Assembly: GCA_027859055.1 (NCBI GenBank)
Contig: JAQIBO010000379.1
Coordinates: forward strand, 1-37,554
DNA: 37,554 nt
Direction: 5' to 3'
Source of the DNA: Spirochaeta sp.
Lineage (GTDB): Bacteria; Spirochaetota; Spirochaetia; DSM-27196; Alkalispirochaetaceae
Part shown: positions 1-37,554 of the stretch, in pieces
Position numbering within the stretch: the stretch's first letter is position 1
Layout: the number at the start of each line of letters is the position of its first letter
The notes under the pieces: model-generated
Database searches by the model: none
What the model was told of the DNA's origin: nothing
The model's input: the letters and a program-made list of their open reading frames with translations, nothing else
Translations under genes and position numbers: made by a program

Positions 1-2348
1 TGCCGGCGGTTCGCATCGACGGCCAGCCGCATGCCGAACCCATACTCGGCATTATCCTCAAAGAGGCTGTTTGCCCAGATCGGACCGTAGCCCTTGCTGT
101 CGGTGGTGTAGGGGACCGCCGGGAACGTCCCGCCGTAAATCGACGAACATCCGGTTGCGTTGGCGATCATCATCCGGTCACCGTACAGTTGTGAGATCAG
201 ATGGATGTAGGGAACCTCACCGCACCCCATGCAGCTTCCGGGGTATTCGAAATACGCCTCGTCCCACTGGACGTCCATATTCTGGGTGAGCTCGTTCTTT
301 GCCGCCCATTTGGTGATAACCGGTCCGGGACGACCGCCCTGTTCTATTCGTTTGGTTCCGGTGGGAATGCGACCGTCAACGGGCATCTCCGCCACGGTGA
401 TTTGATCACCTTTCATGCGCCAGATCGGTTCGACGATTTTCTTGCCGAACTCGCTTCCGTCTTCCGGTACGAGGACGGTGTCTTCCACGGACTTCTCGGC
501 CTTTTTCGGTACCGGTACCTCCTGAACAGCGTCAACCGCCATGTCGATCGCCTTCCAGTTCTGCTCAACGATCTCTTTGCCCTTCTTGATAAACTGCTTT
601 TCAACGTACTTCTTGACCAGTTCAATCGCTTTATCCGGGTCGATCACCTTGGCAAGCTTGAAGAACGCAACCTGCATAACCGTGTTGATCCGGTTGCCGA
701 GGCCCGCTTCTTTGGCGAGCTTGAAGCCATCGATCGCAAAGACCTTGACGTTCTTTTCGATGATCTCGTCCTGCATCTTCTTCGTGAAGTTATTGAAGAC
801 GTTCTCCGGCTCCTCGGTGGTGTTAATCAGGAACGTGCCGCCATCGGCAATTCCCTCAAGGATGTCGAACCGACCGATGTACTGGGGACGGTGAAGTGCG
901 ATGAACTCACTCTTGGTGAGCAGATACTCCGACCTGATCGGTTTGTTTCCGAAGCGCAGGTGGCTGACGGTGTAACCGCCGGACTTGTTGGAGTCGTAGC
1001 TGAAGTACGCCTGGGCGTACATGTCCGTCTCGGTACCGATGATCTTGATCGAGTTCTTGTTGGCACTGACGGTACCGTCGGAACCGTAGCCCCAGAACTT
1101 GCAGCGGACGATACCGTCCTGCTCCACATCGATGTTCTCTTTAACCGGAATGCTCTTATTGGAGAGGTCGTCGGTGATTCCCACGGTGAAGTCGTGGAAC
1201 GCCGCGCCATCAACGTGATCGTAGACCGCATTGACCATCGCCGGAGTGAACTCTTTGCTCGACAGACCGTAACGGCCACCGATAATCTCGATGTTGCGTC
1301 CGACCAGCGTCTGGACGATGTCCAGATACAGCGGTTCTCCCGGTGCTCCCGGCTCTTTGGTGCGATCCAGAACGGCGATCTTTTTGACCGACTCGGGGAT
1401 CACCTTGCGGAGATCTTCACCGGACCAGGGGCGGTAGAGGCGTACGATGACCGCACCAACCTTTTCACCCTTTTTGACCAGGTGCTCAACCGTCTCTTTG
1501 ACAGTATCCATGCCGCTGCCCATACCGACGACGATCTTCTCGGCATCGGGTGCGCCGATGTATTCGAAGAGGTCGTAGCTGCGACCGGTCTTCTTTTCGA
1601 ACATCTTCATGTATTTGCGGACGATTTCCGGCGTGGCGGCGTAGTAATTGTTGACCGTCTCACGTCCCTGGAAGTAGACGTCCGGGTTCTGCGCGCCGAC
1701 TTTAACCATCGGGTCTTCCGGACGCAGTCCGACTTTCCGGAAATCCTCGACGTACTTCATGTCCAGCATCGACCGGAGCGTCTCGTAGTCCAGTTCCTCG
1801 ATTTTCTGAATCGAGTGACTGGTTCGGAACCCGTCGAAAAAGTGAACGAAGGGAATCCGGGACTCCAGCGAGGCAAGGTGTGCGACCGCGGCGAGGTCCT
1901 GCGCTTCCTGCACGTTGTTACTGGCGAGGAGGCCAAAACCGGTCTGGCGTACGCCCATCACGTCTGAATGGTCGCCGAAGATCGACAGGGACTGAGCCGC
2001 AATCGAACGGGCGGAGACGTGGAACACCGTCGGCAAGAGTTCACCGGCGATCTTGTACATGTTGGGGATCATCAACAGCAGCCCCTGGCTGGCGGTGTAG
2101 GTGGTGGTCAGGGCGCCCCCGGTCAGGGATCCGTGCACCGCACCGGCCGCACCGGCCTCACTCTGCATCTCGATGATTTCGAGGGTCTGGCCGAACAGGT
2201 TCTTTTTGCCCTGTGCCGCCCAGGCATCAGCGTGTTCACCCATCGGTGAACTGGGTGTGATCGGGAAAATCGCCGCAACTTCGCTGAACGCGTACGCGAT
2301 CCGCGACGCTGCTTCGTTCCCGTCGATCATAATAAAATTCTTTGACAT
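1..2348 (-). CDS. nifJ: pyruvate:ferredoxin (flavodoxin) oxidoreductase, truncated at the window edge (N-terminal part present)
   Basis: Reverse-strand translation from ATG at 2348: MSKNFIMIDGNEAASRIAYAFSEVAAIFPITPSSPMGEHADAWAAQGKKNLFGQTLEIIEMQSEAGAAGAVHGSLTGGALTTTYTASQGLLLMIPNMYKIAGELLPTVFHVSARS, characteristic of the PFOR N-terminus. RBS AGAAGGA upstream. ORF runs off the left edge, so it is absent from the ORF track. Confidence 0.95.
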   Translation of the reverse strand, partial: MSKNFIMIDGNEAASRIAYAFSEVAAIFPITPSSPMGEHADAWAAQGKKNLFGQTLEIIEMQSEAGAAGAVHGSLTGGALTTTYTASQGLLLMIPNMYKIAGELLPTVFHVSARSIAAQSLSIFGDHSDVMGVRQTGFGLLASNNVQEAQDLAAVAHLASLESRIPFVHFFDGFRTSHSIQKIEELDYETLRSMLDMKYVEDFRKVGLRPEDPMVKVGAQNPDVYFQGRETVNNYYAATPEIVRKYMKMFEKKTGRSYDLFEYIGAPDAEKIVVGMGSGMDTVKETVEHLVKKGEKVGAVIVRLYRPWSGEDLRKVIPESVKKIAVLDRTKEPGAPGEPLYLDIVQTLVGRNIEIIGGRYGLSSKEFTPAMVNAVYDHVDGAAFHDFTVGITDDLSNKSIPVKENIDVEQDGIVRCKFWGYGSDGTVSANKNSIKIIGTETDMYAQAYFSYDSNKSGGYTVSHLRFGNKPIRSEYLLTKSEFIALHRPQYIGRFDILEGIADGGTFLINTTEEPENVFNNFTKKMQDEIIEKNVKVFAIDGFKLAKEAGLGNRINTVMQVAFFKLAKVIDPDKAIELVKKYVEKQFIKKGKEIVEQNWKAIDMAVDAVQEVPVPKKAEKSVEDTVLVPEDGSEFGKKIVEPIWRMKGDQITVAEMPVDGRIPTGTKRIEQGGRPGPVITKWAAKNELTQNMDVQWDEAYFEYPGSCMGCGEVPYIHLISQLYGDRMMIANATGCSSIYGGTFPAVPYTTDSKGYGPIWANSLFEDNAEYGFGMRLAVDANRR

Positions 2349-2438
2349 ACTGCTTCCTTCTGATAACAGGATTTTCTCCGCGCCCCAACCCTGTGTTGGT
2401 GCGAGAAGAAGGACTTGTTAGGGAGAATTGCTTTCCCA

Positions 2439-2467
2439 ACTATAGACCGTTCACGCTTTTCTTGCAA
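2439..2467 (-). promoter_or_regulatory. sigma70-like promoter upstream of PFOR
   Basis: Minus strand TTGCAA-17 bp-TATAGT, about 90 nt before the PFOR start. Confidence 0.55.
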
Positions 2468-2587
2468 GTATAAGTCACCCCTTGTGCGTGTTATTGTACC
2501 GAATTTCACGATAATCGTATTTTGTTTATAAATCCTCTCAGCAATAACCGGGCGCTTTTCATATGAGTCGAGCTGCGTACGTCTCAC

Positions 2588-4279
2588 TTACTCGTACAGG
2601 AGCCGCTGGTATTCCAGGGTTGCAAAGCGGCGCAGAATCGCCTCCCGGGGACTCTCGGTGCGCGGCGGTTCGTTCGCCGGTTCCGGCGTCGCTCCGTGGC
2701 GGTCCCGGGGCGATTCCGGCGCCGGGGCGTCCGCGTTCAGTTCAGCGATGACCCGTTCCACCACCGACGCGTGTGCCCGGGGGCCGAACTGTTCCTTCAC
2801 CGGGGCGGTTTCCGTCACCGGCGTCTCAAGAGCGGAGTTGATCTCCGCAAGGAGCGTACCGTTGAGCGTCTGCACCTCCGTGAGAAACGCGGGGTCCCGG
2901 CGCAGATCCTGGAGCAGGACGTATTGCATGTGGGGCAGCAGGTACGAGAACTCCAGCGTATCACCACCAATCGAACGCTCGAGCTGCCGGTACAGTTCGT
3001 CGATCGCGTCGTCGGGAACGGTGCCTTGCAGCCGGTCGATCCGTTCCTCATATCGGAACCGGAGTAACGCCGCCGGGCCGGAAAGACTGGGAGAGCGGTC
3101 GGGAACGCGGATCGCGTTGTACAGCGCGTGCGGGTGGCGCCGGTAGAGGCCGATTATGTCTCCCATGATATCGAGCTGCCGGGCGACCAGGGGCAGGCCC
3201 AGCACCAGCGGTGAGATGTACTGGTAGCCGAAGCCCTCCTGCACGGAGCTGGATATGATCGCGTCGGCGCTGCGCTGGAGCTCCTCAAAGCTGATCCCGT
3301 GCTCGGCGATCGTCGTCCCGATACCAAACAGTCCGGGAATCGTTCCGTCGCGAAACGCCTCGGCGACCATCGCGGAGTAGCGCTTCTCCTGCTGGGACAC
3401 TCCCGGCAGGGTGACGACAAGGGATGCGGGTACATCCTGCAGCATCGTAATGAGCGCCGCCTCAAAAACGTTTTTCCGACGGATTGAGCGAACCGGATAC
3501 AGAAACAGACGATCCTCCGGCGCATAGCGGGGAAACTCGGTGCCGTAGCGTTCCGCAAGGGTTGTTCGCAGCAAAGGTGTTCCGGATCGGTCGGCCGGAC
3601 CGGAAGGACCGGCGGATTGGACCGGATTGGGAAGGTAGGTGACCGGACCGACCCCGGCCTCAACGAGTATGTCCCGATCCCGGGAGTTGATCACGGCGTA
3701 GTGCACGTTGGGCCGGCGGGGGTACATCTCTCCGACACCGGCGGCCTCAAGGAAGCGGAGGTTGGCGTACCTGCTGCACTCGGGAAAGTCGTGGATGTGA
3801 AAGACGATCCGTTGGTTCGGGTGGGTTGCGGCTACCTGCAGTAACGCCCGGGTGAACGCCGGGTTTTTTCCGATGTGGTGTTTGTGGACCCACCAGATCC
3901 GCTCGGTGCCGCCGAACCGCTGGAGGAGCTCGTCGGCGATGCGCGTTGCCAGCACCTCCGCTCCAGCGGCAACCGCCTCCGTCGATACCTGGCCGACCGG
4001 TCCCGGCGCGGGAATTTCATCGTGCGGTGCCGACGCCCCCGGCTGTGATGCCGGCTGTTCCGCGTATTCGGCGAGGCGCTGCCGGGAGATGTAGCCGATC
4101 GTCGGCATCAGTTCGAGCGGTACCGATGACGGCAGCGAGAGATTCTCCGGCTGGGAACTTGTCACTACGCGAACCCGGTCTACCGTGTCCACAAAGGTGT
4201 TAATCGCTGCCGCCATCTGCTCGATTACTCCGGTGACACCGCCGGGAAGCAAATGGTAATGAAAAATGACGAGTTCCAC
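2588..4279 (-). CDS. GT4-like glycosyltransferase, 563 aa
   Basis: ORF with GTG start and GGAGAAG RBS; N-terminal HYHLLPGGVTGVIEQ and C-terminal 'ISSSVQEGFGYQYISPLVLGLPLVAR', typical of GT-B retaining glycosyltransferases. Confidence 0.75.
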   Translation of the reverse strand: MELVIFHYHLLPGGVTGVIEQMAAAINTFVDTVDRVRVVTSSQPENLSLPSSVPLELMPTIGYISRQRLAEYAEQPASQPGASAPHDEIPAPGPVGQVSTEAVAAGAEVLATRIADELLQRFGGTERIWWVHKHHIGKNPAFTRALLQVAATHPNQRIVFHIHDFPECSRYANLRFLEAAGVGEMYPRRPNVHYAVINSRDRDILVEAGVGPVTYLPNPVQSAGPSGPADRSGTPLLRTTLAERYGTEFPRYAPEDRLFLYPVRSIRRKNVFEAALITMLQDVPASLVVTLPGVSQQEKRYSAMVAEAFRDGTIPGLFGIGTTIAEHGISFEELQRSADAIISSSVQEGFGYQYISPLVLGLPLVARQLDIMGDIIGLYRRHPHALYNAIRVPDRSPSLSGPAALLRFRYEERIDRLQGTVPDDAIDELYRQLERSIGGDTLEFSYLLPHMQYVLLQDLRRDPAFLTEVQTLNGTLLAEINSALETPVTETAPVKEQFGPRAHASVVERVIAELNADAPAPESPRDRHGATPEPANEPPRTESPREAILRRFATLEYQRLLYE

Positions 4280-4291
4280 CGATCTTCTCCC

Positions 4292-4318
4292 GAAAAAAAT
4301 TGCGGCATCGCCGCGGGT
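4292..4318 (-). terminator. terminator-like hairpin plus U-tract in the leader of the glycosyltransferase
   Basis: Minus strand reads CCCGCGGCGATGCCGCAATTTTTTTCGGG: stem GCGGC/GCCGC, loop GAT, followed by AATTTTTTT. Confidence 0.45.
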
Positions 4319-4328
4319 ACTCTATTCT
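4300..4328 (+). promoter_or_regulatory. sigma70-like promoter, leaderless geometry, for the GH13 phosphorylase
   Basis: TTGCGG (4300-4305), 17 bp, TATTCT (4323-4328), 7 nt, ATG (4336). Confidence 0.5.
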
Positions 4329-4335
4329 TGTGGGT

Positions 4336-6177
4336 ATGGACGCACATGTAAAGCAACTGGTTGAGGAAATCTACCCCGATCATCCGGAACTTGCCGCGGA
4401 TGTCATGAACGTTGTGGAGCGCCACCGCGCTGCGGTCGCCGCCCATCGTGACGGGTTTGCCGACAGTGCCGGCGCGTTTCCCCTTTCGGCCGACGACGCG
4501 ATTCTGATCAGCTACGGTGACAGTTTCCGTGGCCCCGATGCGCCGCCGCTGCGCTATCTGTACCGGTTTCTGGATGAGCTATGCGAGGATACCGTCTCCG
4601 GCGTGCATATTCTCCCGTTTTCTCCCTACTCCTCGGACGATGGATTCTCGGTGATCGACTACCGGGAAATTGATCCCGCGCTGGGTACGTGGGACGACGT
4701 GGAGGCGATCGCCGCGGAGTTCCGGCTGATGGCGGATCTGGTACTCAACCACTGCTCCGCACAGGGGCCGTGGTTTCAGGCGTTTCTCAACGGAGCGGCG
4801 CCGTACGACACCTACTTCATCACCGCCGATCCGAACACCGATCTCAGCATGGTTGTGCGGCCCCGCGCCCTGCCGCTGCTGACTGAGTTTGAAACGGCGC
4901 GCGGTACCGAGCACGTCTGGACAACCTTTTCCGCCGATCAGGTGGACCTTAACTGGGAAAGCCCACCGGTGCTCCTTGATATGCTGGACGTGTTTCTCTC
5001 CTACCTCGGGCACGGGGCGCAGATCGTCCGCCTCGACGCGATCGCCTATCTGTGGAAGGAGATCGGTCACAGTTGTATCCACCATCCCAATACCCACCGG
5101 ATCGTCAAGCTGTTCCGCCGGGCGATGGAGCTGGTGGACCCGGCGAGCATCCTGATTACCGAAACCAACGTGCCCCACGCGGAGAACATCTCTTACTTCG
5201 GTGACGGCGACGAAGCGCACATGGTGTACAACTTCCCGTTGCCGCCGCTCCTGCTGGATGCGGTATTGCGCAGCGACACCACTCATCTTCAGTCCTGGGC
5301 GGCCGGCCTTGAGGACCCGGGACCGCAGGCGTCGTTTTTCAACTTCTGCGCCAGCCACGACGGAATCGGTCTGCTGCCGACCCACGGTATCCTTGACGAT
5401 GTCGAACGGGAGGCGATGATCGCCACCGTTCAGGAGCGGGGTGGACGCATCTCCTACAAGGCGACCGCCGACGGCAAGATTCCCTATGAAATGAACGTGA
5501 ACTACCTCTCGGCGATCACCGATCCGGCCCTGCCGGCGGGGCAACGGGCGGAAACGTTTCTTGCCGGGCAGGCGGTTATGCTGGCGCTGGCGGGGGTGCC
5601 CGGGATCTATGTGCACAGCCTGATCGGCTCGGAAAACTGGCAGGAGGGGGTGGCGCAGACCGGCGCCAACCGGACGATCAACCGGGAAAAACTGGAGTTC
5701 GCCGCGCTGGAGGAGGAACTGGCGGCAGGCGATACGTTGCGGCCCCTCGTCTTCGAGGGGTACAAGACGCTCCTGCGCGCCCGCGCCGGCGTCGCCGCGT
5801 TTCACCCCAAGAGTCCGCAACAGGTGGTTCCCGGCGACCAGCGTCTGTTTGTTCTCCTGCGCGGCCCGTTTGTGGATCCCGCCGCGGAGAGTGCTGCCCT
5901 GGCCGAGGAAGGTGAGGAGAGCGGCGGCGTCGCCGCCGAAAACAGCGTTCCCCGAATACCGATCTCCGCTGACCCCGGTGCGCCCGAAGCGGTTCTCGCC
6001 ATTCATAACCTCTCCGCCGACGTGGTTGAGTTTCGCGACCGGAAGGACAAGTACCCGTGGCCGGAGGAGGGCGTCCTGCGTGATCTGATAAGTGAGGACA
6101 TCGTCTACCCGACCTCCGAGGGGGCGCTGTTTTCCATCGAACTGGAACCGTATGAGGTGTTGTGGCTGAAGTTTTGA
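4336..6177 (+). CDS. GH13 subfamily 18-type glycoside phosphorylase (sucrose phosphorylase / glucosylglycerate phosphorylase-like)
   Basis: Start chosen at ATG 4336 ([23 protein letters not shown]) rather than 4300. '[19 protein letters not shown]', '[37 protein letters not shown]', '[23 protein letters not shown]', '[15 protein letters not shown]', '[15 protein letters not shown]' match the GH13_18 pattern. Confidence 0.88.
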
Positions 6178-7487
6178 ACGATGACACGCTGATCGCCGGA
6201 ACAATGTATCGGGAGTGGCTGGAACGGTATCCGCTGCTGGAAGAGATCGTTGCACTCAACGAGGTGACGTGGCTCAATCCGGCGGTGCAGCCGGTGGCGA
6301 CGGTCCTCCCGGAACTGGATGTCGGGACAGGTGATGTGGACGCTGCGGATGCACGGCTCAAGCGGTTTGCGCCGTATATCGCCCGCGCGTTTCCCGAGAC
6401 AGCCGCGGCCGGTGGCGTGATCGAGTCACCCGTGCGGCGGATCGATACTGTATGGCTCAAATGTGATCACGCCCTGCCGATCTCCGGCTCGATCAAGGCG
6501 CGTGGTGGCATTTACGAGGTGCTCGCGTATGCGGAACGGTTGCTTCTCGAGGAGGAGCGCGCCACCGACGTGACGCAGATCGACTACGCCGCGCTTGGCG
6601 AGCCCGCGTATCGGGAGTTTTTCTCCCGGTATTCCATCGCGGTGGGTTCCACCGGCAACCTGGGGCTCTCAATCGGCATTATGGGCGCAAAAATCGGCTT
6701 CTCCGTTACGGTACACATGTCCGCCGACGCCCGCCGGTGGAAAAAGGATCTGCTCCGCAGTCTGGGCGTTACGGTGATTGAGTACGCCGACGACTACAGC
6801 GCCGCCGTTGCCGAAGGGCGCCGACAGGCCGAGGCGGATCCGCACTGCCACTTTGTGGATGACGAAAATTCGGTAACCCTCTTCATGGGATACGCCGTCG
6901 CGGCGCGCCGCCTCGCCGTTCAGTTTGTGGACGCCGGTGTAGTTGTCGACGCGGACCACCCGCTGTACGCATACCTGCCGTGCGGTGTCGGCGGTGGCCC
7001 CGGAGGGGTCGCCTTCGGCCTGAAGCTGGCGTTTGGTGACAGCGTACGCTGCTTCTTCGCGGAACCGACTCACTCGCCGGCGATGCTGCTCGGGCTGTAC
7101 ACCGGCCTTCACGACGAGGTCTGTGTTCAGGATTTCGGTATCGACAACCGGACTGCCGCCGACGGGCTGGCGGTCGGACGCCCCTCCGGGTTTGTCGGGA
7201 AACGGATGCACGCGCTGATCGACGGCGTCTTTACCGTAGACGATGACACGATGTTCCGGGAACTGGCGCTGCTGTATCGGAACGAGGGCATCGCTCTGGA
7301 GCCCTCTGCGTTGGCCGGAATTGTCGGACCGCCTCGGATTACCGCAGCGCTCGGCCGCGTCCGGGGCTCAGCCGGGGATGCCGGTGCGCCGATTCACCTC
7401 GTCTGGTCGACCGGGGGCGGCATGGTTCCCGCGGACCAGATGGCGGAGTATCGCGAAACGGGAGAACGGCTGCTTGCGGGATCGTGA
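6162..7487 (+). CDS. dsdA: D-serine ammonia-lyase (D-serine dehydratase)-like PLP enzyme
   Basis: GTG start overlapping the GH13 gene. '[27 protein letters not shown]', '[60 protein letters not shown]' match DsdA. Confidence 0.9.
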
Positions 7488-7516
7488 GTTCCGGCGAAAC
7501 GACCGATATTGACGGT

Positions 7517-8089
7517 ATGGGATCCTCTGTATCACCACCGAACCACTCCGCCGAGCGCACGCCGGTAACATGTCGGATTACCGTTCTTGCGGTGGTGCTG
7601 TGTGCACTCCTCGCCGCGCCGATCGCCGCGCAGGAGAACGGAGACGCCGGCGGAGCGCCGGCGGGCGCACCTCCCGCTGATGGAGCGCCCGCCGACGCAG
7701 CCGCAGCGGACCCGCTTCCGCCGGACGCACTTGACCCGCCGGCGTGGCCGCGGTCCACGGCGATATACGACACGCCGGACCCCTTTTCCCTCAACGGCTA
7801 CGACGCGCTGCACGCCATCGCACTGCTCAAGCGCGAGCGTCTGCTGATTCGGCGCACCGGTTCATCCCGGGAGATCGTTCCCGTTCGGAGCGTTGAAGCA
7901 CGAGAGGTGGAACCGATAGAGGAGATGCCGCCGCTGCACCGCCGCCGGTACACCCTTATCCTCAACGAGGAGCCGATCGAGTGGGAGCGGATGTATATCG
8001 ATTACGGCGGGCGTCTGCTCAACCTGCAGCTGTTGTTCACCTATCGCAACCAGCGACCGGTTCCGGACGCGCCGTTCGTGCTTGAGTGA
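7517..8089 (+). CDS. hypothetical exported protein with Ala/Pro/Gly-rich linker
   Basis: ORF 7484..8089; ATG at 7517 gives MGSSVSPPNHSAERTPVTCRITVLAVVLCALLAAPIAAQENGD (signal-peptide-like), then a low-complexity linker. Confidence 0.6.
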   Translation: MGSSVSPPNHSAERTPVTCRITVLAVVLCALLAAPIAAQENGDAGGAPAGAPPADGAPADAAAADPLPPDALDPPAWPRSTAIYDTPDPFSLNGYDALHAIALLKRERLLIRRTGSSREIVPVRSVEAREVEPIEEMPPLHRRRYTLILNEEPIEWERMYIDYGGRLLNLQLLFTYRNQRPVPDAPFVLE

Positions 8090-8149
8090 CCGGCGAGAGG
8101 ACTCCTGTGCTTGCGTAACTCCCGGGGGACGGGATACAACGGTCCGGCG

Positions 8150-9556
8150 ATGAAAAAAGAACTCCCCAACGTCGAAATTACCGCTGTGGATAGCCGCGGC
8201 CGCGGACGCGGAACCGCGTTAGCCGGCGACGATACCGTCCGTCCCGTCCTGGTGACCGGCGCCTATCCCGGCGACGTGGTGGATGTCCGCGTCCGGCGGC
8301 GCAAGGCCGGAGCGTACCTCGGGGAGGCGGTACAGATGCACCCCGGTACCGGGCCCGCCCGGCGCGATCCGTTTTGTGTGCACTTTGCCGACTGTGGCGG
8401 CTGCACGCTTCAGGATATCACCTACGCCGACCAGCTGCGGTACAAAGCGGCGATCGTCGCCGCTGCATTTCGTGAAATCGACGCAGGCGAGTTTCCCGAC
8501 GCGCATCCGATTCTGCCCGCGCCGGGAGAGGTGCGCTATCGCAACAAACTGGAGTTCTCCTTTGGCGCCCAGCGCTGGCTCTCCGAGGAGGAGATCCTGA
8601 CCGCCGACACGATCCCCGATCGGCGCGGCTTTGGCTTCCACGCCGCCGGGCGCTTTGATCGCGTTATCGATCTGCAGGAATGCCATTTGCAGCCGGAACC
8701 GTCGGAAACGATTCGCGCGTTTGTTCGGGATTACGCGTTTGAACAGGGCCTTACCTTTTACGACGCCCGGGAACATCACGGACTCCTGCGGGTGCTCACG
8801 ATTCGCACCGCTCTGTCCGGAGAGACGATGGTGATTCTGATGTTCGGTGAGGACGACCCGTCGGCGATCGATGCAGTTATGGAAGCGCTTCACACGCGCT
8901 TTCCCGACCTTGCCTCCCTGAACTACGTCGTCAACACCACCCGCAACGACAGTCTCGCCTCCCACGAGGTGGTTCAGTACGCCGGGCAGGCGTGGATTAC
9001 CGAACGGTGCGGGCTGCTCCGGCTGCGCATTCGACCAAAGGCGTTTTATCAGACCAATCCGGAACAGGCGGTCCAATTGTACCGCCGGGCCACGGAACTT
9101 GCGGAACTGACCGGCGACGAACTTGTTTACGATCTGTACTGCGGCATCGGCAGTATCGCTCTTTTTGTGGCGCCGGCGGTCCGGCAGGTGGTCGGGGTTG
9201 AGGTGGTACCCGATGCGGTAACCGCAGCGCAGGAAAACGCGGAGCTCAACGGCATCGAAAACGCCACCTTTGCCGCCGGCGCGGTGGAGACGCTTCTGCC
9301 CGAAATGGTCGCCACCCACGGTCAACCGGATATCGTGTTTGTTGACCCACCGCGGGTTGGACTGCACCCCGCCGCCCGGGCGACACTGCGGCAGATTCTC
9401 CCGGAGCGTATCGTCTACATCAGCTGCAACCCCCGCAGCCAGGCCAGTGATATCGCGGAGCTTTCCGACGTCTACCGCGTCACGGCGATGCAACCGGTGG
9501 ATATGTTTCCCCAGACGCGACACGTGGAAAACATCGCGGTGTTGCACCTCCGTTGA
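8150..9556 (+). CDS. TrmA/RlmD-family RNA (uracil-5-)-methyltransferase
   Basis: Start at ATG 8150 (MKKELPNVEITAVDSRGRGRGTA); Fe-S cysteine motif CVHFADCGGC, SAM motif DLYCGIGSIALF, catalytic YISCNPRSQASDI. Confidence 0.9.
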   Translation: MKKELPNVEITAVDSRGRGRGTALAGDDTVRPVLVTGAYPGDVVDVRVRRRKAGAYLGEAVQMHPGTGPARRDPFCVHFADCGGCTLQDITYADQLRYKAAIVAAAFREIDAGEFPDAHPILPAPGEVRYRNKLEFSFGAQRWLSEEEILTADTIPDRRGFGFHAAGRFDRVIDLQECHLQPEPSETIRAFVRDYAFEQGLTFYDAREHHGLLRVLTIRTALSGETMVILMFGEDDPSAIDAVMEALHTRFPDLASLNYVVNTTRNDSLASHEVVQYAGQAWITERCGLLRLRIRPKAFYQTNPEQAVQLYRRATELAELTGDELVYDLYCGIGSIALFVAPAVRQVVGVEVVPDAVTAAQENAELNGIENATFAAGAVETLLPEMVATHGQPDIVFVDPPRVGLHPAARATLRQILPERIVYISCNPRSQASDIAELSDVYRVTAMQPVDMFPQTRHVENIAVLHLR

Positions 9557-9581
9557 CAGGGAAACAAGTGCTCCGTACTCT
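9553..9581 (+). promoter_or_regulatory. sigma70 promoter with leaderless geometry upstream of the EIIA gene
   Basis: TTGACA (9553-9558), 17 bp, TACTCT (9576-9581), 7 nt, ATG (9589). The -35 overlaps the upstream stop codon. Confidence 0.6.
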
Positions 9582-9588
9582 CTAACCC

Positions 9589-10035
9589 ATGAACCTGAAA
9601 AAGACACTCTCCCCGGCGGTGATGTTTCCTGCCCTTGAGGCGCCGGACAAGGATTCTGCGATAGAGGCGATGGTTCGCGCCCTCGCCGGGGCGCACGGGG
9701 TGAACGATCTGGACCCGTTATTGGAATGCGTATTTAACCGCGAAAAGAAGGACAGTACCGGTCTGGAACACGGCATCGGGGTGCCCCACGGCAAGACCGA
9801 TGCGGTAGCAGGTCTCATGGCGGGTATCGGCCGTCTGATAGAGCCGGTGGAATACGGCACGCGGGACGGCTCGGCTGTCCGCCTGCTGGTGATGACGATT
9901 TCCCCCGTCGGGCGCACCGGTCCGCACCTTCAGTTTATCGGTGATGTGGTGCGCCTGCTGCGCGATGAGGCGCATCGAAACGCGCTGCTCGCCGCGGCCG
10001 ATGCGACGGCGATGTACGAGGTGATGGTCCGGTGA
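9589..10035 (+). CDS. PTS EIIA type-2 (PtsN-like) domain protein
   Basis: 'NREKKDSTGLEHGIGVPHGKTDAVAGLMAGIGRL' contains the EIIA active-site His context (GVPHGK); 148 aa stand-alone domain. Confidence 0.85.
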   Translation: MNLKKTLSPAVMFPALEAPDKDSAIEAMVRALAGAHGVNDLDPLLECVFNREKKDSTGLEHGIGVPHGKTDAVAGLMAGIGRLIEPVEYGTRDGSAVRLLVMTISPVGRTGPHLQFIGDVVRLLRDEAHRNALLAAADATAMYEVMVR

Positions 10036-11639
10036 CCCACGCGGTCACGGTGCTGATCCTGCAGCTGGCGGTGCTTTTACTGGCGGCGTTCACGGTGGGG
10101 CAACTTTTTGAGCACGTGTTTCGCCTTCCCCGGGTGCTTGGCGAGCTTGCCGCGGGGATGATCGTTGGTCCCTTCGGCTTCGGCCGGATCCACTTTGCCG
10201 CCCTGCACCAGGCGCTCTTTCCGCTGGAAACGGGCAACACCCTGCCGGTCAGCGTTGAGCTGTACGGGGTGGCAGTTCTTGCCTCGATTATTCTGCTCTT
10301 TTTGTCCGGTCTTGAGACCGATCTTCCCACATTTCTGAAGTTCTCCGGCGTGGGCAGTGCGGTCGGTATCGGCGGGGTTATCGTCGCGTTTGTGTTGGGC
10401 GACCTGTCGGCGGTTCTGTTTCTGCCCACGGTGGACCGCTTCTTTGATCCCCAGGCGCTTTTTCTCGGCACGCTTTCAACGGCGACGTCGGTGGGTATCA
10501 CCGCGCGGATTCTCTCGGAGCGACGCAAGATGTCCAGTCCCGAGGGCGTGACGATTCTCGCCGCGGCGGTGCTCGACGATGTGCTCGGCATCGTACTGCT
10601 TGCGGTGGTGGTGGCTCTCGCGCGCGTCCATGACGGCAGTGTCGACTGGTTGCAGATCGGGCGGGTGGCGGCCAAGGCGTTCGGCTTCTGGATCGGCAGC
10701 ACGGTTGTCGGCATTATCGTGGCGCCGTATCTCGTTCGCGGACTCAAGCGACTGGGGTCGATTGAGATAATCGCCGGTCTCAGTCTCGGTCTGGCTTTGT
10801 TGCTGGCGGGGCTGGCGGAAACGGTCGGCCTGGCGATGATCATCGGCGCCTACGTGATGGGGCTGTCGCTGAGTCAGACCGATATCGCCGACCAGGAGCG
10901 GGAACGCCTGCACGGGCTGTACGCCTATCTGGTGCCGATCTTTTTTGCGGTCATGGGCCTGATGGTGGACTTTCAGGCGCTGGTTCCGGTGGTCGTGTTT
11001 GGCCTGATCTTCTCTGCCGCGGCGATCGCCGGGAAACTGATCGGGTGCGGAATTCCCGCCCTGTTGTTCGGTTTTAACGTGAAGGGTGCGTTCAGAATCG
11101 GTGCGGGTATGCTGCCCCGCGGTGAAGTAACGCTGATCGTCGCCGGCATCGGGCTCTCCTCGGGGGCTATCGGGCCGGACCTCTTCGGTGTAGCGGTCAT
11201 GACGCTGTTGGTGAGCAGCGTGATTGCGCCGCCGCTTCTGATCGGCAGTTTTCGCGGAAGCGCCGGTCATCGCACCGCCGAGGCGGACGCTGCGGTCGCC
11301 GATTCGCGTCAGGTGACGCTGCAGTTGCCGTCGGTGTACGCCGCCGATTTTGTCCGCGGCCGGATCATTGAGGCGTTTCGGGCGGAGGAGTTCTTCGTTT
11401 CCCGGATCGACATGAACTCCCGGATATACCGGATCCGGCAGGATGAAGTGAATATCACGATGGTGCAGCAGGACGGAACGATTACCCTGTCTACTCCGGC
11501 GGAGCATGAGCAACTGGTGCGGCTCCTCCTCCTGGAGGAGCTGGTCGAATTGAAAGAACTGATCGGAAGTCTGCAAAAGATGGGCGGTGACACGCGCTCC
11601 CTCGGAGACGACCTGGTCGGTGGCATGTTCGGAGAGTAA
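10032..11639 (+). CDS. CPA2-family cation:proton antiporter (KefB/NapA-like)
   Basis: Multi-TM ORF with 'LGELAAGMIVGPFGFG', 'LFLGTLSTATSVGITARILSE', 'AAAVLDDVLGIVLLAVVVAL'; overlaps the EIIA stop by 4 bp. Confidence 0.9.
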   Translation: MTHAVTVLILQLAVLLLAAFTVGQLFEHVFRLPRVLGELAAGMIVGPFGFGRIHFAALHQALFPLETGNTLPVSVELYGVAVLASIILLFLSGLETDLPTFLKFSGVGSAVGIGGVIVAFVLGDLSAVLFLPTVDRFFDPQALFLGTLSTATSVGITARILSERRKMSSPEGVTILAAAVLDDVLGIVLLAVVVALARVHDGSVDWLQIGRVAAKAFGFWIGSTVVGIIVAPYLVRGLKRLGSIEIIAGLSLGLALLLAGLAETVGLAMIIGAYVMGLSLSQTDIADQERERLHGLYAYLVPIFFAVMGLMVDFQALVPVVVFGLIFSAAAIAGKLIGCGIPALLFGFNVKGAFRIGAGMLPRGEVTLIVAGIGLSSGAIGPDLFGVAVMTLLVSSVIAPPLLIGSFRGSAGHRTAEADAAVADSRQVTLQLPSVYAADFVRGRIIEAFRAEEFFVSRIDMNSRIYRIRQDEVNITMVQQDGTITLSTPAEHEQLVRLLLLEELVELKELIGSLQKMGGDTRSLGDDLVGGMFGE

Positions 11640-11641
11640 TA

Positions 11642-12637
11642 TTGTCCGCAGACACAACAACGACGCGGCGTACCGTTTCCCGCGGAAGCATCCTGGGCCG
11701 TTTTCGCGCCCGGACCGGCCCGGTTGGGCTCGCCCTTGGCGGTGGCGGCGCCCGGGGCATCGCACACGCCGGCGTTCTTGAAGCACTGGAGGAGTATCCG
11801 CGAATCCGGCCGACCCTGTTTGCGGGAACCTCCGCGGGAAGCGGCATCGCCGTGCTCGCCGCGGCGGGGCTGTCTCTGGCGGAGATCCGGGAGTTTTCCG
11901 TGGAGCTGGACTGGTTCAAGCACGTCATTCCCGTGCGGGAGGCGTTTGATATTCGCCACGCCAGCCGGGCCGGACTGTTTCCGAATACCCGCCTTGGCGA
12001 CGTAGTCAATGAGCGGATCGGCCATCGCAGTTTTGACGAACTGCCCTACGACGTGGCGGTGACGGCGACGGATATCGAAAACCGTCGTCGCGTGATTATG
12101 ACCTCCCACCGGGTTGCCCGGCGCATTCGCCGCGGTGAACTGGAACGGTTTCTGCCGCCGCCGGTGCGCGGGCTGCCCGGCGCGGAAACGCTGATACTGT
12201 CCGACGTTGAGGATGTCGGGCTGGCGGTGCGTGCGAGCTGCGCGGTGCCCGGGTTCTTTCGTCCCGTGCCGGTTCACACGATGCAGTTGTTTGACGGCGG
12301 CCTCGTTGATCAGACGCCGGTGGATCTTGTCCGGGCGATGGGGGCGAACTTTTCGATCGGTGTCAGCCTGGCGCTCTCGTTCATGCCGCAGCGGCTGGTG
12401 AGCGCGCGCCACGCCTTCAGCGGGACGGTGGGAATGCTGGGAATCCAACAGTTGCGAAAAAGCCTGGAAGCGGCGGATATCGGGTTCCAGGTTTCCGGGA
12501 TTGACGAACGCAGCCCCGTGAAACCGCATCAGACGGACCTTATAGATATCGCCCGGGAAGATCTCCACGCCCAGGTTGAGGCGTATTTCGGCCGCCATGT
12601 GCGCGGGATCCGCCGTGGCGGTGCACGGCGCGAGTGA
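11642..12637 (+). CDS. patatin-like phospholipase family protein
   Basis: 'GLALGGGGARGIAHAGVLEAL' oxyanion motif, 'FAGTSAGSGIAVLAAAG' (GxSxG), 'LFDGGLVDQTPV' (DGG/D catalytic). TTG start with GGAGAG RBS. Confidence 0.9.
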   Translation: MSADTTTTRRTVSRGSILGRFRARTGPVGLALGGGGARGIAHAGVLEALEEYPRIRPTLFAGTSAGSGIAVLAAAGLSLAEIREFSVELDWFKHVIPVREAFDIRHASRAGLFPNTRLGDVVNERIGHRSFDELPYDVAVTATDIENRRRVIMTSHRVARRIRRGELERFLPPPVRGLPGAETLILSDVEDVGLAVRASCAVPGFFRPVPVHTMQLFDGGLVDQTPVDLVRAMGANFSIGVSLALSFMPQRLVSARHAFSGTVGMLGIQQLRKSLEAADIGFQVSGIDERSPVKPHQTDLIDIAREDLHAQVEAYFGRHVRGIRRGGARRE

Positions 12638-12670
12638 AAATTGCTATGTTTGCCCTGAAGGAGATGCACT

Positions 12671-13198
12671 ATGACACATGAAACGATCGTCCTCGGCGGG
12701 GGATGCTTCTGGTGCGTGGAAGCGCTGTATCGCCGTACGGATGGTGTCCTTGATCTCGAATCGGGGTATGCCGGCGGTGAAACGGAGAACCCGACCTACC
12801 AACAGGTCTGCACGGGAGAGACCGGCCACGCAGAAGTTGTCCGGGTCACCTTTGACGCCGACACGATCTCTCTGCGCGAGATTATCGATTTTTTCTGGCA
12901 GGCTCATGACCCCACCACCCTGAATCGTCAGGGCGCGGATATCGGTCCCCAGTATCGCTCCATTATCCAGTATTCCGACGAGCGGCAACGAACGACCGCC
13001 GAAGAGAGCCGCGAGGCCGCGCAGAGTTCGTTTTCCGATCCGATTGTGACGGAGATCGTCCCGACCGGACCGTTTTACCCTGCCGAGGCGTACCACCAGG
13101 ACTTTTACGAACAGAACCCGCGACAGGGGTACTGCCGCATGGTGATCCAACCAAAACTCAAGAAGCTGGGATTTGACAGTGCCGTTATCACCGGGTGA
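12671..13198 (+). CDS. msrA: peptide methionine sulfoxide reductase MsrA
   Basis: 'LGGGCFWCVEALYRRTDGVLDLESGYAGGETENPTYQQVCTGETGHAEVVRV' is diagnostic; RBS AAGGAG. Confidence 0.97.
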   Translation: MTHETIVLGGGCFWCVEALYRRTDGVLDLESGYAGGETENPTYQQVCTGETGHAEVVRVTFDADTISLREIIDFFWQAHDPTTLNRQGADIGPQYRSIIQYSDERQRTTAEESREAAQSSFSDPIVTEIVPTGPFYPAEAYHQDFYEQNPRQGYCRMVIQPKLKKLGFDSAVITG

Positions 13199-14372
13199 CG
13201 ATACCGCGGCCCAGTACGGGCACAACCTCTTTTTCCAGAACGAACTGAGTCCTGAAGAGCTCCGGACGCGACGTGTTCCGCGACCGGAGGACGCCACCGA
13301 CCTGCGTGGCCATTTCTTCCGCGATACCACCGCAGTGGTACACTCCTACCCGTTCCGACGGATGAAACACAAGACGCAAGTCTTTTTTGCGCCGCGGAAC
13401 GACCATATTTGTACCAGGATCGAGCATGTCATGCATGTGGCGACGATCTCCGCCACGATCTGCCGCGCCCTCAATCTGGATCCCGACCTCGCCTGGGCGA
13501 TCGGCATGGGCCACGACCTGGGGCACACGCCGTTCGGACACCTTGGCGAGAAGATCCTCTCCCGCCTGCGCGGGGTGGAGGGGTTTCGCCACGAGATCTA
13601 CAGTCTGCGGGTGGTGGATCATCTGACCAACCACGGCCGCGGTCTGAACCTCACCTATGCGGTGCGGGACGGAATCATCAACCACTGCGGCGAAAAGTTT
13701 GAACAGTACCTGGAGCCGGATCACACCGTGAAAGATCTCTCGGCGATCACGCGGCGGGACCGATTACCCAGTACGTGGGAGGGAGTTGCCGTTCGGATGT
13801 CCGACAAGATCGCCTACCTCGGACGGGATCTCGAAGACGCGATGCAACTCGGACTGGTGACGGTGGACGATATTCCCGAACGGGGACGGCGGGTGCTCGG
13901 CGAGAACAACTCGCAGATCATCGACACTCTGGTGAACGACCTGATCCGACAGTCTCTTGCAACCGGGCGCTTGGGCTTTTCCGACGAGGTGTACGCGGCG
14001 TATCTGGAGGTGAAAAACTTCAACTACGAGGAGATCTACACCAGTCCGGCCCTGTCCGCCTACCACCAGTACTTTGAGCGGATTCTCGAGACGCTGTACA
14101 CCTACCTCCACGATCTGTTCGACCGCTACGGGAGCGAACAAAGCGCCTACGACGGCGAGCGCAACACCCTGGCGGCGCGGTTTGGGGATTACGTGTACAA
14201 AATGAAGGCGTTCTATGAGAGCGAGGCGGGAAGCCCGTCCCAGGTGGTATTTGATTACATCGCCGGCATGACCGATGACTACGCGATCGACAGTATTCAG
14301 GAGATCATGATTCCGAGCCAGTTTTCCGTCCAGTTTGACAAACTGGCGCTGGGCATTGGCGCCGGAGAGTAG
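13173..14372 (+). CDS. dgt: deoxyguanosinetriphosphate triphosphohydrolase-like HD-domain protein
   Basis: 'TRIEHVMHVATISATICRALNLDPDLAWAIGMGHDLGHTPFGHLGEKIL' is the dGTPase HD motif. Start (TTG 13173 or GTG 13179) uncertain; overlaps msrA. Confidence 0.92.
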   Translation: MTVPLSPGDDTAAQYGHNLFFQNELSPEELRTRRVPRPEDATDLRGHFFRDTTAVVHSYPFRRMKHKTQVFFAPRNDHICTRIEHVMHVATISATICRALNLDPDLAWAIGMGHDLGHTPFGHLGEKILSRLRGVEGFRHEIYSLRVVDHLTNHGRGLNLTYAVRDGIINHCGEKFEQYLEPDHTVKDLSAITRRDRLPSTWEGVAVRMSDKIAYLGRDLEDAMQLGLVTVDDIPERGRRVLGENNSQIIDTLVNDLIRQSLATGRLGFSDEVYAAYLEVKNFNYEEIYTSPALSAYHQYFERILETLYTYLHDLFDRYGSEQSAYDGERNTLAARFGDYVYKMKAFYESEAGSPSQVVFDYIAGMTDDYAIDSIQEIMIPSQFSVQFDKLALGIGAGE

Positions 14373-14374
14373 CC

Positions 14375-15181
14375 GTGCGCATCGCCGACAGCCACTTTCA
14401 CAGCACCGCGATGGCGGAACGCGGCCTCGACCCCGGCGGAATCATCACCGAACTACGCGCCGCCGGCGCCGGGCCGATGCTTGATGTCGCGATCAATCCG
14501 GAGGACGCGCCCCGGCAGCGGGAACTGACCGGCGGTATCGACGGTGTGTATTACTCCCTGGGGTTGCATCCCGGATCAACGGGCCGGGATGACTGGCGGG
14601 AGGCGCTGGAACTGATCCGTTCCGGAATAGCCGCCGGCGGGTACCACGCGGTGGGGGAAACCGGGCTTGACTGGTACCGCATGTACGCGCCGCGAGAACG
14701 ACAACGGGAGCTGTTTGCCGCCCACCTGGAACTTGCCGACCACCACGCGCTCCCGGTGATCGTCCACAACCGGGACGCCGATGAAGACTGTCTGGAACTG
14801 ATCCGGGCGATTCACCCGCGTGCCGGCGGGGTGATGCACTGTTTCAGCAGCGGGCCTGAGTGGGTCGCACCGTTTCTCGATGCGGGAATGTACATCAGTT
14901 TTGCCGGGAATCTGACGTTTAAGAACGCCGCGAATCTCCGGGAAGCGGTTGCCCTGGTTCCGGAGGACCGGTTGCTGCTGGAAACGGACGCACCGTTTCT
15001 GGCGCCCCATCCGTATCGGGGGCGTCCCAACCATCCGGGCCTGCTGGTGCATACCCTGGAAGTGGCCGCGGAGATGCGCGGAATAGCGCCTGATGACCTT
15101 GCCGAACAGACCGCGGAGAATCTGTCCCGCCTGCTGCGCCTCAGACCAACGGTACAAACTGAAACGCGTCGTGCCGGGTGA
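14375..15181 (+). CDS. tatD: TatD family hydrolase
   Basis: 'IADSHFHS', 'AVGETGLDWYRMYAPRERQRELFAAHLELA', 'VIVHNRDADED', 'GVMHCFSS', 'LLLETDAPFLAPHPYRGRPNHPG'. GTG start. Confidence 0.93.
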   Translation: MRIADSHFHSTAMAERGLDPGGIITELRAAGAGPMLDVAINPEDAPRQRELTGGIDGVYYSLGLHPGSTGRDDWREALELIRSGIAAGGYHAVGETGLDWYRMYAPRERQRELFAAHLELADHHALPVIVHNRDADEDCLELIRAIHPRAGGVMHCFSSGPEWVAPFLDAGMYISFAGNLTFKNAANLREAVALVPEDRLLLETDAPFLAPHPYRGRPNHPGLLVHTLEVAAEMRGIAPDDLAEQTAENLSRLLRLRPTVQTETRRAG

Positions 15182-15806
15182 TCTCAGTACCCGTCGCCGT
15201 TTTGTGGACACACGTCATGACAGCGTACCCGTCGCTTTCTATCGGCATGACCAGCCGTCCGTCCTGCGCCAGATACTCGATAAATACCTCCGGAATCTCC
15301 GGCGCCTGCGCTCCCACCAGGATCGTGTCAAACGGCGGTTTTACCTGTTTGGCCCGCTTCGCATCACCGACCGTCACGGTTATCCCGCTCATACCCACCG
15401 CGGCGAGAGAGCGTTTGGCGTACGCGGCAAGCTCCGGACGCACCTCCACGGTGGTCACCAGCTTGGAGGTGCCGACGATATATGAGAGCAGTGCCGCGGC
15501 GTACCCCGAACCGGTGCCGACGTCAAGAACGCGGTCACCGGGCCCTACGCCGGCAAGACGGAACATGTACGCGACGGTGTAGGGCTGACTTACCGTCTGC
15601 CCGTCTCCAATCGGGAGCGGCCGGTCCTCCCACGCAAAGGGGCGCTGTTCGTCGGGAACAAAACAGTCCCGTGGGATATAGCGAAACGCGTCCAGGATGA
15701 CCCCTCTGGGGATTCCTTTGTGATGCAGCGTGGTGATAAGGCATTCAGCAGAGCGGCAGCGCCCGCGCGGCGCTGATTCCGCGTTCGGCTGTTTCGCGGC
15801 GTTCAT
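15141..15806 (-). CDS. pcm: protein-L-isoaspartate O-methyltransferase
   Basis: 'VSQPYTVAYMFRLAGVGPGDRVLDVGTGSGYAAALLSYIVG' PCMT signature. 3' end overlaps tatD by 41 bp. Confidence 0.93.
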   Translation of the reverse strand: MNAAKQPNAESAPRGRCRSAECLITTLHHKGIPRGVILDAFRYIPRDCFVPDEQRPFAWEDRPLPIGDGQTVSQPYTVAYMFRLAGVGPGDRVLDVGTGSGYAAALLSYIVGTSKLVTTVEVRPELAAYAKRSLAAVGMSGITVTVGDAKRAKQVKPPFDTILVGAQAPEIPEVFIEYLAQDGRLVMPIESDGYAVMTCVHKTATGTEITRHDAFQFVPLV

Positions 15807-15855
15807 CGTGTACTCCGTACGTTCATGGCAAATTGGCGACCTCAGACGTTGGGCG

Positions 15856-15900
15856 GTGCGAAACGCATAATCGTGGAAGTACGGAAAAAATGTTTCGCAC
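15856..15900. repeat. perfect 9-bp inverted repeat GTGCGAAAC / GTTTCGCAC, spacer 27 bp
   Basis: GTGCGAAAC at 15856-15864 and its exact reverse complement at 15892-15900, in the pcm/MCP divergent intergenic region. Confidence 0.7.
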
Positions 15901-16112
15901 GCGAAAATTCATATCTCATAATAATCACGTTCACTATACAAGTCAATCCTGATGTAATGATTTTAATTCCATTTCTCATAATGAATTATATTTATAAGAA
16001 AGGAATTTTGTCGGATATGACTATTTGACCGTAAAAATTAGCCTCGTATTGGTTTAGATAGGGACGGTCCCAATCCGGCGGTACCCGCATGGTTGTGGAC
16101 ACTCCGGAACGC

Positions 16113-16141
16113 TTGAGAAACCGGACAATCGGGGGTAATAT
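16113..16141 (+). promoter_or_regulatory. sigma70-like promoter upstream of MCP
   Basis: TTGAGA-17 bp-TAATAT, 32 nt before the GTG start at 16174. Confidence 0.5.
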
Positions 16142-16173
16142 GGAACACCCAACCTGAATCCGGAGTATTTCAC

Positions 16174-18078
16174 GTGAGAGTACGATCACAGATCAATTTG
16201 CTGGTTATCATCCTGTTACTGTCCATCGGTCTCATTACCGTCGGATTATTCGTTGCCAACACCGTTGCCGCCCGGGTTGATAACCTCGAGCTCGCCGTAA
16301 GCCAGGCGCTACAGGATGTCTATCGTCTGACCTCGATTAACAAGGATCTCATGGTTACCGAGATGCCCCTTGACCAGGTAATCGACGGGTGGAAGACGGC
16401 GATCGAGGACCTTGACGAGGCTCTTACCGCCCTCCCGGACCATCCCGGCACGGCGTATATAAGCGACAGTGTTGGCGAATCCCTGGAGCGGACCCTGTCG
16501 GTCTGGAGTCTGTCGCTGTCCCGGCTGGAAACCGCCCGGGAATCCTTTGATCTGCTGATCGAAAGTGACTCGATTCACGATTTCCGGAAGACCGGCCTTA
16601 TCGAGCTTGCAGCATATCTGGAAGAGGAGGAGCAGGTTGCGACGTTACTCTTCCAGGTTGAGCAACTCACGCGGGACCTCGAGTCGTTTGATCTGTCCGC
16701 TCGGGACCTGGTTGTCGGCAATTTGCAGGAGGTCGCCGGAGCGGTGGCGATTCAGGCGGATACGATCCGGACAACCGGGCGCCGCGCCATTTTACTTTTG
16801 ACCGTTATCGTTGTTGTCGGATCGTTTGTATTTGTGTATCTCTTCGGTCGCAGCCTTTCCCGCCGGGTGGGGGCGATAGAGAACGTGATGGAGCGCGTTG
16901 CGGCCCAGGATATGACGGTCCGCGCAGCGACGAGCGGAAACGATGAGATCGCCGGCCTGGGCCGGTATCTCGACAAAGGTCTCGACGTTATCGCCGCGTT
17001 CATCAGCTCGGTACGACGCGCCGTGACGGAGAACGATGAACTCAAGGACGGACTCTCGTCGGGGTCCGCCGAAAGCGCCTCTGCGGTGAATGAGATCAGT
17101 CATAATATCGATTCGATCCGCACCGAGTTTGACCGCCTCAACGGGCGCATTGAGCAAAGCTCGATCGCCGTTGGAGATATCGATACCAAAATCAAGTCGC
17201 TGAACCACGATATCTCACAACAGAACACGATTATCGAAGACAGCACCGCGTCGTACGAACAGATGGACAGCTCGATTCAGCAGGTAGCGCAGCTTTCGGT
17301 TGACCGGCGCGAGGCGGCGGAGTCGCTGGTTCAGGTTATCCTTGATGGTGGCGAAAAGATCACCACCACCAACAGCGTGATCGATTCCGTCACCGCCGAG
17401 GTGGACGATATCCTTGAGATTATTGAAATCATAAACGCCGTCGCCGAGCAGACCAATCTGCTCTCGATGAACGCTGCGATTGAGAGTGCCCACGCCGGCG
17501 AAGCGGGGAAGGGGTTTGCGGTTGTTGCGGAAGAGATTCGCAAACTCGCTGAAAGCACCTCGGAAAACGCGTCCAAAATTGACCGGTTGCTCAAGTCGAT
17601 TACCGGCAAGATCGGTGAGGCGGTGGACGCAAGCCGTGCCGGAGCGGATACGTTTGAGACGATCCGGAAAGACGTCGGGCTCTTTCGGGAGGCGATGCAC
17701 GAGATCGTGGAAAATATGCAGACCTTGAGCGAGGGAAGCGCATCAATCGTTGGAACAACGCAGCGTCTGTCGGAGATCACCGGGTCGGTTACCGACGCTG
17801 CCGGAACGATCGCCGCCAACACCGATCAGATAAACGCGGCGATGGGGGACGCTTCCAACATGTCAAGTTCCATCGCCAACGGTATCAAAGAGATCGATAT
17901 CGGTGCCAAGGAGATTCTCACCGCGATTACCGATATCTCGCGCCTGTCCGACGAAAACCGCGAGCGCATGCAGGAGCTTGCGGAGTTGATTGACCGGTTT
18001 GATCTCGCCGACGAGCAGTCTGACAAGCAGTCTGTGGATACCCCCGGTCAGAGTACCGGGGTCACGGAGGCGGAGTGA
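16174..18078 (+). CDS. methyl-accepting chemotaxis protein
   Basis: TM helices plus HAMP and the signalling tip '[51 protein letters not shown]'. Confidence 0.96.
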   Translation: MRVRSQINLLVIILLLSIGLITVGLFVANTVAARVDNLELAVSQALQDVYRLTSINKDLMVTEMPLDQVIDGWKTAIEDLDEALTALPDHPGTAYISDSVGESLERTLSVWSLSLSRLETARESFDLLIESDSIHDFRKTGLIELAAYLEEEEQVATLLFQVEQLTRDLESFDLSARDLVVGNLQEVAGAVAIQADTIRTTGRRAILLLTVIVVVGSFVFVYLFGRSLSRRVGAIENVMERVAAQDMTVRAATSGNDEIAGLGRYLDKGLDVIAAFISSVRRAVTENDELKDGLSSGSAESASAVNEISHNIDSIRTEFDRLNGRIEQSSIAVGDIDTKIKSLNHDISQQNTIIEDSTASYEQMDSSIQQVAQLSVDRREAAESLVQVILDGGEKITTTNSVIDSVTAEVDDILEIIEIINAVAEQTNLLSMNAAIESAHAGEAGKGFAVVAEEIRKLAESTSENASKIDRLLKSITGKIGEAVDASRAGADTFETIRKDVGLFREAMHEIVENMQTLSEGSASIVGTTQRLSEITGSVTDAAGTIAANTDQINAAMGDASNMSSSIANGIKEIDIGAKEILTAITDISRLSDENRERMQELAELIDRFDLADEQSDKQSVDTPGQSTGVTEAE

Positions 18079-18581
18079 TGGCATTTCTCGGGGGTGACGG
18101 CGGAAATCGAGGCGGTGCAGAGGATTTCTGGAAAGATACTGAAGCGAAAATTGGTGAGTCCGTGGTGGCCTTTGGCCTGGCACAGTATATGTCCGGCGGT
18201 GGCGAGGATGGCCCCCTGTGGGGACTCATCTACCTGACCCGGACGCGGTTGTTTTTTCGCCACTTCCCGCAGACCGGATGGTTTCACGCGATCATGAACA
18301 CCTCAACCAATGAGGGCAGCGAACGCCGGAAAGGACCAAAAGAGCGGGACATCACCCTGGTATGGCCGCTTACGCAGTTCAGCGGCGTGGAGCAACCGGT
18401 CCCGCGGCGCGGATGGCAACAGATTCTGTTTGGAAGCAAGTCGACAACGGTGACCCTTGCACGGGAACCGATCGGTCCGGACAGCTCGTCCGCCCCGGAG
18501 TCTCTGATCTTTACCGTGGAAAACAACCGCGAGGAGGTTCTTGCCGCCCTGGAGGGCGCGTTGGGATCAGCCGCCCGGTAA
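18078..18581 (+). CDS. conserved-looking hypothetical protein coupled to the MCP
   Basis: ORF overlaps the MCP stop (ATG at 18078); RBS GGAGGCGGAG; no family recognised. Confidence 0.65.
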   Translation: MAFLGGDGGNRGGAEDFWKDTEAKIGESVVAFGLAQYMSGGGEDGPLWGLIYLTRTRLFFRHFPQTGWFHAIMNTSTNEGSERRKGPKERDITLVWPLTQFSGVEQPVPRRGWQQILFGSKSTTVTLAREPIGPDSSSAPESLIFTVENNREEVLAALEGALGSAAR

Positions 18582-18635
18582 GCGGGCGCGGCCACCCCCG
18601 GGGCGCCACCCCGCTCACACGCGCCGGCACCGCTG

Positions 18636-19745
18636 TCAAAACGTCGAGAAACGGTGTTCCGTCTGCTCCAGGTAATGTTCTCCCGGTCGCAGCACAACCG
18701 AAGGAAACTCAGGGTGATTGGGAGTATCCGGGTAGTACTGACACTCAAGACACAACGCTTCCCGTCCGCTGAGGGTTTCTCCGGTGCGTCCGATTTCGCC
18801 GGGCAGGTGATTGCCACTGTAAAAGTGCACCGCCGGATAACTGGTGCGGACCGTCATGCGTCGCCCCGTGTCGTGGGCGCGAACGTCCGCCGCAGCTGAG
18901 AGCTGTGGCGCGCCGGGGATCCCGGAAGGGTCTGCGTCACCCGACGCGGCCCCCGGACGAGCTGCCGGCGTTGCGTGGGCGTGATCGAGAGCGTATGAGT
19001 TGTCGTATCCACCCTCGGCGGTATCGTCCAGTGCGGCGAGATCCCGGCCGATTCGCTTCCACTCGGTAAAATCGAACGGCCCGTTGTGCACCGGGACGAT
19101 CCGCCCGGTCGGGAGCGACCCCTGCGCCGCAACGATTTCAGTGGTCGGAATACGGAGTTCGTGCTCCAGGATCTTTGATTTCGCAGAGAGGTTCCAGTAG
19201 CAGTGGTTGGTCAGATTGACCACCGTTGGCTTGTCTGTTTGTGCGGCGAAGGTGAAGAGCAGCCGGTTGTCATCGGTAACGGTAATTGTGTGTTCAACTG
19301 CCAGCTCCCCCGGATACCCCTCCTCACCATCGGCGCTCACCCGTGACAGCCGCAGTGATACCGCCGCATCGCCGTCGATCTCCTCCGCGTCGTAGACAAA
19401 TGCGTTGAAACCGCGGACGCCTCCGTGAAGATGCACTCCGCCGCCGTTGGCGGCGAGGGAAAAAAACGTTCCGTCCAGCTCAAAGCCGCCGCCGGAGACG
19501 CGGTTGCAGACCCGTCCGACCAGCGCGCCGTAATAGGGAGTCCCCGCAAGGTATTCTTCCAGGGTGTTGCGCGCCAGAGTGACTTCACCACGCAACCCGT
19601 CCCGGTCGGGAACGCGGACGCTTGTGACGACCGCGCCATAGGTACTCACCCCGACGGAGATATCCCCCGCCGTGAGGGTATACAAAGAGACCGCCGTACC
19701 ATCAGGCAGGCGGCCAAAGTCATCTTGACGAATCGCAGGTGACAT
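18636..19745 (-). CDS. galM: aldose 1-epimerase (galactose mutarotase)
   Basis: 'GTPYYGALVGRVCNRVSGGGFELDGTFFSLAANGGGVHLHGGVRGFNAFVYDAE', 'PTVVNLTNHCYWNL' and 'ALCLECQYYPDTPNHPEFPSVVLRPGEHY'. Confidence 0.95.
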   Translation of the reverse strand: MSPAIRQDDFGRLPDGTAVSLYTLTAGDISVGVSTYGAVVTSVRVPDRDGLRGEVTLARNTLEEYLAGTPYYGALVGRVCNRVSGGGFELDGTFFSLAANGGGVHLHGGVRGFNAFVYDAEEIDGDAAVSLRLSRVSADGEEGYPGELAVEHTITVTDDNRLLFTFAAQTDKPTVVNLTNHCYWNLSAKSKILEHELRIPTTEIVAAQGSLPTGRIVPVHNGPFDFTEWKRIGRDLAALDDTAEGGYDNSYALDHAHATPAARPGAASGDADPSGIPGAPQLSAAADVRAHDTGRRMTVRTSYPAVHFYSGNHLPGEIGRTGETLSGREALCLECQYYPDTPNHPEFPSVVLRPGEHYLEQTEHRFSTF

Positions 19746-19766
19746 ACGTGATTTTACCTCGCCGAC

Positions 19767-20777
19767 TCACACGGGAGGCCGGGCGACGTAGTCGTCCGCT
19801 TTCAGCAGCATTTTCACATACTGAGCGCGACGGTAGGTCCACTTGTCCGAGGTCTTTTCGACGCTCAGTTTTCCGCGGAACGCGTCAAGATCGGCGTAGC
19901 CCTTGCGGTCCATCCACGCTTCGATATCCTTGAGGATCGTTCTGATCACATCGACGCGGTTGCGGTACAGCGTGCTGACCGCCTGGAATACATCCGCTCC
20001 GGCAAGCAGCGTTTCGATGGCGTCCTCACCGGTATGAATCCCGTTGGATGCACAGAGCGAACCTTTGAGCTTCCCGTGCAGCAGACCCGCAAAACGCAGG
20101 GCCAGGCGGTGATCATTCGAGGTGCTCAGGTTGAACGGATACTGCCCGGTTTCCTTTTCGATATTGAAACTGGGATGGAACAACCGGTTGAACAGGACGA
20201 ATCCTTCCACACCGACCGCGTCCATCTGGTTGATGATCTCGATGGGGCTGGTATAAAAGGGGCTGAGCTTCACAGAGATCGGTACCTTCACCTTGGATTT
20301 AACCCGTTTCAGGGCGTCGATCTGATCCGCCTCGATTTCAGACGCGGTCTTGCTTCCGTCAATCGGAATCGCAAAAAAGTTGAGTTCCAGCGCGTCGACG
20401 CCGGTCTCTTCCATCTTGACGGCCCATTCGCTCCACGTTTCCGGGTTGATGCAGTTGAGACTCCCGATAACCGGCATTTCAACCGCCTCTTTGGTCTTCT
20501 TCACCCACATCAGATGCTCGTCGGGACCGCTGTGTTCAACCTCGGGAAACAGATCCTGAATCTCTGAATCGAGGTTGTCGCTGACGGTCAGCTCTTCCTC
20601 GAGACGCATCTGCTGCAGCTGAATCTGCTCTTCAAACAGACTTTGAATGACGATCGCCGCGGCGCCGGCATCTTCGATACGTCGAATTGCATCCATATGG
20701 GCGGTCATGCTGCACGCACCGACAACGAACGGGTTTTTCAGGGGAATCCCCATATACTTTGATTGCAGATTAGCCAT
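19767..20777 (-). CDS. dihydroorotate dehydrogenase-like protein
   Basis: Start refined to ATG 20777 (MANLQSKYMGIPLKNPFVVGACSMTAHMDAIRRIEDAGAAAIVIQSLFEEQI) preceded by AAGGAG; TIM-barrel FMN features 'VPISVKLSPF', 'ASNGIHTGEDAIETLLAGADVFQ'. Confidence 0.9.
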   Translation of the reverse strand: MANLQSKYMGIPLKNPFVVGACSMTAHMDAIRRIEDAGAAAIVIQSLFEEQIQLQQMRLEEELTVSDNLDSEIQDLFPEVEHSGPDEHLMWVKKTKEAVEMPVIGSLNCINPETWSEWAVKMEETGVDALELNFFAIPIDGSKTASEIEADQIDALKRVKSKVKVPISVKLSPFYTSPIEIINQMDAVGVEGFVLFNRLFHPSFNIEKETGQYPFNLSTSNDHRLALRFAGLLHGKLKGSLCASNGIHTGEDAIETLLAGADVFQAVSTLYRNRVDVIRTILKDIEAWMDRKGYADLDAFRGKLSVEKTSDKWTYRRAQYVKMLLKADDYVARPPV

Positions 20778-20921
20778 GCATTGCTCCTTGGTTTGGCTTT
20801 TGGACAATTTTCATAGTATTGTAGTGGCAGGTACGAAAGGCGTCAATGAAACGCCGCTTCGAATTCGATGGGGGGGAATCCCCACGCAGACCTATATGCC
20901 ACAGGCAGAGGAGTAGTGACT

Positions 20922-21308
20922 ATGGAAATCGTACGATTTGGTTCCGATGATATTGAAAACGCATTGAGCAAGATGGGTGACAGCCAGCTTGATGATCTCG
21001 CATTCGGGGCGGTTCAGCTCGATAGCGAGGGGAAAATTCTCTCGTACAACGCCGCGGAAAGCGAAATTACCGGGCGAAACGCTGACGACGTGATTGGAAA
21101 GAGCTTTTTTACCGAGGTTGCACCGTGCACCAACACGGACGAGTTCTACGGGAAGTTCAAGGAAGGTGTAGACTCGGGCAATCTCAACAGCTTGTTTGAG
21201 TATGTCTTTGACTACCAGATGACCCCGACCAAGGTCCAGGTCCACATGAAAAAGGCGCTGCAGGGCGACAGCTACTGGGTATTTGTGAAGCGGATCTCCC
21301 GCGGCTGA
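20922..21308 (+). CDS. pyp: photoactive yellow protein (PYP) blue-light receptor, 128 aa
   Basis: [128 protein letters not shown]; collinear with Halorhodospira halophila PYP without gaps (about 93/125 identical against my recalled sequence). Y42, E46, T50, R52, C69, M100 all present. Start refined from 20868 to ATG 20922 (purine-rich RBS upstream). Confidence 0.97.
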
Positions 21309-21320
21309 CGGGAATACGGG

Positions 21321-21337
21321 GGCGCCGTCGCGGCGCC
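21321..21337 (+). other. intercistronic hairpin between pyp and the ligase
   Basis: GGCGCCG-TCG-CGGCGCC, 7-bp perfect stem, 8 nt before the ligase ATG at 21346. Confidence 0.65.
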
Positions 21338-21345
21338 GCTGTTTC

Positions 21346-22560
21346 ATGGAACGGTTGATTAAAACACTTGGTCCCGGCGACCTTTTTCGGGTTGTCCGGG
21401 ACATTTTTATCGACGAGCTGGCGCGCAGCCGGGGCACCGGGTTTGACCGGGACGCCGCCCGGGATTGGAATCGGGATACAACTGTTCGCGAGAACGGGCT
21501 CGCCCTGGACTCGCTTGAGCGGTTCACCCTTGCGGGACGTCTCAACGAGACGTTTTCCCTGTTTGAAAGCGGCGTGGAAGACAACCTCCTGCGGACGCAG
21601 ACCCTTGGAGATACCGTTGACGTAATTCGCGCGGGACTGGACCATGCGGCGCCGGCGATCGCCTTTTACTCCGGGGGCACCACGGGAACTCCCCGGCCGC
21701 GGCGCCATGCGACGGAACTGCTGGAACAGGAGATCGCCGTACTGACGGAGATCTTCGCCGACCGCCGGCGCGTTATCGTCACGGCACCGGTCCACCACAT
21801 TTACGGCTTTCTTTTCGGCGTGCTTTTGCCCCGCGCCCTGGGCGTGCCGGCGGTCGACGCCCAGGGGACGTTCCTGTCCGGACCGCGCGCACCCGGCGCG
21901 CGTGATCTGGTGGTATCTGTTCCCTTTCTGTGGGAACGCCTGCAGCCGTCGATTTCCCGGTGGGGGCGAGACGTGTGGGGAACAAGCTCCACAGCGCCTT
22001 TGTCAGCGGACGTCGCCGACGGAAGTTGCGCGGCGGGGCTTGCCCGGCTGATCGAGATCTACGGCTCCAGCGAGACCGCCGGTATCGGCAGTCGTGACCG
22101 CTGCGACAGCCCCGGTCCGTTCACGCTCTTCCCGTACTGGCACGCTGTCCGGGACGTGCCCGTCGGTGAGACTGATCACGTATTACTGCGGGACCCGCCC
22201 GGCGGGGGAGAACCGCTCCGCTACGAGATCCCCGACCGGCTGCACTGGCACGATGAACGCCATATCGAACCGCTTGGTCGCCGCGACGCGGTTGTCCAGG
22301 TGGGGGGAGAGAACGTGGACCTTGAAGCGCTGCGTCGTCGTATCGTGGAAACGGTACCCGGGTGTACTGATTGCGCGGTGCGACTCGGTGAAAACGGGCG
22401 CATCCGGGCGTTTCTGGTGCCTGCGCGGACCGAGACGCTGACGCCGGAGGGTGTGGGAAGCGTTCTGCGGGAACGGTTGGCCGCCGCGGCGCTGCCGGCG
22501 ACTATTTCGATCGGTACCGAACTGCCCCGTGACGCCACCGGCAAGGTGACAAGCTGGTAG
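21346..22560 (+). CDS. 4-coumarate-CoA ligase-like enzyme of the PYP-activation type (AMP-binding) with N-terminal ACP-like segment
   Basis: AMP-binding motifs 'AFYSGGTTGTPRPRRH', 'IEIYGSSETAGIG', 'RRDAVVQVGGENVDLEALRRRI', 'LPRDATGKVTSW'; directly downstream of pyp. Residues ~1-98 contain 'NGLALDSLERFTLAGRLNETF', resembling an acyl carrier protein. Confidence 0.88.
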   Translation: MERLIKTLGPGDLFRVVRDIFIDELARSRGTGFDRDAARDWNRDTTVRENGLALDSLERFTLAGRLNETFSLFESGVEDNLLRTQTLGDTVDVIRAGLDHAAPAIAFYSGGTTGTPRPRRHATELLEQEIAVLTEIFADRRRVIVTAPVHHIYGFLFGVLLPRALGVPAVDAQGTFLSGPRAPGARDLVVSVPFLWERLQPSISRWGRDVWGTSSTAPLSADVADGSCAAGLARLIEIYGSSETAGIGSRDRCDSPGPFTLFPYWHAVRDVPVGETDHVLLRDPPGGGEPLRYEIPDRLHWHDERHIEPLGRRDAVVQVGGENVDLEALRRRIVETVPGCTDCAVRLGENGRIRAFLVPARTETLTPEGVGSVLRERLAAAALPATISIGTELPRDATGKVTSW

Positions 22561-22593
22561 CGCGAAACGCCGTACTCCCTGTACAATGAAGGC

Positions 22594-23766
22594 ATGGACC
22601 GCGAATTTGCCCGTCTTTTAGATCGGCTTCCGGAATTTCAGGCGGCGGCTCGCGACATAAGCGAGATCCTGCTCACCAATCTTGTGATGGCCTCGGAAAT
22701 ACCCGCTCCGACGTTTGATGAGCAGATGCGGACGCAGTTTCTCCTGGACCGGTTAAACGAGTACGAGCTGCAGAACACCTCCACCGATGAAGCGGGAAAC
22801 GCGCTGGGAATACTGCCCGGGAAGAGTGGTGACGGGAACATTCTGGTCGTTGCCCATATGGACACTGTATTTCCCGCCAAGGTTGATCATACCGTTTCAA
22901 TCGAACCGAACGTGGTTTCCGGGGCGGGAATCGGCGACGACAGTCTGGGCCTGGCGGCGATGATGACACTGCCGGTACTGTTGAACCGGCTGGGAATCGA
23001 GCTCAAGAACAATCTCATTCTCATGGGTTCCGCCCGGAGCCTTGGTCGCGGCGACATCGAAGGTATCCGCTTTTTCCTGGACAACAAAAGCGTCCCGATC
23101 TCCACCGGAATTTGCGTCGAGGGCGTCAAACTTGGCCGCTTGAGTAACGCCTCAAACGGCATGCTCCGGGGCGAGATCCACTACCGCGTACCGGAAGAGT
23201 ACGACTGGACCCGCTTTGGTGCCGGCGGGGCGATCGTCAATATCAACGACGTCATCAACCGGATCCTGGAAATTCCCCTTCCCCGGCGTCCGCGGACATC
23301 AATCGTGCTTAACAACGTGGAGGCCGGGGCCTCATTTAACACGATTCCCCGTCAGGCGCGGCTTCAGTTTGAAATTCGCAGTGAATCCGGCGAGATCGTG
23401 CGGACCCTCGGCGACCAGATCGGTGATATCGCCGCAGAGACCAGCTCCCAGACCGGGGCGGAGGTCACATTCAACGTGCTGGCGCGACGCCAACCGGGGG
23501 GAATCGCCTTTTCCAACCCGCTGGCGTCTCACGCCCGGGCGATTATCAAAGCGCTGGGCGTCCACCCGCGCATCTCTCCCAGCACATCCGAACTGTCGGC
23601 GTTTATCGACAAAGGAATTCCGGCGGTGACGATCGGCATTACCGAGGGCGAACACCACAACGAAGAAAACGAACGGCTGGCGATTGAGCCGATGTACCTG
23701 GGCCTTGCGCAACTGGTGGGGCTCCTGCTTGCAGTCGACGGAGGCTACCTCGATGGATCTGAATGA
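22594..23766 (+). CDS. M20-family metallopeptidase
   Basis: 'NILVVAHMDTVFP', 'VVSGAGIGDDSLGLAAMMTLPVLLNRL', dimerisation-like region, 'VTIGITEGEHHNEENERLAIEPMYLGLAQL'. Confidence 0.82.
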   Translation: MDREFARLLDRLPEFQAAARDISEILLTNLVMASEIPAPTFDEQMRTQFLLDRLNEYELQNTSTDEAGNALGILPGKSGDGNILVVAHMDTVFPAKVDHTVSIEPNVVSGAGIGDDSLGLAAMMTLPVLLNRLGIELKNNLILMGSARSLGRGDIEGIRFFLDNKSVPISTGICVEGVKLGRLSNASNGMLRGEIHYRVPEEYDWTRFGAGGAIVNINDVINRILEIPLPRRPRTSIVLNNVEAGASFNTIPRQARLQFEIRSESGEIVRTLGDQIGDIAAETSSQTGAEVTFNVLARRQPGGIAFSNPLASHARAIIKALGVHPRISPSTSELSAFIDKGIPAVTIGITEGEHHNEENERLAIEPMYLGLAQLVGLLLAVDGGYLDGSE

Positions 23767-24730
23767 ATGGCTCAAGACGCATACCTTTCACCATTCCGAG
23801 TTTCGTGACCTCCGGGCGCTGGTGGAGGCGAAAGAACGCGCGGGGGTAACGATATCCCTGTGTATTCCCACCCTCAACGAGGAAAAAACGATCGGGAAAG
23901 AGGTGGTGATCTTCCGCAGCGAACTGATGCAGCGCTATCCCCTGGTGGATGAGATCGCGATTGTCGACTCCGGCAGCACCGACAAAACGCTGGAACCCGC
24001 CGCGGACTTCGGCGCCGACACCTATCTGGCCGCGGATATACTGTCCGATCTGGAACCGAAACGCGGGAAAGGTGAAAACCTGTGGAAAGCGATCCATCAG
24101 CTCACCGGTGATATCATCGTGTACATCGATGCGGACATCAAGAATATCCATCCGCGCTTTGTGTACGGGCTGGTAGCGCCGCTCATCCACAACCCGGAAA
24201 TGCAGTACGTCAAAGCGTTTTACGACCGCCCCCTGGCGTTCAGTCACGGCATTCGACCCAGCGGCGGCGGGCGCGTCACGGAGATCCTGATTCGACCGCT
24301 CTTTTCGCTTTTCTTTCCGGAGCTCACCGCGATCATCCAACCCCTGTCGGGGGAGTACGCGGTGCGCCGGCAGGTGCTGGAGCAGATCCCGTTCCCGATC
24401 GGGTACGGCGTGGAAACGAGCCACCTGATCGACGTCTACAGCCGCTACGGCATGGACGCTTTCGGTCAGACCGACCTGGACCAGCGGGTCCATCGCAACC
24501 AGCCCACGCGCAGCCTTGGAAAGATGGCGTTCGGCATTCTGCAGACGTTTCTGTCCCGGACGGAAAAACTGGGCGTCATCAAGGAGCTGCCGGACATATC
24601 CACCATTCTGCGGCAGTTTCAGGTCAATGACCGAATCTTTGAAACGGTGGAACACGAAATCGTCGAAGAGGAGCGCCCGCCGATGGAAACGGTAGCGGCG
24701 TATACGGAACGACGGAAAGGACTGGTATGA
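23753..24730 (+). CDS. gpgS: glucosyl-3-phosphoglycerate synthase (GT81)
   Basis: Start refined to ATG 23753. 'SLCIPTLNEEKTIGKEV', 'EIAIVDSGSTDKTLEPAADFGADTYLA', 'KRGKGENLWKAIHQLTGDIIVYIDADIKNIHPRFVYGLVAPL', 'GGGRVTEILIRPLFSLFFPELTAIIQPLSGEYAVRRQVLEQIPFPIGYGVE' parallel actinobacterial GpgS. Confidence 0.93.
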   Translation: MDLNEWLKTHTFHHSEFRDLRALVEAKERAGVTISLCIPTLNEEKTIGKEVVIFRSELMQRYPLVDEIAIVDSGSTDKTLEPAADFGADTYLAADILSDLEPKRGKGENLWKAIHQLTGDIIVYIDADIKNIHPRFVYGLVAPLIHNPEMQYVKAFYDRPLAFSHGIRPSGGGRVTEILIRPLFSLFFPELTAIIQPLSGEYAVRRQVLEQIPFPIGYGVETSHLIDVYSRYGMDAFGQTDLDQRVHRNQPTRSLGKMAFGILQTFLSRTEKLGVIKELPDISTILRQFQVNDRIFETVEHEIVEEERPPMETVAAYTERRKGLV

Positions 24731-25593
24731 CACCGATCACATTCAGCAACGTCTCATTCACCTATCCGGAGGTTGATGAACCGCAACCAGCACCGGCGGA
24801 GCCGCGTACAGACGAACCTGACGTTCCCGCCCCGGATCCGGTCTTTACCGACCTGAGCGTGGAACTCCCCGGTGGCTGTACCTTCCTGGTGGGCCCCAAC
24901 GGAATTGGAAAGAGTACCCTGATGCTGCTGGCCGGAGCGCGCCTGTTCCCCGAAAACGGAACCGTGACGATCGGCGGGCGGAACACCCGCGAGTTTGAAA
25001 ACGCCGGCTTTGAGCCGGAGCTGGAGGTGGAACGCAACGAGCTGGTCTCCTTCGTGTATCAGAACATGGAGTTTGAGACGGTCGAGCCGCTGGGCGAAAT
25101 ACTGCCGCTGGTTGCTGAAAACGGACCCAACCCTGCCGCGGCCGCGACAGTGTATGACGAACTTGTTGAGGTCGCGGGGTTGCGGGAACGGCTCTCGGTG
25201 CGAATGCACGAACTCAGTAAAGGCGAGATGCAGCGGGCGATTCTGGCGATGAGCGTGCTCTACCAGTCTCCGGTTATCATGATGGATGAACCGGTTTTTG
25301 CGGTGGAGCCGACGCAGGCGGATCGCCTGTTCGGGTGGCTTGCCGACCGGTCTGCCGCCGACGGTATCGATATTTACGCCAGCGTCCACGACGTGGAGAT
25401 GGCGAAGGCCCACGCACGCCACATCGTCCTGATGCACACCGACGGAACGGTGCAGGTTGGCGACCCGGAGGAGCTGCTGGCCCGGGACAGCCTGGAGACC
25501 GCATTTCGGGCGCCCTTTGATACGCTGTACCAGCGGCAGAACCTGTACCGCGAGTTGTTGAGAAAAAGCCTCGGCGACGAGGCGGGGAGGTAA
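24727..25593 (+). CDS. ABC transporter ATP-binding protein (no adjacent permease)
   Basis: Walker A 'GPNGIGKST', signature-like 'LSKGEMQRAI', Walker B 'VIMMDEP', H-loop 'SVHDVEMAKAHA'; overlaps gpgS by 4 bp. Confidence 0.9.
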   Translation: MTPITFSNVSFTYPEVDEPQPAPAEPRTDEPDVPAPDPVFTDLSVELPGGCTFLVGPNGIGKSTLMLLAGARLFPENGTVTIGGRNTREFENAGFEPELEVERNELVSFVYQNMEFETVEPLGEILPLVAENGPNPAAAATVYDELVEVAGLRERLSVRMHELSKGEMQRAILAMSVLYQSPVIMMDEPVFAVEPTQADRLFGWLADRSAADGIDIYASVHDVEMAKAHARHIVLMHTDGTVQVGDPEELLARDSLETAFRAPFDTLYQRQNLYRELLRKSLGDEAGR

Positions 25594-25595
25594 CG

Positions 25596-26153
25596 ATGAC
25601 TGGGGACAGCCTGCGAATTGAACGAAACGGAATAGTCGTTGAGTGCACCACCGGTGATATCGCCGGACAGCAGGACATCGATGCGGTCGTCAACGCGGCG
25701 AACGCGCAGCTGCAGATCGGCGGCGGCGTTGCCGGGGCTATTCATCGCGCCGGAGGACCCGCCCTGGACGCGGAGTGCCGCCCCCTGGCGCCGATCAAAC
25801 CCGGCGAGGCGGTTATCACCGGCGGGGCCGAGCTGCCCAACAGCTACGTCATTCACTGCCTTGGCCCCGTTTACGGCCGGGACACGCCGGAGGCGGAACT
25901 CCTGGCCGCGTGCTACCGCAACGCGCTGAAACGGGCCGAAGAAACGGGCCTTCAGTCGATCGCGTTTCCCGCGATTTCCACCGGGGCGTTCGGCTATCCC
26001 ATGCGCGAGGCGGCACAGATCGCGTTTGCCACGATCGCCGAGGCGCTTCCCGACCTCAGTTCAGTGACGCACATCCGCTTTGTTCTCTACTCCCGGCGCG
26101 ACCGCGACCTTCACGAAGAGGTGATGCGCGACGTGCTTGGGGATGCAGGATAA
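25596..26153 (+). CDS. macrodomain protein (ADP-ribose / O-acetyl-ADP-ribose hydrolase type)
   Basis: 'TTGDIAGQQDIDAVVNAANAQLQIGGGVAGAIHRAGG', 'GEAVITGGAELPNSYVIHCLGPVYG', 'IAFPAISTGAFGYPMREAAQIA'. Confidence 0.95.
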   Translation: MTGDSLRIERNGIVVECTTGDIAGQQDIDAVVNAANAQLQIGGGVAGAIHRAGGPALDAECRPLAPIKPGEAVITGGAELPNSYVIHCLGPVYGRDTPEAELLAACYRNALKRAEETGLQSIAFPAISTGAFGYPMREAAQIAFATIAEALPDLSSVTHIRFVLYSRRDRDLHEEVMRDVLGDAG

Positions 26154-26169
26154 GGGAAGACCCGTACCG

Positions 26170-26198
26170 TTGGCCCAATACCGATCTCCCGCTATACT
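26170..26198 (+). promoter_or_regulatory. sigma70-like promoter with leaderless geometry
   Basis: TTGGCC-17 bp-TATACT, 8 nt, ATG 26207. Confidence 0.5.
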
Positions 26199-26206
26199 GA
26201 CGTACG

Positions 26207-26941
26207 ATGACCTCTTCCAAAGAAACACGTTGGCGGCAACGGTTTGACAATCTCGAACGAGCCTACGCGCTGCTTTCTGAAGCCGCAGGGCGGCAATCGT
26301 TATCCGACCTGGAAGCTGAAGGGATGGTTCAACGGTTCGAATACACCTTTGAACTTGCGTGGAAGACCGCCAAGGATTACCTGGACAGTCAAGGAGTGTC
26401 GGCAAGCTACCCACGGGAGGTAATAAAGGCGGCGGTTCAATTCGGACTTATCGGCACTCAGGGCGATACGTGGATCGAAATGTTGGATCGGCGTAACGAG
26501 GCGGCGCACGCCTACGATCGGGAGAGATTTGAAGCACTCACGAGAGCGATTCGTACCCGGTTTTTGCCGGCGATCGCCGGATTCGTAGACCGTCTGCGGC
26601 AGGATATCGGGTCCTTCGGACTGAGTCCGTTCCAATTGGAAGAGATCACAGGAGTAATCGCCTCATGTGACCGGATTGAGCGGGCGGTGGTGTTTGGATC
26701 TCGCGCGATGGGTACGCAAAAATCGGGTTCCGACGTGGATATCTGTGTATTCGGGAAACAGGTGGGTGCGACGGAAGCAACAGAGCTGTCCCGACGGTTG
26801 AATAACGAAACCACGACGGCGTTCATGATCGACGTTGTTGCGTATTCAGAAATAGACAATCCCTCTCTCCGTCACCACATCGACCAGGACGGCGTGGTTG
26901 TGTTTGATCGTGAAGCGACGGCGACCTCCACGAAGAGGTGA
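26207..26941 (+). CDS. single-ORF fusion of a HEPN-type (HI0074-like) domain and a MNT nucleotidyltransferase domain
   Basis: N-terminal half 'RWRQRFDNLERAYALLSEA...VQRFEYTFELAWKTAKDYLDSQG...MLDRRNEAAHAYD' (HI0074-like, RxxxxH); C-terminal 'RAVVFGSRAMGTQKSGSDVDICVFG' plus 'MIDVVAY' (MNT triad). Confidence 0.88.
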   Translation: MTSSKETRWRQRFDNLERAYALLSEAAGRQSLSDLEAEGMVQRFEYTFELAWKTAKDYLDSQGVSASYPREVIKAAVQFGLIGTQGDTWIEMLDRRNEAAHAYDRERFEALTRAIRTRFLPAIAGFVDRLRQDIGSFGLSPFQLEEITGVIASCDRIERAVVFGSRAMGTQKSGSDVDICVFGKQVGATEATELSRRLNNETTTAFMIDVVAYSEIDNPSLRHHIDQDGVVVFDREATATSTKR

Positions 26942-26958
26942 GGGGTGGGGTTTTCGGT

Positions 26959-28125
26959 TTATCCCGCCAGACGCTCGACAACGTTCTCCGGACGACACAG
27001 AATCGCCCCACCACCAAACGGAATGAGGTCCGGTACCGCCAACGGCGCCACGATATAGCGTTCGTTAGCCTGGATGTCATCGGCTGCCAGGTAAAACCCT
27101 TTGGTTACGCGGGGGGAGCTTGTAGCCTTGAACTCCACCGCGACGGTACGCGTGCCGCGATCAAGCACTAAATCGATCTCGGCGCCGCCGGTGCTTCGGT
27201 AGAATGAGGCGTTCCACCCCGGCAACGAGCCCAGAATCTGTTCAAGTGCGTAGGCTTCCCAGGACGCTCCGATAGCCGGATGACCGTATAGTTCATCCCA
27301 TGTGCGGACGCGCAGGAGGGTATGCAGAAGGCCGCTGTCACGGAGGTAAATTTTGGGAGTGCGCACTAATCTCTTTTTCGTGTTCCGAAAGAACGGACGC
27401 AACACGCGGACCATGAAGGTGGATTCCAGAATATCGATGTAGCGTGCGACGGTCTGCGGAGACACACCGATGGGGTCGGCAAACCTGGCACGATTAAGGG
27501 TTGATCCGTTGGATGCGGCGAGCATCGTCCACAAGCGTTCCATCGTCGCGGTGGCGACATCGATTCCCAGAGCGGGGATATCTCTCTCCAGAAAGGTGCG
27601 AACAAACTGTTCTCGCCACCGGTACGACGCGGCGTCGTCCTCGGCCAGAAAGCTGTCGGGAAAACCGCCGCGGAGCCAGTGTTCGGTAGCGTTACCGTGC
27701 TCGGCGACTTCATCAATGGTGAACGGTTGGAGCTCACTATAGGCGATGCGTCCCGCAAGAGACTCACCGCTTTGGCGCAGCAGGCCGGATGAAGCGGATC
27801 CCAGGACCAGGTACCGGTGGGGCCGACGATCCCGGTCTACCAGGGCGCGTAATAACGGGAAGATATCCGGCATGCGCTGGACCTCGTCGATGCAGACCGT
27901 TTCTCCGGCGTGCAACGTGAGGTACGCTTCCGGATCGCGCAACTTTGCAAGATCCGACGGCAATTCCAAATCAAGATACAAGGCAGTTCCGATCCGGGGT
28001 AGAATACGATGGGCAAGCGTAGACTTGCCGGCTTGCCGCGGACCCACGATCGCAACAACGGGAAACTGTCCCAGTAACGAGAGAAGACTGGATTCAATCC
28101 GTCGCGGTATCTCGATATGTAGCAT
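26959..28125 (-). CDS. AAA_14 / DUF4143-type ATP-binding protein
   Basis: 'FPVVAIVGPRQAGKSTLAHRIL' Walker A, 'VCIDEVQRMPDIFPLLRALVD', C-terminal 'EIDLVLDRGTRTVAVEFKATSSPRVTKGF'. Start placed at ATG 28125 (MLHIEIPRR). Confidence 0.9.
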   Translation of the reverse strand: MLHIEIPRRIESSLLSLLGQFPVVAIVGPRQAGKSTLAHRILPRIGTALYLDLELPSDLAKLRDPEAYLTLHAGETVCIDEVQRMPDIFPLLRALVDRDRRPHRYLVLGSASSGLLRQSGESLAGRIAYSELQPFTIDEVAEHGNATEHWLRGGFPDSFLAEDDAASYRWREQFVRTFLERDIPALGIDVATATMERLWTMLAASNGSTLNRARFADPIGVSPQTVARYIDILESTFMVRVLRPFFRNTKKRLVRTPKIYLRDSGLLHTLLRVRTWDELYGHPAIGASWEAYALEQILGSLPGWNASFYRSTGGAEIDLVLDRGTRTVAVEFKATSSPRVTKGFYLAADDIQANERYIVAPLAVPDLIPFGGGAILCRPENVVERLAG

Positions 28126-28132
28126 TGTAATC

Positions 28133-28161
28133 ATGATACAACCTTGCAAATCGTAAGTCAA
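28133..28161 (-). promoter_or_regulatory. sigma70 promoter with leaderless geometry for the DUF4143 ATPase
   Basis: Minus strand TTGACT (28161-28156), 17 bp, TATCAT (28138-28133), 7 nt, ATG 28125. Confidence 0.6.
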
Positions 28162-28180
28162 ACCGTTGAATTGCAAGGTT
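28140..28180. repeat. 10-bp perfect inverted repeat AACCTTGCAA / TTGCAAGGTT overlapping the promoter
   Basis: Arms 28140-28149 and 28171-28180, 21-bp spacer; one arm lies in the -10/-35 spacer, the other upstream of -35. Confidence 0.75.
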
Positions 28181-28243
28181 AATCTGCAACTATGACGATC
28201 GAGGTCGACCCGTTCTCACTCATCACTCAGTCCATGGACACAC

Positions 28244-28271
28244 TTGAATCATTTTTCACCTGTCCTATACT
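28244..28271 (+). promoter_or_regulatory. sigma70-like promoter for the kinase operon
   Basis: TTGAAT-16 bp-TATACT, ~108 nt before ATG 28380. Confidence 0.45.
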
Positions 28272-28379
28272 GGTACCGTGTGCGATACGTGCCCCCCTTG
28301 CTGCCGACGAGTGGTGTCCGCATAATTGTGGCGAAGCTGATGCGGGTAGAGGATATCTCGTGGACTGGAAAGAGGCGGA

Positions 28380-30467
28380 ATGAAGCAGGAAAACGGGTCA
28401 GGAGAAACCTCGTCAGAGACCACAGGCTTCCGATCGATCGGTACAAAACTGGTCCGCTATTTCGCGCTTTTTGCGCTCGTTTTTGTCGTTCTGGTTACCG
28501 TTGTTCAGCTGTTGATGGAGTACAGTCGGGAGAAGGATCATATACGGGAACACCTTGCGTATGTGGAAACGGGGTATGGCGCGATTATCGCCGGAAACGC
28601 GTACCTTCCGGACCCGCAAGCCCTTGATATGACCCTGGAGGCAATTCTCAGATCTCAGGGGATTGAATTTGTGGAGGTGCGAGAGCGCTCAGCGGATGGT
28701 GAGGAGTCCCTGGCTGAGGCCGGGAACCCCGATACATCGTCGGACATGGTGAAAGTCTTCACTCTCCCGGAAGGCATCATCGTTGAAGTGCGGGCCTCTA
28801 CAAGCAATCTTGTAGCGTTACTGTGGAGCAGGGCGTACGTCTTTCTGCTTGTTGGACTCCTGATCGCCGTTGCATTTGCTTCGGGGGTGCTCGCCATTGT
28901 CCACCGTTACCTTGTGATTCCGGTTGTAAAACTCGCCGGGTTTGCCCGAACCCTCGAAGTGGAGTCCGCGGGTGAGTCTGGTGCCCTCGATCTGCCACGG
29001 GGACGGTTTCATCGGCGGCGGGACGAGCTGGATGTTCTGCGCGAAGCGTTTGAGGACCTGCAAACGCGCCTCAAGCGCGAGATGACGGAGCGGGACGAGG
29101 CAAACGCGTTGTACCGAGCCCTGTTTGAAAACACCCATGTGGCGATGCTCGCGATCAACCCCGAAGACGGACGCATCATCCGGGCGAACGGAGCCGCCGA
29201 GAAATTCTATGGCTGGACGCGCGATGAGCTTTCGGCGATGTCAATCCAGGAAATCAACACCCTCCCGCCGGACGAGGTGCAACGAAAGATGGAATCCGCC
29301 CGCATGTCCGGTCAGGGGTATTTTGAGTTTCGCCATCGCGTGTCCGACGGCTCGGTCCGGGACGTTGCGGTCCACTCGGGAACCGCCGCTGTCGATAGCG
29401 AGGCGGTGCTTCATTCGGTCATCGTCGATATTTCCGCGCAAAAAGCCGCCGAACGGGAACGGGATTTGACAGCGTTCGGCATGGACCGGTCTGGCCTCGG
29501 GGTTATGAGGATTCGGGAAGATGACGCGGTCGTGGAAAGCGCGAACACCACGGCGTGTTCGCTTCTCGGTTACAGCCCGGCAGAACTGATCGGGATGCAG
29601 GTGTACCACTTTGACGCGAGTATGGATCCGAAATCGTGGGTGCAGCACCGTCGGGGGGTGAGGCAGAAACGACAATACCAATTTGAAACGATCCACCGGA
29701 GACGGGATGGCACGGAATATCCCGCCGAAGTCACCGTGGCCTATATCGAGTACGGTGGACAGGAGTACTCATTTTCCTTTTTCCAGGACATCACCGGGAG
29801 GAAAGAGGCGGAAGACCGGCTGGTCGGGTTGCTTCGTGAGAAAGAGGTGCTGCTGCGGGAGGTGCACCACCGGGTCAGAAACAACCTGCTGGTGATGAGC
29901 TCTCTTATCAATCTCCAGACCGCGAGGATTCACAGCGTCATGGAGGCGCAAAACGCGGTGGAGAAGATCCGCGACCGTATTCGTGCCATGTCATTGGCCT
30001 ACAGTGCAGTTGACGACAGCAATGATCTTAGCAAGATCAATCTTGCCTACTACTCCGAAGGACTTGCGGTGTACCTGCAAGACGAGTATGCACTCGATAC
30101 GCCGGTTGCGGTAACCGTAGATCCCAGCGAAGTACGAGCCGATCTCACCAAAGCGATCCCTTTTGGACTCATCCTGAATGAGCTCGTGACCAACAGTCTC
30201 AAACACGCTTTTACCGGCACGGAAGAGGGACGGGTTTCGATCTCATTCAGTCCGCAAGACGGCGCGATGGTCGAGGCCGTTGTCGCCGATACCGGCGCGG
30301 GTATTCCTGAAAGCATCCTCCAGGCGAAAGAAAAGCCCCTCGGCCTCATGCTGATCGATAGACTCACCGACCAACTGGGCGGGACGGTATCATACGATGT
30401 GCGCCACGGGACCAGGGTGTCGGTGACGTTTCGGGTTTCGGATATTGAGGTGGGTTCTGATGAGTGA
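28380..30467 (+). CDS. membrane sensor histidine kinase, PAS domains, HisKA_2 type
   Basis: Two TM segments, PAS-like regions ('LYRALFENTHVAMLAINPEDGRIIRANGAAEKFYGWT'), 'LREVHHRVRNNLLVMSSLINLQTARI' HisKA_2 box, 'LILNELVTNSLKHAF' and 'VADTGAGIPE' ATPase. Confidence 0.93.
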   Translation: MKQENGSGETSSETTGFRSIGTKLVRYFALFALVFVVLVTVVQLLMEYSREKDHIREHLAYVETGYGAIIAGNAYLPDPQALDMTLEAILRSQGIEFVEVRERSADGEESLAEAGNPDTSSDMVKVFTLPEGIIVEVRASTSNLVALLWSRAYVFLLVGLLIAVAFASGVLAIVHRYLVIPVVKLAGFARTLEVESAGESGALDLPRGRFHRRRDELDVLREAFEDLQTRLKREMTERDEANALYRALFENTHVAMLAINPEDGRIIRANGAAEKFYGWTRDELSAMSIQEINTLPPDEVQRKMESARMSGQGYFEFRHRVSDGSVRDVAVHSGTAAVDSEAVLHSVIVDISAQKAAERERDLTAFGMDRSGLGVMRIREDDAVVESANTTACSLLGYSPAELIGMQVYHFDASMDPKSWVQHRRGVRQKRQYQFETIHRRRDGTEYPAEVTVAYIEYGGQEYSFSFFQDITGRKEAEDRLVGLLREKEVLLREVHHRVRNNLLVMSSLINLQTARIHSVMEAQNAVEKIRDRIRAMSLAYSAVDDSNDLSKINLAYYSEGLAVYLQDEYALDTPVAVTVDPSEVRADLTKAIPFGLILNELVTNSLKHAFTGTEEGRVSISFSPQDGAMVEAVVADTGAGIPESILQAKEKPLGLMLIDRLTDQLGGTVSYDVRHGTRVSVTFRVSDIEVGSDE

Positions 30468-31527
30468 TGAAGCTGTGCCGCAGGACAAATTGATCATGAT
30501 AGTCGATGATGAGGTCGTTATCGGACTGGACATCATGCATCTTTTCGAAGAGCGGGGTTATCGCGCAGTGACCGCCTCCTCCGGCGAAGAATGCGAGCGG
30601 CAGATCGCTGCGGGGGACGTTCCCGACCTGATACTCATGGATATTAATCTGGGTCCTAACCGCATGGATGGTCGGGAGACGACGCGACGCGTCCAAGAGT
30701 ATGCCGATATTCCGGTGGTGCTCCACTCCGCATATACTGACCGCGCGACGATTCAGAAAACGCGTGACATGACCAAGTACGGCTACGTCCACAAGGTACC
30801 GGGAAACGGAGAGTTTATTCTGGCCACGGTGGAGATGGCGTTCAGACTCCGAGAGAGGGAACAGATGTATCGGGATCTTTCGGCGCATATCAACGACGTC
30901 CGGGAGGAGCAGAACGCCTTCATGGCCCGTGAGATTCATGACGACGTGGGCCAGTCGATCGTAGCGCTCAAGATGAACCTGACGATGCTGGAACGAGCAA
31001 CCGCCCCGGCGGAGACAACGCCGATTATCGCAACTATGCGGGAGGCCCTCGACGCTGCATCCTCGAAAATCCGCACGCTTATCCGGGAATTGCGCCCGCC
31101 CGTTGCCGACACTGCAGACATCGTGGAAGCCTTGCAATGGCACATCCGGGAATTCGAAAAGACGTTCTCGGTAGCGACGCAATTCACCAGCGAAGTTGAG
31201 CGGGTGATCCTGGGACGGGACAAGTCACTGTCCGTTTTCCGTATCGTCCAGGAAGCGCTCACCAACAGCGTGCGTCACGGAAACCCTTCCGAAATATCGG
31301 TCGAAGTGGGGCTTGAGGAATCATCACTGGTTGTACGGATCGCCGACGACGGGTATGGGTTTGTCCCGGCGGAAAACGCCTCAAAAGAGTCATTTGGCAT
31401 ACTCGGCATGCAGGAACGCGCGCAGCGGTGGAACGGGTCCGTGACGATCGAAAGCAACTCCCGGACCGGCACCGTTGTCACGGCGATGGTACCGCATGAT
31501 TTCGAACACTTGGAGGCAGATTCGTGA
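30460..31527 (+). CDS. receiver domain - HisKA_3 histidine kinase hybrid
   Basis: N-terminal receiver 'MIVDDEVVIGLDI...LILMDINLGPNRMDGRETTRR...YGYVHK', then 'MAREIHDDVGQSIVALKMNLTMLERA' and HATPase 'RIVQEALTNSVRHG'. Start refined to ATG 30460, overlapping the upstream stop. Confidence 0.93.
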   Translation: MSDEAVPQDKLIMIVDDEVVIGLDIMHLFEERGYRAVTASSGEECERQIAAGDVPDLILMDINLGPNRMDGRETTRRVQEYADIPVVLHSAYTDRATIQKTRDMTKYGYVHKVPGNGEFILATVEMAFRLREREQMYRDLSAHINDVREEQNAFMAREIHDDVGQSIVALKMNLTMLERATAPAETTPIIATMREALDAASSKIRTLIRELRPPVADTADIVEALQWHIREFEKTFSVATQFTSEVERVILGRDKSLSVFRIVQEALTNSVRHGNPSEISVEVGLEESSLVVRIADDGYGFVPAENASKESFGILGMQERAQRWNGSVTIESNSRTGTVVTAMVPHDFEHLEADS

Positions 31528-32156
31528 TCCGTGTCGTTATTGCCGATGACCACGAGCTTATCAGAAACGGATTCGCCGGTCTGGTGAGTGGTGAACCGGA
31601 TATGCAACTCCTGGGAGCCGCACGGACCGCCCAGGAATTGAATGACCTTCTCCGCCACGAAACACCTGACGTCATCGTTCTCGACATCGGGTTGCCCGAC
31701 CGCAACGGGTTGGACGTACTGAGGGACATTCACGCATCAAACACCACCGTCCGGATTCTTATCCTCAGTATGCACCCGGAAGAACGCTACGCCCAGCGAG
31801 CTATCGCAGCGGGAGCCTCGGGGTATCTCACCAAAGACGCCGCTTCGGACGAGCTTGTCAACGCCATCCGCCGGGTGTACGGACGCGGATACTACGTTTC
31901 TGAGGCGCTGGCGGACGAGCTGATGAGCGACCTGGGAAACCGGGATGCCTTGCTCCCGCATACCACCCTTTCCAACAGAGAGTACGAGCTGTTGCTTCTG
32001 ATCGGAGAAGGGCGAACGATGCGCGAGGCGGTGGAACGGCTCCACCTAAGCATCAATACGGTTAACTCCTATCGACGACGACTGATGCAGAAGATGCAAA
32101 TGCGCTCAACCTCGGAACTCATTCGGTACGTTCTGGATAATCACCTCATAGAATAA
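31524..32156 (+). CDS. NarL/FixJ-type response regulator
   Basis: 'VVIADDHELIRNGFAGLV', 'DVIVLDIGLPDRNGLDVL', 'GASGYLTKDA', LuxR-type HTH 'LSNREYELLLLIGEGRTMREAVERLHLSINTVNSYRRRLMQKM'. Confidence 0.95.
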   Translation: MIRVVIADDHELIRNGFAGLVSGEPDMQLLGAARTAQELNDLLRHETPDVIVLDIGLPDRNGLDVLRDIHASNTTVRILILSMHPEERYAQRAIAAGASGYLTKDAASDELVNAIRRVYGRGYYVSEALADELMSDLGNRDALLPHTTLSNREYELLLLIGEGRTMREAVERLHLSINTVNSYRRRLMQKMQMRSTSELIRYVLDNHLIE

Positions 32157-32165
32157 CCCCCCGAA

Positions 32166-32207
32166 TGCCACGAAAAATGTGGCAAGAAAATCACAGATTG
32201 TGTGGCA
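32166..32207. repeat. cluster of TGCCAC / GTGGCA motifs (one inverted, two direct)
   Basis: TGCCAC 32166-32171, GTGGCA 32179-32184, GTGGCA 32202-32207, in the RR/MCP intergenic region. Confidence 0.5.
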
Positions 32208-32284
32208 TACAACTCGGTGCGTTGGCGTCAGAATCCAGAAGCGTAATCGTAAGAATATGAAAGCACATAGGATAAGGAGCTGGT

Positions 32285-34378
32285 ATGCTGAAAAACCTGA
32301 AAATGGCGCTCAAGATGGCGCTTGGGTTCGGACTTCTAATCGTATTACTCGCAATCGTCGGCGGGTTTGCGGTAGTAAACCTGTTACAGATTCAAGGGGA
32401 ATCAATCAGTCTCCGTGATGAGTACGTGGCCGAAGTTGAGATCGCAAACAACCTGGAGCGAAATTCGCTTCAGACGATGTACGCCAATCGCGGGTATTCG
32501 TTGAGTTTTGACGACGCGTTTTACACACAGGCAAACGAATACTTCGCCGATGTACAGCGCTATCTTGGTGAGGCGCGGGCGCTTTCCGAGCAGTATCCTG
32601 GGTTGACTGCTCTCGCCGGGCAGGTGGTTACCGCCGAAGAAGCCGCGGCAACGTACGGGAACCTTGCGAATCAGACCAAAGTTCTCATCGATGATATCAA
32701 GGCCAACCGGACGATAAACGATACCGCGTCCGCTACGACTGTCTCCACGATCGCCACGTATCTGGACGGTCAAAATGGGAAACTGGATGAGGAAATCGCC
32801 GCCGGTGCTTCAGTGGCGGATCTTGAGACGAGGGTCTTCAAGATCAATCGGATAAATGATGTCATCGATATCGTCAACAACGCGCGCGTCTCCAACTTCA
32901 AGGGGCAACTGGAAAACGATACCGACGTACTCGACGACGGGATCGAAGAACTCGACCGTATTCCCGCAATGCTTGATGAGATTCGCGAGTTGACCACCGG
33001 GGCGGACGACCACGCCTCCCTCAATCAGGTCGAAGAGAGCGTGACGAGGTATCGAGACGCGGTCCAGGCTATCCATGACGGCTACGCCGAGCTAGCAACG
33101 CTCAACCAGGACCGCGGAGTTGCTGCGGATAACGTCCTGGCGGCGGCGCAAGAGGTCGCAACGGCGGGTGTTGCAGCCACGAACGAAATCGCCAATGGTG
33201 TAGTTTCGGCCGTCCAGACGTCGGTCACTGCGGTTGCGATCGGTATCGTGATCGCGATAATCCTTGCCATTATCGTTGCCTTTGCGATCACCCGGGCGAT
33301 CACCGGTGCGCTTGCCAAAGGAGTGGCTTTCGCAACGGAACTCAGCAACGGAAATCTCAACGCCACGCTTGATGTCGACCAAAAAGATGAGATAGGGAAT
33401 CTCGCCCAGGCGCTAAAGACGATGTCGGCGCGGTTGCGGGAGATCGTCCAGGATATCCGTTCCGCCTCAGACAACGTCACCTATGGCTCCGACCAGCTGA
33501 GCCAGTCGTCGCAACAGATGAGCGAAGGTGCGACAGAACAGGCCGCCAGCGCGGAAGAGGTCTCCAGCAGCATGGAGGAGATGAGCTCCAACATCCGGCA
33601 GAACGCCGACAACGCGCTCCAGACCGACAAGATCTCTCAGAAGAGCGCCACCGACGCTGAAGCAGGTGGCCAGGCGGTCCGGGAGACGGTCAACGCGATG
33701 AAGGAAATTGCAGAGAAAATCACGATCATCGAAGAGATCGCCCGCAACACCAACCTCCTTGCTCTGAACGCGGCGATCGAAGCGGCGCGGGCCGGTGAGG
33801 CCGGGAAAGGGTTTGCCGTTGTCGCCAGTGAGGTGCGCAAGCTCGCCGAACGAAGTCAGACCGCTGCCGGTCAAATCAGCGAGCTGTCCGGCCGTTCCGT
33901 GGCGGTAGCCGAGAAAGCCGGGGAGATGCTGGAGCAAATCGTTCCGGACATCAAACGTACCGCGGAGCTGGTACAGGAAATATCGGCCGCCAGTAACGAA
34001 CAGAACAGCGGTGCGGAGCAGATCAACTCGGCCATTATTCAGCTGGACACGGTGATTCAACGCAACGCCAGCGCCTCCGAGGAGATGGCCTCCATGTCCG
34101 AGGAACTCAGCGGCCAGGCAGAACAGCTGCAGAGCACCATATCGTTTTTCAAGGTGGGCGAGAACGGTGGGTCCGGTAGCGGACGGCCGTTGGCGCTGGC
34201 GCCACCAAACGCGGGTGCTCATCACCAGCAGGCCTCGAATACGGGCGGCCCGGAGAAAAAACCTGCCCAGCAGCGGGGGAAAGAGGCTGGCCCGGCGCAG
34301 ACGAGACAGGAACAGGTGTCTCTGGACTCCGATCAACACGAGTCGGATGATCTGGACGGCGACTTCGAAAGCTACTGA
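32285..34378 (+). CDS. methyl-accepting chemotaxis protein with C-terminal linker and terminal aromatic pentapeptide
   Basis: '[51 protein letters not shown]' tip; N-terminal TM and helical sensor; C-terminus ...DGDFESY; RBS AAGGAG. Confidence 0.96.
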
Positions 34379-34407
34379 GAACGAGGCAGGATAACAGGAA
34401 AAATACG

Positions 34408-34902
34408 ATGGCAACAAATCAGTTTTTAACGTTCACCCTGGCGGAAGAACAATACGGGGTTGAAGTAGTTCAGGTGCGAGAGGTGCTCTCGGAGATACCG
34501 CTCACGGTCATCCCACGGATGCCGGACTACATGAAGGGAGTAATAAACATCCGGGGCAGCGTTGTCCCGGTGGTGGACCTGCGGACCAAGTTTGGTCTGC
34601 CTGAGACGGAGAAGACGGTGGACACCAGTATTATCGTTATGGATCTCCATACAGGTGAGAGCACCGTCACGGTGGGCTGCCTGGCCGATTCCGTGCAGGA
34701 GGTGGTGGACATCGCCGAAGACACTATTGAGCCGCCTCCCACGATCGGTACGTCTGTAGACGCCCGGTTCATTCGGGGGCTGGGACAGAAGGATGAGCGG
34801 TTTGTCATTATTCTGGATATCGACCTGGTGTTTCAGGCCGAGGCTGAAGGACTCGCGGGGGTACAGGAGGCACCGGCGACGCGCGCATCGGTTTCAGAAT
34901 GA
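34408..34902 (+). CDS. cheW: CheW chemotaxis coupling protein
   Basis: 'FLTFTLAEEQYGVEVVQVREVLSEIPLTVIPRMPDYMKGVINIRGSVVPVVDLRTKFGL'. Confidence 0.96.
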   Translation: MATNQFLTFTLAEEQYGVEVVQVREVLSEIPLTVIPRMPDYMKGVINIRGSVVPVVDLRTKFGLPETEKTVDTSIIVMDLHTGESTVTVGCLADSVQEVVDIAEDTIEPPPTIGTSVDARFIRGLGQKDERFVIILDIDLVFQAEAEGLAGVQEAPATRASVSE

Positions 34903-34921
34903 GTCGCCGGCGTCTCCGCTG

Positions 34922-35950
34922 ATGTTGTTTTTCCGTTGGTTGATGATCAAGCGAGTTGCATTCCTCCTGGGAGTCCTCGGATTGTCTGGGGGCTTCGTCG
35001 GCGCGGAGACGATTCTCGTTGTCCAAACCATGCCGGTACCGGCGATAGAACACCATCGTGCGGCGTTTCTCGATACGCTGTCGACGATGATTCCCGCAGG
35101 ACGCCATGAGATTGTGGAGTTTCAGGCGAACGGTGATTACCAGCGGGCAGTTGATTTCTTCCAGAAGCAGAACGCCACGGAAAGGCCGTCGCTGGTGGTT
35201 ACCTTTGCTACATTGGCGACCCAGGCGGCCGTCTCGGTCTATGGACCGGACAGCGGCGTTCCAATTCTCTTCGCGGTTGTCGTCGATCCGGTCGGGGCGG
35301 GCATCGTTACCGAAGTCGGTGTTCCAAGTGGTAGCAACGTTGCCGGAATCGTGTACACCGTGGACCGGAGGGTCAAAATCGCCACGGCCCTTGATATTCT
35401 CGCGACCGGATTAGGGTTTGATAGTGTAACCGTCGGGGTGCCGCACTCGAGTTACCCGTCGTCCCGAGACGACGCAGCCTCCCTCCGACGGGCAGCGGAG
35501 TCCTTCCCGAAAATCGAGTTCCTGGAGGGTGAGTTCGACTATGCACCTGTTCCTGATGGGATACCGGTGATGCGTGAACAGATGGCTTCTGTGATTCGCG
35601 ATTTGGAGTCACGCGTCGACTGGTGGTGGGAGGCGACAGGCCCGATGGGTGAACGCCCCGAGAGCGTGTCCGACATTCTGATCGCGAGCGACCGCTCCGT
35701 ACTGTTCGCCATCCATTCCGACGGTGTTGCAGACGGTGGGCTGTTCTCGATTTCACCGGATCCACTCGCGTCGGGTCAGAAGCTCGCGGGTATGGCGCGT
35801 GAGATCCTGGACGGCGCTGCCCCCGGTTCCTTTCCGGTGTCGGCGGCACCCGACTTCAGGGCAGCCGTGAACGTGGATACCGCGCTCTCCGCCGGGCTGG
35901 TGGTGCCATCCTACCTGCTCGAACTATCCGGGGAGCACGTGTACCGGTGA
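34922..35950 (+). CDS. ABC-type substrate-binding protein (ABC_sub_bind / TrpX-like), orphan
   Basis: Signal-peptide-like N-terminus 'MIKRVAFLLGVLGLSGGFVGAETILVVQTMPVPAIEHHRAAFLDTL', 'PSLVVTFATLATQAAVSV', 'PILFAVVVDPVGAGIV'. Start 34922 or 34943. Confidence 0.8.
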   Translation: MLFFRWLMIKRVAFLLGVLGLSGGFVGAETILVVQTMPVPAIEHHRAAFLDTLSTMIPAGRHEIVEFQANGDYQRAVDFFQKQNATERPSLVVTFATLATQAAVSVYGPDSGVPILFAVVVDPVGAGIVTEVGVPSGSNVAGIVYTVDRRVKIATALDILATGLGFDSVTVGVPHSSYPSSRDDAASLRRAAESFPKIEFLEGEFDYAPVPDGIPVMREQMASVIRDLESRVDWWWEATGPMGERPESVSDILIASDRSVLFAIHSDGVADGGLFSISPDPLASGQKLAGMAREILDGAAPGSFPVSAAPDFRAAVNVDTALSAGLVVPSYLLELSGEHVYR

Positions 35951-37362
35951 AGCTGTCCCTTCGAATCATTCTGGTTGTCATCGCCGTTCTCGTTCTTCTC
36001 TCGGCCGTGCTCGCGACAATCTCGGTGGATGAGTTGCGCCGCTCCTCGGAACGCCATTTGGAGGCGTATCTGACGCTTGGTCTTGATCAGTACGTACGAG
36101 AGTACCCGCAGCGCCTCGCCGAGCTTCTCGAGCAACACGGGTTGGAGAATATCGATTCCTTCGTTGCGTCATACCAGACGGACGCGATCCAGGCTGCAAC
36201 CGAGGCGGAACTCGAAATGGGTGCCCGGATCGGGCTATCCGCGATGTCGACAGGAGAGTTCCTTGCGCCGGGTGCGGGTATCGCAACTCATGTCAGCGAT
36301 CATATACGAAGCGGCAATCTGGACGAGGGAACGATCCACTTTGATGAGGAAGCGAGGACCTACTACGTCTACGACGCGTTTGAGCCGTGGGGATGGATCG
36401 TGGTAGCCGCCGCTCCCGATCACGCGGTCCGTGACGAGATTCAAAGCGTACTACTACGAACCACCATGACAACCGTGACAATCGTGGGACTTGCCGCACT
36501 TGTGCTGTTTCTTGGGCTCCGGCGCTTCTTCGTTGCACCCGTGTTACGTATCGCCGCGGCCGCCCGCTCGTTGCCTGACGGGAGCTGTGTCAGCCTGGAA
36601 GAGACGTCGCGGGGGGACGAGCTGGGCGACCTGGCGAATGATATAGTCGCCGCCGGCGAGACGATCAGGCGGGCACAGCAGGAGCTCTCTGCCACAAATC
36701 GGGACCTGGAACGGACCGTCAACGAGCGGACGGCGGCGTTGAATGAAGCTCTCGCCCGGCAGAAAACGCTCGTCCGCGAGGTTCACCACCGTGTAAAGAA
36801 CAATATGAACGTGGTCTATGCCTTGCTGGATTTGCAGAAACGAAACGCCGCGACGTCGCAGTTTGTGGAAGCCCTTTCGGACGTCCAGCGTCGTATCGCC
36901 GCAATGGCCCTGATACATGAACAACTGTATCGTGGTGACGGTGGAAACTCTCAACTGGACGCATCGGAATATATCGGGGGCGTGATTGAACAATTGCAAC
37001 GATCGTTTCCAACCGAGGAGTCCCACGTCGAGATCGAGTCGGTAATCCAGCCGGTTACGCTCAGCACCGAAATCGCAATGCCCTGCGGTCTCATCATCAA
37101 TGAGCTGGTAACAACTGCGCTGAAGTACGCGTTCGTCGGTCGGTCTTTCGGGAAGGTGATCGTACGATTTGGGTCAACCGTCGACGGGTCGCTCCGTCTC
37201 ACCGTAGCGGATGACGGTGTGGGAATCTCTGGTGACCCATCCTCGAGTACGATGAAGACTGACGGAATCGGCACGGAGCTCGTTGCTGCTCTGGCCTCTC
37301 AACTGCATGGGACAATTTCCAGGACGTCGCACGGCGGATTGACGGTGGGAGTCACTTTTTGA
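35947..37362 (+). CDS. sensor histidine kinase, HisKA_2 type, with extracytoplasmic sensor region
   Basis: GTG start overlapping the SBP stop; two TM segments flanking a ~160-aa region; 'LVREVHHRVKNNMNVVYALLDLQKRNAA', 'LIINELVTTALKYAF', 'VADDGVGISG'. Confidence 0.92.
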   Translation: MKLSLRIILVVIAVLVLLSAVLATISVDELRRSSERHLEAYLTLGLDQYVREYPQRLAELLEQHGLENIDSFVASYQTDAIQAATEAELEMGARIGLSAMSTGEFLAPGAGIATHVSDHIRSGNLDEGTIHFDEEARTYYVYDAFEPWGWIVVAAAPDHAVRDEIQSVLLRTTMTTVTIVGLAALVLFLGLRRFFVAPVLRIAAAARSLPDGSCVSLEETSRGDELGDLANDIVAAGETIRRAQQELSATNRDLERTVNERTAALNEALARQKTLVREVHHRVKNNMNVVYALLDLQKRNAATSQFVEALSDVQRRIAAMALIHEQLYRGDGGNSQLDASEYIGGVIEQLQRSFPTEESHVEIESVIQPVTLSTEIAMPCGLIINELVTTALKYAFVGRSFGKVIVRFGSTVDGSLRLTVADDGVGISGDPSSSTMKTDGIGTELVAALASQLHGTISRTSHGGLTVGVTF

Positions 37363-37432
37363 AACACGCGTGTCTTACCCGTTCATGCTGTGACCGTTGC
37401 AGTATGTGTTCAGCGGGTGCAAAGGAGAAAAA

Positions 37433-37554
37433 ATAGAGAATAACACGTCCCAGGATCGCATTGGTGAGTTTCTGGTCAAGATTGGAGCTATGACGCGTGA
37501 GCAGCGCAACGAGATTCTTGATCTACAAAAAGAGGAGCCTCACCGCCTTTTTGG
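37433..37554 (+). CDS. start of an unidentified ORF (possible MshEN-like N-terminus), truncated by the window
   Basis: Open frame ...IENNTSQDRIGEFLVKIGAMTREQRNEILDLQKEEPHRLF after AAAGGAG. No ATG fits the RBS; start could be ATA 37433, GTG 37406 or TTG 37397. Confidence 0.45.
   Translation, partial: MENNTSQDRIGEFLVKIGAMTREQRNEILDLQKEEPHRLF

Follow-up and report, generated by a model that had tools for sequence, protein, structure and literature searches.

The question raised by this locus is whether a spirochaete may carry a photoactive yellow protein (PYP) of the type described in Halorhodospira halophila and, if so, how such a receptor would be loaded with its p-coumarate chromophore. PYP serves as a model in the study of light sensing and of protein dynamics, and the fluorogenic tags known as FAST derive from it; the attachment of its pigment in vivo has so far been taken as a simple CoA-ligase step. 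The window considered here, i.e., the whole stretch of 37,554 nucleotides that was analyzed, is contig C69 of a MAG (G000) of 4.38 Mb, 91% complete and with 6% contamination. Our analysis indicated that it very probably encodes an H. halophila-type module for blue-light reception, of predicted function, in an uncultured free-living spirochaete.

The receptor gene itself was clearly identified. The pyp gene (20922..21308, + strand) encodes a single-domain PYP of 128 aa. Its mechanical open reading frame is longer and starts at 20868, but the ATG at 20922 was retained as the start, because relatives align from this position and an RBS-like AGAGGAG motif (20907..20913, + strand), found by reading of the sequence, lies 8 nt upstream of it. 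In a profile search, the protein reached 203.7 bits with TIGR02373, the PYP equivalog model, above its curated cut-off of 143.05 bits; it matched PYP entries of the PDB (1.2e-61) and shared 74.4% identity over 125 columns with the H. halophila PYP (1NWZ). All of Y42, E46, T50, R52, C69, T70, Y98, and M100 were found in it, as in the 59 canonical PYPs out of 59 compared by alignment, and Cys69 (1NWZ numbering), the residue that carries p-coumarate as a thioester in PYPs, is encoded at 21126..21128 (+ strand). The residues Cys69, Tyr42, and Glu46, which serve to define a PYP in PMC9664959, are indeed all present. The earlier note had read this 128-aa frame, from Y42, E46, T50, R52, C69, and M100, as a bona fide PYP of the chromophore-binding type, and this reading is borne out by the profile score and the complete pocket, binding itself being predicted; the coordinates given for the gene pair, 20922-22560, proved exact, chance being excluded. 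The product of 20922-21308 is a canonical, H. halophila-type PYP, for which the sequence predicts p-coumarate binding and a photocycle.

Downstream of pyp, after 37 bp, lies the gene of a pyp-linked p-coumarate ligase, pCL (21346..22560, + strand; 404 aa). Between the two, a GC hairpin of seven pairs (21321-21337), which could reduce the expression of the ligase relative to PYP, proved no more stable than shuffled sequences (z -1.0). Residues 14-401 of pCL aligned with TIGR02372, at 267.5 bits and below the cut-off of 334.7, so we class the protein just as a divergent pyp-linked ligase. This shortfall was ruled out as a case against a ligase, since the pyp-linked enzymes of Halochromatium and Rhodothalassium also fall under the cut-off (295 and 319 bits, respectively), while Halorhodospira-type ligases score above it. 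Full-length alignment, adenylation motifs, and adjacency to pyp are found together in pCL, and activation of p-coumarate is predicted. The adenylation domain, of the ANL type and recognized by PF00501, its motifs, and Foldseek, is shortened (21655..22557, + strand): its borders are the A3 loop YSGGTTGTPRP and the A10 lysine K400, and the PF00501 match does not start before profile position 159 of 384. By Foldseek, this part resembles benzoate- and 4-chlorobenzoate-CoA ligases. The pyp-pCL pair was present in 11 out of the 11 canonical spirochaetal genomes found (four of the same genus and seven others). The ligase proposed in the earlier note thus stood, in view of the full-length TIGR02372 alignment and the linkage to pyp, but that note had overlooked both a carrier-like domain in this enzyme and an aromatic lyase unlinked to it.

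The first hundred or so residues of pCL stand in place of the usual start of an adenylation domain. In the light of AlphaFold and Foldseek, residues 1-103 (21346..21654, + strand) constitute a putative carrier-protein-like domain. The AlphaFold model of the full-length enzyme (mean pLDDT 93.4) places helices at residues 10-32, 56-70, 78-83, and 87-100, helix II beginning at Ser56, and the N-terminal domain folded alone (AF2, pLDDT 93.5) agrees with it. When this isolated model was compared with the PDB by Foldseek, the best 17 matches were all ACP or PCP, with weak E-values (0.07), the best one being AcpP in complex with FabD (probability 1.00, rmsd 2.2 A, TM 0.76 by target); other carrier matches included PfACP, a Helicobacter ACP (TM 0.79 by target), ApeE from aryl-polyene synthesis, and DltC. 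The predicted structure displays the four helices of a carrier fold, with Asp-Ser-Leu opening helix II. In line with this, Asp55-Ser56, the predicted phosphopantetheine site, where helix II begins (codons at 21508..21513, + strand), is invariant in 53 full-length pyp-linked pCLs out of 53, almost always followed by Leu-Glu, and over the N-terminal stretch 30 aligned pyp-linked ligases share 23-66% identity with the window copy. The motif is also found in the Halorhodospira-type pCLs that exceed the TIGR02372 cut-off, most of which are encoded beside pyp. In two lower-scoring, more distant ANL homologues that are not pyp-adjacent, the N-terminus is ordinary and the domain absent.

Sequence methods alone do not establish this domain, its fold being read from the predicted structure. 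Searched against the 30 pCLs, PF00550 gave a best E-value of 0.0056 and matched four of these 30 members, the window copy being without a match; on a Halorhodospira-type pCL it reached 14.2 bits, below the cut-off of 20.8. We therefore call the domain carrier-like and not a member of PF00550. In HH comparison with real ACPs, the score was no better than that of a reversed-column control, and a PDB profile search with the domain retrieved mostly T4 lysozyme, by chance; we do not count these comparisons in favor of the carrier reading. An AcpS-type phosphopantetheinyl transferase (PPTase), as present in most bacteria, was found in each of the 10 pyp genomes tested. In the open literature on PYP in connection with carrier proteins or phosphopantetheine, no title or abstract dealt with such a domain, and the word "carrier" is absent from the text of the 2025 PYP review. 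The carrier-like domain of pyp-linked ligases thus seems unrecognized, its novelty being provisional.

As regards mechanism, we give about even chances to a carrier-mediated step in the loading of PYP by pCL. The enzyme would activate p-coumarate with ATP into p-coumaroyl-AMP, the p-coumaroyl group would pass from AMP to a phosphopantetheine on Ser56 of its own carrier, and from this phosphopantetheine thioester to Cys69 of apo-PYP, after which the loaded PYP would photocycle; free p-coumaroyl-CoA might be a side or alternative product. The carrier-protein fold and the invariant serine make this route the most likely one, rather than that of a plain 4-coumarate-CoA ligase. The chromophore may reach PYP by way of a carrier protein, in the manner of NRPS or aryl-polyene synthesis, and not through free CoA alone. 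It is an equally balanced proposition that the whole pyp-linked family, Halorhodospira included, consists of carrier-adenylation fusions which place p-coumarate onto their own phosphopantetheine and then onto Cys69 of PYP. We infer each of these elements, i.e., chromophore binding, phosphopantetheinylation, and the transfer route, as well as the tyrosine specificity of the lyase considered below.

The reading that best survives beside this one, with a chance that we put appreciable although short of even, takes pCL as an ordinary p-coumarate-CoA ligase whose released p-coumaroyl-CoA acylates Cys69 unaided, the carrier-like N-terminus being a structural remnant that replaces the ANL N-terminal subdomain. 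The 2025 review indeed states that p-coumarate is attached to CoA by pCL and cites activity data reported for the H. halophila enzyme, and the similarity of the adenylation part to the aryl-CoA ligases mentioned above points in the same direction. In a remnant, however, one would expect the phosphopantetheine serine to be lost, whereas Asp-Ser persists throughout enzymes as divergent as the 53 compared. Should loading through the carrier be true, this domain in the loading enzyme would alter the simple CoA-ligase picture of PYP loading, could explain why the pCL gene travels with pyp, and would point to ways of improving the loading of PYP in vivo.

The anatomy of the module is apparent from its sequences, pocket residues, gene order, empty-site synteny, predicted fold, and invariant serine. 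Besides the window genome, three of the six same-genus genomes (G003, G004, and G006) possess PYP; with a single locus that is cleanly occupied or empty, gain, loss, and co-occurrence become testable. In the four pyp genomes, a dihydroorotate-dehydrogenase-like (DHO) gene, conserved in 8/8 family genomes and located at 19767..20807 (- strand) in the window, is divergent to pyp and constitutes the left boundary of the pyp-pCL site, while an ABC-type ATPase (24727..25593, + strand) follows pCL as the right boundary. An M20-type hydrolase and a glucosyl-3-phosphoglycerate-synthase-like (gpgS-like) gene (22594..24730, + strand) are intercalated in the window genome and in G003; within the genus they are common to G003 only, and we therefore consider them as outside the module. 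In the pyp-less genomes G001, G002, and G005, the DHO and ABC genes are directly divergent, roughly 150-190 bp apart, and the gap is empty. Comparison of synteny within the genus found no link with PYP for the downstream M20, gpgS-like, ABC, and macro-domain genes. The occupied or empty site fits loss as well as gain, the four-gene genus tree being poorly resolved.

At the scale of the phylum, canonical PYPs above the cut-off were found in 8 of the 394 Spirochaetota genomes drawn, and about 18 others had weaker, Leptospira-type copies. The two types form separate groups (100/100) in the PYP tree, and the window PYP lies in the canonical group, outside the Leptospira-type (clade B) group. Leptospira-type PYPs keep E46 and C69, possess T50 in 1 of 18 cases and R52 in none, and match TIGR02373 under its cut-off. 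In one genome of another class, two PYP genes of this type were found within 1.3 kb (G098:C4:213711-214939, L086). Previous studies place Spirochaetota PYPs, especially those of Leptospira, in clade B (PMC9664959), attribute 5.9% of 984 PYP homologues to this phylum (PMC12826048), and report a purified L. biflexa PYP (457 nm), also entered in a table of studied PYPs (PMC9664959; PMC12826048). A spirochaetal PYP as such is not new, having been reported in 2022 and 2025, and the novelty attached to it by the earlier note was overstated; some canonical spirochaetal PYPs may already be listed in the data sets of these two studies. The words "photoactive" and "blue light" were not found in the genome paper of Salinispira pacifica (G211), one of the carriers of a canonical PYP.

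The acquisition of the pair by horizontal transfer, also suggested earlier, was not supported as stated. A recent import of pyp-pCL from halophilic Gammaproteobacteria would account for a window PYP that is 73-74% identical to those of Halomonas and Pseudomonas, nearly as much as to those of its own genus (70-78%), and for canonical spirochaetal rows that fall into more than one group in unconstrained trees. We nevertheless hold it to be unlikely, since a single group of all canonical spirochaetal PYPs was not rejected by the AU test (p = 0.254), since the four same-genus copies group together both for PYP (92/91, in a tree that rests on few columns) and for pCL (100/99), at one conserved site, with pCLs that diverge to 47-56%, and since presence/absence within the genus is equally compatible with loss. 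This grouping, the one site, and the divergence of pCL indicate that the entry of the pair into the genus was old.

As for the p-coumarate itself, its source would most likely be tyrosine, via an unlinked lyase. The MAG contains one PF00221 aromatic lyase, on contig C375 and unlinked to pyp, which shares 71-72% identity with the lyase that adjoins pyp divergently in G385. In the lyase tree, it falls into a 100/99 clade with the pyp-adjacent lyases of five spirochaetes, Idiomarina, and Massilia. It has the MIO motif ASG and, as in TAL, a Gln (NQD) at the position of the HAL Glu, according to the published Gln-versus-Glu rule (PMC3992019). Its selectivity site reads Tyr-His, versus His-Leu in proven TAL, the His being thus missing from the first position, and we therefore class it only as a pyp-associated aromatic lyase, of putative tyrosine specificity. 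A lyase of the His-Leu type, sister to the R. sphaeroides enzyme, was found in G003 and G004; in these two congeners, it is located beside ilvD (L101:8359-9966 and L103:5876-7393). It thus seems that the lyase in use varies among the pyp-bearing species of one genus. Of the four pyp genomes of the genus, three had a non-HAL lyase, versus none of the three pyp-less ones; a HAL-type lyase was present in G005 (no pyp) and G006 (pyp), and no lyase in G001 and G002. G006 (L104 / L105) has pyp and pCL yet only the HAL-type lyase, which is truncated where its contig ends, an exception that could be due to an incomplete genome, p-coumarate uptake, or HAL promiscuity. The contig of the window-genome lyase also encodes a short LOV protein with a GRNCRFLQ motif (L099 (G000:C375):5775-6455, - strand), the best PDB match of which is a blue-light photoreceptor LOV chain (1.1e-26) and which is likely a second blue-light receptor. 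The flanks of the lyase (L099, 9310-14730) comprise a REC-PAS-PAS protein and, in divergent orientation, a HisKA_2 sensor kinase accompanied by a response regulator, neighbors that may provide a regulatory link to p-coumarate or light.

With respect to signaling output, the comparison of genus synteny revealed no signaling gene specifically tied to pyp at the locus. Signaling through the chemoreceptor MCP (16174-18078) located 2.8 kb upstream of pyp is conceivable by analogy with Leptospira PYPs, for which it has been proposed and which adjoin chemoreceptors devoid of sensory domains, according to PMC9664959. It is improbable here, however, because the MCP-galM-DHO block also occurs in the pyp-less congeners G001, G002, and G005, and the MCP at 16174 was ruled out as a specific partner of PYP. 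Further downstream, the window holds a dense signaling cluster (28380-37362), with a PAS-HisKA_2 kinase, a hybrid kinase, a LuxR-type response regulator, a second MCP with CheW, and another HisKA_2 kinase. That the contig is a contaminant of the MAG, as the 6% figure might suggest, is hardly credible in view of the DHO-pyp-pCL order and of a DHO neighbor 80-85% identical, both shared with the same-genus G003, G004, and G006. The host is a free-living spirochaete, a spirochaetal genome having been anticipated as probable in the earlier note, with conserved pyp synteny in same-genus genomes, G003 and G004 among them, and with Salinispira pacifica in the same taxonomic order.

The operon of H. 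halophila is organized as pyp-pCL-TAL, and its PYP structure is 1NWZ. The window resembles it by a PYP that is 74% identical, by identical listed pocket residues, by pCL directly downstream, and by the carrier-like N-terminus that Halorhodospira-type pCLs share with the window enzyme. It differs from it by its spirochaetal host and by a lyase that is unlinked and of the Tyr-His rather than the His-Leu type; the carrier-like domain is absent from the published accounts of the H. halophila pCL examined. With R. sphaeroides TAL (2o6y), the C375 lyase has in common the fold family, the MIO motif ASG, and the Gln (NQD), but it bears Tyr-His at the His89-Leu90 selectivity site. AcpP, PfACP, ApeE, and DltC display the same four-helix layout as the predicted pCL domain, with Asp-Ser-Leu opening helix II, whereas the latter forms the N-terminal part of a fusion with a shortened adenylation domain and is too divergent for PF00550 cut-offs. 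The Leptospira PYPs, which PMC9664959 assigns to clade B, share the phylum, Cys69, and Glu46 with the window PYP, but form a separate group (100/100), lack Thr50 in nearly all cases and Arg52 in all, and remain below the TIGR02373 cut-off. Closer to the window are Salinispira pacifica (G211) and G138, which we take to be probably Spirochaeta africana: the taxonomic order, the canonical PYP, the pCL architecture, and the lyase clade are alike, while the lyase is divergent beside pyp in these two and unlinked in the window genome. Uncultured free-living spirochaetes thus carry a canonical PYP, of a type other than that of Leptospira, together with its ligase and a lyase.

Follow-up and report, generated by a model that had tools for sequence, protein, structure and literature searches.

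PYP is a model photoreceptor, the chromophore route of which is written up as TAL, then a CoA ligase, then attachment from p-coumaroyl-CoA. In the portions of PMC12826048 and PMC9664959 that were consulted, the ligase encoded beside pyp (pCL; TIGR02372) is described as a plain CoA ligase, the former source adding that p-coumaroyl-CoA is the product of pCL and that the activities were shown experimentally. The terms ‘carrier’ and ‘phosphopante’ occur in neither paper. According to PMC12826048, just 32% of 113 pyp operons include a pCL, therefore some PYPs may be charged without pCL and a carrier route is not necessarily universal. No description of a carrier domain in a PYP ligase was found in the literature searched, with subscription papers mostly outside it, and no ligase carrier was mentioned in the titles and abstract openings that pair PYP with acyl carrier protein or phosphopantethein, PMC3992019 among them.

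Loading of an aryl acid onto the arm of an acyl carrier protein (ACP) is described in other pathways. ApeH (aryl polyenes) and EncN (enterocin), like the ligase analysed here, are adenylate-forming, and they are described in the consulted part of PMC8041823 as acyl:ACP and benzoate:ACP ligases. In both systems the ACP is separate and the product enters polyketide-type chain growth, whereas in the present ligase the predicted carrier is fused and the product would be a protein chromophore; aryl:ACP ligases of this kind are the nearest mechanistic relatives of the proposed route. The DltA/DltC and NRPS pairs also combine an adenylation enzyme with a phosphopantetheine carrier, the latter usually being a separate protein or positioned C-terminal to the adenylation domain, whereas here the putative carrier comes first and precedes an adenylation domain that is shortened at its N-terminus. 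The full-length model of the ligase aligned with DltA, EntF, PigI-PigG and LgrA chains (VIA-align). Simple thioesters can pass their aryl groups to PYP with no enzyme involved, and in PYP-tag self-labelling Cys69 likewise gains an aryl group by thioester exchange (both from the consulted part of PMC6273459), although the donors in that case are synthetic thiophenyl esters rather than the protein-bound arm proposed below.

Organization of the pyp locus and identity of the ligase

The window analysed is a stretch of 37,554 nucleotides from Spirochaeta sp. (contig JAQIBO010000379.1), the source genome being a 4.38 Mb assembly of 534 contigs (completeness 91.2, contamination 6.0). On its forward strand it encodes a PYP of 128 amino acids (20922..21308) with the chromophore cysteine C69 (VAPC69T), which scored 203.7 bits against TIGR02373, above the cut-off of 143.05, and matched solved PYP chains at up to 209.6 bits. 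Following a gap of 37 nt, the same strand encodes a PYP-linked AMP-forming ligase of 404 amino acids (21346..22560), whose ATG at 21346 is the earliest start codon of its open frame. The ligase comprises an ACP-like carrier domain (residues 10-100, 21373..21645; helices 10-32, 56-70, 78-83 and 87-100) and, C-terminal to it, a truncated adenylation domain (residues 105-404, 21658..22560) with a nucleotide loop at residues 108-116, YGSSET at 239-244 and a C-terminal Lys, K400.

A 7-bp perfect G+C hairpin (GGCGCCG-TCG-CGGCGCC, 21321-21337, forward strand) is located in the gap that separates the pyp stop codon from the start of the ligase, in a region with a fold z-score of -2.16 (21300-21360), and could damp expression of the ligase relative to that of PYP. 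Approximately 3 kb upstream of pyp, the forward strand also encodes a methyl-accepting chemotaxis protein with HAMP and signalling domains (16174-18078), the ORF of which shares 4 nt with a 168-aa ORF without a Pfam match; this chemotaxis protein is a possible candidate for a phototaxis partner.

The ligase occupies the same place beside pyp as the PYP-type pCL and is covered by the same full-length profile, including the N-terminal segment, with residues 14-401 aligning to positions 9-385 of the 386 in TIGR02372 at 267.5 bits. Because this score is under the curated cut-off of 334.7 bits, the window protein was regarded as a diverged PYP-linked relative and not as a TIGR02372 equivalog; in three scans the cut-off was exceeded in 0/296, 1/385 and 6/54 genomes. 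When residues 1-98 were compared alone they aligned to positions 8-90 of the model (E = 2.8e-12), and thus the segment is common to the whole family. The PF00501 match spans residues 98-249, and the ANL features found were the nucleotide loop, an A5 motif, the C-terminal Lys, and matches to ANL folds. K400 was present in 99 of 100 PYP-type ligases, the sole exception being that of Lichenibacterium minor (L090), which has Glu at this position and retains S56. The full model superposed on the thioester-forming ANL structure 3cw9 at 5.2 Å, and less well on the adenylate-bound 3cw8 (12.4 Å).

The N-terminal domain as a carrier protein

The first-pass annotation had likened the N-terminus of the ligase to an ACP, quoting residues 1-98 and placing a phosphopantetheinylation site at S56. 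These residues read as quoted, and S56 is encoded by the TCG codon at 21511-21513, within the D55-S56-L57 motif (21508..21516, forward strand) that forms the predicted phosphopantetheine site. An AlphaFold2 model built from the full ligase and 80 sequences (mean pLDDT 94.0, pTM 0.89) contained the four-helix ACP fold, in which the second long helix (helix II) begins at S56; the isolated domain, modelled alone, returned a pLDDT of 92.5 and a pTM of 0.85. In Foldseek searches with the isolated domain, ranks 1-22 were occupied by carrier proteins or by complex chains holding one, at probabilities of up to 1.00 and including a Plasmodium ACP with a TM-score of 0.77 (target length); the E-values were weak (0.073 to 2.5), with no match at E<=0.001. 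The best 50 rows of a VIA-align comparison contained carrier proteins at Z-scores of 9.1-11.0 and 1.6-3.9 Å, and none titled as another fold, noting that helical bundles may give Z-scores of up to about 13. The likeness to an ACP that had been proposed was therefore borne out in structural terms, both by the modelled fold and by its matches.

Comparisons using only the window sequence were weak: the domain had no match in Pfam (PF00550 included), and its N-terminus matched an NCBIfam ACP model with an E-value of 0.14. A profile-profile comparison (hhalign) with a two-sequence ACP alignment was also weak, with a probability of 26.9% over 23 columns. It is on the fold and on the profile of the family that the case rests. 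When 84 N-terminal segments were combined into a profile and searched against the PDB, ACPs made up 59 of the best 60 rows, from a total of 118 at E<=10, with the best E-value being 2.9e-4 (PigH) and one listed match being a lysozyme. Among the same 84 family segments, 39 were matched by PF00550 at E<=1 (best 3.9e-5). Assignment of residues ~10-100 as an ACP domain is a well-supported prediction of these models and profiles.

Conservation of the putative attachment site was assessed in 100 distinct ligases, consisting of the window protein, four from a phylum scan, 80 from a genome collection (the best 80 of 156 relatives) and 15 others, from the class of the L021 genome (Azospirillum) and the order of the L062 genome. 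Omitted from the counts were L011-L015 (no N-terminal match), L099 and L116 (duplicates of L021 and L062) and L106 (a fragment), whilst L043, which is cut by a contig start, is inside the 100 and outside A2 and A3. D55 and S56 were identical in all 100 ligases, L57 in 94, and no site ahead of residue 111 other than the former pair was invariant. On a FastTree tree of residues 10-100, a median of 30 changes was inferred per site, with zero found only at D55 and S56. The S56 codons were of the TCN (91/100) or AGY (9/100) class, with at least six switches between classes by parsimony; as single-base steps between TCN and AGY go via other amino acids, it is the serine itself that has been retained. 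Mean pairwise identity was 36% in the carrier domain and 45% in the adenylation part, and the linker joining the two was 5-14 residues in length (median 6). Conservation of S56 in homologues had been set beforehand as a test able to refute the carrier proposal, which the proposal withstood. An HIYG pattern, independent of the motif, was present at all 80 collection loci, thus no locus required the DSLE pattern to be found. A chance DSL motif was ruled out by the complete conservation, the zero changes on the tree and survival of the codon-class switches.

Linkage to PYP and distribution of the domain

A PYP was present within the fetched flank at 77 of the 80 collection loci, with a Cys69 copy at all 77, and the remaining three loci (L018, L043 and L074) were all on short contigs. 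At two loci the PYP beside the ligase was matched in two frames (L022, 3578-3947; L073, 202-575), which suggests a frameshift in either the gene or the assembly. The top four relatives in the genome collection bore the names Spirochaeta, Spirochaetaceae or Spirochaetes, and the relatives in this collection ruled out a feature private to the source genome.

In the phylum scan, TIGR02372 was matched at E<=1e-30 in 10 of 296 genomes; all five of these encoding a PYP had the DSL domain, and all five PYP-less genomes had a related ligase (L011-L015) with a different N-terminus and no such domain. The closest of these PYP-less relatives, L011 (217 bits; L117, 14497-16302), is a fusion protein of 602 aa that joins a PYP-ligase-like adenylation domain to an N-terminus resembling a ketosynthase. 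The aryl-polyene-like cluster to which it belongs also encodes two separate ACPs, and the genome is from the same phylum as the window.

Whether the segment is common to all PYP-associated ligases had been left as a question in the first-pass annotation, and it was found in every one examined, including the Halorhodospira-type ligase L107. The PYP adjoining L107 is identical at 124 of 125 positions to the crystallised H. halophila PYP, and the carrier site of this ligase reads RADSLDRL. Three of the 14 plasmid records with a match were examined; two plasmid ligases with a PYP alongside, counted outside the 100, have the DSLE site when inspected by eye. A Streptomyces plasmid relative, encoded beside an ammonia-lyase, lacks the carrier domain and has ~50 residues in its place, and no annotated PYP was present near it in the stretch read. 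A tblastn search of a phage collection with the ligase gave no match. Taken together, the analysis establishes the ACP fold, the invariance of S56 and the tight linkage to PYP.

Proposed route to holo-PYP and competing interpretations

What PYP operons encode under the name “p-coumarate:CoA ligase” is most likely a p-coumaroyl:ACP ligase with a carrier of its own. We consider it probable that the PYP-linked ligase is a one-protein device for activating and carrying the aryl group, with hand-over from an S56 arm to Cys69. With a little more reserve, we also favour the extension of this reading to the entire family, in that all of its PYP-linked ‘CoA ligases’ would be carrier-fused p-coumaroyl:ACP ligases from which the chromophore passes directly from the phosphopantetheine arm to Cys69. 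Both the presence of phosphopantetheine on S56 and transfer from this arm to the PYP cysteine are inferred, with the hand-over being plausible.

In the proposed route, a cellular phosphopantetheinyl transferase would install the arm on S56; the source genome encodes AcpS and a second PF01648 protein, and PF01648 was found in 10/10 other genomes tested. Judging from its fold and motifs, the adenylation domain would convert p-coumarate and ATP to p-coumaroyl-AMP, and p-coumaroyl would then be loaded onto the arm thiol of the N-terminal ACP of the same protein, in cis or across a dimer. As the linker is short, cis loading may be hindered and loading across a dimer is possible. Thioester exchange would subsequently proceed straight to Cys69 of the neighbouring PYP, without a separate transferase, and free CoA might also accept the acyl group as an alternative. 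A single MIO-type ammonia-lyase (PF00221; L098, G000:C375:11174-12574) is encoded on a contig other than that of pyp, and scored 370.4 bits with the BagA/FevW TAL model versus 368.9 bits with the HAL model, all under cut-off; this lyase is a candidate source of p-coumarate.

Other interpretations were weighed against direct transfer. A working carrier may load p-coumaroyl and then either store it or pass it to a soluble thiol such as free CoA, with the soluble thioester charging PYP, which would agree with the naming of p-coumaroyl-CoA as donor in the literature and with the reaction of several aryl thioesters with PYP in the absence of enzyme. However, an arm-bound thioester beside a self-acylating acceptor requires no further step, and the domain was confined to PYP-linked ligases in our sample, hence this route is considered unlikely. 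It is also quite unlikely that S56 is unmodified and that the protein is an ordinary p-coumarate:CoA ligase, the ACP domain of which is a vestige retained for stability or for docking to PYP: CoA-ligase activity is published (as stated in the consulted part of PMC12826048), the single-sequence ACP scores are weak and the linker is short, yet loss of the serine would be expected of a vestige, whereas D55/S56 are the sole invariant residues of a domain that is otherwise so variable, and S56 was kept through each of the codon-class switches.

The VIA-align ranges on the full model, which start at residues 1-7 against the N-termini of ANL enzymes, and the PRK08308 model, which likewise has about 97 positions ahead of its matching stretch, might instead indicate that the first ~100 residues correspond, in reduced form, to the N-terminal subdomain of an adenylate-forming enzyme, with the DSL motif being coincidental. 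Such an ANL subdomain remnant was nonetheless largely ruled out, as the isolated domain both folds as and matches ACPs, and ACPs are also what the family profile finds; the Streptomyces relative with only ~50 residues in this position further argues against a reading that we regard as highly improbable.

A p-coumaroyl:ACP ligase fused to its own carrier consists of known domains in an arrangement that was found to be unreported in the literature searched, and with an unexpected job. An invariant carrier site in this ligase family would alter the accepted scheme for the PYP chromophore, and a carrier would account for delivery of a reactive aryl thioester to one cysteine with no leakage into the CoA pool. 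If true, production of holo-PYP in a host would depend upon a compatible phosphopantetheinyl transferase; since PF01648 matches were present in the E. coli controls, co-expression in that host alone presumably cannot separate the CoA and carrier schemes. It would likewise follow that the cofactor of a photoreceptor is installed by means of a carrier protein, through chemistry akin to that used in aryl-polyene-type pathways.
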